A DNA stretch of 64,000 nt from Fimbriimonadia bacterium. Its GTDB lineage: Bacteria; Armatimonadota; Fimbriimonadia; Fimbriimonadales; JABRVX01. The translations under genes and the position numbers were made by a program. Location of the stretch: the NCBI GenBank assembly GCA_039961735.1, contig JABRVX010000005.1:1-64000 (forward strand), in the 5' to 3' direction. Position 1 is the first letter of the stretch. Each line of letters begins with the position of its first letter. Positions 1-64,000 of this stretch are shown here, in pieces. A model generated the notes under the pieces. The model searched no databases. It was not told the origin of the DNA and worked only from the letters and a program-made list of their open reading frames with translations.

Positions 1-117
1 ATGCTATTCTGCGCGCCGGACAGACAAGCGGCGGTTCGTAGTGCGTTGAGCGACATGCGCGAGTTGGAATTCTCGCTGGCACGGGACGGCAGCAAGATTA
101 TGCTGAACGGCCGCTGA
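1..117 (+). CDS. C-terminal end of a GHMP-type sugar kinase (partial)
   Basis: The reading frame is open from the window edge to a TGA at 115-117, giving the last 38 residues. The pattern (a short FCAPDRQ strand, a helix ending in MREL, then FSLARDGSKIM) resembles the C-terminus of GHMP kinases of the heptose-7-phosphate or fucose kinase type. Its stop overlaps the start of the next gene (TGATG), so the two are translationally coupled. A sugar kinase next to a sugar-1-phosphate nucleotidyltransferase is the usual pairing for making an activated NDP-sugar. The substrate cannot be read from this fragment, and the family call rests on a short tail plus context. Confidence 0.5.
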   Translation: MLFCAPDRQAAVRSALSDMRELEFSLARDGSKIMLNGR

Positions 118-1052
118 TGCGAGGTCTTATTCTTGCGGCAGGCTTGGGAACGCGACTTCGCCCCGTCACCAATCGGGTGCCGAAGCCGCTGCTTCCCATC
201 GCGAACAAGCCTACCATTCACTACTCCATCGAAGCACTGTGGGACGCCGGCATCCGGGAGATCACCGTCGTCACGGGACACCACGCCGAGGTGCTGGAGG
301 ACGCGCTGTCACGGCTTAGCGGAGACCCAGTCCGGTTCGCCCGACAGCCCGAGCCGCGAGGACTTGCTCACGCCGTGCAGTGCGCCGAACAATCGCTGGG
401 AGACGAGCCGTTCATGCTGCTGTTGGGAGATACGCTGCACGACCTTCCGCTAGCAGAGCTCCGTAGGCAGTTCGAGGACCTGCAAGCAGATTGTGTGTCA
501 GTGGTGGCGCCCGTAGACAACCCGAAGCGCTACGGGATTGCGGTGGTGGAGGGCGAGCGCATCGTCCATCTAGAAGAGAAACCCTCCGACCCTCGCTCTA
601 ATCTGGCGATGGCCGGGGCTTACGTATTCGGACCGGCCATCTGGGACGTGCTCGTCGAACTGCGCCCTTCCGCGCGAGGCGAGATGGAGATCACGGATGC
701 CATCCACGCGATGGTGGAGGCGGGCAGAGCAGTGTACGCATTCCGATTCGATGGGTGGTGGCAAGACACCGGAACTCTCGAGGGCATGCTCCTGGCCAAC
801 CGCTACTGGATGGAGAAGCAAGGTGTCCGAGATGCTCTACTCGGACCCGGTGCGCAGCTAGACTCATGTGAGGCGGCGGATTACTGCTCCATCGGCGAGC
901 TAGCCGAGGCGCGAAATGGCACCCTGCGCAACTGCATACTACTCCCTGGCGTGCGCGTAGATCTGAACGGCGGCACGGCCGACTCGTGTCTGATCGGCAG
1001 CGACGCCACATTCCCTCGAGGCGGCTCGGTCTCACTCGAGGTGTTAGGCTAG
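117..1052 (+). CDS. sugar-1-phosphate nucleotidyltransferase (long RmlA/StrD type)
   Basis: This 311-residue protein transfers a nucleotide to a sugar-1-phosphate to make an NDP-sugar. The N-terminal LAAGLGTRLRP loop with the PKPLLPIANKP segment is the nucleotide-binding signature. GDTLHD at about residue 104 holds the metal-binding Asp. EEKP (about 153) and GWWQDTG (about 218) are typical of glucose-1-phosphate thymidylyltransferases of the long form. The last ~80 residues form an irregular left-handed beta-helix tail. It is coupled to the kinase upstream. Base and sugar specificity (dTTP/glucose, GTP/heptose or mannose) is not decided by the motifs visible. Confidence 0.88.
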   Translation: MRGLILAAGLGTRLRPVTNRVPKPLLPIANKPTIHYSIEALWDAGIREITVVTGHHAEVLEDALSRLSGDPVRFARQPEPRGLAHAVQCAEQSLGDEPFMLLLGDTLHDLPLAELRRQFEDLQADCVSVVAPVDNPKRYGIAVVEGERIVHLEEKPSDPRSNLAMAGAYVFGPAIWDVLVELRPSARGEMEITDAIHAMVEAGRAVYAFRFDGWWQDTGTLEGMLLANRYWMEKQGVRDALLGPGAQLDSCEAADYCSIGELAEARNGTLRNCILLPGVRVDLNGGTADSCLIGSDATFPRGGSVSLEVLG

Positions 1053-1168
1053 CACCAGCTCTATCCCACCATTCACAGGGGGTAGGGCCTGGGGCACGCG
1101 CAGGTGATCAACGCGCGTTGAGCACATGAGTGAAGGGCTCCAATCACGCTGCAAAAGGCGTATGGAAG

Positions 1169-1240
1169 GCGCCGAAGCCTCCACCGCCGGCGGTGAAGGC
1201 TTCGGCGCTAAGAGCGAACGCCCCCGCCGGAGCGGGGGCG
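1169..1240. terminator. two stacked hairpins between convergent genes
   Basis: 1169-1208 is a near-perfect 40-base palindrome (20-base arms, one mismatch). 1219-1240 is a second GC-rich stem of 9 bp with a 4-base loop. They lie between the nucleotidyltransferase (plus) and the secreted protein (minus), so they most likely act as a bidirectional terminator. Neither has a long T-tract. Confidence 0.7.
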
Positions 1241-1268
1241 TAAGCCACGTTATCGGTTAGGGTGCGGA

Positions 1269-2426
1269 CTAGTTGCCGCTCTGACCGAAGTTGATCAGGA
1301 CCGTGTTGAGGTCGGCGATGTTGACGGTATTGTCGTAGTTGGCATCGCCAGCGCGCAGGTTGAACACACCGGTGGTGGTGAAGCCTACCGGGTCCGGAGT
1401 CACGCCAAACAGCGAGCGGCTCAGGTAACCGTTGAACGCCTCGACGCGGATGTCGAACGGGCCGGTGCTGCTGAAGGGCAGCGAGAACTCATTACCGTTC
1501 GGGCCGTACAGATACACGAGGTTGGTCTCGGCGAAGCCCGAGCTGTCCGTCACAGTCACGTAGCAGGTGTTCTGCGGGAAGGCAGGAACGCCACCAAGCA
1601 GGCCGAAGTCGCCCGCCAGCTCGCCGCGGAACGCATACTGGCCATTGAACGCGTACGAGAAGTTGGCGCGCGGGTTGCCGCCGAACCAGTAGCAGCCTGC
1701 CAGACCGAAGCTGTACATAACGTTGTCGCTGACGGAAGGCCCGTTCTGATACGCGTAGTTACCGCGGGTGTACTGCACGTAGCGGCCCAGCGGCACACCG
1801 TCGCCACCGTTCATCAGGATTGGACCGGTGGTGTTGCCGGCGCCGAACGTGTGATTGTAGTAGCCATGCTGTACCCAGATGCGGCCGGCCACAATCGTGG
1901 GAGAAGCGCTTACGTCGATCGTGACAATCCACGAGAAGCCGCTATCCTGCGGTAGCCCAGGGATGGTGTATGCAGCGAGAGCGAGGCCCCCGATGGCAGT
2001 GCAGCCCTGGTCGTAAATGTCCGAGTCGTCGTCCGCGGTGGCATCATAGATCAAAAGGTCCAGGTCCACCGTGTCGGCAGGGCCGGCACCCGAACCGTCG
2101 TAGTACCAAACCACGATCTCGTTGATCTGCGCTGGCGCAGGGATGCCGATGCTCTCTGACCAGCCGTCGGAAGCCGCAGCCGGGAAGTAGTAGCCGCTAT
2201 CGCCCTCAGGGCCGGCGTTGATCACGGAGTAAAGCGGCAGGTTCGTGCTGCTCGCCTGCACGCCGACACCGCTATCCACGCGGCCGATGCCGTCTGGGCC
2301 CACGGTAACGTGAACGTGCTTGGTGGGAATGTTCTCGGGCATCTTGGTCGCGTTGATCACGCCATCAGCGAACGCCGCGGTGACGAGGCACGCGGCAGCG
2401 AGAAGCGTCAAGGAGCGAGTAACCAT
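1269..2426 (-). CDS. secreted protein with dockerin-like C-terminal tail
   Basis: 385 residues. The N-terminus is a classical signal peptide (VTRSLTLLAAACLVTAAFA) with cleavage after AFA. The body is beta-rich, full of Gly, Tyr, Asn and Asp, and carries no catalytic motif I recognise. The last ~28 residues (GDANYDNTVNIADLNTVLIN) form one EF-hand-like dockerin type I half: a Ca-binding D-x-N-x-D loop followed by a helix. A related but complete tail ends the protein at 52656-53618. The start ATG follows an AAGGA-type ribosome-binding site, and a good promoter lies upstream at 2487-2515. It is probably an exported or surface protein; its partner and function are unknown. Confidence 0.75.
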   Translation of the reverse strand: MVTRSLTLLAAACLVTAAFADGVINATKMPENIPTKHVHVTVGPDGIGRVDSGVGVQASSTNLPLYSVINAGPEGDSGYYFPAAASDGWSESIGIPAPAQINEIVVWYYDGSGAGPADTVDLDLLIYDATADDDSDIYDQGCTAIGGLALAAYTIPGLPQDSGFSWIVTIDVSASPTIVAGRIWVQHGYYNHTFGAGNTTGPILMNGGDGVPLGRYVQYTRGNYAYQNGPSVSDNVMYSFGLAGCYWFGGNPRANFSYAFNGQYAFRGELAGDFGLLGGVPAFPQNTCYVTVTDSSGFAETNLVYLYGPNGNEFSLPFSSTGPFDIRVEAFNGYLSRSLFGVTPDPVGFTTTGVFNLRAGDANYDNTVNIADLNTVLINFGQSGN

Positions 2427-2486
2427 CTTTGTCCTTAGTCCTTTCTAGCCTCAAAACTAGTCGGTCTACTGAGAAAACCGCAATAC

Positions 2487-2515
2487 ATGATAGCACGACT
2501 CGGGCCAGTTGTCAA
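2487..2515 (-). promoter_or_regulatory. sigma-70-type promoter for the dockerin-tailed protein
   Basis: On the minus strand, TTGACA (2515-2510) and TATCAT (2492-2487) are separated by exactly 17 bases. They lie about 60 bases before the start codon at 2426, in an otherwise gene-free 253-base gap. The -35 matches consensus in all six bases and the -10 in four. Confidence 0.75.
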
Positions 2516-2679
2516 ACCCAAATGTCCGTTTTTTGCGGAACTGGGAGAGAATCCGGGAGCGAAGCCGGGACTTTGCCGATTCTTATCTGCACAAAACTTC
2601 ACCAGGTTCGCTATATGGCAACCGATAGCACAAGCGGGTTGATCCAAAACGAACGAACACGCGCATTCTTGCCGTGCGG

Positions 2680-5247
2680 CTATCTGGACAGCAGCATCCT
2701 CTCCCCCTCGATCCGCAGCGCGCCGACGCACATTCCCGTATGCGTAACACGGCGACTACTCACCTCGTCGGGCTGCCTACCCCCTACGAATACTTGAATT
2801 CCTCCCGCTTCGACCCAACGGCTACCAGTTTCGTCCACGCGCGACAACTCGCGAGGACCGAGTACGAACTCCACGCGGGCCTCGGCACCCGGCTTCAGAT
2901 GAACGCGCCGGAAACCCGCCAGCGCTCGCAGCGGCTTGCGGCCGGTCGCCGCGGCGTGAGCGAGGTAGAGTTGAACGACCTCATCCCCGGCTCGGTCGCC
3001 TTCGTTTCGCACAGTAACGCGCACTCTTACCGGTTCGCCCGGTGTCGCGATTCCAGGATCGATGGAAAGGTCGCTGTAGGCGAACCGCGTGTAACTCAGC
3101 CCGAAGCCGAACGGGTAGAGCGGCTCACCCTCGAAATAGCGATACGTCCGGCCTTTCATCGAGTAGTCGTCGAAGGGCGGTAAGTCGGCGACCGATCGGT
3201 AGAAGGTGACGGGCAGGCGGCCGGCTGGGTTGTAGTCGCCGAAGATCACGTCGGCAATCGCCGCTCCGCCCTCCTCGCCGGGGTACCAGGCGCACAGCAC
3301 GGCGCCGCAATGATCGTCCGCCCAGTTCAGCGCCACAGCAGAACCGGCGATGAGAACGACGACCACGGGGGTGCCTGTCGCATGCACCCCCTCCAGGAGA
3401 CCTTGTTGTACTTTCGGGAGGTCGAGCGACGTGCGGTCGCCCCCGTAAAAACCCTCGATGTCCAGCCGAAGCTCCTCGCCCTCCAGTTCCGGTGACAGGC
3501 CGACGCAGACGATGGCAACGTCCGCTCGCTTGGCGGCGTCCACGGCCTCCGCCAGCAAGTTTTTGCTCGGGACCGCCCACAGCAGCTTCGCCGCCGCTTG
3601 GCCTTCGTGTTCGAAGTACTCTATTCGCAGGTCGTACTCCCGTCCGGCCTCTAGGTGGACTTTGCGGCGCGAGGTGGTCACCGAATGCTCCGTCCAGTCT
3701 TCCACCAGCAACTCGCGGTCCAAGAACATTCGGAATCCGTCGCCCGACGCAAAGGCGAGGTCATACTCGCCGCTCACCGGTGGCTTCAGCTTGCCGGTCC
3801 AGCGCACTGAGAAGTGATCTTTGGGGAGGGTGGAGTCCGGTGGGCGCGTCTCCCAGTCGAAGTTGACCGTCTCGTCCAGTCGTGTGAGGGCCGGCTCGCC
3901 CTGCAGGTCGCGGTTGGCGAAGTACTCTCCGAGCAGGCCGGTCTGGCCGGGCTGACCTCCGGCCGGAATCAGTGCCTCGGTCGGGACCGGTTCCAATTCC
4001 ATGCCAGTCAACCTACAGCCCTTCGCGTAAAGTATCTTCGTATCGGCGGAAACCTTCGCGCAAATGCCGGCGAGGGGGGTGACCGGGTCCACCGGAGTTC
4101 CGCTGTAGTTGCCGAGCTGTGCGACGTCGGCGTTCGGTCCGATAACCGCGATGGTGCCAAGGCCCTTGCACAGGGGAAGCAAGCCGTCGTTCTTCAACAG
4201 CACGATCGACTCGCGGGCGGTGCGAAGCGCTTCCATTCGATGCTTCGGCGAGCAGACCACGCTCATCGGTATCTGGGCGTACGGCACTTTCTCATCGGGG
4301 TCGAACATGCCGAGGCGGAATCGGGCCGTCAACAGGCGGCGCAGGGCCACGTCCAACTCGGTCTCGGTGATCAAGCCCTGCTCCACCGCCCTGGTCAGCG
4401 CCGCATAGGTGCCGCCGCAGTTCAAGTCTGTGCCCGCCTTCACTGCCACCGCTGCAGCCTCCTCGGCGCTCTCGGTGAACTTGTGTCCGGTGAAGATGTC
4501 GTGGATGGCTCCGCAGTCCGAGACCACGTAGCCTTCGAAGCCCCAATCCTTGCGAAGCAATTCCATCAGATACCTGTTTGCGCTAGCGGGCTCGCCGTTG
4601 ATGCTGTTGTAGGCGGACATGACCGAGTGTGCCTTGGCTTCGACCACGGTCTCTCGAAACGCGGGCAGATAGGTGTCGTGAAGGTCGTACTCGTCGGCGA
4701 CGGCGTCGAACTCGTGGCGCAGGGGCTCTGGCCCACTGTGCACGGCGTAGTGCTTGGGCGTGGAAACCAGCTTCAGGTACTTCGGGTCGTTGCCCTGGAG
4801 ACCGCGGACAAAGGCGGAAGCCAACTTGCCCGTGAGATAAGGGTCTTCGCCCCATGTCTCCTGGCCTCGTCCCCACCTCGGGTCGCGGAAGATGTTGATG
4901 TTGGGGCTCCAATAAGTGAGGCCGAAGAAGATGCCGCGGTTGTTGCGCTTGACGGCGTCGTGGTGCTTGGCGCGCGCCTCGTCCGAGATGGCTTCAGCTA
5001 CCCGGAGGATGAGTGCCTCGTCCCATGTGGCGGCCATTCCGATGGCCTGCGGGAAGACCGTTGCGTTACCCGCCCAAGCGACGCCGTGGAGGCATTCGTT
5101 CCACCAGTTGTAGGCGGGCACTCCGAGGCGGGGGATCTCGGCGGCCTCGTGCATCATCTGCGAGACCTTCTCCTCCAAAGTCATCTGGCAGAGCAGGTCT
5201 TCGACGCGCTGGTCTATTGTGAGTGTGGGGTCCTGCCACCGGGCCAT
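2680..5247 (-). CDS. glycoside hydrolase family 3 with PA14 insert
   Basis: 855 residues, a beta-glucosidase/beta-xylosidase-type exo-hydrolase. The GH3 N-terminal barrel spans about 1-310, with KHY (165-167) and the nucleophile Asp244 in VVSDCGA. The C-terminal alpha/beta domain begins near 330. It is interrupted at about 425-560 by a PA14 carbohydrate-binding domain (GEYFANRDL ... SGEYDLAFASGDG), and a fibronectin-III-like domain closes the protein. This layout is known for plant-cell-wall or beta-glucan GH3 enzymes. No signal peptide is visible from the chosen ATG, which follows AAAGGAGGAG, so the enzyme may be cytoplasmic and act on imported oligosaccharides. Exact substrate is undetermined. 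Confidence 0.93.
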   Translation of the reverse strand: MARWQDPTLTIDQRVEDLLCQMTLEEKVSQMMHEAAEIPRLGVPAYNWWNECLHGVAWAGNATVFPQAIGMAATWDEALILRVAEAISDEARAKHHDAVKRNNRGIFFGLTYWSPNINIFRDPRWGRGQETWGEDPYLTGKLASAFVRGLQGNDPKYLKLVSTPKHYAVHSGPEPLRHEFDAVADEYDLHDTYLPAFRETVVEAKAHSVMSAYNSINGEPASANRYLMELLRKDWGFEGYVVSDCGAIHDIFTGHKFTESAEEAAAVAVKAGTDLNCGGTYAALTRAVEQGLITETELDVALRRLLTARFRLGMFDPDEKVPYAQIPMSVVCSPKHRMEALRTARESIVLLKNDGLLPLCKGLGTIAVIGPNADVAQLGNYSGTPVDPVTPLAGICAKVSADTKILYAKGCRLTGMELEPVPTEALIPAGGQPGQTGLLGEYFANRDLQGEPALTRLDETVNFDWETRPPDSTLPKDHFSVRWTGKLKPPVSGEYDLAFASGDGFRMFLDRELLVEDWTEHSVTTSRRKVHLEAGREYDLRIEYFEHEGQAAAKLLWAVPSKNLLAEAVDAAKRADVAIVCVGLSPELEGEELRLDIEGFYGGDRTSLDLPKVQQGLLEGVHATGTPVVVVLIAGSAVALNWADDHCGAVLCAWYPGEEGGAAIADVIFGDYNPAGRLPVTFYRSVADLPPFDDYSMKGRTYRYFEGEPLYPFGFGLSYTRFAYSDLSIDPGIATPGEPVRVRVTVRNEGDRAGDEVVQLYLAHAAATGRKPLRALAGFRRVHLKPGAEARVEFVLGPRELSRVDETGSRWVEAGGIQVFVGGRQPDEVSSRRVTHTGMCVGALRIEGERMLLSR

Positions 5248-5480
5248 GAGGGGCTCCTCCTTTGCTCGGGCTCGGGTGCCGCCCGTGGTGACCGACGGGC
5301 GCTCGGACAGCTAGGTTCGGCGGTTCACGGTCCATCCCTGCGGCGTGCCGTTTTGCCGCATCGGACAATAGGAAGGCGGAGACACACGCGGCTCGAAGCA
5401 GACAGCTACCATCCGGACGCACGGCAACGACGCAAGCCGACTGTCGGGGGATGGTGCGGTGCAGGCTACAGATGGCCCGG

Positions 5481-6860
5481 CTAGGAGACGGGTGAGGGGC
5501 CGTTCTCGCGGAGGGAGCCGCGCTCCATCGCGGCCAGAACCTCGGCCTGGGCGGATGCAATCGTGGCCAACGCGACCGCCCGCTGAGCATCTCCCTCCAC
5601 CGAATGAGATCCTGTCAGCTCCCGCATCGCATCCGCAGTGTACAGCGTGGAAGAGACCCTAACAAACTCGCTGCCATCCACACCCGAGGAGACGTGGCAG
5701 TCGTGCACCACCATTGTGCAATCGCTGGGCAGAGCGTGGCTGATTGCATCAGCAACCACCTGCGCCACCGTCTTCAGCGTGGAGGCGTGATCCGGAGGGC
5801 CGGATAGCGTGGCACTGAAAAGGCTTTCGCCCACTCGCAGCTCCACCGAAACCACGCTGTCGCCATCGCCCGCCACCACGCTCAGCGAACGAAGAGCGAT
5901 AGGACCTACGTCACCGACGTCCACGGTGACCACGGCCTGTGCAGGGGGGGCGATCTGGGCCTCTTCCTTCTTGCGCTCCTTCATCTTCTGGCAGTTCTTG
6001 CTTGCCTGGTTGATCAACGCATCGAGCGTCGCGGCGTAGTGGATGTCCTCGCGCTCTCGGTCACGCTGTCCACCGAACGCACCCCACGATACGGTGATCG
6101 GGTCCTCGGAGCCGATGGGTCGGAGGCACGCTACCGCGTGCGCCAGGTCCGCGGCCAGGGCGTTCGCCGCTTCTGAGCGTCGCATGGTCGCGATCGCGAA
6201 CTCGTCCCCTCCATATCGGCAAAGGAAGTCCATATGAGTGTCCACGCCGTCGCGCAGGGCACCCGCTACCTCCTGCAGCACCTGGTCGCCTATCAGGTGA
6301 CCGAACAGTTTGTTGAACTGCCCGAAGTTGTCGAGGTCGAAGAACAGGATGGAAAGCTCCTTGCCAGTGCGGAACTTGGCGAGCGCCCAGTCCCGCAGAC
6401 TGTCGGACCAAGGCAGACCAGTCAGTGGGTCCTCGGACCGCCCGACCTCGTTGAGCAGGTTCACCGCCCCGACCAAGCCGATGAGCGCGTCGTTGGAGAC
6501 TACCGGCACCCTGCTCAGCTTCTGGTTCGTCAGCAACTCGGCCGCTTCGCGAACGGAGGCATCCGGCGGCAGATACGGAGCGTCCTTGCGCATCACGCGC
6601 AGCAGCGGCTCATCTGGGGGTGCGGTAATGAGGTCCTTCCAGTCTACGGTGCCGAGATACGCGCCGCCTTCGACGATGGCAACCAGTTCGACGGAAAGGC
6701 CCTTCATGATCGCGAGGGCCATTCGAACCGTATGGTCGGGGCACAGCCAAAGCGGTGCCTCCATCACGTCGGAAACCAGCTTCACGTCCGCAGGTCGTCT
6801 TTCAATAGCCGGCACAAGGGGTCGTCCCCTTTGCACGAGCGCGTATTCTGGCTTGTTCAC
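5481..6860 (-). CDS. CBS-pair / GGDEF diguanylate cyclase-like protein
   Basis: 459 residues with no membrane segment. Two CBS motifs span about 28-140 and may sense an adenine nucleotide. A GGDEF domain (about 145-290) follows, with an intact YGGDEF at 216-221 and FDLDNF at 174-179, so cyclic-di-GMP synthesis is likely. The RxxD product-inhibition site normally five residues before GGDEF is absent. The last ~150 residues form an alpha/beta extension I cannot name. The GTG start has GGAG seven bases upstream. It lies upstream (minus strand) of the GH3 gene with a 233-base gap, so the two need not be co-transcribed. Confidence 0.87.
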   Translation of the reverse strand: MNKPEYALVQRGRPLVPAIERRPADVKLVSDVMEAPLWLCPDHTVRMALAIMKGLSVELVAIVEGGAYLGTVDWKDLITAPPDEPLLRVMRKDAPYLPPDASVREAAELLTNQKLSRVPVVSNDALIGLVGAVNLLNEVGRSEDPLTGLPWSDSLRDWALAKFRTGKELSILFFDLDNFGQFNKLFGHLIGDQVLQEVAGALRDGVDTHMDFLCRYGGDEFAIATMRRSEAANALAADLAHAVACLRPIGSEDPITVSWGAFGGQRDREREDIHYAATLDALINQASKNCQKMKERKKEEAQIAPPAQAVVTVDVGDVGPIALRSLSVVAGDGDSVVSVELRVGESLFSATLSGPPDHASTLKTVAQVVADAISHALPSDCTMVVHDCHVSSGVDGSEFVRVSSTLYTADAMRELTGSHSVEGDAQRAVALATIASAQAEVLAAMERGSLRENGPSPVS

Positions 6861-6962
6861 TGCCGCTCCATGGCTGCCGCCTTCGGTTCCTTCCTCGGCA
6901 CTTCATTATGCCCCACGTTCGGTAAGCCTGCCAGAGGGAAGTTGCAGGGCCTATGCCGGTTT

Positions 6963-8018
6963 TCAGCAGGGCAGGGAGGCGTCGCCTAGCAGTTCCGCGT
7001 CCAGCGCCGCAGTGAGGGCGCGCATCGTGGCCTTGACGGCGGGGTCGAGGTCGGCCACCGCCTCGATCTGCCGAGCGCCGTGGTGCACGCGCGAGCGGCT
7101 AACGCCGAGCCAGTTGGCTGCGATGGCCTCGGTCACGCCTGCGTACCGGGTCAGCAAGAATGCTGCCCAGTTCACCGCCTCCTCGCCGGCGATCCCGAAC
7201 CTGGCCAGCACGGAGTCCACCGCCTCGGGAAGCTCGGCATAGGCGCCCCCGCACTCCAACGGGCCGAGCAGCCCGGCAACTCTCGCTGGGTTCAGTGCCG
7301 CCTGCCCGCCGTGGTCATGCAGGACGAGTAGCCTGTGGAGCGCTCCCTGCAGACCGTGCAGACCGTCGCGGACGCGTTCACCGATGAGGCGAACAGACTC
7401 ACTGTTGAGTTGGAGCCCGCTCTGCTTGGCCATCTGCGACATCAGCAGCACGCGGTCCGCAAAATCCGGCTGATGCAGCACGGCATAGGTCCAGCCTTCC
7501 CCTCCGAGTCCGAAGCGCTCACGCTCTTTCGCTGTCGGAGGCTTCAGGCAACTCAGGATCACTTGCCCCCCTGCGTCCACCACTTGACGAACGGCATCGG
7601 CAAGCGCCTCGGCAGCAGAGCGCACACCAAGGATCGCGTGGACGTCGTCCACGATCAAGGCCCTCACGTTTCGAACGGGCTGCCGCTGAAGTAACCACTG
7701 GTCGGCTCGGTACATCCGTACCGATCTGCGGCGCGAGTGACTTACCAATGCAGCCTGAATCCCATGGAGCAACAGCGTTTTCCCGGAACCGTGCGGCCCG
7801 CAGACCAAAAGCCGAGCGTCATCCGTGTCCAAGAAGTGCTGGGCCGCAGCAAGAGCTTCGAGATTGCAGGGAGCCTTTGCGATGCCGCGTGCCCAATCGC
7901 CTAGCCGAAGTCCGGTATCCGCGGTTTGGGGCGAGACTAAGATGTCTGCCACCGCGTGACGGACACCGCCGAGACCGTTAGTACAACCAACCGCCTTCGT
8001 CGCATACTCGCAGTCCAC
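6963..8018 (-). CDS. DnaA-like AAA+ ATPase
   Basis: 351 residues from the GTG at 8018, chosen because GGGAG lies five bases upstream; an in-frame TTG at 8030 has no such site. Walker A GPHGSGKT is at 74-81 and Walker B LIVDDVH at 121-127. The C-terminus resembles DnaA domain IV: a helix-turn-helix around EAIANWLGVSRSRVHHGARQI, corresponding to the region of DnaA that reads the DnaA box. Length is short of a full DnaA (~450), and the Walker A loop is not the usual GLGKTHL form. It could be a divergent initiator or a Hda-like regulator. The nearby dnaN and ftsZ favour a replication role. Confidence 0.72.
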   Translation of the reverse strand: MDCEYATKAVGCTNGLGGVRHAVADILVSPQTADTGLRLGDWARGIAKAPCNLEALAAAQHFLDTDDARLLVCGPHGSGKTLLLHGIQAALVSHSRRRSVRMYRADQWLLQRQPVRNVRALIVDDVHAILGVRSAAEALADAVRQVVDAGGQVILSCLKPPTAKERERFGLGGEGWTYAVLHQPDFADRVLLMSQMAKQSGLQLNSESVRLIGERVRDGLHGLQGALHRLLVLHDHGGQAALNPARVAGLLGPLECGGAYAELPEAVDSVLARFGIAGEEAVNWAAFLLTRYAGVTEAIAANWLGVSRSRVHHGARQIEAVADLDPAVKATMRALTAALDAELLGDASLPC

Positions 8019-8087
8019 AACTTCTCCCAATAATCACCAGAAATGGTGTAATAAGTGTAAGGCACTCGGCCCATTCTTGCCGTCACG

Positions 8088-8333
8088 GTGCACGGGGGTG
8101 CAGCCGCCACGTTTCAACAGTATGCTCAGTGTAGACAAGGCGAAGGCGATGAGTCAAGAGATCATCGAGTCCGAAAAAACCCGCTCTACGTTGAATATGA
8201 GCTGTTTCCTGCTGATTTCTCCGCTCGCCCGTTCACTGCGAATCGCAACAAGATTCTCGAAAAAGTGCCCGACGACCTCCAGACTGCCCAATGGTACTTT
8301 CGTTTTCCCTATGACGAAAAGGCTGATTATTAG
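8088..8333 (+). CDS. possible small protein, unrecognised
   Basis: This is an 81-codon frame starting at GTG. From about residue 30 it reads as a plausible globular protein rich in Tyr, Phe and Trp (LYVEYELFPADF, QWYFRFPYDEKADY), while the first 30 residues look like noise. There is no convincing ribosome-binding site, and a 73-codon frame on the opposite strand (8154-8375) looks almost as plausible. It may be a gene remnant. I do not recognise a family. Confidence 0.2.
   Translation: MHGGAAATFQQYAQCRQGEGDESRDHRVRKNPLYVEYELFPADFSARPFTANRNKILEKVPDDLQTAQWYFRFPYDEKADY
8128..8157 (-). promoter_or_regulatory. possible promoter of the dnaA-like gene
   Basis: On the minus strand, TTGACT (8157-8152) is followed after 18 bases by TACACT (8133-8128). 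A transcript would begin about 100 bases before the GTG at 8018, and its leader would carry the hairpin at 8035-8048 just upstream of GGGAG. Confidence 0.4.
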
Positions 8334-8808
8334 CGGGGTGTTAGGGCCAACGTTGTACTCCGTTGCTCGCAGCATCGCCGCAACCGGCGGGCTGACGGCG
8401 CGCCCATTGTAACTGCCGTCTCACCGTGAACATCTCAATCTACCGATAGGGCGGGGTGTTGACTTCCAGACCGCTCCCTGTGTAGCCTTTAGGGTGTCGC
8501 CGAAAGGTGACATCGGCTCGAGTAGTGTTTGGTCGCCGGCAGAGGTCGGCGTACGATGAGTGGCATCGCGCAGGTGGGGCAAATGTCAAGCGGAAGCCCC
8601 ATCCAAGAAAGGGCGTCGCGCTGTGCTCGGATGGGTGGAAACACCGGTCTGACAGAGCGCGAGCGCGGGCACGAAGTGCGGCTGTTACGCATCGCAGGCC
8701 TACTCGAGCCTATCTATTATCTCTTCCGGCGACTCTGGCAAGGGAAATCGGGTCACGGGTCGAACCCACTGATGGTCACGGCAAATGCAGCAAAGGGGAT
8801 TGTACGAC

Positions 8809-9888
8809 GTGCAGGCTAGCATCAAGGTTTTCGGTATCGGGGGCGGCGGGTGCAACGCGGTGGAGCGCATGATTGGCGCAGGAGTCGCCGGCGTGGAGTT
8901 CGTCGCTCTCAACACGGACGTTCAGACACTAGCCCGGTCCTCGGCTCCCACCCGGCTTGCGATTGGGCAGGACGTCACCAGAGGTCTCGGCACCGGAGGC
9001 AACCCGGAGATCGGACGAGAGGCGGCCGAGGCGGCCGAGCGAGAGATTCGGGCGTGTGTCGCAGGCGTGGACATGGCATTCGTCACCTGCGGCATGGGTG
9101 GAGGCACCGGCTCTGGAGCAGCACCCGTGGTGGCCCGAATCTGTCGCGAAGAGCGCGCGCTCACCGTTGCTGTCGTGACCAAGCCATTCACCTTCGAGGG
9201 ACCGAAGCGATGCCGCAACGCCGAAGCAGCCGTAGCCGAACTGCGTGACTCCGTGGACACCATCATCTGCGTGCCCAACGACAGGCTGCTCGATGTCGTG
9301 TCGAAGACGACCACGCTCAACGAGGCGTTCGGCTGCGCGGACGACGTGCTGCGGCAAGCAGTGCAGAGCATCACGGACATCGTGCTGGTGCCAGGTGTTA
9401 TCAACGTGGACTTCGCGGACGTGCGCTCTATCATGAGCGAGGCGGGCCCGGCAATGATGGGTATTGGCCACGGGCGAGGCGACAACAAGGCGATGGATGC
9501 AGCGTCCAGAGCGGTCTCCAGCCCGTTGCTGGAGCGCAGTATCGAAGGCGCTAGCAGGGTTCTCGTGAACCTGACCGGCGGCGAGGACCTAACGCTGGGA
9601 GAAGCCAACGATGCGATGTCGTACATCCAGGAGTTCGTAGACCCCGATGACGGCAACATCATCATGGGGCACGTGTGCGACCCGGCGATGGAAGGCCAAG
9701 CACGGGTCATCGTGCTGGCAGCAGGGCTTCCGAGACACGGCGAGAGAGACAGCGGCTACCGCCTCGAGCAGCACATCCGCCAGCCCCAAGCCGTGCCTAC
9801 GCAGGCCGAGCCGCCGCGACCGCCTCATCAGTCTGCGGAGGAAGAGTCGATAGACATCCCTTCGTTCCTGCGCCGCTATCGTCAATAG
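8809..9888 (+). CDS. ftsZ: cell division protein FtsZ
   Basis: 359 residues. FtsZ is a tubulin-like GTPase that polymerises into the division ring. The tubulin signature GGGTGSG is at 97-103, GIGGGGCNAV at 9-18 is the nucleotide loop, and NTDVQ and the T7 loop NVDFADV are present. The extreme C-terminus is SIDIPSFLRRYRQ, the conserved tail that binds FtsA-type anchors. The GTG at 8809 follows AAAGGGGA by nine bases and gives the usual N-terminus; an ATG at 8785 overlaps that site. The gene stands apart from any mraZ-mur cluster in this window and heads a run with a DprA-like gene and dnaN. Confidence 0.96.
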   Translation: MQASIKVFGIGGGGCNAVERMIGAGVAGVEFVALNTDVQTLARSSAPTRLAIGQDVTRGLGTGGNPEIGREAAEAAEREIRACVAGVDMAFVTCGMGGGTGSGAAPVVARICREERALTVAVVTKPFTFEGPKRCRNAEAAVAELRDSVDTIICVPNDRLLDVVSKTTTLNEAFGCADDVLRQAVQSITDIVLVPGVINVDFADVRSIMSEAGPAMMGIGHGRGDNKAMDAASRAVSSPLLERSIEGASRVLVNLTGGEDLTLGEANDAMSYIQEFVDPDDGNIIMGHVCDPAMEGQARVIVLAAGLPRHGERDSGYRLEQHIRQPQAVPTQAEPPRPPHQSAEEESIDIPSFLRRYRQ

Positions 9889-9900
9889 CCGGAAGGGCGG

Positions 9901-10797
9901 ATGGCCGAAGTCTCTGTTCGACGTCTCGTCCTCTGGCTCAGCCTCACGCCGCGCCTAGGCAAGAAGGGCATCGGGCGCATTTTGGACCGGCTCGCCTTGC
10001 AGGGGCTGAGCCCAGAGGAGTTCCTTCGCCTTCCGGCAGATAGAAAGCGCGAGGGGTTCGGACTGAGCGCTTCGGTGGCAACGGCGCTGAGCCGACCGGT
10101 CTCGGTTCTCGAGGAAGCGTTTGGGCCCACAGAGAAGAAACTGCGGGCGCTCGGCGTCGAATGGGTCACTCGGCACGACGCCTCCTACCCGGCTTGTGTC
10201 GCGGAGAGACACCCCGATCCGCCCACCGTGCTCTACCTGTACGGTAATCGCGCACTGCTCGAAAGGCCCACGCTCGCGGCGTTAGCGTCGCGGGACGCCA
10301 CGACGGACGCGCTGCAGCGGCTGGAGCGGCTTGTAGAGAAGTGGGTGCTGAAGCCGGGAGTACTGGTGGCGGGGCACGACACGACTGCCTATCGCCGAGC
10401 CGCCGTCGTACCGCTCCGATGGGGAAGCCCACGCATCCTGGTGCTCGACTGCGGCATGTTCGATGCGCTCAGCGAGGAGCTGGACCGTGAGCCGTTCTCC
10501 ACGGCGAGGCTGTGGCGATATCGGTTCGACCCACAGACCGACCTCGTCATCTCGGCACACCGACCTGCCGACCATCTGCTCGGCACCCACAACAAGGCAC
10601 GCGACTGGCTGATCGCGGCAGTTGCGGAGGAGTTGGTCTTCGTCGAGGTGCGCGAAGGCGGGGTGATGCATGAGATCGGCCTGCACGCTGTTTCGCAAGG
10701 GCGCAAGGTTTCGGTCTGCGAGTGGCCGCAATACGACGGCACCAACTCGGGCAACCTGCGCCTGCTGGAAGCAGGGGCCAAAGCGGCACGCTACTGA
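9901..10797 (+). CDS. degenerate DprA/Smf-like protein
   Basis: 298 residues, starting 12 bases after ftsZ. The N-terminal third resembles the helix-hairpin-helix/SAM-like region of DprA, then comes YP...DPPTVLYLYGN, the DprA entry motif. The following Rossmann fold is altered: ALASRDATT replaces the usual VGSRxxT, and VAGHDTTAYRRA replaces SGxAxGID. The end (RDWLIAAVAEELVFVEVREGG) matches the RNRxIA...VVEA region. Family members load RecA on incoming single-stranded DNA during transformation. Loss of the phosphate-binding glycines suggests a changed function. The family call is by pattern only. Confidence 0.65.
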   Translation: MAEVSVRRLVLWLSLTPRLGKKGIGRILDRLALQGLSPEEFLRLPADRKREGFGLSASVATALSRPVSVLEEAFGPTEKKLRALGVEWVTRHDASYPACVAERHPDPPTVLYLYGNRALLERPTLAALASRDATTDALQRLERLVEKWVLKPGVLVAGHDTTAYRRAAVVPLRWGSPRILVLDCGMFDALSEELDREPFSTARLWRYRFDPQTDLVISAHRPADHLLGTHNKARDWLIAAVAEELVFVEVREGGVMHEIGLHAVSQGRKVSVCEWPQYDGTNSGNLRLLEAGAKAARY

Positions 10798-10892
10798 GGT
10801 GCTTTCCGTCGGCACTTGCAGGGGACCCGTGGAACGGCGCAGAATAGAACCAATCCCATCAGCGAGTTTGAAGCGAGTGAGGAGTGAGCGAG

Positions 10893-12002
10893 ATGCAGAT
10901 CACATGCCCTAGAAAGGACCTTCTCGAAGCGGCACAGTTCGTCGGCCAGGGGGTTTCGGCACGCAGCACGCTGCCCATCCTGTCGAACGTATGGTTGGCT
11001 GCGGAAGACGACGGCATCGCTCTGATGTCCTCCGATCTGGAGATGTGGGTACGAAGGTCTCTGCCGTCGGTCCCAGGAGAGGTCGGTGCCACCACCGTCC
11101 CGGCGCGCATGTTCGCGGAGATTCTCTCCGCGCTCCCGGAAGGGGACGCGCAGATCACTATCGGAGAGCGAAACGAAATCGAGGTCCGATCCGGTACCGC
11201 GCGCTACACCCTGATGGGCCTTAGCGCCGAGGAGTTCCCACCTATGCCTGACTTCGCTCCAGAAACCAGGTTCAGCATTTCCCTCGGATTGCTGAAAGAC
11301 ATGTTCGATCAGGTGAGCATCGCGGTATCGAAGGACGAGGCCCGGCCCGCTCTGACCGGCGTCCTCTTCCAATGCGAGGGTGGCCAGATGCGGATGGTCG
11401 CGACGGACACTCACCGCCTCGCGATGCGCACCGCTCCCGCTCCTCCAGGAGCTTCTGGGGTGCCCGTTAGTTCCATTATTCCGCAGCGAGCGTTCGACAC
11501 GATGCTCCACTCGGGAGCGGGACCGGATGCCGAGGTGCAGATCGCCATCGAAGGCAATCGGGTGCGCATGGAGGTCGGCAGGGACCAGCTCGTCGCAACC
11601 CTGATCCCCGGCGGCTTTCCCGCCTATGAGCGAGTTGTGCCGCAGGAGTGGAATCGCAGGTGGACGGTCCCCACCGAGGAGTTCGCCGCGGCCATTCGGC
11701 GTGCGGACATCGTGGCGAAGCAGGCTTCCCACCGCGTGGCTTTCCAGAGCGAGGGGCAGATGCTCACGCTCTCGGCACGTGCCGAGGGCTTCGGGACGGC
11801 CACAGAGCGACTTGAGATCGCGGCGGACGGAGGGGACGTACAGGTGGCCTTCAACGCTCGCTATATGCTGGACGTGCTGGGAGTGCTCGGCTCGGAGGGC
11901 GTGTGTGTAGAGATGACGGAACCGGTCCGTCCCGCAGTGCTCAAGCCCGCGGTGGATCAGCCCACCTTCCTCTACGTGATCATGCCGATGTCGGTGGGGT
12001 AG
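10893..12002 (+). CDS. dnaN: DNA polymerase III beta clamp
   Basis: 369 residues, the usual length, forming the three-domain sliding clamp that tethers polymerase III to DNA. Recognisable segments are LPILSNV near the start, MSSDLEMWV, the domain-2 motif VATDTHRLA, IPGGFPAYERV, and the C-terminal YVIMPMSVG that lines the protein-binding pocket (usually YVVMPMRL). The ATG at 10893 has GAGGAG eight bases upstream; a GTG at 10884 lies inside that site. It lies 95 bases after the DprA-like gene, so it may share the ftsZ transcript or have its own promoter. Confidence 0.96.
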   Translation: MQITCPRKDLLEAAQFVGQGVSARSTLPILSNVWLAAEDDGIALMSSDLEMWVRRSLPSVPGEVGATTVPARMFAEILSALPEGDAQITIGERNEIEVRSGTARYTLMGLSAEEFPPMPDFAPETRFSISLGLLKDMFDQVSIAVSKDEARPALTGVLFQCEGGQMRMVATDTHRLAMRTAPAPPGASGVPVSSIIPQRAFDTMLHSGAGPDAEVQIAIEGNRVRMEVGRDQLVATLIPGGFPAYERVVPQEWNRRWTVPTEEFAAAIRRADIVAKQASHRVAFQSEGQMLTLSARAEGFGTATERLEIAADGGDVQVAFNARYMLDVLGVLGSEGVCVEMTEPVRPAVLKPAVDQPTFLYVIMPMSVG

Positions 12003-12045
12003 GGACATGTCGGACCTTTCGGATTAGCCCGACCGGTTCGTTCCA

Positions 12046-13062
12046 TCACCGCCTGACACCGTACACGAAACCCGCCAACAGCACCAGAAGCAATGCGGCG
12101 AAGCCCAGCTTCACGCCACGAGGTAGCCCCGAGTGCGATACGTACGCTTCCAGGATAGCTGCTATCACCAGCAACAACAGCGCGAAGGCGATCATCCAGA
12201 AACAATCGGGGCCAGCCTCACGAAGCGCATCTGGTCGAGAGCGCTCTCCTGGCCGAAGCAGTGCGTCCGCCAGCACCAGCCCTCCTCCACCCGCTATCAG
12301 GATTGCCCCGAACTCGGGCACGCCGTGCGCCGCAATCCCGGCGAGCAGGTGGCCCAGGTGGCCGGCCCGACCTACCTCCACGATCACGACCCCCAGCACC
12401 ATGCCGTTGATCGCCAGAAGATACGTGGTCAGCAAGCCGAAGGTTAGACCCGACGCGAGCATCAGGATAGCGACCCAGCTATTGTTCAGGTTTAGCGCCG
12501 CCATGAAACCGAACTGCTGGGAGCCCGTCGCCTCGGGGAATTCCCCGGTCTGCCATATCTCGATGGACTCCCGCAGCGCCCCCGGCACCATCACGTCCAT
12601 CCAAGACGAGTCGGTACTCTGCGCGAGCGCCCCGACCACTGCTCCTAGCGCAGTGATCAGCGCCGCGACACCCACGTAGCTCATCCTCCGGCGAATGGCG
12701 AACGGCGCCGCATGGGCGAGTTCGCGCAGCACGGAGGCCGGACTCTTCCTCTCGGGAGCGTAGATCAGCGCGTGGCCGCGTGCCACGAGGTCGTTTAGGT
12801 AGTCGAGCACCCGCTCGTCGCTGAAGTTGCTCTGAGCGTAGGCGAGGTCGCCGCCAACGCGGCGATACAGAGTCTGCAGCTCGCTCAGATCGTCGTGGGT
12901 CATGGAGGCTCTCCGACCGGAGCGCACCCAATCCAATAGCTCGGAAAGCCTCTTCCAATCGGCCTCTCGCCGTGCCGAGAACTCGCGAGCGTCCGTTGTG
13001 CCTACTCCTTCGGAAGGTAAGTGTAGAGCCACACCCGATTCCCGGCAGGGTCCAAGAAGCAA
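12046..13062 (-). CDS. SpoIIM/DUF95-family membrane protein
   Basis: Up to 338 residues. The soluble N-terminal helix bundle (REFSARREADWKRL ... LYRRVGGDLAYA) and the later hydrophobic segments, with GHGVPEF-like GIAAHGVPEFGAIL, are those of the stage II sporulation protein M family, a polytopic membrane protein of uncertain role outside sporulators. Five or six membrane helices are visible. The start is unclear. An ATG at 13062 makes a 61-base overlap with the glyoxalase gene. A strong AAGGAG at 13010-13005 points instead to an ACG at 12996, just before the family's usual N-terminus. Other sporulation genes are not seen here. Confidence 0.8.
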   Translation of the reverse strand: MLLGPCRESGVALHLPSEGVGTTDAREFSARREADWKRLSELLDWVRSGRRASMTHDDLSELQTLYRRVGGDLAYAQSNFSDERVLDYLNDLVARGHALIYAPERKSPASVLRELAHAAPFAIRRRMSYVGVAALITALGAVVGALAQSTDSSWMDVMVPGALRESIEIWQTGEFPEATGSQQFGFMAALNLNNSWVAILMLASGLTFGLLTTYLLAINGMVLGVVIVEVGRAGHLGHLLAGIAAHGVPEFGAILIAGGGGLVLADALLRPGERSRPDALREAGPDCFWMIAFALLLLVIAAILEAYVSHSGLPRGVKLGFAALLLVLLAGFVYGVRR

Positions 13063-13358
13063 CAGACGCGTGCGCCCCAGGACGTATCGTGGGGTTCGTG
13101 TACTGGCACGCCCCCTCTGCCCTTGACCTCAGCGAACTCCGCGTCGCAATCGTCCACGCAAAACCACAGCGACACGGCCCCAGGGACCGGCTGCGGAGTG
13201 TGCCGGTTGAACCCGAAGTACATGTCTTCGTGCACGCAGCCCAAGTGCGTCTCTTCGTATTGCTTGGCCTGCGGCAAGCCAAGGACCTCGTGGTACCACG
13301 TGGCCAACCCGACGTGGTCCGCCGCATACAGCATGACGGCTCCCAGTTTCCCTTGCAT
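13002..13358 (-). CDS. glyoxalase/VOC-fold protein
   Basis: 118 residues, one vicinal-oxygen-chelate module of two beta-alpha-beta-beta-beta units. Landmarks are the N-terminal AADHVGLATWYHEVLGL helix-strand motif and the C-terminal CFLDPAGNRVWLY. Such proteins bind a metal and act as glyoxalases, dioxygenases or drug-binding proteins; the particular substrate is not indicated. The ATG at 13358 follows GGGAG by a proper distance. It is upstream of the SpoIIM-family gene, and its stop overlaps that gene's ribosome-binding site. Confidence 0.82.
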   Translation of the reverse strand: MQGKLGAVMLYAADHVGLATWYHEVLGLPQAKQYEETHLGCVHEDMYFGFNRHTPQPVPGAVSLWFCVDDCDAEFAEVKGRGGVPVHEPHDTSWGARVCCFLDPAGNRVWLYTYLPKE

Positions 13359-13492
13359 CCTCACTCTCCCACCAACTGCAATCGATCGTTCCTTATAGTA
13401 GTCCAGACCCCTGGGCTCGATACGCCCGGGCCGCTCCGGAGCGCGCTCCTTCGTAGCAACCCCATTGTGGCAGAGCAGGCGTCCTGCGCGAC

Positions 13493-14440
13493 TCAAACCG
13501 CCTCTCGCACGGGCGTCCCCAGCGTGCGGCTCTTCCGCGTGCACAGCCAGATACTGAACAGAATCAGCAGACCGCCTTGCCACGCCGCGGCCGCAAGCCG
13601 ATCCGCATACACCAAGTACCCCAGCAGCGCTGCGGCAATTTGTTGGCAGTAGAGGGACACCCCCATCAACCCGACAGGCAGCCGCTCCATCACCCAGAAC
13701 CACACTGCCCACAGAATGCTCGCAGAGAACACCGCCAGATACAGCAACTTCATCACATCCGACGCCGAAGGCATCGCCGTGAACATAGGCCGGCTCCAAA
13801 GAATGGTGAGCACCACGAACACCAGCGCGTTTCCCGTAAAGGACCAAACCGTGTAGCCGAGGCCCGACGAACGGCGGACCAACGGTTTCGCGAGTAGCGT
13901 CGCTGTCGTCTCGAGCACGAACCCACTCAGCACCAAGACGTTACCGCTCCGATTGGTACCACCCGTCTCGATCCACGCCCACTTGCCCGTTACCACCCCG
14001 TACACGCCAACGAAGCCGAGGAAGACACCGATCCACTGCCCGAGCGTCAGCCTCTCGCTAAGAAACACTGCTCCACCCAACGCCATGATGATGGGGCCGG
14101 ACGCACCCAGCAACGTCGCCTCGGTACCCAGTGAGGTGTTCAAGCCCCAGAAGTACATCAGGTGCGCGGGCGCAACGAACGCAGCGCCGATGGCCATGCT
14201 CCAAAGACGCTCACCCCAACTCTTCGGCATGCGGATGTGCAGCATCTGGCGAAACCGAGGCGACGACACCACGAGCCAGAAGAACAACGCCGCATACCCG
14301 AAGCGGGCCAGCCCCACGCCGGTGTCCGACATCACCTCGCGCAGGTCTTTTAGGAAGAAGAACACCGGGGCCCAACAGACGTTCATCAGGCATAGAATCG
14401 CGAAATCCCGTCGCCAAGCCGGGCCCAAGTTCTCTCTCAT
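13493..14440 (-). CDS. EamA/DMT-family transporter
   Basis: 315 residues with about ten hydrophobic helices in two homologous halves, the layout of the drug/metabolite transporter superfamily. The first half includes GLNTSLGTEATLLGASGPII and LSERLTLGQWIGVFLGFVGV, a typical EamA signature; the second repeats it in MERLPVGLMGVSLYCQQIAAALLG (abridged). It probably exports or imports a small metabolite across the cytoplasmic membrane. The ATG overlaps the ygfZ stop by four bases (ATGA), so the two genes are co-translated. The substrate is unknown. Confidence 0.86.
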   Translation of the reverse strand: MRENLGPAWRRDFAILCLMNVCWAPVFFFLKDLREVMSDTGVGLARFGYAALFFWLVVSSPRFRQMLHIRMPKSWGERLWSMAIGAAFVAPAHLMYFWGLNTSLGTEATLLGASGPIIMALGGAVFLSERLTLGQWIGVFLGFVGVYGVVTGKWAWIETGGTNRSGNVLVLSGFVLETTATLLAKPLVRRSSGLGYTVWSFTGNALVFVVLTILWSRPMFTAMPSASDVMKLLYLAVFSASILWAVWFWVMERLPVGLMGVSLYCQQIAAALLGYLVYADRLAAAAWQGGLLILFSIWLCTRKSRTLGTPVREAV

Positions 14441-15420
14441 CGGCGCACGAAGGGCAGATTGCACACCTGGCCCTCGACCCCTTCGGCTTGCACTTTCGTA
14501 CCCGGCTCGGCCGCCTCGCGTCTCAACACGGCCAGCGATATCGGCACGCCAAGCGCGAAAGAGCGGCATGAACTCGTGATCGTTCCGACTTCCGTGCCAC
14601 CCATCGATGCCCGTGCTCCTGGCGGCACGTCGGCCTCCCAGCGAACGCCGCACAACTGCCGATTGGTGTGTCCCCGCGAGTGGATGCGCGCGATCACTTC
14701 CTGACCCGTATAGCACCCCTTCGTATAGGAGATGTAGTCTCGCTCGAAATCGGTGCCCATCTCTTGCGGCAACGTGCGGGCATCCATCTCGGCTCCATAA
14801 AGCGGGATGCCGTCCTCGACGCGCCGGACGTGATGGGCGGTGTTCCCCACGGGCGATGCCCGCTCCACCAGCGACGCCAGATAGTCCTCCTCGCCCTCGT
14901 TAGGAACCAGCACGTCCAGCCCGTTGCCGCGCACAGCGTTCGTCGGTGCATACGGGCGGCCCTCGGCCCATGTCTCGTTTACCTCGGGTCCGATCAGCGA
15001 GAGCAGGGCGAAGCGCTCCGTGACGTCCTCGATCCTCACGTCCTCCGAGATCAGCATCCGCTCCAAGCGTTCGAGCAGGGCGGAGCGCTGCGAGCCGGAC
15101 GCGAGCATCACGAAGCCGTCCTCCAACCGCCACAACGAGCAGTCCGCGACGATCTGCCCTGTTGGTGTGCATACGAGGCAAAACAGACTCCCGCCAGGTT
15201 GCAGATTGCGCATTTCGTTGCTCACTTGGCCCTGCAGCCAATCGGTGGCATCGCTGCCGGAAATGCGCAGCTTCGTTAGGTGAGAGCGGTCCACGAGGCC
15301 GGCGCCGTTTTCCATGGCTTCGTACTCACCGAAGGGGTCGCCGAAGTCGGCGATCTCCATGCCCTCCAAGCGGGCGCCACGTTGAAGCAGAAGAGCGTAG
15401 ATGGGACTGGGAAGCAGCAC
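14437..15420 (-). CDS. ygfZ: folate-binding YgfZ/GcvT-like protein
   Basis: 327 residues. It has the aminomethyltransferase (GcvT) fold and the diagnostic YgfZ motif KGCYTGQEVIARIHSRGH at about 245, whose Cys is the functional residue. YgfZ (IBA57 relatives) uses tetrahydrofolate to help assemble or repair certain iron-sulfur enzymes. Length agrees with the family. The start is a GTG with no strong ribosome-binding site, so the true N-terminus may be slightly inside. It is coupled to the downstream transporter by ATGA overlap. Confidence 0.9.
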   Translation of the reverse strand: MLLPSPIYALLLQRGARLEGMEIADFGDPFGEYEAMENGAGLVDRSHLTKLRISGSDATDWLQGQVSNEMRNLQPGGSLFCLVCTPTGQIVADCSLWRLEDGFVMLASGSQRSALLERLERMLISEDVRIEDVTERFALLSLIGPEVNETWAEGRPYAPTNAVRGNGLDVLVPNEGEEDYLASLVERASPVGNTAHHVRRVEDGIPLYGAEMDARTLPQEMGTDFERDYISYTKGCYTGQEVIARIHSRGHTNRQLCGVRWEADVPPGARASMGGTEVGTITSSCRSFALGVPISLAVLRREAAEPGTKVQAEGVEGQVCNLPFVRR

Positions 15421-15482
15421 GCCGGTAGGATACCGCCAACGGCGGTGCCAGAAAACCTGCTATCATGGGCGAGGAGGCATGT

Positions 15483-15812
15483 GTGGATAGGCCCGTTCCA
15501 TTCAACTTCACGCGCACCGTGCGCACCGTGAGTTCCGAAAGCTACACGATTTTCGAGGACGATGAGCCGGTTGGCCAGGTGGACATCCACTTCGGACAGG
15601 GAACTGGCTACGCGACGCTGATCCTCACCCGCGTTCTCGGGGAGGACCGCATCTCGGAACTGGTCGCGACGATCGATGACCAATTGGTTTCGTGCGTGCT
15701 TCCCCCGTTCGACCGCCTCGATTTCGTGACTAGCGTCTATCACGGTACCGAGCTGGACCGCTACGGCGATCCCACTCCCGACGAAGACCTCGGCACCGAC
15801 AACGGAAACTGA
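15483..15812 (+). CDS. small soluble protein, unrecognised
   Basis: 109 residues from the GTG at 15483, chosen because GAGGAGG lies five bases upstream; an ATG at 15465 precedes that site. The sequence is acidic and beta-strand rich (ESYTIFEDDEPVGQVDIHF ... YATLILTRVL), with a charged disordered tail. It resembles a small single-domain protein without catalytic motifs. It is followed after 30 bases by another unrecognised gene on the same strand, so they may form a pair. Confidence 0.65.
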   Translation: MDRPVPFNFTRTVRTVSSESYTIFEDDEPVGQVDIHFGQGTGYATLILTRVLGEDRISELVATIDDQLVSCVLPPFDRLDFVTSVYHGTELDRYGDPTPDEDLGTDNGN

Positions 15813-15842
15813 CGACCAGCCGTATGGAAAGGAGGGTGCGAG

Positions 15843-16469
15843 ATGTACGGTGAGACGAAACAGATCCAGATTGTCCTAAATACGCCGATCGGGCCGCTGA
15901 CAGAGGCGCGCCGGCATCGGGTTGCGGAGTTCCTCGGCCCGGAGTACGTTCCACAGCCGACGCCTCTGCCCAATTCCATGCTGATGGTCAACCACGCCCA
16001 CCGAAAGACCGTATTCGTGGCGGAGGCGCAGCTGAACGCGACGCACGATGGGGAGTCGCTGGAGTACGACGCCTCGAACTGGTTCCACTCGCTGGGAGGT
16101 CTGCGCGAGGCGCTGCTGCTGGACGATAGATTCCCTGCGATGGTGCAGATCGTCGCACACGTGGAGGCGGAGGGCTCGGCCACCGAGCAGTCCGTGCACT
16201 GCTTTTCGCCTCTGCCCGAAGACGACATGCGCGCGCGGTTCGACGGCCTGCGTGGCGTCGGGCTCCGCATCAACTTCGAGCGCCCGCCGTACATCTGCGA
16301 CCTGAACGTGGAGCCCTACTTCCAGAACGCCACGCGCTTCTTCCTGAAGCTATCGGCCTCCGGACAGGCTCCCGTTTCGCTGGAGCTGCTGGTAGAGGAC
16401 GTCGCGCAGTTTCACCGCGTGGTGAACGACGACGCTGTCCGCTTCCTCGAAGCCACCCTGGCGGACTGA
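15843..16469 (+). CDS. conserved-looking hypothetical protein
   Basis: 208 residues, no signal peptide or membrane helix. The start ATG follows GGAAAGGAGGG, a strong ribosome-binding site. The predicted mix of strands and helices (IQIVLNTPIGPLTEARRHRV, PPYICDLNVEPYFQNATRF) reads as a real globular protein. The C-terminal part ends in a helix (VEDVAQFHRVVNDDAVRFLE). I recognise no family; the name says only that it is a gene. It is probably co-transcribed with the small protein just upstream. Confidence 0.7.
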   Translation: MYGETKQIQIVLNTPIGPLTEARRHRVAEFLGPEYVPQPTPLPNSMLMVNHAHRKTVFVAEAQLNATHDGESLEYDASNWFHSLGGLREALLLDDRFPAMVQIVAHVEAEGSATEQSVHCFSPLPEDDMRARFDGLRGVGLRINFERPPYICDLNVEPYFQNATRFFLKLSASGQAPVSLELLVEDVAQFHRVVNDDAVRFLEATLAD

Positions 16470-16517
16470 CCTGCCCGGTGCCCTATGGGGGTACCGAATG
16501 CCTCGGTATTGCGGTGG

Positions 16518-16537
16518 CGCGGGCAGGGGAGCCCGCG
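16518..16537. terminator. hairpin between convergent genes
   Basis: A perfect 7-bp GC stem with a 6-base loop in the 102-base gap between convergent genes. A weaker stem (16492-16508) precedes it. There is no T-tract, so it is a tentative terminator. Confidence 0.4.
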
Positions 16538-16571
16538 AGCTGCGCAGACCCGAGCCGAACGGTGGGGCGCG

Positions 16572-17669
16572 TCACTTGCCCACTGCGCCTCCGGGCTTCA
16601 GGGTGATCTTGGGAAGGTCGCCGTGCTTGGAGAACTCCACCTTCACCCCCAGGGCCTTTTCGGCGAATGAGGAGATAGGGACCAGGACGATCTCCCCTAC
16701 CGTCTCGGCCGGGTGATCGAGTGCCACCTGCTGGCCCTCCACTGTGACGGTGGCGTCGCCGCGCGTCACACGTAGCTTCTTGCCCAGCATGGTCACCTCG
16801 TGGTAGTTAGGCCGCGGGCCGTGGAACGTGGCACCTGCAAGGTGGGGGTCTATCGAGCCCTTCGGGTCGAGCAGCTTCACCGCGTGCTTCAGGTGAACGA
16901 GGTACTCCTTCTCGCCGAGTCGCTTCGCAGGGATGCCGCGGGGGAGGCCGTTGGAGTCGATGAACACCAGCGTGGTGCCCTGCTCGCCCCAAGACTCCTG
17001 CAGCCGCTTCACCGCCCACGCCCACTCGACACCTTGCTCCTCCGTCGTCACGCCGTCACGCGTGCCTCTTGACGACAGGAATGGGATCACTGGCACCGGC
17101 TCGGGCTTGCCGGCAAGCACGGCATCGATCTTCCGTGATAGCACCTTTGCAACGTGTAGTGCGATCACCACCTCTTGGTCCGTGTCGCCGGATACGGACG
17201 CATAGACGTCCACCAACACAGTGCCCTTGACGAATACGATCCTAGCGCCACTATGCCAAACCCGATCACCCAGGTTGCCGTATTCCGTCGCCTGCCCCGT
17301 CACCTCGGGTATCGTCACAGCAGTGTCCAGTTTCATTCGTGCGCCCTCGAGAGCTTGCTCCACCGAGTCGCAGAAGCCAGCACTGAGGTTGACGCTCACG
17401 CCAGCCGTAGGCCGGGCCCCAGCGTACGGTTGCGCCCAGCACGCCCAGTAACCCGAAGCAGTCATGCCGAACGAGCTTAGCACCGCGGGTAGCGGCAGCT
17501 CGGACTCACCGACTATCAGGTGTCGTGCGCGAGCTTGCCCGGCATCCGGAACCACTGCATCTGAGCCCTGCCAGTATGCCAGCGACACACGTGTGCACCA
17601 CGCCACCACCACGCTGACAAGAAGCCATCCAACTACAGCGCACAATATCCTCTTTGCTACGCGCAGCAT
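16572..17669 (-). CDS. membrane-anchored protein with copper-amine-oxidase-type stalk domain
   Basis: 365 residues from the ATG at 17669, one base after the upstream stop and preceded by GAGGTGG. A single N-terminal hydrophobic helix (ILCAVVGWLLVSVVVAW) anchors or exports it. The middle contains a beta-alpha sporulation-type region (residues ~190-270) with GTTLVFIDSNGLPRGIPAKR. The last ~65 residues (KKLRVTRGDATVTVEGQQV ... ISSFAEKALGVKVEF) match the stalk domain found at the N-terminus of copper amine oxidases and in many envelope proteins. It is the third gene of the secreted three-gene module and is probably extracytoplasmic. Function is unknown. Confidence 0.75.
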   Translation of the reverse strand: MLRVAKRILCAVVGWLLVSVVVAWCTRVSLAYWQGSDAVVPDAGQARARHLIVGESELPLPAVLSSFGMTASGYWACWAQPYAGARPTAGVSVNLSAGFCDSVEQALEGARMKLDTAVTIPEVTGQATEYGNLGDRVWHSGARIVFVKGTVLVDVYASVSGDTDQEVVIALHVAKVLSRKIDAVLAGKPEPVPVIPFLSSRGTRDGVTTEEQGVEWAWAVKRLQESWGEQGTTLVFIDSNGLPRGIPAKRLGEKEYLVHLKHAVKLLDPKGSIDPHLAGATFHGPRPNYHEVTMLGKKLRVTRGDATVTVEGQQVALDHPAETVGEIVLVPISSFAEKALGVKVEFSKHGDLPKITLKPGGAVGK

Positions 17670-17670
17670 C

Positions 17671-19532
17671 CTAATCCACCTCGGATGGAAGGTTGACCCG
17701 GTTGTCCGTGTTGCCGAGTCTGAACGAATCGAGCGGATACCACGTACCAGCGCGGTAGAGATCCACGTAGTATGGGTCGGCCAGGCCCTCATCAGTGGGC
17801 ACTCTGGGCGTAGCGCGATTCAGCCGAATGCACGGATCAAAGACACTGGCCGACCATCCGATCATGTGGAAGTTCCACGCATCGTATGGACCACCGCCCT
17901 GCCAATCGGGACTCCCGACGGGATCCAGTTCGTTGTACCAGAACGGCCCGATAATGTAGCGGCCGTCCGTGGCTAAGCCCACGGCATGGCAGAGCTTCTG
18001 CCACCAAAGGGCCATGTCGCGGCAGTCAGCCCAATCATTGGCCGCCTCTCCGATCAACGCCCAGAGGCGGAAACGAGTGCTCGTGTATGGAGGACCCGAT
18101 GTCGGCCAAAGGACGTAGTGGGATCGGGAACCATCATAGTTCTTACCCCCATCCCAGTATGCGCGTTCCGCTAGTCGTTTCATCGCATCCCGTTCTTGTG
18201 TGGAGTCGTAGCCGCCGAGCGGCATCCACATGCACGCATCGAGCAGCACCTCGTACCAGCAGGATCTCGGATTGTTAGGGGGTCCCCACGGCTGGACGGG
18301 ACCGCGGAAAGTGAGGAATACCCACGGGTGGAAAACCTCCCGGGTACCCGCACACGCCCAGTCGCTCTGCTCGGAGCGCCGCACGTAGAACTTGTACTCC
18401 TGGCTGATGGAATACGCACGCCTCACCTTCGGACGGGCAGTTATCTGGTGCGGCACTGCCAAAGGCACGGTCCCCGACCCGTCCCATATCGCTGGCCCTT
18501 CCACATGATCGTCGCTCCACGTGTTGACGACGACATACCGCACATGTACGCTCCCCGTAACCGACTGGTCGGGAGAGATGACGCGGACACTGCAGGTCAT
18601 TGGCTCACTGATGGTGTAGGCAAAGGGCTCCGTGTTGGTGGGGGTCCAGTGAGGTGGGAGGATTGCTCGATCACCCGATGACGGAGGCAGTGGGTTCCTT
18701 CGCCACAGGTCGTGGTCGTGCTGCCACTCGATCCAGTCGGTGTCCAACTGCGGCTTCACGTACACGTCCCGCTCCACGTACGCGATGTTGTGGCACGCGG
18801 AGTTGTCGCACGCCTCGATCTTGATCCGATGCGTGCCGGGCTGCGTGCCCGACACGTCCCAGACGAACTTCCAGTAGTCGCTTTCCTGGGCCATGTTCCC
18901 CTTGTACACAGTATCAACGTAGAACTTCACCCACAACACTCCCGACGGGTCGGTGATGTAGGCCTTCACGAAGACCGAATCACAGTCGTAAGGGTCCATG
19001 TCGTCCTGGTCGCCCATTCCGCCGACGTACTCATTGTCCACCGCCGGCTTCACCAGGTTGATGTTCGGCGGTGAGCAGTCCGAAGATACCTCGATCTGGA
19101 GGTCAACCAGCAGGCGGGGCGAATCCGGGTCGATGTCCTGCGCGAAGTTCCCCTTGTCCCAGACCCACGCTCGGACCGTGAACGTTCCGCACGACGCGTA
19201 CGTGTGGTACACGTTGCCGATGATTGTCCTGCGTGGGGTCGAAACGTTGTCGCCGTAGTTCTGGCCAGAAAGGTCTCCTGGGAACTCCCGTCTCCCCAAT
19301 CCCACCTCACGTTGATGTCGTCGTAAAGAGCGTCGGGGTCGTCCCCGCAGTAATCCGGGTCCGTGGTCGTTACCCAGAACCGCACCGGGGTGCACGCGGT
19401 GGGGGCGTCGTGTCCTATGGCGCCATTATTGAACCCGTTCGCCCGGCAGTTCTGCGCCACGGCGGGCAGAAGCTGCGCCACGCCGGCAAGCAGCCACACG
19501 CAGGCGAGGATTACTGGCCGTCGTTTGTCCAT
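17671..19532 (-). CDS. secreted PKD / transglutaminase-like protein, frameshifted
   Basis: The N-terminus (from ATG 19532) has a signal peptide ending LLPAVAQ and runs into a PKD domain (VRWDWGDGSSQETF). The frame is then lost. The rest of the PKD domain and ~540 further residues are open in another frame down to 17671. One missing T in the run at 19269-19271 would join them as ETFSGQNYGD. The C-terminal part carries a transglutaminase/cysteine-protease-like triad: Cys in WADCRDMALWWQKL, His in WNFHMIGW and Asp in VFDPCI. Total length would be ~620. Its start overlaps the TPR gene's end by 22 bases. The break may be a sequencing error or a real mutation. Confidence 0.75.
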
Positions 19533-20782
19533 GCTTCCTCCTCCATGCGCGCCTGGCGAGTCCAGGAGCTGTCAGGGTGTCGCCTCGCGAGGTCGTCCCA
19601 CACCCGCTTCGCCTCGACCCTGTCGCCCGCCAAGCTGTACGAGTGGCCCGCCATGTAGCGAGTGAGAGCGTCCCAGGAGGGCACAGGGCACGGATACTTG
19701 GCGATCGCGTGCAGGTAACGCTCCGCCGCGGTGAGGTAGTCGCCCTGTTGGTAGTAGCTGAAAGCGATGTCGTGCGCAATCTCGACGGCGAGATGGTCCT
19801 TCGGGTAGAGGTCCACGATCTCAACGAGCTTGGCTCGGGCGCTTCCGGCATCCCTCTTGTAGTACAGGTCGTTCACCGCAGCTCGGTACTTGGCCAAGTA
19901 CACGATGTAGGGGTCGCTATTCTCGGCGGCGAGGGCATCGGCAAGGTCCGTAGAGGCACTCGCATTGCCCAGGCTGTCCGCAAGAATCTCGCACTTCGCA
20001 ATCAGCGCGCGGCCCCGCAGGTTGGGGTACTCCGAGGCGATTCGGTCAAGGTGCGCGACAGCCTCTGAAGGCTTCCCCGCATCGCGGTAGACCTCCATGA
20101 CCCGAAGGGCGACTTCTTCGAATCGCGGCTTGTCCCCGTATTTGCCCATGTATTCCCGATAGGCCTGGAGGGACGCATCGTACTGCTTCGCTGCATGAGC
20201 GGTGGCCCCAATGTGGAACAGGATGTCCTCGGCGTGCTCGGGATATAGGGGCTGCATCTTGCGGTAGTGTTCCAGGGCAGCAGGCCAGTCGGCCTTCAGC
20301 TTCAGGCAGTCGCCGATCAACAGGTCGGCCCTCGCCGCCTCCTTCGGATCGGTCACTCCCTTGCGCCTCTCCAACATCTGCGAGATGTAGGCGTCGGAAG
20401 TGGCCGTGTCCCCCTTTGCGCGGTAGCGCACGGCAAGCTTGTTCAGCACCTCCGACCAGCGGAACTCGGGGGCGACGTCCGTCAGTGCCTCGAAGTTGCC
20501 GATGGCCTCGTCATTCCTCCCCAGGCACTCCAGCGCGATGCCGCTCCAGAAGAGGCACTTGTGCTGGACGTCCGGCGATTGGTCGGAGTCCCGGATGTCG
20601 CGGTACTTAGCCAGCGCCTCTTCGTACTTGCCGTCGCGGATCATCTGGTAGGCGTCCTTCAGGTCCTGTTCGGTGTCCGCACTGGACACCAGCGGTGTCG
20701 CAAGCACCATGGAGGCCGCCAGAAGTAGGCCCGCGAGTTGCGGCCCAACAAATCGTCTATGGTTTCCCATGCCGACCTTCAC
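19511..20782 (-). CDS. exported TPR-repeat protein
   Basis: 423 residues. A signal peptide (LAGLLLAASMVLATPLVSSA) is followed by about nine tetratricopeptide repeats, for example AYQMIRDGKYEEALAKYRDI and LFWSGIALECLGRNDEAIGNF, covering nearly the whole protein. TPR arrays form a superhelix that binds other proteins, here outside the cytoplasm. The GTG start at 20782 has an alternative ATG at 20770. It is the first gene of a three-gene minus-strand operon with the PKD/transglutaminase-like and stalk-domain proteins, driven by the near-consensus promoter at 20841-20869. A scaffold or processing role for the downstream products is an inference. Confidence 0.85.
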   Translation of the reverse strand: MKVGMGNHRRFVGPQLAGLLLAASMVLATPLVSSADTEQDLKDAYQMIRDGKYEEALAKYRDIRDSDQSPDVQHKCLFWSGIALECLGRNDEAIGNFEALTDVAPEFRWSEVLNKLAVRYRAKGDTATSDAYISQMLERRKGVTDPKEAARADLLIGDCLKLKADWPAALEHYRKMQPLYPEHAEDILFHIGATAHAAKQYDASLQAYREYMGKYGDKPRFEEVALRVMEVYRDAGKPSEAVAHLDRIASEYPNLRGRALIAKCEILADSLGNASASTDLADALAAENSDPYIVYLAKYRAAVNDLYYKRDAGSARAKLVEIVDLYPKDHLAVEIAHDIAFSYYQQGDYLTAAERYLHAIAKYPCPVPSWDALTRYMAGHSYSLAGDRVEAKRVWDDLARRHPDSSWTRQARMEEEAWTNDGQ

Positions 20783-20840
20783 CTTTTCTTCGCGTAGCTA
20801 AGCAAATGCCGGAAGTGTACACGCACTTATTTCCGCAAAG

Positions 20841-20869
20841 AATATAACGGTGTTTCCCCACGTTGTCAA
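20841..20869 (-). promoter_or_regulatory. near-consensus sigma-70 promoter of the TPR operon
   Basis: On the minus strand, TTGACA (20869-20864), a 17-base spacer and TATATT (20846-20841). All six -35 bases and five of six -10 bases match consensus. The predicted transcript starts about 50 bases before the GTG at 20782. Confidence 0.85.
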
Positions 20870-20989
20870 GACTCCGGAACAAGGAATCCTGAAAAAAGTG
20901 CGTGCTTGCCTCGTCCAATCCCGCCGGTGGCCCCCCCCGAGCAGGAGGCTCAGGGCACCCGTCGAATGGGACACCATCGGTGAGCCCGT

Positions 20990-21778
20990 TTGGACCACGC
21001 TAGCTGGACAATTCGTATCCTGTTCGCACTCTTCACCTTCGCGGTGTTGGGCCGGATCCTGGCCGCCCGACGCGGCGCCCAGCTCTTCATCCGCCGAATC
21101 CGGGGCATAGACGCGTTGGAGGAGGCTGTCGGACGAGCCACCGAGATGGGCCGTTCCGTGATGTTCGTCCCCGGCATCGCGGACTTCAACAACATGGCCA
21201 CTCCCGCGGGCCTACAGGTGATGCAGTACGTCGGGCGGCAGTGCGCTCGCTTCGGCGTGCGCATGATCGTGCCCATCCTGTCGGCGGTCGTGCTGCCCGT
21301 CGCGCGGGACATGTATCAAGATGTGTGTCGGGCAGAAGACAGGCTGGACGTCTACGACCCGAACGACGTTCGGTTCCTCTCGGACAGCCAGAGCGCGTTC
21401 GCAGCGGCTGCCGCCGGCATCATCGAGCGCGACCGCATCGCCGGAGTGTTCTACTTCGGCTCGTTCGGCTTTGAATCGCTGCTGCTCGCGGAGACCGGTC
21501 AGCGCGTCGGGGCGATCCAGGTTGCCGCCACCAACGACGCCTTTCAGATTCCCTTCTTCTTGTGCGCCTGCGACTACACCCTCATCGGCGAAGAACTGTT
21601 CGCCGCGAGCGCCTATCTGGGTCGCGAGCCGACGCAGCTCGGAAGCATCAGCGGTCAGGATATCGGCAAGCTGGCCGTTTGCCTGCTGATCGTGGTCGGC
21701 GCCGCAGCCGCGATGTTCGCCGTCCTTCGCGGGCAGTCGCCTGACTTCTCCTGGGTCCTCGGGTTGCTCGGCCAATGA
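20990..21778 (+). CDS. DUF6754-like membrane protein
   Basis: 262 residues. A membrane helix near the N-terminus (IRILFALFTFAVLGRILAA) and one near the C-terminus (KLAVCLLIVVGAAAAMFAVL) flank an alpha/beta domain with MFVPGIADFNNMAT and the acidic ESLLLAETGQ. This fits the DUF6754 family as I remember it, of unknown function. The TTG start is the first in-frame start. The stop overlaps the ATG of the next gene (ATGA), so the two are translated together and probably form a membrane complex. Confidence 0.72.
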   Translation: MDHASWTIRILFALFTFAVLGRILAARRGAQLFIRRIRGIDALEEAVGRATEMGRSVMFVPGIADFNNMATPAGLQVMQYVGRQCARFGVRMIVPILSAVVLPVARDMYQDVCRAEDRLDVYDPNDVRFLSDSQSAFAAAAAGIIERDRIAGVFYFGSFGFESLLLAETGQRVGAIQVAATNDAFQIPFFLCACDYTLIGEELFAASAYLGREPTQLGSISGQDIGKLAVCLLIVVGAAAAMFAVLRGQSPDFSWVLGLLGQ

Positions 21779-23490
21779 GTCGTTGGAAGAAGAGACTCAT
21801 CGTCATCCTCACGTTCCTCTTCGGGCTGTACTACATCCTGGAATTCATGCTGCCCGCCGAGATCGGCGGCGCCTTCGATAAAAATGGCGTCGGCGCAGCG
21901 ACCGCGGTGTACCGCGAGGGCGCCTGGACCGTCTACTACTCCGCCCTCTCCGGCCCGAAGAAAGCCGACGACACCCCCGACGAGAAGCTGATGCAGTACC
22001 GCATCACTCGATTCCCGTTGGACGATCCGACCAAACGCGAGGTGGTGCTGGCCCCTTCGCCCTTCCGCCGCGTGGATTACTTCGGCAGTAAGAGCCCCTC
22101 GATTCTCGAGGAAGACGGGCTGCTGCGCATGTGGTACATCGGGCTGGACTACAAGGAACGCAAGCCTGGCGTGCTGTACACGGAGAGCCGGGACGGCAAG
22201 GAGTGGTCTACCCCCGTTCGCGTGATCGAGGATCCCCTCGGTGCCGAGGCGCGTCTCAAAGCCCTTCAGAGACAGTCGGAACGTGACCGGGCTGCGCTGC
22301 TCGCACGCGACGGCCGCACCCGTGAGCAAGTCGCCGACGACCTGGCAAAGCTGAAATCCGCTCATGAACAGAGGGTGGCAGAGCTCCGTCGTGAGACTCG
22401 CTGGGTCGCCAAGGGGATCAACGGCGTGTGTGTGCGTCGCGATGGCGACGTCTATCGAATGTGGTTCGTGGGTGTCGGTGCCGAGTACGACCGCATCGGC
22501 ACCGCCACCAGCACGGATGGGCGCGAATGGACGCTGTCGGAGCAGCCGCTGCCTTGGCCGAATGATTTCGTGAACATCGGCTCCGTATCGGCAGTGGCAG
22601 TGGACGGTGGCTGGCGACTGTTCATCGTGGGTGACGGCAAGCTGATGGTGCTGGAGCCAGGAGCCGGCAAGGGTGAGCATTTGGCGCTGCCGGCCACCCC
22701 ATCGGATCGCCGGTACGCCTCGGCGGACGCGATCCGAGACGGGGGCGGCTACAGGCTGCTGGTCTCCTATCTGGGCGAGAAGAACCGTCAGTCGCTGGCC
22801 GTGTACGAGGGGGATGGCGGCTCTGCCTGGCGCGTGCTCGGTACGCCTGTGGGGCCGGGCAAGCAGGGCGCGGGCGTGATGCCGCTCAAGGTCGAGACGG
22901 TCGCCAAGTGGCTGCAGATCGTCTCAGCGTTCTCGGTGGGCATCGGGCTGATAGGGCTTCTGCGCATCCACCTGGTTCGCTTGGGCCGAAAGCAGAAGGG
23001 CTGGTTCGATTCGGTCGCGTTCCTCGTTTCGATGGTGGCGATGTGCGTGGTAGTGATCATGTACAAGCGGCTGCCACCCGTGAACGGCACCGAGGTGGTG
23101 GACCCCGCTTACCGTGATGCGGTGGGGCAGTGGTACGACCTGCTGTGGGCGAAACTGACGGTGCCGTTGGGCTCCACGATGTTCTCGCTGCTGGCCGCGT
23201 TCTTGGTATCGGCGGCGTATCGTGCCTTCCGCATCCGCGGACGGGACGCCACGGTGCTGGCCATCTCGGCCACGGTCATCATGCTAGCGCAGGTGCCCAT
23301 CGGCGACTTGCTGACGTCCTGGCTTCCGCCCGGGATCGAGGAGTCGTGGGGAATGGCGTCCATCCGGCAGTGGTATCTGGACTTGGCGAACTCGGCCGTG
23401 CAGCGCGGCATCTCGTTCGGGGTGTTCGTGGGGGCCATCGCCATGGCCCTTCGCATCTGGCTCTCCCTCGACCGCATGGGCCCGGAGTAG
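21775..23490 (+). CDS. membrane protein with beta-propeller-like extracytoplasmic domain
   Basis: 571 residues. An N-terminal anchor helix (LIVILTFLFGLYYILEFML) is followed by ~350 residues of repeated WxVYYSA / RMWYIGLDY / RMWFVGVGAEYDRIGTA blades, like five-bladed GH43-type propellers. A charged coiled-coil insertion lies between them at about 155-205. The C-terminal ~200 residues hold about five membrane helices. No glycosidase catalytic triad is obvious, so the propeller may bind rather than cleave. It is coupled by ATGA overlap to the DUF6754-like gene. Confidence 0.72.
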   Translation: MSRWKKRLIVILTFLFGLYYILEFMLPAEIGGAFDKNGVGAATAVYREGAWTVYYSALSGPKKADDTPDEKLMQYRITRFPLDDPTKREVVLAPSPFRRVDYFGSKSPSILEEDGLLRMWYIGLDYKERKPGVLYTESRDGKEWSTPVRVIEDPLGAEARLKALQRQSERDRAALLARDGRTREQVADDLAKLKSAHEQRVAELRRETRWVAKGINGVCVRRDGDVYRMWFVGVGAEYDRIGTATSTDGREWTLSEQPLPWPNDFVNIGSVSAVAVDGGWRLFIVGDGKLMVLEPGAGKGEHLALPATPSDRRYASADAIRDGGGYRLLVSYLGEKNRQSLAVYEGDGGSAWRVLGTPVGPGKQGAGVMPLKVETVAKWLQIVSAFSVGIGLIGLLRIHLVRLGRKQKGWFDSVAFLVSMVAMCVVVIMYKRLPPVNGTEVVDPAYRDAVGQWYDLLWAKLTVPLGSTMFSLLAAFLVSAAYRAFRIRGRDATVLAISATVIMLAQVPIGDLLTSWLPPGIEESWGMASIRQWYLDLANSAVQRGISFGVFVGAIAMALRIWLSLDRMGPE

Positions 23491-23864
23491 GGAAGTCCGA
23501 GCTCGCTGGCTTGTGTTGATTCGCTATCTCTCTGCCCACCCTCGGGCGGAGAGATGCGCAGGCCCGACTTGTGCTCCCGAGGCGCGGTTAGCTTCCATCC
23601 GAGGGCGAATGGAGGCATCAGCCTCTCGACCGAGCCTCCACGCAAGCAGCGGAGGTATGGGACCTGACGCCAGCCCAACCCTCCCCCTGCCACTTCGCTC
23701 CAAAGGGAGTCGGTTCCCAATGCCTCATCCTCAGGTCAGGCTGGGGCGGGTAGCGGAACCGTAGGCCCGATACCGGTGTTAACCCCGGTATCCAGCCGAA
23801 CGGTGGCGCGGGGGGCAATGCTCGGCTACCATAGAGGCTGGAACTGGATCTCAGAGGTGAACTC
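23491..23864. other. 374-base gene-free stretch
   Basis: It separates the DUF6754-like pair from the interrupted sialidase-like gene. It holds a terminator-like hairpin (23526-23555) and a second inverted repeat of 8-bp arms and 8-base loop (23769-23792), which may be an operator or a leader hairpin. No coding frame is convincing, and I see no clear -35/-10 pair for the next gene. Confidence 0.5.
23526..23555 (+). terminator. hairpin after the membrane-propeller gene
   Basis: A 12-bp stem (one G-T pair) with a 6-base loop, starting 36 bases after the stop. There is no T-tract, so termination is likely but unproven. Confidence 0.55.
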
Positions 23865-25238
23865 GTGAAGGCGTTCGGATTCTTGTTTGCTGTGGCGACG
23901 GCCTTATCGGCGGCCGCTCAAACTCAGATCGGTGGGCAGATTCGAGACGACGTGCCGAGGCTGGCCATCCCGAAGTGGGAGCATACGTCGCTCGGGCGTG
24001 CCGGCGAGTGCTACGTCGCGACGGACGACCAGGGCCACGTGTACGTTACCGGCCACATTCTGAACGGGCAGAGCGGTGTCGGGGTGTTCTACGCATCGTC
24101 GGATTGAGGAAAGACGTTTCCGGTAAGCCGTTCCTTCACGAGCGCGTGCTGTGACTTTCAGGTAGAGGTCGGCCCGGACGGAAGAGTGTACGTAGTGTAC
24201 ATGACCTCGGCGATTGACGGGCTGGTGTGCGCCGTGTCGAACAACTACGGGTCGAGCTTCTATCAGGTGAAGAAGGTGCTGACCGGTCCGTACGACAGGG
24301 AGTGGTTCGGATTCCGAGGGAACAACATAGACATCGTGTACTCGGACGGCTACATCGGTGGGCCGGTATCGAAGGGTGTCATCTTCTCGACGAGCTCGGA
24401 TAACGGTGCCAACTTCAGCGGATATGTGCGTGTGGACGACGAGTCGGTGGGAAGCGAGGCGGTAGACCCTTCGATCGCATGCAATGAGAATATAACTGCC
24501 GCCGGTTGGAACACCTCTACCGACCGGAACACGGTGCGTCAGTTCAAGGTGGCTCGTTCGGCGGACGGTGGGCAGACGTTCACCAATCACACCGTTTTGG
24601 CAACCTACGACTCCGCTATTGGAGACACGCAGGAGCGGTGGCTGGCACAGATACCTATGGTGAGCGCACCCAACGATACATTCATCGCGGTGTATCAGAA
24701 CTATGCCACCGTTATGGTGGATGGGCAGTCACGAAAGGCGTTGCTGCTGTACTACCGACGCAGTCGGGACGGGGGGATCACTTGGGAGCCTGCACGAACG
24801 GTGGCTCCGCTGAGCGATATCGAGGCGGCCATTCGGCAGTACGAAGCCACGCGTTGGACTAACAACTCCACCATCTTTCCCTACTACATCCAGCACCAGC
24901 CGTGGGCATGTGTTGACCCACACGGCAATGTGCACGTCGTATGGTTCGACAATCGCTACGGCCAGAACCCCGGCGTGTTGAATAGCAGATGGTCCGTGTA
25001 TCATACACAGGCGCGTTATGATTCGGACCAGTGGGAGATTCCAGACGCCGTAACCCCAGAACCGTTCCTATGTGTCCGACCGAACCTCGACTTCATCGGG
25101 GTGGCGGCAGACAGCAAATACGTCTACTGCGCGTGGATTCGCCGGATCAACCAGACCAGCACGCAGTGGTCGTTCTACGGCGACATGTTCCTCAGTCGAC
25201 GTGCCCAAAGTGCGGCAAGAGAAGTACCGGCCCCATGA
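23865..25238 (+). pseudogene. BNR/sialidase-like exported protein interrupted by in-frame TGA
   Basis: The GTG start at 23865 follows GAGGTGA and begins a signal peptide (KAFGFLFAVATALSAAAQ). Translation stops at TGA 24105-24107, but the same frame stays open to 25238 and reads as one continuous beta-propeller of the BNR/sialidase type. Asp-box-like repeats occur on both sides: SSDNGANF, SADGGQTF and SRDGGITW. The TGA falls inside such a box (SSD-stop-GKTF) at its variable position, where GGA would restore Gly. Without readthrough only 80 residues are made. An internal ATG at 24186 could express the rest without a signal peptide. Either the gene is dead or the base is a sequencing error. Confidence 0.72.
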
Positions 25239-25641
25239 TCAGTGGCCCGGTGGTAGTGATCTCTTCGGCGTTGGGAAGCGGCATCTCGATCCAGTGATAC
25301 TGCGGGCGATGGTAGTCCGCGACGATGGTCGGGACGTTCACCTTCACGAACATCACTGCGTACAACCCGACGTACCCTGCGATGGCTAGCCGCGAGACCC
25401 GCCGAACGAAGTTCGGCCGGTGATTGCGCGCCCACTCGAGGATGATGATGGGCATAGCCGTAAATACGAGCTTTGCGAGAACGAAGAACTCCACACCATG
25501 ACCGAGGTAGTAGCGCATGAGGGGATTGCCCTCGTAGGCGTGTTGTCCACCGACCAGCATGAGGGTGACAACGAGGTCCAACAGCGCGATGAAGGCGATC
25601 GCGTAACTCTCGATGCTGATTCTGCGGATAGCCTGAACCAT
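25192..25641 (-). CDS. small membrane protein (DUF5658-like)
   Basis: 149 residues with about four membrane helices (IAFIALLDLVVTLMLV, VLAKLVFTAMPIIILEW, LAIAGYVGLYAVMFVKV). The first helix contains LLDLVVT and is followed by EGNPLMRYYLG, a pattern seen in DUF5658 proteins, whose function is unknown. The ATG follows GAGAGGAGG. Its 3' end overlaps the end of the sialidase-like gene by 47 bases on the opposite strand, an unusually tight convergent arrangement. Confidence 0.7.
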   Translation of the reverse strand: MVQAIRRISIESYAIAFIALLDLVVTLMLVGGQHAYEGNPLMRYYLGHGVEFFVLAKLVFTAMPIIILEWARNHRPNFVRRVSRLAIAGYVGLYAVMFVKVNVPTIVADYHRPQYHWIEMPLPNAEEITTTGPLIMGPVLLLPHFGHVD

Positions 25642-25838
25642 TCCAGCCTCCTCTCACCAATGGCACAGTCCCTCGCTGGGCGTGTTCCACATCGAGGCGC
25701 GACGGGGCCCGGTGAGAACCTACAGGGCGTCGCTTTCCGGCGGAGATGCCGGGGTGGGGCGCAAGGAAGTTATCGGCGATCTTTGCAGGGTGCTTGAGGG
25801 GGAGGTGCTCCGCGAGTGACATCGAATCAGCGCAAGGA

Positions 25839-27758
25839 ATGAACCTGAGCCTCTTCACCGCAATACTTATGGCTGCTAACGAAGCCCCTGCCGACATCGC
25901 CGTCTGCTCACCCGACGAGTCGCTGCGCATCGAGCTGGGCCTCGGGCCACCATTCGCTTACTCGGTTTACCTGGAAGGACGTCCGGTCGTGCTCGAATCG
26001 CCCATCCGGATGGAATTCGAGGGCGCTCTCACACTAGGAGCAGAACCGGTGCTCACAGCCGTTACGCGTTCACGCATCTCGCGTGAGTGGGAGACCGTGT
26101 GCGGCAAGAGCAAGCGGGTGCGCGACGAGTGCAACGAGATGCGGGCGTCCTTCCGCGAAGCCTCGGGTCTGACGTTCGACGTGGTGGTACGCGCGTACGA
26201 TGACGGGGTGGCGTTCCGCGTGTTTCTGCCGCGGCAGCAGGGGATGGAGCGCTTTACGCTGCTACGCGAGGACACCGAGTTTCGCTTTGACGGCAACCCG
26301 ACCGTGTGGGCTGCGCATCACGGTTCCTACGTATCGCACCAGGAGTCGGAGTATGCGAAGGGCTCGATGCGCGACCTGAAGTCCACCGACATCATTGGGA
26401 TGCCGCTGCTCGTGAGGACCGAGCGGGCGTATGTAGCCATTACCGAGGCGGAGCTGACCGATTGGGCGGGCATGTATGTTTGCGGTTCGTCATCCGATGA
26501 CCGTGCCGAAGTGTCGGCAGTGCGAACGATCCTGTCACCCCTGCCATCGGGCGAAGGGCTCGTGGTAGCGCGAACACCGCACTACTCACCGTGGCGCGTG
26601 CTGATGATAGGGCGCAACCCCGGCGTGCTGATAGAGTCGAACATCATCCTGAATCTCAGCAGGCCGTGCGCCATCGAGGACACGTCATGGATTCGCCCGG
26701 GCATGTCGGCATGGGACCACTGGTGGACCGGCGACGCCAAGATGGACATGGAGACGAACAAGCTGTACATAGATTTTGCAGCCGAGATGGGGTGGCCTTA
26801 TCAGTTAGTGGACTGGCAGTGGTATGGAGAGCCGGACAAGCCCGATTCGGACGTGACAAGGGTGATCCCGCAGATTGATATGGCAGAACTCACTCGGTAC
26901 GCTAAGGAGAAGGGTGTGCGATTGTGGCTGTGGACGTGGTGGTCCGATCTCGACCGTAAGTTGGACGAAGCCTTCGCGTTGTACGAAAAGTGGGGGATTG
27001 CGGGGGTAAAGATCGACTTCATGCAGCGAGACGATCAGGAGATGGTGAACTGGTACGAGAAGGTGGTTCGGAAAGCAGCGAAACACAGACTCATGATAGA
27101 TTTCCACGGCGCATACAAGCCGACGGGGCTACGTCGGACGTATCCCAACTTGATGACTCGCGAAGGGGTGTTGGGCAATGAGTATAACAAGTTCTCCACC
27201 CGGTGCACGCCCGAGCACAAAGTGACACTTCCGTTCACACGTATGCTATGCGGACCGATGGACTACACCCCCGGCGGTTTTCTGAATCGTACACCGGAGC
27301 AGTTTCGGATGGGCAGCCCCACGCAGGTGATAGGTACCAGGGCGAACGAACTGGCGCTGTTCGTAGTGTACGAGAGCCCATACATGTGCGCGTGCGACCA
27401 TCCGTCGCACTATCGTGGGCAGCCGGGCCTCGAGTTTCTGCGTTCGATGCCTACGACATGGGACGAGACACGATATCTGTCGGGACAGGTGGGCGAGTAC
27501 ATCGTTCTGGCTCGCCGGTCGGGTGATGAGTGGTACATCGGCGCGATGACCGATTCGAAGGCGCGGGACCTGGATGTGCCGCTCCGCGTACTGGGGAAGG
27601 GGCGCTACAGCGCCCACATCTATCGCGACGCGCCCGATGCCGACAAGCATCCCGAGAGGCTGGTGGTCGAAGAGCGTTCGGTGACATCGAGCGATGCTAT
27701 CAAGCTGACGCTCGCCCCGTGCGGGGGTGCCGCGGTTCGGCTCGCACGCGTGCCATGA
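25839..27758 (+). CDS. glycoside hydrolase family 97
   Basis: 639 residues. GH97 enzymes are calcium-dependent alpha-glucosidases or alpha-galactosidases. The N-terminal beta-sandwich (residues ~20-240), the TIM barrel with YQLVDWQWYG, LWLWTWWSDL and GVKIDFMQRDDQEMV, then LMIDFHGAYKPTGLRRTYPN, and a C-terminal beta domain follow the family order. The Asp in KIDF occupies the place of the nucleophile in retaining members, which hints at retaining chemistry. The N-terminus of the ATG at 25839 gives a short signal-like segment (LSLFTAILMAANEAPA). The ribosome-binding site there is poor, so the start is provisional. The likely location is the periplasm or cell surface. Confidence 0.92.
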   Translation: MNLSLFTAILMAANEAPADIAVCSPDESLRIELGLGPPFAYSVYLEGRPVVLESPIRMEFEGALTLGAEPVLTAVTRSRISREWETVCGKSKRVRDECNEMRASFREASGLTFDVVVRAYDDGVAFRVFLPRQQGMERFTLLREDTEFRFDGNPTVWAAHHGSYVSHQESEYAKGSMRDLKSTDIIGMPLLVRTERAYVAITEAELTDWAGMYVCGSSSDDRAEVSAVRTILSPLPSGEGLVVARTPHYSPWRVLMIGRNPGVLIESNIILNLSRPCAIEDTSWIRPGMSAWDHWWTGDAKMDMETNKLYIDFAAEMGWPYQLVDWQWYGEPDKPDSDVTRVIPQIDMAELTRYAKEKGVRLWLWTWWSDLDRKLDEAFALYEKWGIAGVKIDFMQRDDQEMVNWYEKVVRKAAKHRLMIDFHGAYKPTGLRRTYPNLMTREGVLGNEYNKFSTRCTPEHKVTLPFTRMLCGPMDYTPGGFLNRTPEQFRMGSPTQVIGTRANELALFVVYESPYMCACDHPSHYRGQPGLEFLRSMPTTWDETRYLSGQVGEYIVLARRSGDEWYIGAMTDSKARDLDVPLRVLGKGRYSAHIYRDAPDADKHPERLVVEERSVTSSDAIKLTLAPCGGAAVRLARVP

Positions 27759-27834
27759 CGTAGCATCACGAGGGCAGCCGACCGACGATCACCCATCGCG
27801 GTGGAGGCAGGCTGTCGGTTTGGGATGGCTAGGG

Positions 27835-28260
27835 TCACTGCCATCCCTGCCACCGATAGCACTTGAGGCACAGCCAGGCCGTGCCGCCACCCACCAGAGC
27901 CGGAAACGCCTCTCGATAGATCCTAGGGGCGATCGCCCCCGTCCAGCCCATGGGGGCACCTGCGAGACTCGAGAACACTGTCATCAGTAGCCATCCTAGG
28001 ATGGCGGCGAGCACGATTGCCGCGAGGGGACGCCGGCGTAGCACATAGCTGACAGGCCCGAAGACTACGAGCGCGGCTGCTCCTAGAATCGTAGGACCCA
28101 GCAGGTCGACGTGCGCGTAGCTACGGACAACGACGCCAAGCGACATGAACACGAGCCCCGCGACGAATCCTGCCCCGAACCAGACCGCAAGAGCGATGCC
28201 GACGCTCTGCACCCTCCTTACCCACACGCAGGCGCGCGCGGCGGTGGTATCTGTGTTCAC
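27835..28260 (-). CDS. four-helix membrane protein, unrecognised
   Basis: 141 residues with four clear hydrophobic helices (GIALAVWFGAGFVAGLVFM, LLGPTILGAAALVVFGPV, LAAIVLAAILGWLLMTVF and a weaker last one). The GTG start overlaps the stop of the upstream gene (GTGA). It is the last of three overlapping minus-strand genes beginning with the thioredoxin-like protein. No family is recognised. Confidence 0.6.
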   Translation of the reverse strand: MNTDTTAARACVWVRRVQSVGIALAVWFGAGFVAGLVFMSLGVVVRSYAHVDLLGPTILGAAALVVFGPVSYVLRRRPLAAIVLAAILGWLLMTVFSSLAGAPMGWTGAIAPRIYREAFPALVGGGTAWLCLKCYRWQGWQ

Positions 28261-28595
28261 TCTCCACCTCCGAGATAGAACAGCTCGCGGGTGGCGAAGA
28301 TCGTCTGGTCCGGGGCGCCAGGCTCGAAGGGTATACCGGTGCCGGCCGCGATCGAACCGTCGGTGCGTACGCGGACAACTAAACCGACGTAATACGGGAA
28401 GTCGTCAGGTAGACCTCTTATGTTGACACGCTGGCCGTGCCAAGGGCACACGACTAGCGCCAAGCGCGGCCATCTACGCAAGACGACAGGCCACCCGTCC
28501 CCGTGCATGGGTGGCTCGTGGCGAGCATAGTAGTAGCTCACCGGATAGTCCACCCATCGCTGGTCCTCCCGCTGGCCCGCCGTGGGGATCACCAC
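28257..28595 (-). CDS. small hypothetical protein in the thioredoxin-like operon
   Basis: 112 residues starting at GTG 28595, which overlaps the stop of the thioredoxin-like gene. It contains PRLALVVCPWHGQRVNIRG, a CPWHG motif that could bind a metal or heme-like ligand, followed by a beta-rich second half. There is no signal peptide or membrane helix. No family is recognised. Overlaps on both sides make co-expression with its neighbours almost certain. Confidence 0.5.
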   Translation of the reverse strand: MVIPTAGQREDQRWVDYPVSYYYARHEPPMHGDGWPVVLRRWPRLALVVCPWHGQRVNIRGLPDDFPYYVGLVVRVRTDGSIAAGTGIPFEPGAPDQTIFATRELFYLGGGE

Positions 28596-29530
28596 GGGTT
28601 AGCGTGACAGACCGCGAGGGCTATGCAAGCCAGGCTAATCCAGAGACGTATCCCGATCACTTCTCTCCTCCTATGTCGAGATGGTTCATAAGTTCGTTCA
28701 CAAATACATACATCCACATCGTCCTCGCCAGTAGGCCAGAACGGAGGGGTCCAAACGACCTTCCCGTTGGAGTCGGTCACAAGCGTGATTGGCGCCGTAT
28801 GAATGGATCTGGTGCAGCGATACTCGGAACGAGGGGTCTTTGCCGGGAATGGCCACAACCCACTGATATCCCGGCTATCATCCGCTGGGCGAACGAAGAT
28901 CACAGGGGTCTCGACGACGCCGGACAGGTGATCAAAGGCGGCCTCGCACGGCGGGCACCCTGGGGCCCCCAGAACCATTACAGTGGAGCCAGCGGTGACT
29001 GGCTGTCCGCGGATGACGAGAAACGAAGTTGAAGGCTTCCCCACGAAAGCTTGTGCTTCGCGCCGCGCTCGGGCGACGGCATCAGGGTCGGTCGGCCGCC
29101 CGGCCGCCGCCACGGGTTCACGAGTCAGCACCGCGCCCACCCACTGCAGCGTGGTGCCGTTCGAAGCAACGACCACGAGCATCGGCAGCGTAACGCGCTC
29201 ATCCTCCCTCACGACTCGCTGCCTTGTAAGCCGCCGATAGCTAGCCCGATCGGCGGAGTTCGACCAGTCGAGGACTTCAATCGCAGGAGTACGCCTTGTC
29301 GCCGCTTCGAGTTCCGCACACTCCGGGCAGGTGGGGTGAGTAAGGAAGACCCAACGGAGTGAAGAAGCAATGCTCGGGACCCGCTGCGCCTCCAACTGCT
29401 TGCTCGCGATGCCGGCGGCCAGGGCCACCACAAGGACGGCAAGCGGCATCCACACGACAAACACGGTCAACCGACGCCAGTCGTGACGTAAGCACCGTGG
29501 GGCCAAAGGCGGAACATCGTGGTGCAACAT
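28589..29530 (-). CDS. membrane-anchored protein with two thioredoxin-like CxxC sites
   Basis: 313 residues. One N-terminal helix (FVVWMPLAVLVVALAAGIA) puts the rest outside the cytoplasm. Two redox motifs follow: HPTCPECAEL at about residue 65 and APGCPPCEAAF at about 190, each preceded by a strand as in a thioredoxin fold. The second half after the first CxxC (RVTLPMLVVVASNG) fits the cis-Pro region. It could be a thiol-disulfide exchange protein with two tandem domains. The C-terminus ends in another hydrophobic stretch (IRLWISLACIALAVC). It heads a three-gene overlapping operon. No standard Dsb partner is nearby. Confidence 0.65.
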   Translation of the reverse strand: MLHHDVPPLAPRCLRHDWRRLTVFVVWMPLAVLVVALAAGIASKQLEAQRVPSIASSLRWVFLTHPTCPECAELEAATRRTPAIEVLDWSNSADRASYRRLTRQRVVREDERVTLPMLVVVASNGTTLQWVGAVLTREPVAAAGRPTDPDAVARARREAQAFVGKPSTSFLVIRGQPVTAGSTVMVLGAPGCPPCEAAFDHLSGVVETPVIFVRPADDSRDISGLWPFPAKTPRSEYRCTRSIHTAPITLVTDSNGKVVWTPPFWPTGEDDVDVCICERTYEPSRHRRREVIGIRLWISLACIALAVCHANPW

Positions 29531-29557
29531 CCCGGCAACCTCGACAGTACCGGGGTC

Positions 29558-29587
29558 ATTACATGCATGAGCATTGCATCATGTCGA
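29558..29587 (-). promoter_or_regulatory. possible promoter of the thioredoxin-like operon
   Basis: On the minus strand, TCGACA (29587-29582), 18 bases and TGTAAT (29563-29558), each one base off consensus, 28 bases before the start at 29530. Confidence 0.35.
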
Positions 29588-29727
29588 GGGCTGGACTGTC
29601 TCAGGAGTCGCTTTGTGAGCCACGCTACTGGAGCTAGTGCCGAAACACTCACGTTCGCTGTCGCGCGCACAGGCTTAGCGAGTGGCGCAAGGGGAGGAGC
29701 GAGGACCGCAGGTGCCGGGCTGGGCGG

Positions 29728-32106
29728 TCACTTCGGCGTTGAGGGCTTACGGGTGCCCACCGGCCGGAAGTCGCCCGTCGTCAGCGTCACGGCATCAATC
29801 GCCGCATCGTAGTAGGCCCCTAGCTCGCCACGAACGGAGATCGTTAGGGTGCGCCTGCCCTTCTTCAGCGACACCACCCCGCCGTCATACCATGCGAAGC
29901 GCCCTCCGTAGCGCGAGAGGGGCTCTGTGCGAAACGGCACCGACGGCCCGTCGTCAATCTGAACCTCGAACCGTAGGGTGCCACCTTCGCGCAGACTACC
30001 GGCCAGGAAGAGCTGCATGGTGCTATCGGTCGGAACGTTGACCACATAAGATGCGGTGTACGCCCCGCCTAACGGTTCGAAGGGGGTATCTACTACTAGG
30101 CAACTGCCCTCCATCGCAGCGGCGGACGACTCCACATAGCCGAAGGTGGTTTTCGATGGCGACTCGCCCTCGATCCAGATGTATCGCCCGAGGCGACCTA
30201 ACAGCTTCCAATACACCTCTCGCAACTTCACGTACGCCGCACCGGGGCTGCGAGCAGCACTCTCGACTGCGAGGTTGTAGTCGTACTTCAGGTCCGATAG
30301 GTCGGTACCGACCAGCGTGTCGTCCTTGAAAAGAGCGCGCAGAGCATCGTCGGTCTCTTTGAACACTGCATCGGGCACTGGGATCTCGCCTTGTGTTAGT
30401 AACACGATCGGCGACTCCTCGACCACCACGGTGAGGCCGTCGCGTCGCACCCTGGGCTCGATAAGGGTTGCGTCGGCAGCGGCCACACGTACGCTGCGCG
30501 GCTCGAACGCCCTCAGCGATACCTGTTGCCTTCCGGCACGCGACCATAGCACCGTAGCAGTACCATCGGGTCGCGTCATGCGATACGCCTCCAACGTTTC
30601 GCCGAAGTCGAGCCGTGCGCCCGCGCGAGGGCTCGGCACCCACCACACACCGCCGGGAAGCTGCATCACGTCGGCCGGTGTCTGGGCGGTTTCTGGAAAC
30701 TCCAGCGTCTTCGGGCTGTAGCCAGCGTCGGCGATGCCGTGGGATGCAGCGGAGAGCGCCTTGAGACTGTCATCATCGAGCGCAGTGCGGACGAAGAAGC
30801 CTTTGGCGCCTACGGATGCGAGAACTGCCACCGCGCTCGCGCACGGAGCCGCCGAGTCGAACCTTCCACCCGCCTGGTCCGGTGCTATGACGAGTGCGGG
30901 AAGCCACGGAGGCTCGAGCCACGTCAGCGAAGCACCCACGGCATGTGCGCCATAAGTGGAAGCGGCAGAAAACCCGCTCCCGAACCCGGTGATACCTAAC
31001 CCCTGTCCCGATGCCGTCTTGTCCTGCGTAGTCGCCGACCAGCCACGCCAGGAGTACACCACGGGAACGTCCGCCACCCTACGAATCGCCGCAGCGAGGT
31101 TCGAAGCTCGTTCCACGGCCGCGCCTTGCAGAAACGCCTCCATGTCCTGCCAGTACTTGGACGTTCGGGCCACTGCGCGCAGCTTGTCCGTATCGGGGTC
31201 CCACAGATAGGGAATGCCGCGGCCCTCCGCAAACAGCGGTACCATGCGTGCGGCATCGCCGAAGCTGTCCAGATCCATACCCTGCAACTGCCATCTATCG
31301 GCTAGCTTGTGGATGGCTCCGTACGTGCGGGCAAGGTACCTCTCGAACTCTAGTCGGAAGAGCGTGGACTCCGGAACGAAGCGGCGACGGAAGTCATGCC
31401 ATGCTGGATGATCCCCTAATGGGTCGGCAATCGCGCGAAGGCCCGGGCCGAGCCGCGTCGCACGGAGCTTAGCTAACAGCGTGTCACGGCGCAGGTCATA
31501 GCCTTCCCACAGGTCTACGACGTTGCCTGCCGTAGCGTGCGGATAGAGCAGTAGCACGTAGTTGCCGGTTCGTCTCGGCCTGACAAGGATGGTGGCGAAC
31601 CCCGCGTCCACCTTGGCGTGGCCCACCGTGACGATGCCATAGGTATCTGCCTCCACCAGCACCCAGAAGGTGGTGTCGGACCCGGGCACGCGCAATCGCA
31701 AATCCATCTCGCCCTTGATGTTCGCGACACGGTACGACTGCGGCATCACGTAGTACCCCGAGGCCATCGGAGCGGCTCCATCGGGCGACAACACATAGGG
31801 CAGGCCAGCGCTCTCGGCGGCATCCGTTACGGTGGCAAGCGGTGCGTCCAGCGGGAAGCGTAGCAACACACCTGTCAACCCTGCCGACGCAACGGCTGTC
31901 AGGCGTTCCGTCTCCGAGGCCCGGACGATTGGGCCCAGGGGGACCCAGGGGCGTCCATCCCACACCAGTGCGTTCTCGGCGGTCACGCTCCATGAGTGCG
32001 TCTGACCCGATGCGTCTACGTAGGTACCGGAGAACACGGCATGACAGGTGACGCCGAGCCATGCGAACAGAACCGCAAAAGCAGAACGCAGACTTCGTAC
32101 GTCCAT
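29728..32106 (-). CDS. secreted glycosidase-like protein with C-terminal carbohydrate-binding-type domain
   Basis: 792 residues from the ATG at 32106, just after the upstream stop; a signal peptide (LRSAFAVLFAWLGVTCHAVF) follows. The middle (FERYLARTYGAIHKLADRW ... DVPVVYSWRGW) resembles the barrel of GH42/GH5-like glycosidases, where a family-typical sequence runs from a chain of aromatic residues to a strand end. I see no certain pair of catalytic Glu. The last ~140 residues (IWIEGESPSKTTFGYVES ... GGVVSLKKGRRTLTI) look like a CBM6/CBM35-type jelly roll. It is downstream of the clostripain-like gene in one operon (10-base gap). The function call is structural only. Confidence 0.6.
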   Translation of the reverse strand: MDVRSLRSAFAVLFAWLGVTCHAVFSGTYVDASGQTHSWSVTAENALVWDGRPWVPLGPIVRASETERLTAVASAGLTGVLLRFPLDAPLATVTDAAESAGLPYVLSPDGAAPMASGYYVMPQSYRVANIKGEMDLRLRVPGSDTTFWVLVEADTYGIVTVGHAKVDAGFATILVRPRRTGNYVLLLYPHATAGNVVDLWEGYDLRRDTLLAKLRATRLGPGLRAIADPLGDHPAWHDFRRRFVPESTLFRLEFERYLARTYGAIHKLADRWQLQGMDLDSFGDAARMVPLFAEGRGIPYLWDPDTDKLRAVARTSKYWQDMEAFLQGAAVERASNLAAAIRRVADVPVVYSWRGWSATTQDKTASGQGLGITGFGSGFSAASTYGAHAVGASLTWLEPPWLPALVIAPDQAGGRFDSAAPCASAVAVLASVGAKGFFVRTALDDDSLKALSAASHGIADAGYSPKTLEFPETAQTPADVMQLPGGVWWVPSPRAGARLDFGETLEAYRMTRPDGTATVLWSRAGRQQVSLRAFEPRSVRVAAADATLIEPRVRRDGLTVVVEESPIVLLTQGEIPVPDAVFKETDDALRALFKDDTLVGTDLSDLKYDYNLAVESAARSPGAAYVKLREVYWKLLGRLGRYIWIEGESPSKTTFGYVESSAAAMEGSCLVVDTPFEPLGGAYTASYVVNVPTDSTMQLFLAGSLREGGTLRFEVQIDDGPSVPFRTEPLSRYGGRFAWYDGGVVSLKKGRRTLTISVRGELGAYYDAAIDAVTLTTGDFRPVGTRKPSTPK

Positions 32107-32116
32107 CACTACCGTC

Positions 32117-33871
32117 CTAGGGAGCCACCAGCAGCCATTCATCCCATGATGTGAGGCGCGCAAAGGCGAGTAAGCTATACGCAGACCTCTGAGTCGAAAA
32201 CTGCGCAGCCGACGGGTAGTTGATAGACACTCCATGGCTTCTCGGGTGCAAGCTTCCACTTGCTTCCGCTACGACTGCTGCGGACACTGCGGCCTGCACT
32301 ACGGCACATGCATTGGCGATTTCGTTGTCACCCGTCTTCTGCGCGAGCTGTGAGCAAACATCGCTTAGGTCCTTATACTCGGGGTAGTAAGAGTAGCTCT
32401 CGGCAGACTGCCGTGCGTTCTGCATCTGTATCGGGTAGAAGGGTCGCTTGGCGATCAGAACATCTGCCAATGCCGATACCGCGGTTCCCAGCGCACCTAT
32501 CTTCGAAGCGTCGAGCGAGGACTGCGTGATGTTCGAGTTGGAGCCGTACGCCCGAATCATCTCCTCGACGAACACCTTGGTGAAATCACGCGGCGTCATG
32601 TTATGGTTCGCAGCAAGCCGCGCTATGATCGCGTCGTAGGGATAGCCGGGACCCGGTGGGCTCTCCTCCGAACCGACGATGTAGTTGACGACATCTTTCA
32701 CTTCGTATGCTACCTCCAGCATCTGCATCAGGCTCGCATCCCATGCCAGAATGTCGATCTTGGGTGTTGCTTCCAGTGCCTGCGCCAGTTCCCAAGTCTT
32801 GATGTAATTGCCGGTGCCATCGTCGAACGACACGCCTCGCGAGCCGCCTGCAGCTCGGGTGCGCCACCCGGAGCCGTGGTCCCACATTACTAACACCGTG
32901 TGGTCGGCCGGGTAGCTGCTCATGCCCCAGTCCACGAAATCGCGCAGTGTTCGCCAGTCACCCATGTCAACGTTCGGGCCCATCTCTTCCAGCAGTTGGG
33001 AATTGACGACGCTGGAATTGGTGTCATGCGCGATCAGGTAGCGCCTCGTTCCGGTCCACGGCGGCGAGAATTGACCGATGCGCTTCCATTGCACGACGAT
33101 ACGTACCTGCGGGTTACTCGCTGCTAGCTCCATCTGGTTGACGTTGAGGTCCGAAAAGGTGTCCAGGTCGTTCGCCGCGTTCAGGAAGACCAAAATCGTG
33201 TACTTGGTGCGTGTGCCACCACTGACGGTGACACCTGCCTGTGCGCTGAGGTCGGTCGGTCCGTGGCGAGCGGTGATAGTGGTAGTGCCCGTGGACATCC
33301 CGCGCACGAGCCCCCCTGCATCCACCACCGCGACTTCTTCGTTCTCGGAGCTCCACTCGAAGCTGCCGGGAGCCGTGTACACCGCGGATCCCGTCGCGTC
33401 CTTGGCCACCGCATACAGGCGGACGGTCTCGCCCACACGAACGGTCGCGGTGGTCGGCGCCAGCGAAACGGAGGTCGGCGTCGGGCCCACTGCCGACACG
33501 AACATCGTAGGTAGGCCACCGGTTACCTGTTGCAAGGTGTCGACCGCCGCAAAGGCAACTCCGGAGCCATCGGATGAGGTGAACGCTTCGGCCGTTACTC
33601 GATAGGTGGCAGCCGCCAGAGACCCGAACTCACCCGCATCCGCAGGCCCCGTGCGCGGGATTACGCCCTGTGCCACCTGTTGCGTTCCCCGGTAGAGCGT
33701 AACGCGCACGCTACCGGGAGTCTCTCCGTTCGGGCCATCGCCCGCCCACTGCACCACGAACTGCAGCGAGCCGAGGATCAGGCCCCCGCCCCCACCGCAG
33801 CCCGGGACGACGACGAGCAAGGCAAGGGCCACCAGAATGACGAGCAGGGACGTCAACCTTCTCAACGGCAA
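32117..33871 (-). CDS. clostripain-family (C11) lipoprotein lacking the catalytic cysteine
   Basis: 584 residues. The N-terminus has a lipobox (LVVVPGCGGGGG), so it is a lipoprotein. A Big_2-like Ig domain (about 135-215, SVSLAPTTATVRVGETV) precedes the peptidase C11 domain. The catalytic-His motif is intact (VMWDHGSGW). At the catalytic position, where family members have D-A-C-L-M, this protein has WDASLMQM, so Cys is Ser (codon 32732-32734). The downstream VGSEESPPGPGYPY is normal. If correct, the protein cannot be a standard cysteine protease and may be a binding protein or a serine variant. Confidence 0.82.
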   Translation of the reverse strand: MPLRRLTSLLVILVALALLVVVPGCGGGGGLILGSLQFVVQWAGDGPNGETPGSVRVTLYRGTQQVAQGVIPRTGPADAGEFGSLAAATYRVTAEAFTSSDGSGVAFAAVDTLQQVTGGLPTMFVSAVGPTPTSVSLAPTTATVRVGETVRLYAVAKDATGSAVYTAPGSFEWSSENEEVAVVDAGGLVRGMSTGTTTITARHGPTDLSAQAGVTVSGGTRTKYTILVFLNAANDLDTFSDLNVNQMELAASNPQVRIVVQWKRIGQFSPPWTGTRRYLIAHDTNSSVVNSQLLEEMGPNVDMGDWRTLRDFVDWGMSSYPADHTVLVMWDHGSGWRTRAAGGSRGVSFDDGTGNYIKTWELAQALEATPKIDILAWDASLMQMLEVAYEVKDVVNYIVGSEESPPGPGYPYDAIIARLAANHNMTPRDFTKVFVEEMIRAYGSNSNITQSSLDASKIGALGTAVSALADVLIAKRPFYPIQMQNARQSAESYSYYPEYKDLSDVCSQLAQKTGDNEIANACAVVQAAVSAAVVAEASGSLHPRSHGVSINYPSAAQFSTQRSAYSLLAFARLTSWDEWLLVAP

Positions 33872-33998
33872 TCTCCCAGTGATGAGGTGTCCAGAGTTTG
33901 ACGATTCGGCGAACGATCGGCTTCTGGGCTATTATGACCGCTCGCGGCAGCCGTGTCCTCCGCACTCTGTGGTCTACCCGGTCTGCCAAAATGCCATC

Positions 33999-36002
33999 AT
34001 GCGCCTCATCGCTCTGGTGCCGCTCCTCGCCGTGGTTTCCGGTTGCCACCGTGCATCGCCCCCAGCGCCCACGCCACCCGCTCCGCCCGAACCGTGGTCC
34101 ATCGTGTGCAACTCCCCACCGCCCGAGGGCATCTACCTCTCGAACGGGCTGATGGGACTGAAGGTGGGGCCGCTGAGTGATGGGACCGGGTCGGACGGGG
34201 AGAGCCTGCCACTGTACCGTGCCGACCGGTACGCCGGTCTCAGCATCGCACCGCAGCCCAACCCACTGATGGCCAGGTTCATTGTCAATCGAAACCCCAT
34301 TCGACCTGACATGGGGAAGGGGTATCGGCAAGAGCTGGGTATGAAGGATGGCCTGCTGCAGACGCGCTATCGGTGGCGTGCAGGTCGCGTGCAAGGGTCG
34401 GTGTCGGTCGGCCTGTTCCTCAGCCGAGCCGTGCCCGAGGTCGCCTCGGTTCGGTATTCCGTCAGCGTAGACAGAGAGTGCACCCTGAAGGTGGTTTTAG
34501 CCCCGACCGGTGAGGAGGCCGACATTGCGTCGGTCATCGAGGCAGCGCGACAGATCGTCCTGTGCCGGTATGCTCCTTCAGGCGCGATGCCGTCCTATTG
34601 GTCGTCAGCCGCTTCCTCACGAGGCGGCTCGGGGAAGCTCGTGTTCGACGGCGAGCACTGGGCATGGAGTGGGAGGCTCCGGTCTGGCGACCGGCTGGTG
34701 CTCGAACACTCGATTCGCCTGACGAATCCCGAGGAGCCCGCCGAGCCGCCCGGCTTCGAAGAGGCGCTTTCCGACTCGAAGGCCGCGTGGAGCGAGCTGT
34801 GGCGCGGTGACATCGAGATCGATGGGAGCGTCGCAGACCAGCAGCTCGTGCGAAGTTGGCTCTTCAACCTGTATCAGACCTGTTCGGCAGGCTTCTTCCC
34901 GCCGATGGGCTTCTCGTCCGATTGGTACGGCGGACGCATTTTCTGGGACCAAGAGGTATGGATGCTGCCGGCGCTGCTCCCCTTCCACCCTAAGGCCGTG
35001 GAGAAGGCGCTCGCGAAGCGGGTTGCCCTGCTGCCGAAGGCCGTCGCGAACGCGCAGGCGAAGGGGTTCGAAGGCGCGCTCTACCCTTGGGAGTCGACTC
35101 CGAATGGCGATGAGGGCGCGCCGCCCGAGTTCCAGCAGGAGATCCACATCACGGGCGACGTGCTGTTTGCGGCAAGGCAAGCACTCGATTGGGGCATTGG
35201 CCTGCAGGGGTATCCCGAACTCGCGCGGCGGGTCGCCGAGTTCTGGGCTTCGAGACTCGAGAACGGTCACATCCGACGCGTGATCAGCCCAGACGAGGGC
35301 GAAGTGGTGGACGATGACCTATACACCAACGCGCTAGCCGCATGGTGCTTGCGCGAAGCGGCGCGCCACCATCCGCCCAAAGCCAGAGAATGGCGTGCGC
35401 TCGCGGACGGTATTTACTTCCCGCGCGACGCAGACGGACTGTTCTTGACCTACGAGGGCGACAAAGTCGTTTCGTACAAGCAGGCTGCCGCCCTGCTCAC
35501 CCTCTACCCTCTCGGCATGTCTATGGACGTGGCTGGGCGAGAACGGATGTTCGATCGGTACAAGGACAAGGTGATCGAGACGGGACCTGCAATGGCCGAC
35601 GCCATTCACTCCATTATCGCCGCGCGTTTGGGCCGGCGAGAAGAGGCCGAGCGGCTCTTTCGCGAAAGCTATGAGAGGTTCATGAACAGCCCGGGCTTGC
35701 AGTTCTCGGAGAAACGCAAAGGAACTCCGCGGACATACTTCCTTACGGGTGCAGGAGGATGCCTCCAGGCGGTATTGTATGGCTTCGCCGGGCTGGAGGT
35801 TCTTCCCCCGGGAGCGGCACCCCAGGCTAGAGGAGACCGGCCCAACGCGGAGAAGTTACTCAGCGGGGGTTACACGCTGCGAGCAGGCTCCATGCTCCCG
35901 GCCCGTTGGAGCAGCCTGACCCTCAAAGGGGTCCGATTGAGAGGAAAGATCTATGACATCCGCCTCACTCACAACGAGGTGCGGATTGACGAAGGAGGTT
36001 AA
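33999..36002 (+). CDS. glycoside hydrolase family 65-like lipoprotein
   Basis: 667 residues from the ATG at 33999, which gives a lipobox signal (LIALVPLLAVVSGC). The catalytic (alpha/alpha)6 barrel region shows GH65 hallmarks: RIFWDQEVWMLPALLPFHP, GALYPWESTPNGDEG, EIHITGDV, and SPDEGEVVDDDLYTNALAAW, where the Glu after PD is the usual general acid. GH65 members include disaccharide phosphorylases and hydrolases such as acid trehalase. The export signal favours a hydrolase-like role. The ribosome-binding site at this start is weak, so the true start may differ. The deacetylase starts six bases after it. Confidence 0.85.
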   Translation: MRLIALVPLLAVVSGCHRASPPAPTPPAPPEPWSIVCNSPPPEGIYLSNGLMGLKVGPLSDGTGSDGESLPLYRADRYAGLSIAPQPNPLMARFIVNRNPIRPDMGKGYRQELGMKDGLLQTRYRWRAGRVQGSVSVGLFLSRAVPEVASVRYSVSVDRECTLKVVLAPTGEEADIASVIEAARQIVLCRYAPSGAMPSYWSSAASSRGGSGKLVFDGEHWAWSGRLRSGDRLVLEHSIRLTNPEEPAEPPGFEEALSDSKAAWSELWRGDIEIDGSVADQQLVRSWLFNLYQTCSAGFFPPMGFSSDWYGGRIFWDQEVWMLPALLPFHPKAVEKALAKRVALLPKAVANAQAKGFEGALYPWESTPNGDEGAPPEFQQEIHITGDVLFAARQALDWGIGLQGYPELARRVAEFWASRLENGHIRRVISPDEGEVVDDDLYTNALAAWCLREAARHHPPKAREWRALADGIYFPRDADGLFLTYEGDKVVSYKQAAALLTLYPLGMSMDVAGRERMFDRYKDKVIETGPAMADAIHSIIAARLGRREEAERLFRESYERFMNSPGLQFSEKRKGTPRTYFLTGAGGCLQAVLYGFAGLEVLPPGAAPQARGDRPNAEKLLSGGYTLRAGSMLPARWSSLTLKGVRLRGKIYDIRLTHNEVRIDEGG

Positions 36003-36008
36003 CCCGCG

Positions 36009-36737
36009 ATGCCGACGGTAGCAATAACCGTGGACTGTGAAGCAGCCAATGAGAACCGCTGCTTCACACCGGAGATCGTGAAGATCGCCGAGGAGTTCAT
36101 GGTTCCCATCACGTGGCTCATCTACGTTTCCGAGAAAGTCCCTACTGCGAACGCAGACCTTTATTACAGGGAGTATCTACACCGAATCCCCTCGTGGCAC
36201 GAAATCGGAATGCACGTGCACTTCGAGAATCAGAGCGGCTATGTAGAAGACGAGCGCGAACGCGGCGCCATCATTCGCATGGCCAAGGACGTGCTGAAGT
36301 CGCACCTCATCAAACCCACTTCGTTCCGAGCCGGCTGCTTCGCTCTGCAACCTTCGGACATCAAGTATTTGGAGGACGTTGGGGTGCTGGTGGACTCGAG
36401 CCCAGTGCCCGATAGCGAGTACAAACTGTTCGTGGACTGGACCGGCGCTCCGCATCAGCCATACCATCCCGATCCCGACGACGTGAGGAAGCCAGGGCCA
36501 TCCAAGCTACTGTGCATCCCGGTCAGCATCGGTAAGAACCAGCCTGCGTTCACAGACAAGCCGGATTCGATTGCCGATGTAGTCGAAAATCAGGCGCAAG
36601 CAGACAAGGTGATCGTGCTTGGGGCGCACGATTACGCAAGCCAGGTGGATGTTCTGCGAGATGCCGTTGCAGCGCTAAGGGTGAAGGGCGCGAAATTCAG
36701 GACGCTCACCGACATCGGCAGTGATCACGTGCTGTAG
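36009..36737 (+). CDS. polysaccharide deacetylase-family protein
   Basis: 242 residues, no signal peptide. The NodB fold is marked by VAITVDCEAANENRCF, in which TVDCE replaces the typical TFDD metal motif, and by WHEIGMHVHFEN, the H-x3-H zinc ligands. FRAGCFALQPSDIKYL is the middle strand motif, and VIVLGAHDYASQ is near the end. Such enzymes remove N- or O-acetyl groups from polysaccharides or act as sugar deacetylase-like enzymes. AAGGAGG sits at the end of the GH65 gene, so the two are coupled. An intracellular protein acting on imported oligosaccharide is a reasonable inference. Confidence 0.85.
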   Translation: MPTVAITVDCEAANENRCFTPEIVKIAEEFMVPITWLIYVSEKVPTANADLYYREYLHRIPSWHEIGMHVHFENQSGYVEDERERGAIIRMAKDVLKSHLIKPTSFRAGCFALQPSDIKYLEDVGVLVDSSPVPDSEYKLFVDWTGAPHQPYHPDPDDVRKPGPSKLLCIPVSIGKNQPAFTDKPDSIADVVENQAQADKVIVLGAHDYASQVDVLRDAVAALRVKGAKFRTLTDIGSDHVL

Positions 36738-36752
36738 GCGCCAGATCGAGGT

Positions 36753-37337
36753 CTAGTCCCGCATCCATTCCTGGATGTCGCGGGCGCTCGCGATCTGCAC
36801 GGTCGGCGTGGCTTCCGACGTGAAGTCCTCGTAGCTCGCATCCACCAGGTCGCCTGAGCGCACGAACTCGTCGTACATCGCCCGCAGCACCTCTTCCTCG
36901 GTGGGTTCGCGGTCGAACGCGTCCATCCAAAGGCCGGGCTCGTCCTCGGCACTCTGATAGGCTACGGCGGCGACCCAATACTGCTGCCCCGAGGGGGCGA
37001 CCCGTTCGGCGGCAGGCTGACGCCCAGCTTGAGGCGGCTGGTCCATCCATACCCCTTCTACCACGGTGATGCCCTGCTGCTTCAGCGTGTGCTCGAAGTC
37101 TGACACCTCCTGCATGGACCCGACGAGCCCCTCCGCGGCGATGACGAACCCCTCCCTCGGCACTCCGTACGTCACGTGCAAGATGTGACCCTGGTTGGAC
37201 GGACCACCGCCGAACAGCGAACTGGAGCCTGCCGCAGATGGGATGTTGGTTACGTGCCGGTAGACGGTCCGCTGCCCAGTGGGATCGTGGCGCTTGATCG
37301 CCTCGAGGAAGTCTTCGAGCGAAACGACGAGCATCAT
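36753..37337 (-). CDS. hypothetical protein
   Basis: 194 residues; the ATG has AGGAGG nine bases upstream. It begins MMLVVSLEDFLEAIKRHD and has a beta-rich first half (ILHVTYGVPREGFVIAAEGL), a Pro/Gln-rich linker (PPQAGRQPAAERVAPSG) and an acidic helical second half (TEEEVLRAMYDEFVRSG). It is not membrane-bound. It is the last gene of a three-gene minus-strand operon with the epimerase and GH172 genes. No family is recognised. Confidence 0.65.
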   Translation of the reverse strand: MMLVVSLEDFLEAIKRHDPTGQRTVYRHVTNIPSAAGSSSLFGGGPSNQGHILHVTYGVPREGFVIAAEGLVGSMQEVSDFEHTLKQQGITVVEGVWMDQPPQAGRQPAAERVAPSGQQYWVAAVAYQSAEDEPGLWMDAFDREPTEEEVLRAMYDEFVRSGDLVDASYEDFTSEATPTVQIASARDIQEWMRD

Positions 37338-37350
37338 GATTCGGTTCCTC

Positions 37351-38271
37351 CTAGACCATCGCCCATGCTGCGGCGAGGGTGTCTTTGCAGTTCTGAATGG
37401 CGTCCTCGGATGTCTGCCCCCAAGCCACGATGGGCTTCACCTCGAAGCTGAGGATGCGTTGGCCGCCCGGCGCAAGGTACCCCACTTCCATCAGTGCGCG
37501 CAGATACTCAGCCAACTCGTTGGCGCCGTTGCACGCGCCTTCGGCCCCGAAGAACGGGTGCTCGTCACCATATGCGGGATGGTTCGGGTCGCTGAATAGG
37601 CAGTTGCCCATGTGTGCGTGGACTAGGTGCTCTTGGGCTGTTCCGAGGGCCTGGCCTGGCGTCTCTTCGAGCAGCGGAAGGTGCGAGAGGTCCAGCATCA
37701 ACCCAAAGTGAGGCACACGCTCGCGGGCTTGCTCGGACACCCTGACCGCTCGCTCTGTCGGGCCGATAAGACAGTTCTTGCCGAAGGGCTTGCAGTCGAA
37801 GGTTTCGAGCGTGAGACCGATGCCGAGGCTTTCGGTTCGCTCGCCTATCTCGATGAGCGAGTCGATGAGTCGCTGCTCGGCTGCCGCGAAGTCGCCATCT
37901 TCCGGGGTCTTGCCGCTGAGAACGGCGATGGCGGAAGCACCTACCTCGGCGGCTTCTTCCGCGCACTCCAGGACCTGGGAGACTGCGCGCCTTCGCTCCG
38001 CGGGTAGGGGATGGTTCAGGTCCAGCTTCTGGCTGAGCAGCGGGGGCTGCGCGCCGTAGGTATAGGCGCAACCGGAGTCTCCAAGCACGCGGCGGACCTG
38101 CTCCCGCACGCTGTCATCTCTGATCCACGTGATCTCGATGGCGGTGAAGAAGGGGTCTTCGACGATCCGCGTAATGGTCTCCAGGATGGGTCCCTCACCC
38201 TTCATGCACGGTGGAAAGGCCATGAAGTGCACGATGCCTAATCTGCAGAAATCGTGAATGTCTCTATCCAT
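37351..38271 (-). CDS. sugar phosphate isomerase/epimerase (TIM-barrel, AP endonuclease 2 family)
   Basis: 306 residues. The segment LESFD-like TLETFDCKPFGKNC, then FGLMLDLSHLPLL and LVHAHMGNCLF, carry the metal-binding Glu, Asp and His residues of the xylose-isomerase-like TIM barrel, a family of sugar isomerases, epimerases and inositol-metabolism enzymes. GGGGAGA lies six bases before the ATG. It sits between GH172 and an unknown gene, so it may act on the released sugar. The exact substrate is not readable. Confidence 0.85.
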   Translation of the reverse strand: MDRDIHDFCRLGIVHFMAFPPCMKGEGPILETITRIVEDPFFTAIEITWIRDDSVREQVRRVLGDSGCAYTYGAQPPLLSQKLDLNHPLPAERRRAVSQVLECAEEAAEVGASAIAVLSGKTPEDGDFAAAEQRLIDSLIEIGERTESLGIGLTLETFDCKPFGKNCLIGPTERAVRVSEQARERVPHFGLMLDLSHLPLLEETPGQALGTAQEHLVHAHMGNCLFSDPNHPAYGDEHPFFGAEGACNGANELAEYLRALMEVGYLAPGGQRILSFEVKPIVAWGQTSEDAIQNCKDTLAAAWAMV

Positions 38272-38328
38272 CGCTGTCTCCCCTTCGGTCGCTCGCTCGC
38301 GCGCTAGTTCCTCCTCCAGATACCTCGT

Positions 38329-39432
38329 CTAGATTGACGGTGGGATCGGTACCGAGTTGTCGGGGAAGCCCGGCTCGCTAGGTCGTGGCAGGCGCTCTTC
38401 GACGGGCAGAAGCTTCGGGAACGGACCGTGCGGCTCGACCTGATACCAGTACGCCGTACTGGAGTAGTCGTACGACAGCTTGTTCGCGTGTCCGTGCTCG
38501 ATACTAACACGGATAGACTTCGTGAACCGCACCGGATCCTCGATGTGATAGCGGTACATCGAGTTCTTGCCCTTGAACGGCCAGTCCTTGTTGCCGGAAT
38601 ACAGGATCAGCCCGTGGTAGGGGGCGCAATACTCCGTCTGCGGACAATAGGCCATGCTGAAGTAGTCTTCGGTGCCGGTGCCATGCATGCGCGGTGGCCA
38701 CGGTTCGCCGTCTATCACGATCATGTCGTCGCCCTCGCCGTACCAATCGTTGCCTTGCCGTTGGAAGCAGTCTATGTCTAGGTGGCATCCCACATAGTGC
38801 CCCTCACCGGACGCCTCCAAAATCAAATAGTTGTCTTTGTCGCTCAGGTTTGCGGTCTGCCAAGGCTCCATGTGTCCGGGACCTAGTCGGGTGGTCAGCC
38901 AACCTTGCGTCGGGTTCTCTCTACGCCACTGCACGTGGAACCGGGCGATCTCGGGTCCGTGCGGTGCATCATACTCCTCGTAGTCTATGTAGAAGAACAG
39001 ATGCAGATCCACCGAACACTCGTTCGTCACCGTGATCCGAGCCGAGTCGAACGGCATGGGAAACCAACAGTTCATCCCACGCCCTCCGGATGGTCCCATC
39101 TGCAATGGGGCACTGACGAAATCCTTCAACATCCCGTGCCCCATGCCGAAGAAGTCGCCGATGGGTGCTTCCACGCTAGGCGTCTCCTCGCCGTCCCAAT
39201 ACATGCGGATCACGATCTTGCGCGGATAGGCGTACTCCGGTCCTTCGGGACCCAGCGTAGACCAGATATGCTTGATGCATCCGGGCCTGTCGGTCACTAA
39301 GATCTCGCGGCACTCGCCGGGCTTCAGACGCCACGCGTCGGCGTTCTTGCCCTCCACGTCGTAGCTGGATGCGCGGCGAGAGGTGTACCTTCGGATCGTA
39401 GCGAGGTTCGAGAGGGTGGTGAAACCAATCAT
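38329..39432 (-). CDS. glycoside hydrolase family 172 (DUF2961)
   Basis: 367 residues, no signal peptide. Motifs of the DUF2961/GH172 family are all present: MYWDGEETPSVEAPIGDFFG, GGRGMNCWFPMPF and the signature MHGTGTEDYFSMAY, whose Glu is thought to be catalytic. GH172 members hydrolyse or rearrange fructofuranosides and related arabinofuranosides. The ATG at 39432 has GGAG eight bases upstream; upstream of it the frame is open but not protein-like. First gene of a three-gene operon with the epimerase. An import-then-hydrolyse pathway for a small furanoside is plausible. Confidence 0.88.
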   Translation of the reverse strand: MIGFTTLSNLATIRRYTSRRASSYDVEGKNADAWRLKPGECREILVTDRPGCIKHIWSTLGPEGPEYAYPRKIVIRMYWDGEETPSVEAPIGDFFGMGHGMLKDFVSAPLQMGPSGGRGMNCWFPMPFDSARITVTNECSVDLHLFFYIDYEEYDAPHGPEIARFHVQWRRENPTQGWLTTRLGPGHMEPWQTANLSDKDNYLILEASGEGHYVGCHLDIDCFQRQGNDWYGEGDDMIVIDGEPWPPRMHGTGTEDYFSMAYCPQTEYCAPYHGLILYSGNKDWPFKGKNSMYRYHIEDPVRFTKSIRVSIEHGHANKLSYDYSSTAYWYQVEPHGPFPKLLPVEERLPRPSEPGFPDNSVPIPPSI

Positions 39433-39551
39433 AGGGGCAACTCCATAGGCTCGATGTCTGAGGCCTCGCTTCGCTCTTCCGCGCTCTGCTTCCTCCCATC
39501 GGTTCTCCCAGTCCCTGGGTACACTCCAATTGGAGACGGGGAGGTCTGAGC

Positions 39552-41243
39552 ATGAGCAACGATGCCGCACGAACACTTCACGAGCTGTTCCGCGAGGACT
39601 GGGAACACCGCATGCGCTCGCACCCCGAGTGGGCTTCGTACCTGGGCGACAAGCGCTACAACGATCGCTGGACCGACCGTAGCGAGGAAGGCTTTCAATC
39701 TCGGCACGAGCATACGTTGCAGAACCTTGCACGCCTTCGCGAGATTGACCGAGCCGCGCTCTCTGTCGAGGACCAGCTCAACTACGACCTGTTCGAGGAC
39801 GAGCAGAAGACCGCCGCAGACGAATACGCCACCAACTGGCGATACATCGCGCTGGATGCGCGCGGTGGCATCCAGACTCTGGATAACTTCTCCGAGCAGC
39901 TCTCGTTCGAAGGCACCAAGGATTACGAGGACTGGATCGCACGTCTCGAAGCGCTGCCGGAGCTGATGGACCAGACCATCTACCTATTGCGTGAGGGACT
40001 GGCTCGCGGCATCAAGCACTCCCGCGTCGTGATGCTACGCGTCCCGCGGCAAGTCCAGAGTCAGATCGTGGATGATGCAGAGCAAAGCCGCTTCTACCGC
40101 CCATTCCGGTCTATGCCCACAATTCCCGATGCGGAACAGGAGAGGCTGCGCAAGGCGGCTCGCAGCGCGATCGCTGACTGCGTCGTGCCGTCCTTTCGCA
40201 AGTTACTCGCTTTCGTGAACGAGGAATACCTGCCGGATTGTTACGAGCAGGTGGGGGTATGGCAGATGCCCGGTGGCGAGGACATCTATCGCCACTTCGT
40301 TCGGGAGTACACCACGACGGACATGACTCCCGACGAGGTGTTCGAGACGGGTCTGCAAGAGGTCGCCCGCATCCGAGCCGAGATGGAAAAGGTGAAGGCA
40401 AAGTCGGGCTTCACGGGCAGCATGACCGAGTTCTTCGAATTCCTTCGCACAGAACCGCGTTTCTTCCACAAGACGGCCGAGGACCTGCTCACGGCCTACC
40501 GCGCTTTCGCCAAGCGGATCGACCCGTTGCTCGTGAAGGTGTTCCGAACCATCCCGCGTATGCCGTACGGCGTGGACCCCATCCCCGATGCCGTCGCGCC
40601 CGACACCACCGCTGCGTACTACCAGCCTCCGGCTGACGATGGGTCGCGCGCAGGCTCTTATCGCGTCAACCTGTATCAGCCCGAGTCGCGGCCCACGCAC
40701 GAGATCCCCGCGCTGTCCATTCACGAAGCCGTCCCGGGCCACCACTTCCAGATCGCACTGGCGATGGAGCTGAAGGACCTTCCCAATTTCCGGCGGCACG
40801 GGCACTGGACGGCATACATCGAAGGTTGGGCGCTGTATGCGGAGTCTCTCGGCCACGAGCTGGGGTTGTACGACGACCCGTACGCCGAGTTCGGACGGCT
40901 GACCTACGAGATATGGCGCGCGATCCGGTTGGTGGTGGACCCCGGCATTCACTGGAAGCGGTGGACGAGACAGCAGGCGATTGAGTACTTCCTCGAGAAC
41001 TCGCCCAAGACGGAGCTGGACGTGGTGAACGAGATAGACCGCTACATCGCTTGGCCGGGACAAGCCGTGGCGTACAAGATCGGAGAGATCGAGATCCAGA
41101 AGTTGCGCCGGCACGCGACCGATGCCCTAGGCGAACGGTTCGATCTGAAGGAGTTCCACGACGTGTTGTTGTTGGCGGGTCCGATGCCCCTGTCGGTTCT
41201 CCGCAACCGTGTACAGGATTGGGTGGCTTCGCTGCAGGGATAA
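39552..41243 (+). CDS. DUF885-family peptidase-like protein
   Basis: 563 residues, helical and cytoplasmic. The metal motif is SIHEAVPGHHFQIAL (His-Glu...His-His), the signature of DUF885, a family related to M32-type metallopeptidases. YIEGWALYAESLGHELG follows with a further Glu. The N-terminal half is helical bundle. The ATG has GGGGAGG upstream. Divergently placed from the GH172 operon. The peptidase role is likely but substrate unknown. Confidence 0.88.
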   Translation: MSNDAARTLHELFREDWEHRMRSHPEWASYLGDKRYNDRWTDRSEEGFQSRHEHTLQNLARLREIDRAALSVEDQLNYDLFEDEQKTAADEYATNWRYIALDARGGIQTLDNFSEQLSFEGTKDYEDWIARLEALPELMDQTIYLLREGLARGIKHSRVVMLRVPRQVQSQIVDDAEQSRFYRPFRSMPTIPDAEQERLRKAARSAIADCVVPSFRKLLAFVNEEYLPDCYEQVGVWQMPGGEDIYRHFVREYTTTDMTPDEVFETGLQEVARIRAEMEKVKAKSGFTGSMTEFFEFLRTEPRFFHKTAEDLLTAYRAFAKRIDPLLVKVFRTIPRMPYGVDPIPDAVAPDTTAAYYQPPADDGSRAGSYRVNLYQPESRPTHEIPALSIHEAVPGHHFQIALAMELKDLPNFRRHGHWTAYIEGWALYAESLGHELGLYDDPYAEFGRLTYEIWRAIRLVVDPGIHWKRWTRQQAIEYFLENSPKTELDVVNEIDRYIAWPGQAVAYKIGEIEIQKLRRHATDALGERFDLKEFHDVLLLAGPMPLSVLRNRVQDWVASLQG

Positions 41244-41329
41244 CCTTCCACTCGATCCCAGGATGCCCCCTCCCGGCTTCGCAGGCCCCCACGTTCCGAG
41301 TTCGCCTGTGGGGCGTGGGCGAGAAATAG

Positions 41330-41367
41330 GAAGCGCGAAAGGCCTCCCCCGGCGGGCCTTTCGCGCT
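41330..41367. terminator. strong bidirectional hairpin
   Basis: Perfect 14-bp arms with a 10-base loop, between convergent genes. Its arms start with AAGCGCGAAAG. No long T-tract, but the stem is very stable in both directions. Confidence 0.75.
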
Positions 41368-41532
41368 TGGATTGACCGTGGTCAAGTCGGGAGGCCGGCG
41401 GGGTGTCCGGTACTCTTACATCCGCCGGCTCGCTCTCCGAAAGAATCTTCGGCAAGCTAAATGCCATTCGACACCCGCTGTACTATCGGACCAGAAATGC
41501 CGGCACGCGAGGCCGAAAGCCCGCAAGTCCCC

Positions 41533-43509
41533 CTACTGCCTGTCTAGGAACACCCCGACCTGCGACTCCGAGGGCTTGGCCCGTTGTGTTGTCCAGTTCA
41601 CGACTTCGGCCCCGTTCTTCGCCCAGGGACTGCCATCGGGATAGCTATCGTTTCCGCCGAGGTCCATGAAGACACCTAGGCAGATGGCGATATCTCGCAC
41701 TCCGCCGGTCGAAGCGTTCGCCTTTCCCAGCGTCGTACCACTGCTTCGATACTCGTCGGCGCCCGCGAAGTCCACGAAGATGCCGATGCCATTGGCATTG
41801 CCTGCGCCTAGCGAGAGGTTCGGTGCGCGGTAACGGTCGTTTCCGGCCCCGTCTAGCAAAAGGCCGATGGAAAAGTCGTGGCCCGCGCCCTGCGCCATGT
41901 TCATCGTCGCCTCGTATTGATCGTCGCCCTCGTAGTCGTGCAATATGCCGATGGCGAAGTGGGCGCACGCTCCCTGCACGTACCAGATGCCCTGGTACAC
42001 GTCGTTACCGGCTAGGTCGGCGAGCAGCCCGACAGCCTTCCAGTATCCGACTCCTTGGCCAAACACCCCGCAGGAGTACCGGTCGTCGCCGCTCACGTCG
42101 CACAGCACCCCGAAGCCGCCCCCGAGGGAATGCCCGTCGCTGTAGTCCGCGCGCCTGCCGAAGCCGCAGCCCTGCGCCATGCTGGTGTTGTGGTCTTTCG
42201 TTTGAGAAGCGGCGAAGTCCAGTATGGTGTCGTTCGCCTCGTAGCGGTCGTTGCCAGCTCCGTCTGCGAGCAGGCCGAAGCCCCGCATGCGACCGCAGCC
42301 CTGAGCCAGGTTGAAGCAGGAGTACGCATCGTTGCCAGTCGTGTCGAGGAGCACCCCGACACCGTGTTCCGCGAAGCCTTGGCAGCGCGCGTAACCGTCA
42401 TAGGTGTCGTTGCCTGCGGTGTCCCAAAGGACCGCCACGCCGTAGTGCGCCGCCCCTTGTCCCATCGCGACCGACCGGTAGAGGTCGTCTCCGCCGAGGT
42501 CGAAGAGCACGGAGACGCCGCAGAGTGCGCCGCCCGACGTGGGAACCGAGCCGCCCTTGGTTCGGAGCGGCGATTCGGCGACGGTTGCACCGGCAAGGGC
42601 CTGATCGGACAGGTACCGGTCATTGCCTTCGAGGTCGAAGAGAAGGCTGATGCCGTTCTGGGCTGACGTGTTCGCCGCGCCGCCCAGATAAGTGTCGTCT
42701 CCCGCGAGGTCCATGATCAGGAAGTAGGGACGGGCCTCGTAGGTGTCCGAGCCCGCGCCGCGGAGGCAGACCCAGCCTAAGGCTGTCTCGACCTCGTACC
42801 GGAAGTCCGCCTTCGGAGCGGCACGAAGCCACTCGGCCGCCTTCTCGCACGCCATCGTCAGGTCTGTTGCGGCCGAGGTCATGTAACGGATGTCTACCGC
42901 ACGAGCCGAACGAAGGCTTCGCTCCACGGCTGCAAAGCTCTCGTCGTCTCCTCGGGTCAGCGTCTCCCAAGCTTTTGCCGCACCGTCGGCAGCATCGAAG
43001 GTCACCTCGCGAGCCTTCACGACAGCCGATGCAGCGGTTGCCAAAAGGGTTACTGCTTTCGCAACCTCCTTCGGCACCGCTTCGGCGCCCGCGCGAAACC
43101 GCTCGACGTTGCCGTCCCCTCCAGCAAATGCATCGACAGCCGCGAGCGCCGAGGCGAAGTCCGGGCTCTGCTCGGCAGACTGCTCCATGGAAGCGATGGG
43201 ATTGCCCAAAAGCGTCCGTCGCGTACCGATGCCGATCTGCCATCCAGTGAGCATTACGATCTCGGAGGGCTTTGCCATGGCTGCGACGATGCGCTGTGTC
43301 ATGCCGGTTTCGAATGTCGGAATCCGCCACGGAGCCTCCCAGTACGCGTTGAAGGAGCCAAGGACGAACTCATCGAAGTCGAAGAAGCGCAATAGGTTCT
43401 GATCAAAGCGCGCCGTCTCAGTCGTCAGTCCGGCCAAGGAGAGGGCTTGGGCGGCGGCATCGTCGAGAGGAGTGCTCAGGGAGAGAGCGGCAACCAACAG
43501 GCCAACCAT
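41533..43509 (-). CDS. exported protein built of about twelve GxDxY repeats
   Basis: 658 residues. The ATG at 43509 follows AGGAGG by seven bases and gives a signal peptide (VGLLVAALSLSTPLDDAAAQA). The first ~240 residues are helical. The remaining ~400 consist of about twelve repeats of ~25-40 residues, each with a core like GVLxDxxGNDxY, for example GVLLDTTGNDAYSCF and GLLADLAGNDVYQGI, often followed by AQG and Gly-rich turns. Such regular Gly/Asp repeats suggest a solenoid, perhaps calcium-binding, but the RTX nonapeptide is not present. No enzyme motif is visible. Probably secreted or surface exposed. Confidence 0.78.
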   Translation of the reverse strand: MVGLLVAALSLSTPLDDAAAQALSLAGLTTETARFDQNLLRFFDFDEFVLGSFNAYWEAPWRIPTFETGMTQRIVAAMAKPSEIVMLTGWQIGIGTRRTLLGNPIASMEQSAEQSPDFASALAAVDAFAGGDGNVERFRAGAEAVPKEVAKAVTLLATAASAVVKAREVTFDAADGAAKAWETLTRGDDESFAAVERSLRSARAVDIRYMTSAATDLTMACEKAAEWLRAAPKADFRYEVETALGWVCLRGAGSDTYEARPYFLIMDLAGDDTYLGGAANTSAQNGISLLFDLEGNDRYLSDQALAGATVAESPLRTKGGSVPTSGGALCGVSVLFDLGGDDLYRSVAMGQGAAHYGVAVLWDTAGNDTYDGYARCQGFAEHGVGVLLDTTGNDAYSCFNLAQGCGRMRGFGLLADGAGNDRYEANDTILDFAASQTKDHNTSMAQGCGFGRRADYSDGHSLGGGFGVLCDVSGDDRYSCGVFGQGVGYWKAVGLLADLAGNDVYQGIWYVQGACAHFAIGILHDYEGDDQYEATMNMAQGAGHDFSIGLLLDGAGNDRYRAPNLSLGAGNANGIGIFVDFAGADEYRSSGTTLGKANASTGGVRDIAICLGVFMDLGGNDSYPDGSPWAKNGAEVVNWTTQRAKPSESQVGVFLDRQ

Positions 43510-44725
43510 GCGGATACCTCCTGTACCTTCCATCTTGTTACCGCTTCGCGCGCTGTTTCCTGCCGTGGCTTCCCTGTGCGTGGCGACAGCGTGGAGCCAG
43601 GTCGCGGGCGACACCTTTCCACCGCCGCCGAAGGAGTTTGCGGTACAGATCGCGGAGAAGGCAGGCTTCTTAGATGTCAGCTTTCCCTCTGCCCATCGCA
43701 CCGAGTGGCCTGAGAACAACGTCGTACGAGCAAGGTTGATCCGTCCTGCAGGGGTCGAGGAGCCGATGCCTATCGTCATCCTCTTGCACGGGCTGGGCGT
43801 GGCGGACCACTTTCTGGAAGAGCGGATCGCCAAGCGACTCAACGACCGCGGGATCGCCGCACTGCTGGTCACCCTCCCCTATCACATCGAGCGCAGCCCA
43901 CCGGGGTATCGGAGTGGGGCGCTAGCGTTGCGGCCCGATGTCGACGCGTTCGAGGAGATGGTGCGCCAATCAGTGTCCGACCTGCGGCGCGCAGTGGACT
44001 GGGCGGAATCGCAGAGATTCGTAGATGCTGACCGGATCGGCGTCTTAGGGGTTAGTCTCGGAGCCATCATCGCTTCCCTAGGGATGGCCGCCGAGCCTAG
44101 GCTCCGGTTCGGGGTGTTTCTGCTCGGCGGCGGAGATGTAGCGCACATCCTGTGGAACAGTTCCCTTACCATCTCTGTCCGAGAGGTGTTGCGACGCAAC
44201 GGATGGACGGAGGAGCGCCTGCGGGCCCGTCTCAAAGCCGTCGAACCGTTGTCGTACGCGAACGAGGAGATCGGCGAGCGCGTGCTCCTGGTGGGCGCGC
44301 TATTCGACACGGTGGTGCCGGCGACGGACACGGACAAACTGCACAGGGCCCTCGGTAGCCCTCCGATGCTGTGGCTGGAGACAGGGCACTATGGAGCGGT
44401 TTTCGTGGAGCGCCGGTTGCTTCGAGTGGTTGCGGACTTCTTCGCGGCCAGGTTTGCAGGCGAGACGTATTCGCCGCCGACTTCGATAGACGCTCCGACG
44501 ATTCGGATTGGCCTGATGCTGGATCAAGAATCTGGCCTGCAAGTTGCGGCCGGCTTGGACTTATGGCGCTCGAACTCGCGAGGAGACTTCTATGCAAGCG
44601 GGTTCTTGACAACGCGGGGACCGGTGCTGTTCGCCGGCTGGAAAGGGCCATTGGGGTTTTCGGTCGGAGCCGTCGCCCACCCGAAGCGCACAGTTCCGGG
44701 AGTTGTCTGGCACTTCGTGTTGTGA
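43508..44725 (+). CDS. secreted alpha/beta hydrolase
   Basis: 405 residues. The start ATG at 43508 overlaps the start codon of the divergent repeat protein; an earlier GTG at 43472 has a better-placed GAGAGGA. A signal-like segment (ILLPLRALFPAVASLCV) follows. The alpha/beta-hydrolase fold is shown by the oxyanion HGLGV, the nucleophile elbow GVLGVSLGAI, and late GALFDTVVPATDTD (Asp) with LETGHYGAVF (His). The last 80 residues are beta-rich and add-on. Likely an esterase or peptidase of the cell envelope; substrate unknown. Confidence 0.78.
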   Translation: MRIPPVPSILLPLRALFPAVASLCVATAWSQVAGDTFPPPPKEFAVQIAEKAGFLDVSFPSAHRTEWPENNVVRARLIRPAGVEEPMPIVILLHGLGVADHFLEERIAKRLNDRGIAALLVTLPYHIERSPPGYRSGALALRPDVDAFEEMVRQSVSDLRRAVDWAESQRFVDADRIGVLGVSLGAIIASLGMAAEPRLRFGVFLLGGGDVAHILWNSSLTISVREVLRRNGWTEERLRARLKAVEPLSYANEEIGERVLLVGALFDTVVPATDTDKLHRALGSPPMLWLETGHYGAVFVERRLLRVVADFFAARFAGETYSPPTSIDAPTIRIGLMLDQESGLQVAAGLDLWRSNSRGDFYASGFLTTRGPVLFAGWKGPLGFSVGAVAHPKRTVPGVVWHFVL

Positions 44726-44782
44726 GACGGGCAGCGCTGCGACACTCATGGAGCAGCGGCTCAGTTCAAACGTGATTGAGTT

Positions 44783-44807
44783 TCGGTTGCTTGGTACCGA
44801 TTTATTT
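44783..44807 (+). terminator. weak hairpin with T-rich tail
   Basis: A 5-bp stem with an 8-base loop followed by TTTATTT, 57 bases after the hydrolase stop. A plausible but weak terminator. Confidence 0.35.
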
Positions 44808-44861
44808 ACTGGGAGTGGGGCGGCAGCGCGTACGAATCGACAACATCTCGCGCTGCGGCTA

Positions 44862-44890
44862 TTGTAGAAAACCGGGACTTTTGATATACT
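44862..44890 (+). promoter_or_regulatory. extended -10 promoter of the pseudopilin genes
   Basis: TTGTAG (44862-44867), 17 bases, TATACT (44885-44890) preceded by TGA, which makes an extended -10 element. It lies immediately before the pseudopilin gene at 44906. Confidence 0.65.
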
Positions 44891-44905
44891 GTTCGCGTAT
44901 CGAGT

Positions 44906-45808
44906 GTGGGAGGCGATAATCTGAGGCATCGGCAGGCCTTCTCGCTGGTGGAGCTTCTCGTCGTCGTGGCGGTGATAGCTATCCTCGCGGCGCTGCTGTT
45001 TCCTGTCATGAGCGCGGCGCGTGGTGCTGCGATCCGTGCCTCGTGCGCCGAGAACTTCAGCGCCGTACTGAAGGCCATGCGGATGTACATGGACGAGTAT
45101 AGCGATCGGTTCCCGCCCACCAACTACCACGCTTACATTCCAGAGGTCGTCGACCCCGACGACCGAACGTGGGTTCAGGTTCTCTACCCATACATCAAGT
45201 CGGTTGAAGTGTTCGAGTGCCCCGGTGACACCGGGCGTGCAACACCAGCTCGCGTCGGACGGTGGGACGATGTGGATGCCGCACCGGACGATGACTGGGG
45301 CGAGTTTTATATTCGTTCTCTACGGACAAACATGGGGCTCAACTTCATGTACCTCTCGCCGCTGGTGCGAGACGTCACTCTCGGCTGGTTGGCGTTCCCA
45401 AACCGCTTCTCCAGCATCGCCAGCCCAACGCGGACGCTAGTTCTTGTGGATAGTGTGTGGGGCCGAGACCATCTGGGGCGCCCATTCGGCGGTGGCCAGT
45501 GGATCGTCACGCCACCCTGCCGTTATCTCGCCGCGACTCCGCTGAACCGTGACACGTTCCCGCGGATTGTCTGGCAGAACGAGTACTACTGGCGAATGGC
45601 GCCGAAGGGATGGGAAGCGGACCCGAAGTCGAGCAATTACTATGGCGGGGCGTGGAACTGGCACAACGGTGGGTTCACGGTCGTTTTCGCTGATGGTCAC
45701 GTTCGGCGCCTGACGCCGGGCGAACTCGCGGCGGGCTGTTCTCGCCTCCAGAATTGGGACGGATTGATCACCGATCAGTCCGCGTACATCTGGGATTTGC
45801 AGGATTAG
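44906..45808 (+). CDS. type II pseudopilin-like protein (DUF1559 type)
   Basis: Up to 300 residues. The N-terminal cleavage and methylation signal is RQAFSLVELLVVVAVIAIL, with Glu at position +5, followed by a long hydrophobic helix. The large C-terminal part carries the W-x-x-H ... VVFADGHVRRL motif of DUF1559-type pseudopilins. It is assembled or exported by a type II/IV pilus-like system and cleaved by a prepilin peptidase. The GTG at 44906 lies before the only good ribosome-binding site (GGGAGG at 44908-44913), which instead suits a CTG at 44921. The start is therefore unsure. Confidence 0.85.
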   Translation: MGGDNLRHRQAFSLVELLVVVAVIAILAALLFPVMSAARGAAIRASCAENFSAVLKAMRMYMDEYSDRFPPTNYHAYIPEVVDPDDRTWVQVLYPYIKSVEVFECPGDTGRATPARVGRWDDVDAAPDDDWGEFYIRSLRTNMGLNFMYLSPLVRDVTLGWLAFPNRFSSIASPTRTLVLVDSVWGRDHLGRPFGGGQWIVTPPCRYLAATPLNRDTFPRIVWQNEYYWRMAPKGWEADPKSSNYYGGAWNWHNGGFTVVFADGHVRRLTPGELAAGCSRLQNWDGLITDQSAYIWDLQD

Positions 45809-45835
45809 CGCCGCCTTTCGAAGAAGGGGGCCAGT

Positions 45836-46072
45836 ATGAGCTTCTTTGATACGACTGCGGGCAAGGTTATCGGCATCGTGGTCGCTGTGGCGGTCGTGGC
45901 GTTCGGGGTCTGGTTCGCTGTGGTGCGCATGGCACCCGATACGGACAGTCCTTCGGACGTTACGAACCTGATGCCGCCCAGTGACCCGAAAGCGAAAGAC
46001 GTGCTCGACAACAACCAGTTGTATGGCACGCCTCCACCATTCCCTGGTGCAGGCGACAAGAGCCGACGCTAG
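45836..46072 (+). CDS. single-helix small protein between pseudopilins
   Basis: 78 residues; ATG after AAGGGGG. One membrane helix (VIGIVVAVAVVAFGVWFAVV) near the N-terminus, then a polar, Pro-rich, probably disordered tail (PPSDPKAKDV, YGTPPPFPGAGDK). It has no prepilin signal. It lies 27 bases after one pseudopilin and 18 before the next, so it is co-expressed. It could be a membrane adaptor of the pilin assembly, but no family is recognised. Confidence 0.65.
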   Translation: MSFFDTTAGKVIGIVVAVAVVAFGVWFAVVRMAPDTDSPSDVTNLMPPSDPKAKDVLDNNQLYGTPPPFPGAGDKSRR

Positions 46073-46090
46073 ACACGAAGGACGGATATC

Positions 46091-46972
46091 ATGAAGAAGA
46101 CCGGATTCACACTCATCGAGCTACTGGTTGTCATTGCAATCATCGCGATTCTTGCTGCAATCCTATTCCCTGTCTTCTCGCAGGCGCGTAAGGCGGCGAA
46201 GGTCTCGCAGTGCATTTCGAACTACAAGCAGGTTGCGATAGCCCAGGCGCAGTATCGCGGAGACAATGACGGCAAGTTCGTTCTTACCAATCACACGGCA
46301 GCATGGGCCGGGTGTTCCTACGACTACAGGGACCAGGTATGGGTGACGTCCCTTCAGGGCTATGTGAAGGAGTGGACAGTTTTTCGCTGCCCGTCCGACC
46401 CGACTGCCAACGACAAGGAACTGTCCCAGCACGGTAACGAAGGCGAGTGCCCTCCACCCGCCAACCGCTGGGAACGCAACTACGAATGGTCGTTGCGCAC
46501 CAACGTCGGTATGAACTCGTATTACCTGAGCCCTGTCTACGCCACATCCTCGGGTTGGGGCTCGGTCCCGACAAAGGAAGGTCGCATCGCTTCGACTGCC
46601 AACACCTTCCTGCACATCGACACGGTCTGGAACCGTGACGCGAGCGGGAAGCCTTTCGGCGGCGGTAACTGGATTGCCATTCCGCCCGCCAGAACTTGGG
46701 TTAAGCCGGACGGAACGCGCGTGGACACCTGGCCGTTGCCCGGGAACAACTACTACCCATACTCGGGCTGGCACCCGGAGCTTCCGAACGCGTGGGACGT
46801 GTTCGGCGGCTGCTGGCCGTGGCACACCGATAAGTGTACTACCGTGTTCGTGGATGGCCACGCCAAGTCCATGACGATCCAGCAGATTGCTGCGGGCGTT
46901 CCGAATGTAGTCGCCAACTACGCGGGTCCGATCACTGACATAGACGCATATAAGTGGGACATCACGCAGTAG
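46091..46972 (+). CDS. type II pseudopilin-like protein (DUF1559 type)
   Basis: 293 residues, classic prepilin N-terminus ([20 protein letters not shown]) cleaved before Phe, then [16 protein letters not shown]. The C-terminal half shares segments with the pseudopilin at 44906 ([16 protein letters not shown] and [24 protein letters not shown] and LGRPFGGGQWI) and ends with [17 protein letters not shown], so the two are paralogues. AAGGA precedes the ATG. Such proteins are abundant in Planctomycetes and Armatimonadota and are exported to the envelope. Confidence 0.93.
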
Positions 46973-46990
46973 GCGAATCGCTGACTTCCG

Positions 46991-47020
46991 AGGGCCCGGC
47001 GCTCGCGAGCGCCGGGCCCT
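46991..47020. terminator. 30-base perfect palindrome between convergent genes
   Basis: 15-base arms without a loop, GC-only except the ends, between the pseudopilin and SIS-domain genes. Acts as a bidirectional terminator by position. Confidence 0.75.
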
Positions 47021-47034
47021 AACGCTTGGGGTCA

Positions 47035-48096
47035 TCAGAGGGTGCGGGTCACTTTGCTGAGCGCACGAGGACGATCTGGGTTGAGCCCGCGGGTCTTCGC
47101 CAAGTAGTAGGCGAAAAGTTGCCCGTACACGACATAGGAGATCGGCGCAACCTCGTCGGGGAGCGAGAAGGGCACGCGGATGGGCACGCGCGCCAGCCGC
47201 AGCATCTCCTCATCATCGGAGAACACCATCAGCTCCGCCTTGCGCTCGAGAAGCCTGGCGGCCTGATCCCGCACCGCCGGCAGGCTCGGACCGGAGTTGG
47301 CCATCAGCAGGCACGGGAAGCCCTGCCGCAACAGCGCCATCGGGCCGTGCATGAAGTCGGCGGCGGAGTAGGACTTCGCCATCACATAGCTCGTCTCGAT
47401 GATCTTCAGTGCGGTCTCGAGTGCGGTCGCGTAGTTGTAACCGCGTCCGAGCACCACGCACTCCTCCATGAAACGGAACCTCTCTGCGACACGCTCGATC
47501 TCGGGAGCCGCTTGAAGAGCGGATTCCACGGCTGCTGCCGCGTCCTCGAGTGCCTGCTCTGGCGCATCGATTCCCGACAGCGCATGTGCGAAGACGAGTA
47601 GCGCACCTAGGGTCGCCGTGTAGGTCTTGGTGGCCGCCACCGAGCGCTCACGGCCTGCGCCCAGAGGCAGCAGGTGCTCGGCAGCCTGCGCCAATGAACT
47701 CTGTTCATCGTTGGTCATCGCCAGGGTCACCGCACCAGCGCGTCGCGCCTCCTCGATGACTGCCGTTACATCTGGAGCGGCGCCGGACTGGGATATTCCG
47801 ATTACGAGCGCACCATTCTGACGGAGCCGCGCTCCATACAGCGTGAGAACGCTCGGCGCCGCCAATGCAACCGGCAGACCGCAACGGATCTCGAGGAGGT
47901 ACTTGGCGTAGGTTGCCGCATGGTCCGATGTGCCACGAGCAGCGATCGCCGCGAACGGGCAGTTCCTAGAAGCCTTCGCGGCCTCGACCGAGCGCTGCCA
48001 CAGCCTCTCTACCGCGGTACGAAGAACCTGGGGTTGTTGCTTCACCTCGTCCAGCATGTGGCTCATTGAGAGCACGGTACCCGGTTCGCGCAGCAT
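47035..48096 (-). CDS. two-SIS-domain sugar isomerase/deaminase (GlmS/NagB-II-like)
   Basis: 353 residues. Two sugar-isomerase domains are present: first ISQSGAAPDVTAVI with AARGTSDHAATYAKYLLE, and second RGYNYATALETALKIIET followed by YSAADFMHGPMALL. The N-terminal glutaminase domain of GlmS is absent, so it is more likely a glucosamine-6-phosphate deaminase (NagB-II/AgaS type) than GlmS itself. The start at 48096 is an ATG with no strong ribosome-binding site. It faces the pseudopilin gene, and glmU lies 1.2 kb away, so both ends of amino-sugar metabolism are nearby. Confidence 0.87.
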   Translation of the reverse strand: MLREPGTVLSMSHMLDEVKQQPQVLRTAVERLWQRSVEAAKASRNCPFAAIAARGTSDHAATYAKYLLEIRCGLPVALAAPSVLTLYGARLRQNGALVIGISQSGAAPDVTAVIEEARRAGAVTLAMTNDEQSSLAQAAEHLLPLGAGRERSVAATKTYTATLGALLVFAHALSGIDAPEQALEDAAAAVESALQAAPEIERVAERFRFMEECVVLGRGYNYATALETALKIIETSYVMAKSYSAADFMHGPMALLRQGFPCLLMANSGPSLPAVRDQAARLLERKAELMVFSDDEEMLRLARVPIRVPFSLPDEVAPISYVVYGQLFAYYLAKTRGLNPDRPRALSKVTRTL

Positions 48097-48442
48097 TGCG
48101 CACAGAGGCGATCCCCCCAGGGATTGGCACGGTTTTCCCAGTTTTTTGACCGCTCCTGTACCATTTCAGGGCAACCTGGTGTAGAATAAGCATAAGCCGT
48201 CCGGTCGGTGTAGTGTCGTCCGGAGGATACGGCAGCCGCGCAGCCTTTGTAAGTCGCGGTCATGAGCTAGCTCTGACTTCGTTGTTTTGGCCGCAACCTG
48301 GGAGACTGGGGACATTGCCCCATGTCTCTAATTTGCTTTTAATAGTCTGGTCCAGCGCGAATAGTTTGAAGGAGAGTTTTCGACGGCTTCTGAGTTTCAT
48401 GCCGCACTCTCGGAACTATCGCGAACATCAAGGAGGTACGCG
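48097..48442. other. 346-base stretch before the PEP-CTERM gene
   Basis: The divergent intergenic between the SIS-domain and PEP-CTERM genes. It holds a hairpin at 48259-48277 and a second at about 48304-48328 with GGGG/CCCC core. I see TAGAAT at 48182-48187 but no matching -35. The long leader of the PEP-CTERM gene may be regulatory. No coding frame is convincing. Confidence 0.45.
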
Positions 48443-49117
48443 ATGGCCGTGTCCGTGAGAAGGTTATTCTGGGGAATGATCGTTACGGTCACCCTGTCCG
48501 GGCTTGCAGTCCAGGCGGGTGCCGTGTCGTATGTAGACCCCGATGTTTTAGACCCCAACGTCACCATTCTGTACCAGGGTTCCGTGCTTCTCGACCCGGT
48601 GCCGGGCGTCTCCCTGGGGGATGTCTATATTGACTACTGGGCTTTCACCCATGCGGGGGACCCGGGCTATTTCTATTCGTACAGGATTCGAAACGTGTCC
48701 GGCAGCAGCATCACCGGTGCGCCTTCCGCGATTACGTATCTCGGTTTGACCGACATCTCGCCGTTCGTCAATCTAGGCAACGGCGGCGGCAAGGGCGGGG
48801 GAACCACGTACATCCCGTGGTTTTTTATCGGCGATGAGGCAGCTGGCGATGCCGAGTGGGCTGGGAGCGTCGGAAGCGCCGTCCGTGTCGGAAGTGCGTC
48901 ACCCGACGTCGGCGATACCGCACAGATGTTCCAGATCCATAGCCTGTACGAGCCCGATGCGGGGATCCTCTGGGTCGCGACGGCGTCTGGAGGCGGGTAC
49001 TCGGGTCAGAACGTCGGTGTGTACGTTCCTGGTCTCGTACCTGAGCCTGCAACGCTCGCTACCATCGGTTTCGGCTTGGTCGGGCTTCGCATGCTCCGAG
49101 GGCGACGCAACCGCTAG
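48443..49117 (+). CDS. PEP-CTERM sorting-signal protein
   Basis: 224 residues. An N-terminal signal peptide (LFWGMIVTVTLSGLAVQAGA) and a C-terminal VPEPATLATIGFGLVGLRML with a basic end (RGRRNR) are the marks of PEP-CTERM proteins, which are processed by exosortase and displayed outside. The body is Gly/Ser-rich and beta-like (GNGGGKGGGTTYIPWFF). Ribosome-binding site AAGGAGG precedes the ATG. No exosortase gene is seen in this window. Function is unknown; such proteins are often linked to extracellular polysaccharide. Confidence 0.9.
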   Translation: MAVSVRRLFWGMIVTVTLSGLAVQAGAVSYVDPDVLDPNVTILYQGSVLLDPVPGVSLGDVYIDYWAFTHAGDPGYFYSYRIRNVSGSSITGAPSAITYLGLTDISPFVNLGNGGGKGGGTTYIPWFFIGDEAAGDAEWAGSVGSAVRVGSASPDVGDTAQMFQIHSLYEPDAGILWVATASGGGYSGQNVGVYVPGLVPEPATLATIGFGLVGLRMLRGRRNR

Positions 49118-49144
49118 CCCATCGGCAAACGCGCCGAGAGTTCC

Positions 49145-49180
49145 GGGGAGCCGCACGGTGCGGCTTCCCGTTTCCATTTT
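49145..49180 (+). terminator. Rho-independent terminator of the PEP-CTERM gene
   Basis: An 11-bp stem (one G-T pair) with a 3-base loop followed by GTTTCCATTTT. Positioned 28 bases after the stop. Confidence 0.8.
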
Positions 49181-49206
49181 GGCGAGTGGAGTGACTCCCG
49201 CAACGG

Positions 49207-49212
49207 TATAAT
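49207..49212 (+). promoter_or_regulatory. -10 box of the tRNA-Gln promoter
   Basis: A perfect TATAAT lies 11 bases before the mature tRNA start. The -35 is poor (no TTGACA at 16-18 bases), so the element is called on position and the -10 alone. Confidence 0.6.
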
Positions 49213-49223
49213 CCAAGCCGCAC

Positions 49224-49297
49224 TGGCGGGTCGTCTAAGGGCAGGACAGCAGATTTTGGTTCTGCTTGTGGAGGTTCGAATCCTCCCCCGCCAGCCA
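49224..49297 (+). tRNA. tRNA-Gln (anticodon UUG)
   Basis: The 7-bp acceptor stem (TGGCGGG with CCCGCCA), the anticodon arm GCAGA-TTTTGGT-TCTGC with TTG at 34-36, the T-arm GGAGG-TTCGAAT-CCTCC and an encoded CCA (49295-49297) fit a standard tRNA of 74 bases. It reads CAA codons. It stands alone, just before glmU. Confidence 0.97.
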
Positions 49298-49323
49298 CCG
49301 CTACTGTAAGGAGCCACACGGTC

Positions 49324-50697
49324 TTGACGCTGTCCGGAGTGATTCTCGCCGCAGGTAAGGGTACGCGCATGGTGTCCGAACTACCCAAAGCCCTCCACCC
49401 CGTCTGCGGCATCCCTCTGACCGAGCACTGCGTGCGCGCAATGCGCGCCGCCGGGGTCCCTCGCCCCATCGTCGTGGTCGGACACGGGGCAGAGCGAGTG
49501 CAGGAGGTGCTCGGCTCGCACAACGACTACGCAACGCAGAGCGAACAACTGGGCACAGGGCATGCGCTGATGCAAGCGCTTCCCGCGCTGCGCAACCAGG
49601 GTGCCACGCGCGCGCTGATGATGCCCGGGGACGCGCCCCTTATCACCGCCGAGATGCTGACGTCGCTGCTGAGGACGCATGAGGAGACGGAGGCCCAGAT
49701 CACCTTCGCTGTATGCCAGTATGACGACCCGACGGGCTACGGGCGCGTGCTACGGAACGAGGACGGCGAACCGGTGGGCATCGTCGAAGAGCGCGACTGC
49801 ACTCCCGAACAGCGCCTCATCAAGGAGGTCTGCACCTCGCTCTATTGCTTCGAGGTGGCCTTGCTGGCCGACCTGCTGCCGAAGCTGCGAGCCGACAACG
49901 CTCAGAAGGAGTACTACCTTACGGACATAATCGGCCTCGCAGCAGCGGCCGGGTACCGCGTGGCCACCTGGACGACCCCGGACCCAACGCTGTTGATGGG
50001 TGTGAACGACCGCTGGCAACTCAGCCAAGCCGCCGAGGTCCTGCGAATGCGCAAGCTAAGGGAGTTGGCGAAGAACGGCGTAACTCTCACCGACCCGAAG
50101 AACTGCTACGTGGACATGGACGTGGAGATTGGCCAGGATACGGTCGTGGAGCCAGGATGCTGCCTGAAGGGGGAGACCCGCATCGGGCGCAACTGCACGA
50201 TCGGCCCCGGTACGCGAATCGTGGACGGCGTCGTCGAGAATGGAACCACCGTGTTGAGCAGCAACGTGGTGGAGAGCGAGATCGGGTCGGGCACGCGGGT
50301 CGGCCCGTTCGCTCACCTGCGCCCGGGAACGAAGGTCGGGAGCAAGTGCTCGATAGGGGATTTCGTCGAGCTGAAGAACTCCCAGATAGGGGACGAGGTG
50401 AGCATAGGGCACCTTGCGTACGTCGGAGATGCGACCGTCGGCTCGGGTACCAACATCGGAGCGGGGACCATCACCTGCAACTACGATGGAAAGCGAAAGC
50501 ACCGGACGGTGATCGGCAAAGGCGTGTTCATCGGGTCGAACAACACGCTCGTTGCACCGGTGCAGATCGGAGACGGGGCCTTTACGGCGGCAGGTTCCAC
50601 GATCACCGAGGACGTCGAACCGGACGCACTTGCTGTGGCCAGAGCGCGGCAAGTGAACAAAGAGGAGTGGGCACGGAAATGGCGGAGCACGCAATAG
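49324..50697 (+). CDS. glmU: bifunctional GlmU (UDP-GlcNAc synthesis)
   Basis: 457 residues, the usual length. The N-terminal uridylyltransferase has LAAGKGTRM, ELPKALHPV and the DAPL metal site (GDAPLI). The C-terminal acetyltransferase is a left-handed beta-helix of hexapeptides (IGSGTRVGPFAHLRPGT, GSGTNIGAGTITCNYDG, IGSNNTLVAPV), and the conserved NYDGKRKHRT loop is complete. It makes UDP-N-acetylglucosamine for peptidoglycan and lipopolysaccharide. TTG start with GGAG 11 bases upstream. The stop overlaps prs by 19 bases, the widespread glmU-prs pair. Confidence 0.97.
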   Translation: MTLSGVILAAGKGTRMVSELPKALHPVCGIPLTEHCVRAMRAAGVPRPIVVVGHGAERVQEVLGSHNDYATQSEQLGTGHALMQALPALRNQGATRALMMPGDAPLITAEMLTSLLRTHEETEAQITFAVCQYDDPTGYGRVLRNEDGEPVGIVEERDCTPEQRLIKEVCTSLYCFEVALLADLLPKLRADNAQKEYYLTDIIGLAAAAGYRVATWTTPDPTLLMGVNDRWQLSQAAEVLRMRKLRELAKNGVTLTDPKNCYVDMDVEIGQDTVVEPGCCLKGETRIGRNCTIGPGTRIVDGVVENGTTVLSSNVVESEIGSGTRVGPFAHLRPGTKVGSKCSIGDFVELKNSQIGDEVSIGHLAYVGDATVGSGTNIGAGTITCNYDGKRKHRTVIGKGVFIGSNNTLVAPVQIGDGAFTAAGSTITEDVEPDALAVARARQVNKEEWARKWRSTQ

Positions 50698-51686
50698 ACA
50701 AGGCACAAGCAGCAATCCACATGGACATCGGCGAACCGACCGGAATGAAGCTGTTCACCGGCAATGCCAACCCGGAGCTGTCGGAGCGCATCGCCGAGTC
50801 GCTGGGAACCACGCTGGGGCAGATCCGGTGCTCACGCTTCTCGGACGGTGAGATTCGCGTGCAGATCGAGGAGAGCACGCGCGGCGATGACGTGTTCATC
50901 ATCCAGCCCACCTGCGCGCCGGTGAACGATAACCTCATGGAGCTGCTGATCATGCTGGATGCGTTCCGGCGTGCTTCTGCTCGGCGCATCTCGGTGGTCA
51001 TGCCCTACTACGGCTATGCTCGGCAGGACAAGAAGGTCAAGCCGCGCGAGCCGGTGAGCGCGCGCCTGGTAGCCAATCTGATTACGCAGGCCGGCGCGGA
51101 TCGGATCATGTGCGTGGACCTGCATGCGGACCAGATCCAGGGCTTCTTCGACCTGCCCGTGGACCACCTGTACGCAGGACCGCTCATCGGGCAGTACCTG
51201 ATCGAGCACGAGATGCACCTGAGGGATACGGTGGTGGTCTCGCCCGACGTGGCCGGCGTGCCGCGGGCGAGACGCCTGGCGGAGCAGCTCGGCGCGCCCA
51301 TCGCCATCATCGCCAAGCGCCGACCCGAGCCGAACAAGGTGGACATCATGGAGATCATCGGCGAGGTGGAAGGCAAGACCTGCATCATGATTGACGACAT
51401 GATAGACACGGCGGGCTCCATCGTGCAAGGCGCCGACGCGCTGTTCCATCGAGGCGCGGTGGACGTGGTGGCGTGCTGCACGCACGGCGTGTTGTCGGGA
51501 GACGCGCCGAAACGACTGGAGTCTTCGGGCATCTCGCTGGTGGTGTGTACGGATACGGTGCCGATCGACCGAACGAAGCGCTTCTCGAAGCTGACGGTGC
51601 TGCCCGCGGCTCCGCTCCTCGCCGAAGCCATCCGCCGCGTCCATCTCGACATGTCCGTCAGCAGCCTCTTTGACCGGTGGGGGTAG
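50679..51686 (+). CDS. prs: ribose-phosphate pyrophosphokinase
   Basis: 335 residues from the ATG at 50679, within the end of glmU; the usual start is nearer MKLFTGNANPEL at about residue 23, so a short N-terminal extension is possible. PRPP synthase motifs are complete: RFSDGEIRV, MPYYGYARQDKK, VVSPDVAGVPRARRLAEQL, AIIAKRRPEPN and the PRPP loop IMIDDMIDTAGSI. It makes PRPP for nucleotide, His and Trp synthesis and works as a hexamer in the cytoplasm. Co-translated with glmU. Confidence 0.97.
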   Translation: MAEHAIDKAQAAIHMDIGEPTGMKLFTGNANPELSERIAESLGTTLGQIRCSRFSDGEIRVQIEESTRGDDVFIIQPTCAPVNDNLMELLIMLDAFRRASARRISVVMPYYGYARQDKKVKPREPVSARLVANLITQAGADRIMCVDLHADQIQGFFDLPVDHLYAGPLIGQYLIEHEMHLRDTVVVSPDVAGVPRARRLAEQLGAPIAIIAKRRPEPNKVDIMEIIGEVEGKTCIMIDDMIDTAGSIVQGADALFHRGAVDVVACCTHGVLSGDAPKRLESSGISLVVCTDTVPIDRTKRFSKLTVLPAAPLLAEAIRRVHLDMSVSSLFDRWG

Positions 51687-51838
51687 GACCGGGTTGAGCG
51701 ACGGTTCTATGCCCCGACCCTCCGGCAGATATCCCTCACCACTCGCAGAGGGTGGGCAGTGGTGAGGGATAGAGACACTTGGAGAACAAGAGAGGAGGCC
51801 GGAGTTGTGGATGCCCTCGGGCAGCCGGCATGAGCCAA

Positions 51839-51863
51839 AGACGGCACCTCTGGGGTGCCGTCT
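51839..51863 (+). terminator. hairpin downstream of prs
   Basis: Perfect 10-bp arms with a 5-base loop, 153 bases after the prs stop. No T-tract. Confidence 0.5.
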
Positions 51864-52340
51864 CGTGACGATCCATGCCCTGCCTTGCCGCGATTGGGGC
51901 CTAGCCGGGAGCCCCTCCTCTACTGTTTTTGCCTCCGGAGGATACTGCGGTCGCCGTCGTCATCGGCGCCGGCCTACTGCGGAGGAGGTGGAAAGAAAAC
52001 CTTCAAGGTCATCACCTCCAGAGTCATATACGGAGCGAGCGGACGGTGGGTTGCAGATCCCTTCAGTCGCAGTAGCCGGAGGCTCGTGCCTCGTAACTGA
52101 CCCATCTTCTGCGGGCGGTGAGGAATAGAGGGGCCACCTCAACGGACAAGTCTTGCCAGTAGAGGCGCACTTGCAGCGTGAGGATGGCGGAGCCACGGCA
52201 TCGCCAGAACATGCCCTGGCGCGCTCGTTGGACTTCCCCCTGGGTGTTTGTAGAGGGCGGCAGACGAAGGCGGCATCGGCTAGGAACACGACAGTGCCGA
52301 CGCAAGGGTCAGGACATCAGAACGTGGAGGTGAGAAGTGC

Positions 52341-52370
52341 AAAAGCCCCACCGCCGCACGCGGTGAGGGC
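52341..52370 (-). terminator. Rho-independent terminator of rpmG
   Basis: On the minus strand a 10-bp GC stem with one bulge and a 5-base loop is followed by TTTT, 33 bases after the rpmG stop. Confidence 0.75.
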
Positions 52371-52402
52371 AGGGGTATGGAGTCGAGACGTACGAGGGGG
52401 GG

Positions 52403-52570
52403 CTACTTCCCTTCCTTGTACAGCACGTGGCGGCGAACGACCGGATCGTACTTCTTCAGCTCCAGCTTATCCGGTGTCTTCTGCTTATTCTTCCACGTTG
52501 TGTAATAGTGTGGGCTCTCGGTGCTCTTGAGCTTAATGATCACCCGATTGCCCTTTGCCTTGCTTGCCAT
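52403..52570 (-). CDS. rpmG: 50S ribosomal protein L33
   Basis: A 55-residue protein. [39 protein letters not shown] and [15 protein letters not shown] are typical L33. It has no CxxC pairs, so it is the zinc-free form. The ATG follows GAGGAGGTGGGAGA, a strong ribosome-binding site. It stands alone, with its own terminator downstream; no secE, nusG or tRNA-Trp accompanies it here. Confidence 0.96.
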
Positions 52571-52655
52571 TCTCCCACCTCCTCACGCCGACATGCTCCC
52601 GACGCGCGGTCCATGCGGCACGGGGCCTTAGGATACCCCAGATGGCACGTTGGCC

Positions 52656-53618
52656 CTAGTCTCCGGCCTTCGAGAAGTTCAGAAGCACCATGTTCAAGTC
52701 GCCGAGGTCAACGACGCCGCTTCCGTTCAGGTCTGGGTTCGGGCCGCCGAAGCCGACCAGCACGGCATTGAGATCGGCGATCGTCACCTGGTTACTGGAA
52801 TCGGCGTCGCCACCGACCAGCGTCGCGTCCAGGCCAGTAGTGTCACCAGTGAGAGCGAGGGCCGGCAGCGCCCGCCGCAGGTAATACTGCGAGGAAAACA
52901 GGGGCGCGTAAGTCCCTGGGATGAGTGCAACCCGCTTCGACCATTCACCAGACGCATTCATAGAGAGCGCCACCTCTATTGGCGAGGGGCCAGAGAGCGA
53001 CAGCGACAGGTCCTTCTCCGTGAGCAAGCCCACATAGCCGCCGAGGGAAGCGGTGCCGCTCAGCGTCACGAAGCGCTTAGCTGGGCCACCGGTGGCGCTG
53101 AACGCGGTGACGTCTACATGGCCCCGATCGATGGTCGGAAGCCAGCAGTTGGGTGATGTGATCGTTAAGTCGCAATCAACCGTTCCGTCGCCCCAGTCCA
53201 GCAACGTGGCGTTCGCCACCCGAAGGTCCATATCCACGACCACGTTCGTCAGAACGACATCCATGATGCACTCTACAGGGCCGATCCAGAAACTGGTCCG
53301 ATAGGAGAACGGCCCGGGCAGCGGCTCGGGGGTGTACACGTGGATATTGTCACCCTCGACGAGCCCGGAGCAATTGAGGGGAAACACGCCGTCTCCGATT
53401 GCCAGCGTCACTTCGACGGGCACGTTGCCTGCCTCGTCCTGTTGGCCGAACAGAAGCGGACCCGTCTTGGTGTCGCTGTCGGATAGCGGGAAGGGCGACG
53501 TTGTGAAGGTGTACGAGATGGTGGCCTCGTAGGCCGTTCCGCTCATATCCCAGTTGGGAACAGCGAGCGTTGAAAGCGGCAGGAGCAAGAGTCCGAGGAT
53601 GCAAGGGATGGTCTTCAT
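52656..53618 (-). CDS. secreted protein with full dockerin-like tail
   Basis: 320 residues. Signal peptide KTIPCILGLLLLPLSTLA. A beta-rich body with no recognised domain ends in two EF-hand-like halves at about 258-315: GDADSSNQVTIADLNAVLVG and PDLNGSGVVDLGDLNMVLLN, which form a complete dockerin type I repeat pair. Compare the single half ending the protein at 1269-2426. GAAAGGAG precedes the ATG. It would attach to a cohesin partner if one exists; none is seen in this window. Confidence 0.78.
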   Translation of the reverse strand: MKTIPCILGLLLLPLSTLAVPNWDMSGTAYEATISYTFTTSPFPLSDSDTKTGPLLFGQQDEAGNVPVEVTLAIGDGVFPLNCSGLVEGDNIHVYTPEPLPGPFSYRTSFWIGPVECIMDVVLTNVVVDMDLRVANATLLDWGDGTVDCDLTITSPNCWLPTIDRGHVDVTAFSATGGPAKRFVTLSGTASLGGYVGLLTEKDLSLSLSGPSPIEVALSMNASGEWSKRVALIPGTYAPLFSSQYYLRRALPALALTGDTTGLDATLVGGDADSSNQVTIADLNAVLVGFGGPNPDLNGSGVVDLGDLNMVLLNFSKAGD

Positions 53619-53654
53619 GGGCAGCGTTCTCCTTTCAACCGATCGAACTCACTG

Positions 53655-53683
53655 AATCTAGCGCATATGGTTGCGGGCGTCAA
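53655..53683 (-). promoter_or_regulatory. promoter of the dockerin protein overlapping queG stop
   Basis: On the minus strand, TTGACG (53683-53678), 17 bases, TAGATT (53660-53655). The -35 overlaps the stop codon of queG, so the gene has its own promoter at the end of its upstream neighbour. Confidence 0.65.
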
Positions 53684-54627
53684 GCCCCTTTTTCGTTTCT
53701 GAGTGCGATGTGGGCGTTTCGGACGAGACCTTCGTGCTTGGAGCGCATCAGCGCGGTGCCGGCATAGCGGCGGACGAACTCTTCCTCCGTCAGCTCGGCG
53801 AGCTCGGTCAGCTTGGGCGATGGGTCCACGGACGCGGACATCTTTGGGTCGGTTGTCCTTGCTCCGCGCAGCGGGGCGTTTTCGCGCGGATGGTTGAACG
53901 GGCACACGTCTTGACACACGTCGCAGCCGAACACCCAGTCCTGCATCAGCGGCTGCAGGTCTTCTGGGATTGGGCCTCGCTTCTCGATGGTGAGGTAGCT
54001 GATGCAGCGGCGGGCATCCACCACGCCTGGGCCGACGATTGCACCGGTCGGACAGGCATCGAGGCACAGACGGCAGGTGCCACAACCGCCTTCGGCAGGC
54101 CTATCCGGCGGAAGGCTCAACGTGGTGAGAAGGCAGCCGAACAAGAAGTAGGAACCGCGCTGGGTGTTGATGATGCACGAGTTCTTCCCGAACCACCCGA
54201 TGCCCGCGAGTGCAGCGTAGTCTCGCTCCATGAGGGGCGCCGAGTCCACACAGATACGAGACTGTGCCTGGGGCTCGCGTTCGAGCAGCCATGTCGCCAC
54301 ACGACGAAGCTTGGCTCTCAAGACCTTATGGTAATCGCGGCCCCATGCGTAGGCGGCGATGCGACCCAGTCCGGGCCGGGCGGGGTGCGGGCCTCGAGCA
54401 TAGTTCATGGCAGCGACCACGATGCTCCGGACCCCCGGGAGCAGGCTCTCGGGATGCGCCCGAAGGTGCTTCTGGCGCTGCATGTACTCCATCGCGCCGT
54501 GCATGCCGGCCGCCAGCCACTCGAGATAGGTGGAGTAGTGCGGCGGCGGCGTTGCGGGCGCGATCCCGGCCAGGTCGAAGCCTTCGGCCAGTACGCGCGC
54601 CTTCAGTGCCGCCGCCAGTTCGTGCAA
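53680..54627 (-). CDS. queG: epoxyqueuosine reductase
   Basis: 315 residues. The last step of queuosine synthesis in tRNA; a cobalamin- and iron-sulfur-dependent enzyme. The N-terminal half has the cobalamin-binding region (NYARGPHPARPGLGRIAAYAW ... DYHKVLR, abridged). Two 4Fe-4S clusters are bound by CGTCRLCLDACPTGAI and CDVCQDVCPFN with an earlier ACPT-like motif. FGKNSCIIN is typical of QueG. Starts nine bases after the ppdK stop on the same strand. Confidence 0.96.
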   Translation of the reverse strand: MHELAAALKARVLAEGFDLAGIAPATPPPHYSTYLEWLAAGMHGAMEYMQRQKHLRAHPESLLPGVRSIVVAAMNYARGPHPARPGLGRIAAYAWGRDYHKVLRAKLRRVATWLLEREPQAQSRICVDSAPLMERDYAALAGIGWFGKNSCIINTQRGSYFLFGCLLTTLSLPPDRPAEGGCGTCRLCLDACPTGAIVGPGVVDARRCISYLTIEKRGPIPEDLQPLMQDWVFGCDVCQDVCPFNHPRENAPLRGARTTDPKMSASVDPSPKLTELAELTEEEFVRRYAGTALMRSKHEGLVRNAHIALRNEKGA

Positions 54628-54635
54628 CGCGCCGT

Positions 54636-57302
54636 CTATTTATCCACGGCCACCTTCACGCGGTCCCGAAGCGCAGCCTGAGCGGCGGCCAGCCTGGCGA
54701 TGGGCACGCGGAAGGGGGAACAGCTCACGTACTGCAGACCCACTCGGTGGCAGAACTCGATGGACTTCGGGTCGCCTCCATGCTCGCCGCAGATGCCCAT
54801 CTTGATGTCGGGGTTCGCCTTGGTGCCGAGGTCGTGCGCCATCTCCACCAGTTTCCCGACGCCGTTCTGGTCTAGCACGGCGAACGGGTTCTCTGGCAGA
54901 ATGCCGGTCTCGACGTATCGCTCCAGGAACTTGCCTTCTGCATCGTCCCGGCTGAAGCCGAAGGTGGTTTGCGTGAGGTCGTTGGTCCCGAAGCTGAAGA
55001 ACTGGGCGTGCTGCGCGATCTCGTCAGCGGTCAGGGCCGCGCGCGGCAGTTCGATCATGGTACCGAAGAGGTAATCCACGCGGGCGTTGTGCTGGGCCAG
55101 CACGGTCTGCGCCACGGCCTCCAGCTTGTCGCGAACCACCTTCAGCTCGTTCACATGTCCCACGAGCGGGATCATGATCTCGGGCAGCACCTCGATTCCC
55201 TCACGCTGCACCTCGATGGCGGCCTCTAGGATGGCCCGCACCTGCATCTCGACGATCTCTGGGAAGACGATAGAGAGGCGCACCCCCCGGAGACCGAGCA
55301 TCGGGTTTGCCTCACGCATCGCCTCGACCTTCGCCAGAAGTTCCTGCTTGGCCTTCAGTTCGGGGCCCCCGAGACCCCTAACCTCCATCTCGATGACTTC
55401 CCGCAAAAGGTCGTCGTGCTGAGGCAGGAACTCGTGCAGCGGCGGGTCGATCAGTCGGATGGTCACGGGCTTGCCGGCCATCGCCTTGAAGATGCCGACG
55501 AAGTCTCCGCGCTGAAATGGCAGAAGGCGATCTAGTGCCTCTCGACGCTTCTCCTCCGACTCGGCCAGGATCATCTCCTGAACGATGGGCAGGCGGTCTT
55601 CGAAGAACATGTGCTCGGTTCGGCAGAGGCCGATGCCTTCGGCCCCGAAAGAGACGGCGCGCGCGGCGTCGGTCGGGTTGTCCGCGTTGGTACGGACCCT
55701 GAGCCTGCGGAACTCGTCTGCCCAGCCGAGCAGCGTGGCTAGGTGGCCGGACACTTCCGGGGCAACCGTAGGAACCTGTCCGGCGTACACGGCTCCGGCC
55801 GAGCCATCAATCGTGATCCAGTCGCCCTCGCGGAAGAGCTTATCGCCGACCTTCAGCGTGTGAGCGCTCTCGTCAATTTCCAGCGCCTCGCAGCCGGAGA
55901 CGCAGGGGACGCCGAAGCCGCGGGCGACGACCGCGGCGTGGCTGGTCATGCCGCCCCGCTGAGTAAGGATGCCCTTTGAGACGAGCATGCCTCGGATATC
56001 GTCGGGGTTGGTCTCGGCACGAACCAGGATGAGCGGCTGCCCCTCCTTACCCAGTTCCTCGGCGCGCCTAGACTCGAACACGCAGACCCCGCTCGCGGCT
56101 CCGGGCGATGCTCCCAGCCCGGTAGCGATGGGCTTGTCGGCCGGGCCGAGTTTCGACGTGTCTATGCGCGGGTGGAGGAGTTCGTTCAGTCGGTTCGGCT
56201 CGACCCGCAGCACGGCTTCCTCGCGGGTGATGAGGCCCTCCTCCACCATTTCGACCGCGATTCGCACCGCCGCGGGACCGGTTCGCTTCCCGACGCGGCA
56301 TTGGAGCATGAAGAGGCGACCTTTCTCGATAGTGAACTCGAGGTCCATCACGTCTTTGTAGTGCCGCTCGAGCTTGCGGCCCATCGCCTCGAACTCGTTG
56401 TAGATCTCTGGCATTTTCTCCTTCAGCTCGGCGATCTTGAGGGGGGTGCGCACGCCGGCGACCACGTCTTCGCCCTGCGCGTTCATCAGGAACTCACCGT
56501 ACAGCACGTTCTCGCCAGTTGCCACGTCGCGGGTGAAGGCCACGCCGGTACCGCAGTCGTCCCCCATGTTGCCGAACACCATCGCCTGGATGTTGCATGC
56601 CGTGCCGAGGTCGTCCGGGATGCCTTCCTTCTTGCGATAGATGATCGCCCGCTCGTTGTGCCAGCTATTGAACACCGCGTTGATTGCCATTTCGAGCTGC
56701 ACCATCGGGTCGTCCGGGAAGGGCTCGCCACGGGAGCTACGCACCAACTCACGGAAGTCCTCGCAGAGGGCTCTCAGATCGGAGGCCCCCACCTCGGTGT
56801 CCAGACGCACACCGATCTTGGCCTTCAACGCGTCGAACTTGTGCTCGAACTGCTGCTTCTTGATGCCGAGCACCACGTCGCTAAACATCATGAGGAAGCG
56901 GCGGTAGGCGTCATAAAGAAACCGCTCGTCGGCGGTTTTCGCGAGGCCCTCGATGGTGGTGGGATTTAGCCCGAGGTTGAGGATCGTGTCCATCATTCCC
57001 GGCATCGAGAACTTTGATCCGGAGCGGACAGAGAGCAAGAGTGGGTTCGTCGGGTCCCCGAACTTCTTCCCGAGTTCCCGCTCCACGTCGGCGAGCGCCG
57101 TCTTGACTTCGTCCATCAATCCGTCCGGCATCCGGCCGAGCGCGAGCGTCTCGTTACAGGCTTCGGTGGTAATCGTGAAGCCCGGGGGGACCGGCATCCC
57201 AATGTTGGTCATCTCGGCGAGGTTCGCGCCCTTCCCTCCGAGGAGGTCGCGCATGGATGCATCGCCCTCTCGGAAGAGGTACACGCGCTTGGTGCTCATC
57301 AT
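54636..57302 (-). CDS. ppdK: pyruvate phosphate dikinase
   Basis: 888 residues from ATG 57302, which follows AAGGAG by five bases. It interconverts pyruvate, ATP and phosphate with phosphoenolpyruvate, AMP and pyrophosphate in the cytoplasm. Domain order: N-terminal ATP-grasp (GGKGANLAEMTNIGMPVP, MPGMMDTILNLG), central phospho-His domain with the catalytic His in GGMTSHAAVVARGFG (about 455), and C-terminal PEP/pyruvate barrel (GLCRTEHMFF, ending GICGEHGGDPKSI and SCSPFRVPIARLAAAQ). Length is standard. Upstream hairpin at 57378-57402 may attenuate read-through from mazG. Confidence 0.97.
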   Translation of the reverse strand: MMSTKRVYLFREGDASMRDLLGGKGANLAEMTNIGMPVPPGFTITTEACNETLALGRMPDGLMDEVKTALADVERELGKKFGDPTNPLLLSVRSGSKFSMPGMMDTILNLGLNPTTIEGLAKTADERFLYDAYRRFLMMFSDVVLGIKKQQFEHKFDALKAKIGVRLDTEVGASDLRALCEDFRELVRSSRGEPFPDDPMVQLEMAINAVFNSWHNERAIIYRKKEGIPDDLGTACNIQAMVFGNMGDDCGTGVAFTRDVATGENVLYGEFLMNAQGEDVVAGVRTPLKIAELKEKMPEIYNEFEAMGRKLERHYKDVMDLEFTIEKGRLFMLQCRVGKRTGPAAVRIAVEMVEEGLITREEAVLRVEPNRLNELLHPRIDTSKLGPADKPIATGLGASPGAASGVCVFESRRAEELGKEGQPLILVRAETNPDDIRGMLVSKGILTQRGGMTSHAAVVARGFGVPCVSGCEALEIDESAHTLKVGDKLFREGDWITIDGSAGAVYAGQVPTVAPEVSGHLATLLGWADEFRRLRVRTNADNPTDAARAVSFGAEGIGLCRTEHMFFEDRLPIVQEMILAESEEKRREALDRLLPFQRGDFVGIFKAMAGKPVTIRLIDPPLHEFLPQHDDLLREVIEMEVRGLGGPELKAKQELLAKVEAMREANPMLGLRGVRLSIVFPEIVEMQVRAILEAAIEVQREGIEVLPEIMIPLVGHVNELKVVRDKLEAVAQTVLAQHNARVDYLFGTMIELPRAALTADEIAQHAQFFSFGTNDLTQTTFGFSRDDAEGKFLERYVETGILPENPFAVLDQNGVGKLVEMAHDLGTKANPDIKMGICGEHGGDPKSIEFCHRVGLQYVSCSPFRVPIARLAAAQAALRDRVKVAVDK

Positions 57303-57377
57303 TCCCACTCCTTGCAGTGTTTGTGTCCGCAGGACTCGCTCGCGGGAGGCACGACGTCCGGCGGGGGGTCATTAGGG

Positions 57378-57402
57378 GACCCTCGGCGGCGAGCAGAGGG
57401 TC
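57378..57402 (-). terminator. hairpin between mazG and ppdK
   Basis: A 7-bp stem with an 11-base loop, on the minus strand, in the 108-base gap. No T-tract; it may be a terminator or processing site. Confidence 0.35.
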
Positions 57403-57410
57403 AATCGATC

Positions 57411-58892
57411 TTACCCGGTCGCCTCCTTGGCTCGGGACCAAAGTTGGTCCCATTCCTCGGCGGTCAGCGAGCGCGGGTCTCTGCCGAGCCGTCCCAACTC
57501 CGCCTCCATCCACCCGAATCGTCGGGTGAAGCGACGCAGCATGTTGCGGAGGGCATCTTCCGGCTCAAGCCCTGCCTTGCGCGCGGCGTTGGCCACGGCG
57601 AACAACAGATCACCCACCTCGTGCAGGAGCCGGTCTGAGTTAGGCGTGGCAGCCTCTCGGCGAAGCTCGTCCAGTTCTTCCTGCACCTTGTCCAACACGG
57701 AGTTGAGATCGGGCCAATCGAAGCCCAAGCGGGCGGCTCGCTTCGAGACCTCGTAGGCGCGAAGGAGCGCAGGCAACGCGTCGGGTACCCCCTCCAAGGC
57801 CGATCTCGGCGCCCCACCCTTTTCCTCGGACTTGATGCGGTCCCAGTTCTGCAGAACGTCCTCGACCCCGGCGACGTCGAGACCGCCGAAGACATGCGGA
57901 TGGCGACGCAGCAGTTTGTCGCTCTGGTTGCGAATCACGTCCTCGATATCGTAAAGGCCCTGTTCGTTATCAATCTGGGCGTGCATGAGGGCCTGGAGGA
58001 GGAAGTCGCCCAGCTCCTCACACAGCTTGTCGGGGTCCCCCGAGTCGATCGCGGCCAGTACCTCGTAGGTCTCCTCGACGAGATGCGTCTTCAGGCTTTG
58101 GTGTGTTTGTTTCAGGTCCCATGGGCATCCTCCAGGGCCGCGCAACGCCGCCACGATCTCCACCAAGCCGTAGAAGCCTGGCGAACGGGGTAAGTCCAAC
58201 GGCGGGACGAACACCGACGTGAGATGCGTGAACTCGGCATGGTCCAACTCGAAGAGAGGCACCTCCACGACCGGATACCCGTATGTGACGATGCGTACTC
58301 CGTGTTCATCCGGATAGTGCCGCATGAGAGCGAGCTTGACCGAGGAAGCTGCCTCCCTGCAGTCCACTTGGTACACGATTGTCGGGGCTCGCGGGTCGGG
58401 ACGGATTCCCTCGGGGTCGTAGGCATTGAGGGCCTGAAGGTGGTTGTCGAAAGGTTCCTGGAGCGCCTCGAGCGTGGCAGACAGGAAGTCCGCTGCGCCG
58501 ACGATCTCGACGCGGATGCCCTGCTCGCTAGCGGCGTTCAGCAACTGCCGGACGCTCCGCTCCCCGAAGAGTGGGTGGCCAGGGACCGCGTAAGCTACAT
58601 GTCCTGTCCGGCGTGCCAGGTCAATTACGCGAGAGGCGATGTTCGAGTAGACGGCCTCGAATGCGTCGGCGGATTCATACAAGTCGTCGGCTGTGCCGAA
58701 CCGGATTCCCCGAGACGACAGGGTCTCGACGCCGGGGTGCCGGCCGGTCCGAAGCAGAACGGACGATGCCGAGCGCATTGCATCGAGTGAATTCGGTGGA
58801 ATGGCCTCGGCCCCACCGGGACCGAGGCCGACCACGGCAATCATCGGGGAGACGCTTTTGGCTTTACTACTCACATGGGTGTCGCCTGCCAC
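57411..58892 (-). CDS. mazG: MazG fused to tetrapyrrole methylase-like domain (YabN type)
   Basis: 493 residues. The N-terminal 225 residues are a SAM-dependent tetrapyrrole-methylase-like domain (MIAVVGLGPGGAEAIPP, AYAVPGHPLFGERSV). The C-terminal part is nucleotide pyrophosphohydrolase MazG in two repeats: GPGGCPWDLKQTHQSLKTHL and EETYEVLAAIDSG with EELGDFLLQ (metal E-x-x-E and E-x-x-D), then a second set EELDELRRE...LLHEVGDLLFAV. It hydrolyses non-canonical NTPs. Start is GTG; an inner ATG (PMIAVVG) is possible. Confidence 0.93.
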   Translation of the reverse strand: MAGDTHVSSKAKSVSPMIAVVGLGPGGAEAIPPNSLDAMRSASSVLLRTGRHPGVETLSSRGIRFGTADDLYESADAFEAVYSNIASRVIDLARRTGHVAYAVPGHPLFGERSVRQLLNAASEQGIRVEIVGAADFLSATLEALQEPFDNHLQALNAYDPEGIRPDPRAPTIVYQVDCREAASSVKLALMRHYPDEHGVRIVTYGYPVVEVPLFELDHAEFTHLTSVFVPPLDLPRSPGFYGLVEIVAALRGPGGCPWDLKQTHQSLKTHLVEETYEVLAAIDSGDPDKLCEELGDFLLQALMHAQIDNEQGLYDIEDVIRNQSDKLLRRHPHVFGGLDVAGVEDVLQNWDRIKSEEKGGAPRSALEGVPDALPALLRAYEVSKRAARLGFDWPDLNSVLDKVQEELDELRREAATPNSDRLLHEVGDLLFAVANAARKAGLEPEDALRNMLRRFTRRFGWMEAELGRLGRDPRSLTAEEWDQLWSRAKEATG

Positions 58893-58899
58893 CCTCGAA

Positions 58900-59961
58900 C
58901 TACTGACCCCCGAGCGGTGACGAGTTGCCCCCCGGAAGCTTCGGGGTGCCTGTCTCCTTGGCTTCCTTCTCCCTTTTCTCCCGCTGCTTGATCATCTCGA
59001 GCCGTTGGGTCTTTTCACTCTTCCAAAGCCCTTCGAGCCAGCCCTCATTGATCTTGACCTTGGCGGAGTTGACAGCATCTGTGAGAATTGCCGCGTAGTC
59101 GTTGAGCGCCGAGGCCTTCTCCAACATCAGTCTGCGCCGCAGACTCCACTTGACGTCCTCGTTCGGTGCCTTGTAGCGCTTCTCGGTTTTCTCGTCTATG
59201 TAAAACTTGAGCCAGCCGTTGCCCTGTCGAATCCACGGCGTCGTTCCGAAAACACGCGTCTGCTCGATAATCGGCTGGATGTCGACCGATAGGCTCTGGA
59301 TCGGTACTGGCCCAAAGGAGCCACCACGCTCACGAGACGGGTCCTCCGACATATTCGTAGCCACGATCTGAAAGTTGACACCGCCGGCAAGTTCTTTGTC
59401 CACGGCCTGCTTGGCTGCCTCGGAGGTGACTGCAATTACCTTGCCACGCACGCGAGCCGGTTCTTCGAAGTCCTCCGGATGGAGCCGGATGTAGTCTTCG
59501 ACCTCCTTCATGGAGACCTCGACACCTTTGGTTCGCAGCTTGAACTCGTTGATTTCGTGCTTGATTGTTTCCTTCACAGCTGCTCTGGTGCGGCCCGCGG
59601 CCTTCTGTTGATCGAGGTACTGGGGCTCCTGGCGGATCAGGCGCTCGAGCATGTCGTTGACTTCCTCGTCGGTGGCAGATACGCCCTCTTTCTTCGCCAT
59701 CTGCGCCACGACTTTTTCGCCGATCATCTGCTCGAGACAGAAGTAACCGACCGGCAAGATCGGCCTTCCGAAGCGCTGTCGAACCTGGGCGAAGCTGAGG
59801 TAGTTCTCCATAGCCACTTCGCACCGACGGCTCCACTCCGCACGCGTGATGACATCGTCGTTGACAGTAGCCAGAACGTCTTCTTTCTCACACCCGACAA
59901 GGGCAACTACCCCCAAAGCGGCCACTCCAACGAGTGCTAGAGCACGGTAAGTCCCGTTCAC
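58900..59961 (-). CDS. SurA/PrsA-like PPIase lipoprotein
   Basis: 353 residues. Lipobox: LVGVAALGVVALVGC. The N-terminal helical chaperone part (EEVNDMLERLIRQEPQYLDQQ) and a parvulin-like middle (EEPARVRGKVIAVTSEAAKQAV ... SRERGGSFGPVPIQSL, abridged) follow the SurA/PrsA order. It would fold exported proteins at the membrane surface. The ATG overlaps the stop of the upstream gene (ATGA). Confidence 0.82.
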   Translation of the reverse strand: MNGTYRALALVGVAALGVVALVGCEKEDVLATVNDDVITRAEWSRRCEVAMENYLSFAQVRQRFGRPILPVGYFCLEQMIGEKVVAQMAKKEGVSATDEEVNDMLERLIRQEPQYLDQQKAAGRTRAAVKETIKHEINEFKLRTKGVEVSMKEVEDYIRLHPEDFEEPARVRGKVIAVTSEAAKQAVDKELAGGVNFQIVATNMSEDPSRERGGSFGPVPIQSLSVDIQPIIEQTRVFGTTPWIRQGNGWLKFYIDEKTEKRYKAPNEDVKWSLRRRLMLEKASALNDYAAILTDAVNSAKVKINEGWLEGLWKSEKTQRLEMIKQREKREKEAKETGTPKLPGGNSSPLGGQ

Positions 59962-60374
59962 GTATCCTCCTGTTGGCGCTCAGAGTGAGCCAGCGGGACG
60001 CCGGAGGTACTCCGCACAGCTCTCATCATTAGTTCGACCTCGCTGAGCGGTCTTCCAACACGCTCGGCAATCTCCGTTGGACTAAGTCCAGTCTCCACGA
60101 GAGCGACTGCCGTGTCTTGCCAAGGCCGTTCTCCAGCCTGCGCCTCACTCGCGGCCCCCGTGGTTCTTAGCCGAGCGTCCAATTCGCGTTTTACCCGCTC
60201 GAACTCGGCAGTCAGTTTACTCAATACCTGTTCGGCGGCGCGCTCCAGCCTCTCGATTTCGGGGGCGAGTGACGCGCTGCGAGCCTGCTCCTGAAGTCTG
60301 CGGCTGAAATGCTGGAAGGAGAACCATCCGGCAAGGAGCAAGAGCAGTTGAGCAAGTAGCAGGCACTCTCCCAT
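59958..60374 (-). CDS. membrane-anchored coiled-coil/HTH protein (DUF6115-like)
   Basis: 138 residues. One N-terminal helix (LLLAQLLLLLAGWFSF), a coiled coil (PEIERLERAAEQVLSKLTAE), and a C-terminal HTH-like motif (VALVETGLSPTEIAERVGRP). Proteins of this shape are commonly found near flagellar gene clusters. Start is ATG, seven bases before the upstream gene's end. Role unknown. Confidence 0.65.
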   Translation of the reverse strand: MGECLLLAQLLLLLAGWFSFQHFSRRLQEQARSASLAPEIERLERAAEQVLSKLTAEFERVKRELDARLRTTGAASEAQAGERPWQDTAVALVETGLSPTEIAERVGRPLSEVELMMRAVRSTSGVPLAHSERQQEDT

Positions 60375-60380
60375 GGCAAG

Positions 60381-60617
60381 TCAGGCCCGAATGTCCAGTT
60401 TGGGTTTCGCGCCTTCCACCATCTCCTCCGATTCCGGCTCCGCTTCAGGCTGAGGCGTGTCGTCCTCGCCTTCGGCAATCTCGACCACATCGCGCGGCTC
60501 TTCCTCTTCGGAATGCGCGCGATCCTGCCGACCTTCTCGGCGGTCCGCAGGTCGCACGGCGTTGGAGCCGGATGTGGGCGTTACGCGGCTGAGCGGGGCG
60601 CCGCCATCCACAGCCAT
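60381..60617 (-). CDS. small acidic, disordered protein next to fliA
   Basis: 78 residues, no hydrophobic core, Glu-rich (SEEEEPRDVVEIAEGEDD). N-terminus MAVDGGAPLSRVTPTSGSN recalls the short N-terminal of flagellar-associated peptides such as FlgM, but I cannot claim homology. 33 bases after fliA on the same strand, so co-expressed with it. It could be an anti-sigma factor or a flagellar accessory protein. Confidence 0.55.
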   Translation of the reverse strand: MAVDGGAPLSRVTPTSGSNAVRPADRREGRQDRAHSEEEEPRDVVEIAEGEDDTPQPEAEPESEEMVEGAKPKLDIRA

Positions 60618-60650
60618 GGGTCACGGCCTCCCTTAGACCTTCGGTGTGCG

Positions 60651-61433
60651 TTACTGATGCGCGAACATCGTTACATTGTCGGACAGGCCGACACGCAGGC
60701 GTAGCATTGCCTGCGTGTGGAGTTGGTAAACGCGGCTCTCCGACACACCCAAAACCTTCCCGATTTCCTTGAATGTCAGACCCTCGTAATAGTACAGGGT
60801 TATCACGAGGTGTTCTCTCTCCGGAAGTCGCTCTATGCAGTCGGTGAGCAAACGCCGAATTTCCTTGCCGTGAATTTCCCCTTCCGGGTTGCTGTGTCGG
60901 TCTTCGACAATGTCGGACACCCGCAGCTGGTCTTCCGCCTCGTTGCTGGCCAACACGTCGTCTATGGATGCCAGGGTGGTACGCCCTAGTTGGATGAGGA
61001 GCTGATGATAGTCCTCGAGGGTCATGTTCATGGCCTCCGCCACCTCGACTTCCCGAGGAGGGCGACCCAGCTTCGCCTCGAGATGCATGTGCGTGCGCTC
61101 CAACAACTTCAGTCGCTCGCGGATCGAGCGAGGCACCCAATCCTCGTCTCGTAGCATCTCCAGAATCGCTCCGCGAATGAGCGCGATAGCATAGGTCTCG
61201 AACTTCACCTCGCGGCTACGGTCGAACTGATCGATAGCCTTGATGAGCCCTTGCACGCCGGCTCCCACCAGGTCCTCGCGGTCCAGACCCGGTGGTGGGC
61301 TGCTTACGACCCGACCCGCCGTGATCTTGACCAGGTATTTGTAGTGATCAATGAGTTGTAGGCGGGCATCCAGATCGTTTTCCGTTTTGTACTTTCGCCA
61401 ATACTCCGGAAGCAGTTGCGGTTGAATCGCCAT
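60651..61433 (-). CDS. fliA: flagellar sigma factor FliA (sigma-28)
   Basis: 260 residues. Sigma regions 2 (PPGLDREDLVGAGVQGLIKA, FETYAIALIRGAILEMLRDE), 3 (LGRPPREVEVAEAMNM) and 4 (LPEREHLVITLYYYEGLTFKE then IGKVLGVSESRVYQL) are all present. DWVPRSIRER is diagnostic of the FliA/WhiG family, which transcribes late flagellar genes. No flagellar structural gene lies in the window. It follows a small membrane protein by 16 bases and precedes the disordered ORF. Confidence 0.93.
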   Translation of the reverse strand: MAIQPQLLPEYWRKYKTENDLDARLQLIDHYKYLVKITAGRVVSSPPPGLDREDLVGAGVQGLIKAIDQFDRSREVKFETYAIALIRGAILEMLRDEDWVPRSIRERLKLLERTHMHLEAKLGRPPREVEVAEAMNMTLEDYHQLLIQLGRTTLASIDDVLASNEAEDQLRVSDIVEDRHSNPEGEIHGKEIRRLLTDCIERLPEREHLVITLYYYEGLTFKEIGKVLGVSESRVYQLHTQAMLRLRVGLSDNVTMFAHQ

Positions 61434-61449
61434 TAGCAGTGCATCCCTC

Positions 61450-61650
61450 TCATTCGTTTTTGCCCTTCGACTCGACAGACTCCGTCAGCGGCTTGATCTG
61501 AGCGAAGACGGCCTGCCATATTGTCCCGAGTACCCACCCAACAACGAACGCGATTCCTCCTCGCGTCAAAGCGAACTGCCAGTGCACCTGTGTGAGGGTC
61601 GCGGCAACGAGCGCGACCAGAGCGGCAAGAGAACCTACTAGGAGTGGCAC
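61450..61650 (-). CDS. two-helix small membrane protein upstream of fliA
   Basis: 66 residues. Two membrane helices (LLVGSLAALVALVAATLT and GIAFVVGWVLGTIWQAVF) then a charged tail. The GTG start follows GGAGG by six bases. First gene of the fliA operon, behind the structured leader and consensus promoter. Unknown function. Confidence 0.65.
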   Translation of the reverse strand: MPLLVGSLAALVALVAATLTQVHWQFALTRGGIAFVVGWVLGTIWQAVFAQIKPLTESVESKGKNE

Positions 61651-61835
61651 TGCCTGCCTCCGCGGAAGCGCTCAGCGTGATGCCAGGAAGTTCGGACGCA
61701 GGAGCCCCACCGAGCAGGTTCGTGGCGGAGCTGCGCGGACGGAATGAGCCAAGGAGTGGGAGGATTTTCGAGAGCAACAATGGCAGCCTCTCCTTGCGCC
61801 AAAGGACACCGTCGTGCGGATTGCATCCATGTCTC

Positions 61836-61989
61836 CCCGTAAGTCTAGATTACGGATCCGAGGTCACCCGCCCTGCTGCGGGCTCGGCATGTAGGTCGGC
61901 TTCCAGCCGATGCACTCCCCGCTTCGACGCGCCCTCTTCGTCGCTCTTCCGAGGCGCCGCGCGGAACGAAGGCCCCATAATCTCGGGCC
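61836..61989 (-). ncRNA. structured leader RNA upstream of the fliA operon
   Basis: Minus-strand RNA begun at the promoter 62012-62039 would fold into a series of hairpins within ~170 bases: 61970-61989 (5 bp), 61928-61956 (8 bp, one bulge), 61895-61909 (6 bp, 3-base loop), 61857-61886 (5+5 bp with a 4-base bulge) and 61836-61854 (6 bp). The region has no convincing gene and does not match a riboswitch class I know. A 62-codon frame (61638-61826) with GGGGAG before its ATG begins right after the last hairpin and overlaps the next gene's start, which hints at translational control. It could be a riboswitch, an attenuator or a small RNA. Confidence 0.5.
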
Positions 61990-62011
61990 CCAAACAAATC
62001 GATCGGTGTTC

Positions 62012-62039
62012 ATTATACCGGGAACGGGACCCATGTCAA
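62012..62039 (-). promoter_or_regulatory. full consensus sigma-70 promoter
   Basis: On the minus strand, TTGACA (62039-62034) and TATAAT (62017-62012) match consensus in all twelve bases; the spacer is 16. It drives the structured leader and then the fliA operon. This is the strongest promoter seen in the window. Confidence 0.88.
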
Positions 62040-62069
62040 CCAGTAGTGTAACAGGATTGATTAGTCTGG

Positions 62070-62930
62070 CTAAATTTTCCCTAGCGCCGCTGGCGGACGG
62101 GCGCGCTTCGCAAACACGATCAGCGCGACGATGGTGAGGGCATAAGGCAGGCTGGACCAGAACTCGGAGGGCGCCGTCATCCCGAGGATGGGAACACCCT
62201 GCATTCGCATCTGCAGCGCATCGAATAGCCCGAAGCCTAGAGCGGCCGTGAACGCACCCAGCGGATGCCAGCGTCCTAGCACGAGTGCAGCCAGGGCGAT
62301 GAACCCGCGCCCCGCCGTTACGGCCTCCGAGAACTGGTTGACGTAGGCAAGAGAGAGGAAGCCCCCGCCGAGCCCCGCCAAGACCCCGCTCATCAGCACG
62401 GCTCCGGTTCGGATGCGGACGGGGTGGAGGCCCATCGCCGCCGCTTTGTCAGGATCGTTGCCAACTGCTAGTACGTGCAGGCCCCCTCGGGTCCTGAATA
62501 GCCACAGCCATGCGACGACGGGCAGCGCCAGCGCCACCGCTATGAAAACCCACTGAGACATGGCGGGTACTTCGGGCGTGCTGCCATGCTGCCCAAAAAG
62601 GGGCAAGATTAGAAACGCAGTGCCTCCGAAGGCGATCGCGTTGACCGCGACGCCGCTGACTACGTGATCGATCCGCAGGCGTTGGGTGTTCAGCGCGTGG
62701 AGGGACGAGAGGGCGACGGCCGCTAGTACCCCGGTCAGCAGTCCCAGGATAGGGGAGCCAGTCCGGTCGCTTCCGAGCGCCGCGAAAAACGCACCAAAGA
62801 GCATTAGGCCTTCCAGGCCGATATTGATGACACCCGAACGTTCACAAATCAATCCACCCATCGCCGCGAAGGTGAGTGGTGTCGCTCCGCGGAGGGTCGC
62901 CTCGATGAGTGCACGAATCAGTGCGTCCAT
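62070..62930 (-). CDS. ABC transporter permease (nucleoside/simple-sugar, second subunit)
   Basis: 286 residues from ATG 62930, which overlaps the upstream stop (TGATG). About eight membrane helices. SGVINIGLEGLMLFGAFFAA and LSSLHALNTQRLRIDHVVSG are hallmarks of the BmpA-dependent permease family. RTRGGLHVLAVGNDPDKAAAMG is the coupling loop that meets the ATPase. It works with the next gene and the ATPase to import nucleosides or simple sugars. The substrate-binding protein is outside the window. Confidence 0.92.
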   Translation of the reverse strand: MDALIRALIEATLRGATPLTFAAMGGLICERSGVINIGLEGLMLFGAFFAALGSDRTGSPILGLLTGVLAAVALSSLHALNTQRLRIDHVVSGVAVNAIAFGGTAFLILPLFGQHGSTPEVPAMSQWVFIAVALALPVVAWLWLFRTRGGLHVLAVGNDPDKAAAMGLHPVRIRTGAVLMSGVLAGLGGGFLSLAYVNQFSEAVTAGRGFIALAALVLGRWHPLGAFTAALGFGLFDALQMRMQGVPILGMTAPSEFWSSLPYALTIVALIVFAKRARPPAALGKI

Positions 62931-63934
62931 CAGTCGGACCTCCGCAGACGCTGCCACCCGATACCAGCAGCGAGCAAGATGACCACACCTTGTACCACGG
63001 CGGCGATCTCCTTCGGTATCTCCGTGACGACTTGTGCAGACTGTGCACCCTGAGCGAGTGCGCCGAAGAGAAGTGACGATAAACACACGATCAGAGGATT
63101 GGCAAGTGCTATCAGTGCTACTGCCAGACTGTCGAAGCCGTATCCAGGAGAGATGCCATCGTAGAACCGAAACTCATAGGCACACACCTGCATTGCACCA
63201 GCGATTCCCGCCAACGCGCCTGATGCGGCCATCGCCCAGACTATGGTCCTCTTGACGTTGACCCCTGCTGCTCGAGCTGCATCGGCGTTCGCACCAACGG
63301 CCCCCAACTCGTACCCTGCCACCGTTCGTCGCATCCACCAGAATAGAAACACGGCGATGCCAATCCCTAACACCAGGCCCCAACTGATCTCGGGAGTGGT
63401 TGATGCGAGCCCTAGGCGCGCGCCATCGGCAACATACACCGTCGTGGCCATGTCAGACGAGGGATCCTGCATGGGGTTGGCTGCTATGTATTTCGTGAAG
63501 CTACGGGCGATGTAGTTGAGCATGATGGTGGTGATCACCTCGTGCCCGCCCCGCCACACTTTGATCAGGCCCGCGGGTGCAGCCCACAGCATTCCTGCCA
63601 GTGCACCCGAGAGAACGGACAGTGTGACGTGCAGAGGCGCCGGTAGGCCGGTGAGGTAAATGCCGGTCGCCGCCGCTGCAAGCGCACCTACGAGCAACTG
63701 TCCTTCTACACCGATGTTGAAGAGGCCGGCACGCAACGCTAAGGCGACTCCCAGCCCGGAGAACAGCAGCGGTGTCATTCGAGTGAAGGTGCCCGAGAGT
63801 CCGCCGGGATCGCCGAAAGAGCCTTGAACCCCGGCAACAAGCGCGTCCCACGGGGAGACTCCGGCCATATTCACCAGCGCTCCCAACGCACCGAGTGTGA
63901 CCACGACTAACGCAAGGAGACGCCAACCCCTCAA
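62930..63934 (-). CDS. ABC transporter permease (nucleoside/simple-sugar, first subunit)
   Basis: 334 residues, TTG start overlapping the ATPase stop (TTGA). About nine helices. RAGLFNIGVEGQLLVGALAA and GGHEVITTIMLNYIA are typical of YufP/BmpC-type permeases, and RRTVAGYELGAVGANADAARA is the coupling loop. It pairs with the permease at 62070-62930. Family members import guanosine and other nucleosides, or sugars. Confidence 0.92.
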   Translation of the reverse strand: MRGWRLLALVVVTLGALGALVNMAGVSPWDALVAGVQGSFGDPGGLSGTFTRMTPLLFSGLGVALALRAGLFNIGVEGQLLVGALAAAATGIYLTGLPAPLHVTLSVLSGALAGMLWAAPAGLIKVWRGGHEVITTIMLNYIARSFTKYIAANPMQDPSSDMATTVYVADGARLGLASTTPEISWGLVLGIGIAVFLFWWMRRTVAGYELGAVGANADAARAAGVNVKRTIVWAMAASGALAGIAGAMQVCAYEFRFYDGISPGYGFDSLAVALIALANPLIVCLSSLLFGALAQGAQSAQVVTEIPKEIAAVVQGVVILLAAGIGWQRLRRSD

Positions 63935-64000
63935 GCGGCCCCCTCTTCTACGCCTACCATCAAGCGACCGATCCGTTCCCTATCGATCTGCTCTCCTCGT
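63931..64000 (-). CDS. C-terminal end of the ABC transporter ATPase (partial)
   Basis: The final 22 codons of a protein entering from the right edge, ending in IGRLMVGVEEGAA and a TGA at 63933-63931. The family's ATPases end in a similar IGLLMAG tail. Its stop overlaps the TTG start of the permease, so all three are co-translated. Confidence 0.65.
   Translation of the reverse strand, partial: RGEQIDRERIGRLMVGVEEGAA

Follow-up and report, generated by a model that had tools for sequence, protein, structure and literature searches.

A consensus sigma-A promoter and a long, probably mostly passive leader upstream of fliA in a Fimbriimonadia bacterium

Introduction

What drives the gene of a flagellar sigma factor when a long gene-free stretch separates it and its small companion gene from the preceding operon, and does the RNA of that stretch take part in its control? 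This question is raised by a locus in the window (the whole stretch of 64,000 nucleotides analysed here) from an uncultured Armatimonadota bacterium, whose genome comprises 3.24 Mb in 77 contigs. On the minus strand, two ABC transporter permeases are followed by a 419-nt gap, a gene for a 66-amino-acid membrane protein and fliA, and 3' of fliA lie two small ORFs and then a SurA-like protein and MazG (Table 1). A first-pass annotation, made from the sequence by a model, proposed that a consensus promoter in this gap starts a heavily structured leader, through which a ligand, a protein or translation could control the expression of fliA. The genomes nearest to the source that could be compared belong to the same order and to other families (113 in the order and 291 in the phylum), and the relatives named below are Fimbriimonadaceae, Fimbriimonadales and other Armatimonadota MAGs.

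Table 1. Coordinates of the features of the fliA locus in the window.
Feature	Position	Strand	Basis or remark
ABC transporter permease (BPD_transp_2), farther upstream	63934-62930	minus	family match
ABC transporter permease (BPD_transp_2), upstream neighbour	62070..62930	minus	family match
Perfect sigma-70/sigma-A promoter, TTGACA-16-TATAAT	62012..62039	minus	12/12 hexamer bases
Predicted 5' leader	61651..62005	minus	start placed from the promoter position
47-codon frame (TTG/ATG starts)	61850..61993	minus	borderline coding score
Six non-overlapping perfect short stem-loops	61837..61989	minus	stem search
Stem-loops 1-3	61989-61971, 61966-61947, 61943-61925	minus	perfect stems
Stem-loops 4-6	61910-61896, 61882-61867, 61855-61837	minus	perfect stems
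62-codon frame	61638..61826	minus	overlaps start at 61650
66-aa membrane protein, first conserved gene of the fliA operon	61450..61650	minus	conservation, SD
FliA/WhiG-family sigma factor	60651..61433	minus	NCBIfam model over cut-off

The operon and its promoter

The two genes to which the leader had been assigned are both well founded. The sigma factor, previously named as FliA-type, belongs to the FliA/WhiG family, scoring above the NCBIfam cut-offs (TIGR02479, 245.9 bits against a cut-off of 189.6; FliA PRK06986, 216 bits against 201), and flagellin genes are present in the source genome. The gene in front of it, put forward as the first well-supported one, starts with a GTG at 61650 and has a Shine-Dalgarno (SD) sequence, GGAGG (61661-61657), 6 nt from this codon, and a coding score of 0.185. 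Homologues immediately precede fliA in about 45 loci of relatives, and their starts can be aligned. The 66-amino-acid product has two hydrophobic stretches and no Pfam or NCBIfam match. Its homologues, of 66-90 amino acids, share the two hydrophobic stretches, followed by a polar tail, and adjoin fliA; such a small membrane protein could be a candidate regulator of FliA.

The proposed promoter was found on the minus strand with all 12 hexamer bases, its -35 box 30 nt after the stop of the upstream permease. Such sites are rare in the genome: seven perfect TTGACA-16-TATAAT sites occur in the 3.24 Mb, where about 0.2 per genome would be expected from base composition and where the reversed control pattern gives none, so the class can be taken as real. 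In four of the six other cases a plausible gene start lies 20-90 nt downstream, and the class therefore looks functional, while the other two precede long leaders that contain a hairpin, either terminator-like or GC-rich, of a kind not detected in the fliA leader. The promoter upstream of the fliA operon is very probably genuine. No FliA-type (sigma-28) site was identified upstream of the gene pair in the window, and those identified in relatives are weak and restricted to a few genomes.

Two perfect promoters elsewhere in the same genome deserve a description of their own. One (L126 1501-1720, contig C17) precedes a homoserine-dehydrogenase-like gene, and its leader combines a GC-rich hairpin with a 27-codon frame in which Met and Thr codons occur several times (MATMRMRHATLDVATPAHILSGAIRRR), an arrangement that may represent a possible attenuator. 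Downstream of the other (L129 1374-1529, minus strand, contig C45) come a 14-bp terminator-like hairpin, which has a T-rich tail, and then an unidentified gene.

The upstream region in relatives

In the relatives, the gene pair is often located 3' of a metallo-beta-lactamase-like gene (the name rests on a sequence motif rather than on a family search), the gap before it measures mostly about 100-170 nt and there is no strong sigma-70 site. These short gaps have in common a block, AAAACCTnACaaAA-N5/6-AGnTTTGCCCTAAnGA (also given as AAAACCTnAC-N-AGnTTTGCCCTAAnGA), usually with a CCAGTATTAACAGTG-like sequence about 15 nt after AGnTTTGCCCTAAnGA; in the relatives' loci (L052-L121) it precedes the small gene of the pair by approximately 35-140 nt. 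By leave-one-out scoring, the block exceeds 99% of shuffles in 36 of the 42 non-redundant loci, which is an upper estimate, since the starting motif came from the same data and the shuffles keep base composition only. Across the order, a strict form of the pattern has 30 matches, about half of which are the block at the fliA locus, roughly one per genome; the remaining matches are chance-like, and a reversed control pattern yields a similar total. Within the limits of a strict pattern, the block thus seems to belong to the fliA locus and not to a regulon. RNAalifold predicted no pairs in the block, which therefore looks like DNA, a putative promoter or operator for a sigma factor or a regulator. 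When it was tested as a promoter for FliA, the recognisable matches fell mostly at the fliA locus itself, and no classical sigma-28 match was present at the flagellin loci of the source genome.

The block is absent from the window and from the rest of the source genome, and the window scores at background, although a version diverged beyond detection could be present. In G003, the relative whose FliA is the closest (63%), the end of a glycogen-synthase-like gene and the small gene overlap, and upstream control consequently varies within the order.

Because the gene-close block of the relatives is missing here, the long leader is most likely explained by promoter replacement, and we consider turnover to a strong sigma-A promoter, whose long 5' leader is mostly passive, the best and a reasonably probable reading. 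The small membrane protein and fliA would be transcribed as one operon from the sigma-A promoter approximately 355 nt upstream, just after the transporter operon; the leader would act mostly as a passive GC-rich spacer with ordinary hairpins, the first gene would be translated from its own SD (GGAGG-6-GTG), and the operon's promoter would have been replaced in the source lineage with loss of the relatives' block. Observed directly are the promoter match with its rarity, the conservation of the first gene, the lack of detectable conservation in the leader and the missing block; where transcription starts, that the leader is passive and that the promoter was replaced are steps that we infer.

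Hairpins and folding of the leader

Judging by the promoter position, transcription should start near 62005 and give about 355 nt of RNA up to the GTG, in keeping with the roughly 350 bases first suggested. The hairpins described in this leader are present, including the nested 5+5 bp stems, where an outer 5-bp stem (CCGAG/CTCGG) encloses stem 61882-61867. When a stem must be perfect, have 5 bp or more and close a loop no longer than 10, a 180-nt segment, chosen by a reader looking for hairpins, contains six non-overlapping stems against a mean of 1.27 in dinucleotide shuffles, none of 3000 shuffles reaching six, and this is the highest count among the 1064 segments of the window. With loops limited to at most 8, there are three stems versus 1.0 in shuffles (p 0.06), and with a stem minimum of 4 bp the excess over shuffles disappears.

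Folding energy gives a different picture of the same RNA. The 180 nt of leader fold with a z of +0.39 relative to shuffles and the 360-nt whole leader with a z of +1.3, no sub-window being below -1.1, and local folding over spans of 20-60 nt gives z values from -0.4 to -1.1; folding more stable than composition predicts was not found at any base-pair span tested. The description of the leader as heavily structured is therefore appropriate for the number of small perfect dyads, but not for stability, the energy being at shuffle level. No terminator-like site was detected in 61640-62110, and the SD of the first gene lies outside the hairpin region, so that neither a terminator nor local sequestration of the SD would provide an expression platform. 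Covariance models of Rfam 15, run with gathering and permissive thresholds, returned chance matches far below threshold. Folding and the Rfam search had both been recommended in the first-pass annotation, whose impression that the leader carries none of the known motifs of a riboswitch, 6S or SRP RNA agrees with the lack of any Rfam family.

Leader DNA has no homologue in the 113 genomes of the order and no match in plasmids and phages, and a covariance model built on the single sequence recovered in those 113 genomes only the leader itself (best other E 0.18). The comparison of the regions upstream of fliA, proposed for the detection of covariation, thus gave no homologous leader in the order or the phylum. 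A single 38-nt match among the 291 phylum genomes (L187) is located inside a phage-like coding gene and was rejected as chance. At order and phylum distance, missing conservation does not prove that a function is absent, since all compared genomes lie outside the family of the source.

These results bear on the possibility that the fliA operon is controlled by a structured leader particular to the lineage, either riboswitch-like or bound by a protein. An unusual number of perfect stem-loops directly after a perfect promoter, the length of the gene-free stretch and the nested stem speak for such a leader; shuffle-level energy at every span tested, a stem excess that becomes weak or is lost when the limits on stems and loops are changed, the lack of an Rfam match or of a sequence-plus-structure match in the order, the missing terminator and the position of the SD speak against it. 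The stem excess keeps this regulatory reading alive, and we regard it as tentative and unlikely. Control by a ligand, a protein or translation, as originally advanced, did not find support in the energy, in terminators, in the coding score of the 62-codon frame or in homologues. That the six-hairpin array is a new leader RNA element, which took over control of the operon when the relatives' block was lost, we consider doubtful, at the improbable end of the scale. For the mostly passive leader that we favour, the top stem count is a point against, as it could mean that some structure has been selected.

Short frames in the leader

None of the frames in the leader has a clear coding score. The promoter could instead drive a separate short transcript, either a small RNA or an mRNA for the 47-codon frame, ending before the operon, in which case transcription of fliA would come from the transporter operon upstream or from a weaker promoter. 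Perfect promoters often drive abundant RNAs, and the 47-codon frame has a score of 0.142, close to the 95th percentile for non-coding frames; this is one borderline value and is not surprising, because several frames were scored. The 47-codon peptide has only chance-level matches in the genomes of the order and no homologue, no RNA family was found, and a transcript ending before the operon would have to do so where there is no terminator-like site, so that we judge this explanation decidedly unlikely.

The sequence GGGGAG (61838-61833) and the 62-codon frame overlapping the next start are both present as described, but translational coupling, in which this frame would be a translated upstream ORF controlling the first gene by its overlap, is highly improbable: although GGGGAG stands 6 nt before its ATG, its score per codon (-0.24) equals the mean of wrong frames (-0.24; real genes average +0.31), a closed frame of at least 62 codons appears in 50% of shuffles, its peptide has only chance-level matches and no homologue in the genomes of the order, and the first gene comes with an SD of its own. 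An attenuator with a leader peptide likewise finds no translated-looking frame by codon score and no terminator in the leader. A 135-codon plus-strand frame across the gap was considered as a gene and rejected for its non-coding score.

Comparison with known systems

As a strong promoter of the ordinary kind followed by a long leader, the locus is of interest chiefly for annotation. Beyond that, the comparison suggests that regulation of the flagellar sigma factor has been rewired within one Armatimonadota order, since most relatives keep the block next to the gene pair, whereas the source genome has a distant perfect promoter. Two questions follow: which factor binds the relatives' block, and does the small membrane protein have an effect on FliA?

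The Clostridioides difficile flgB operon, which includes a flagellar sigma factor gene, is preceded by a long leader with a c-di-GMP riboswitch. The locus described here resembles it in that a flagellar sigma factor operon follows a long leader, and differs from it in that the leader has neither a c-di-GMP riboswitch nor another Rfam family, no terminator and no conservation. The Fimbriimonadia block of the relatives stands upstream of the same pair of small membrane protein and fliA; unlike the leader, it is gene-close and DNA-like, with no consensus RNA structure, and it is absent from the window. The promoter itself agrees with the consensus sigma-70/sigma-A promoter, with both hexamers perfect and a spacing of 16 nt, one below the optimum of 17, and with a start that is predicted here.
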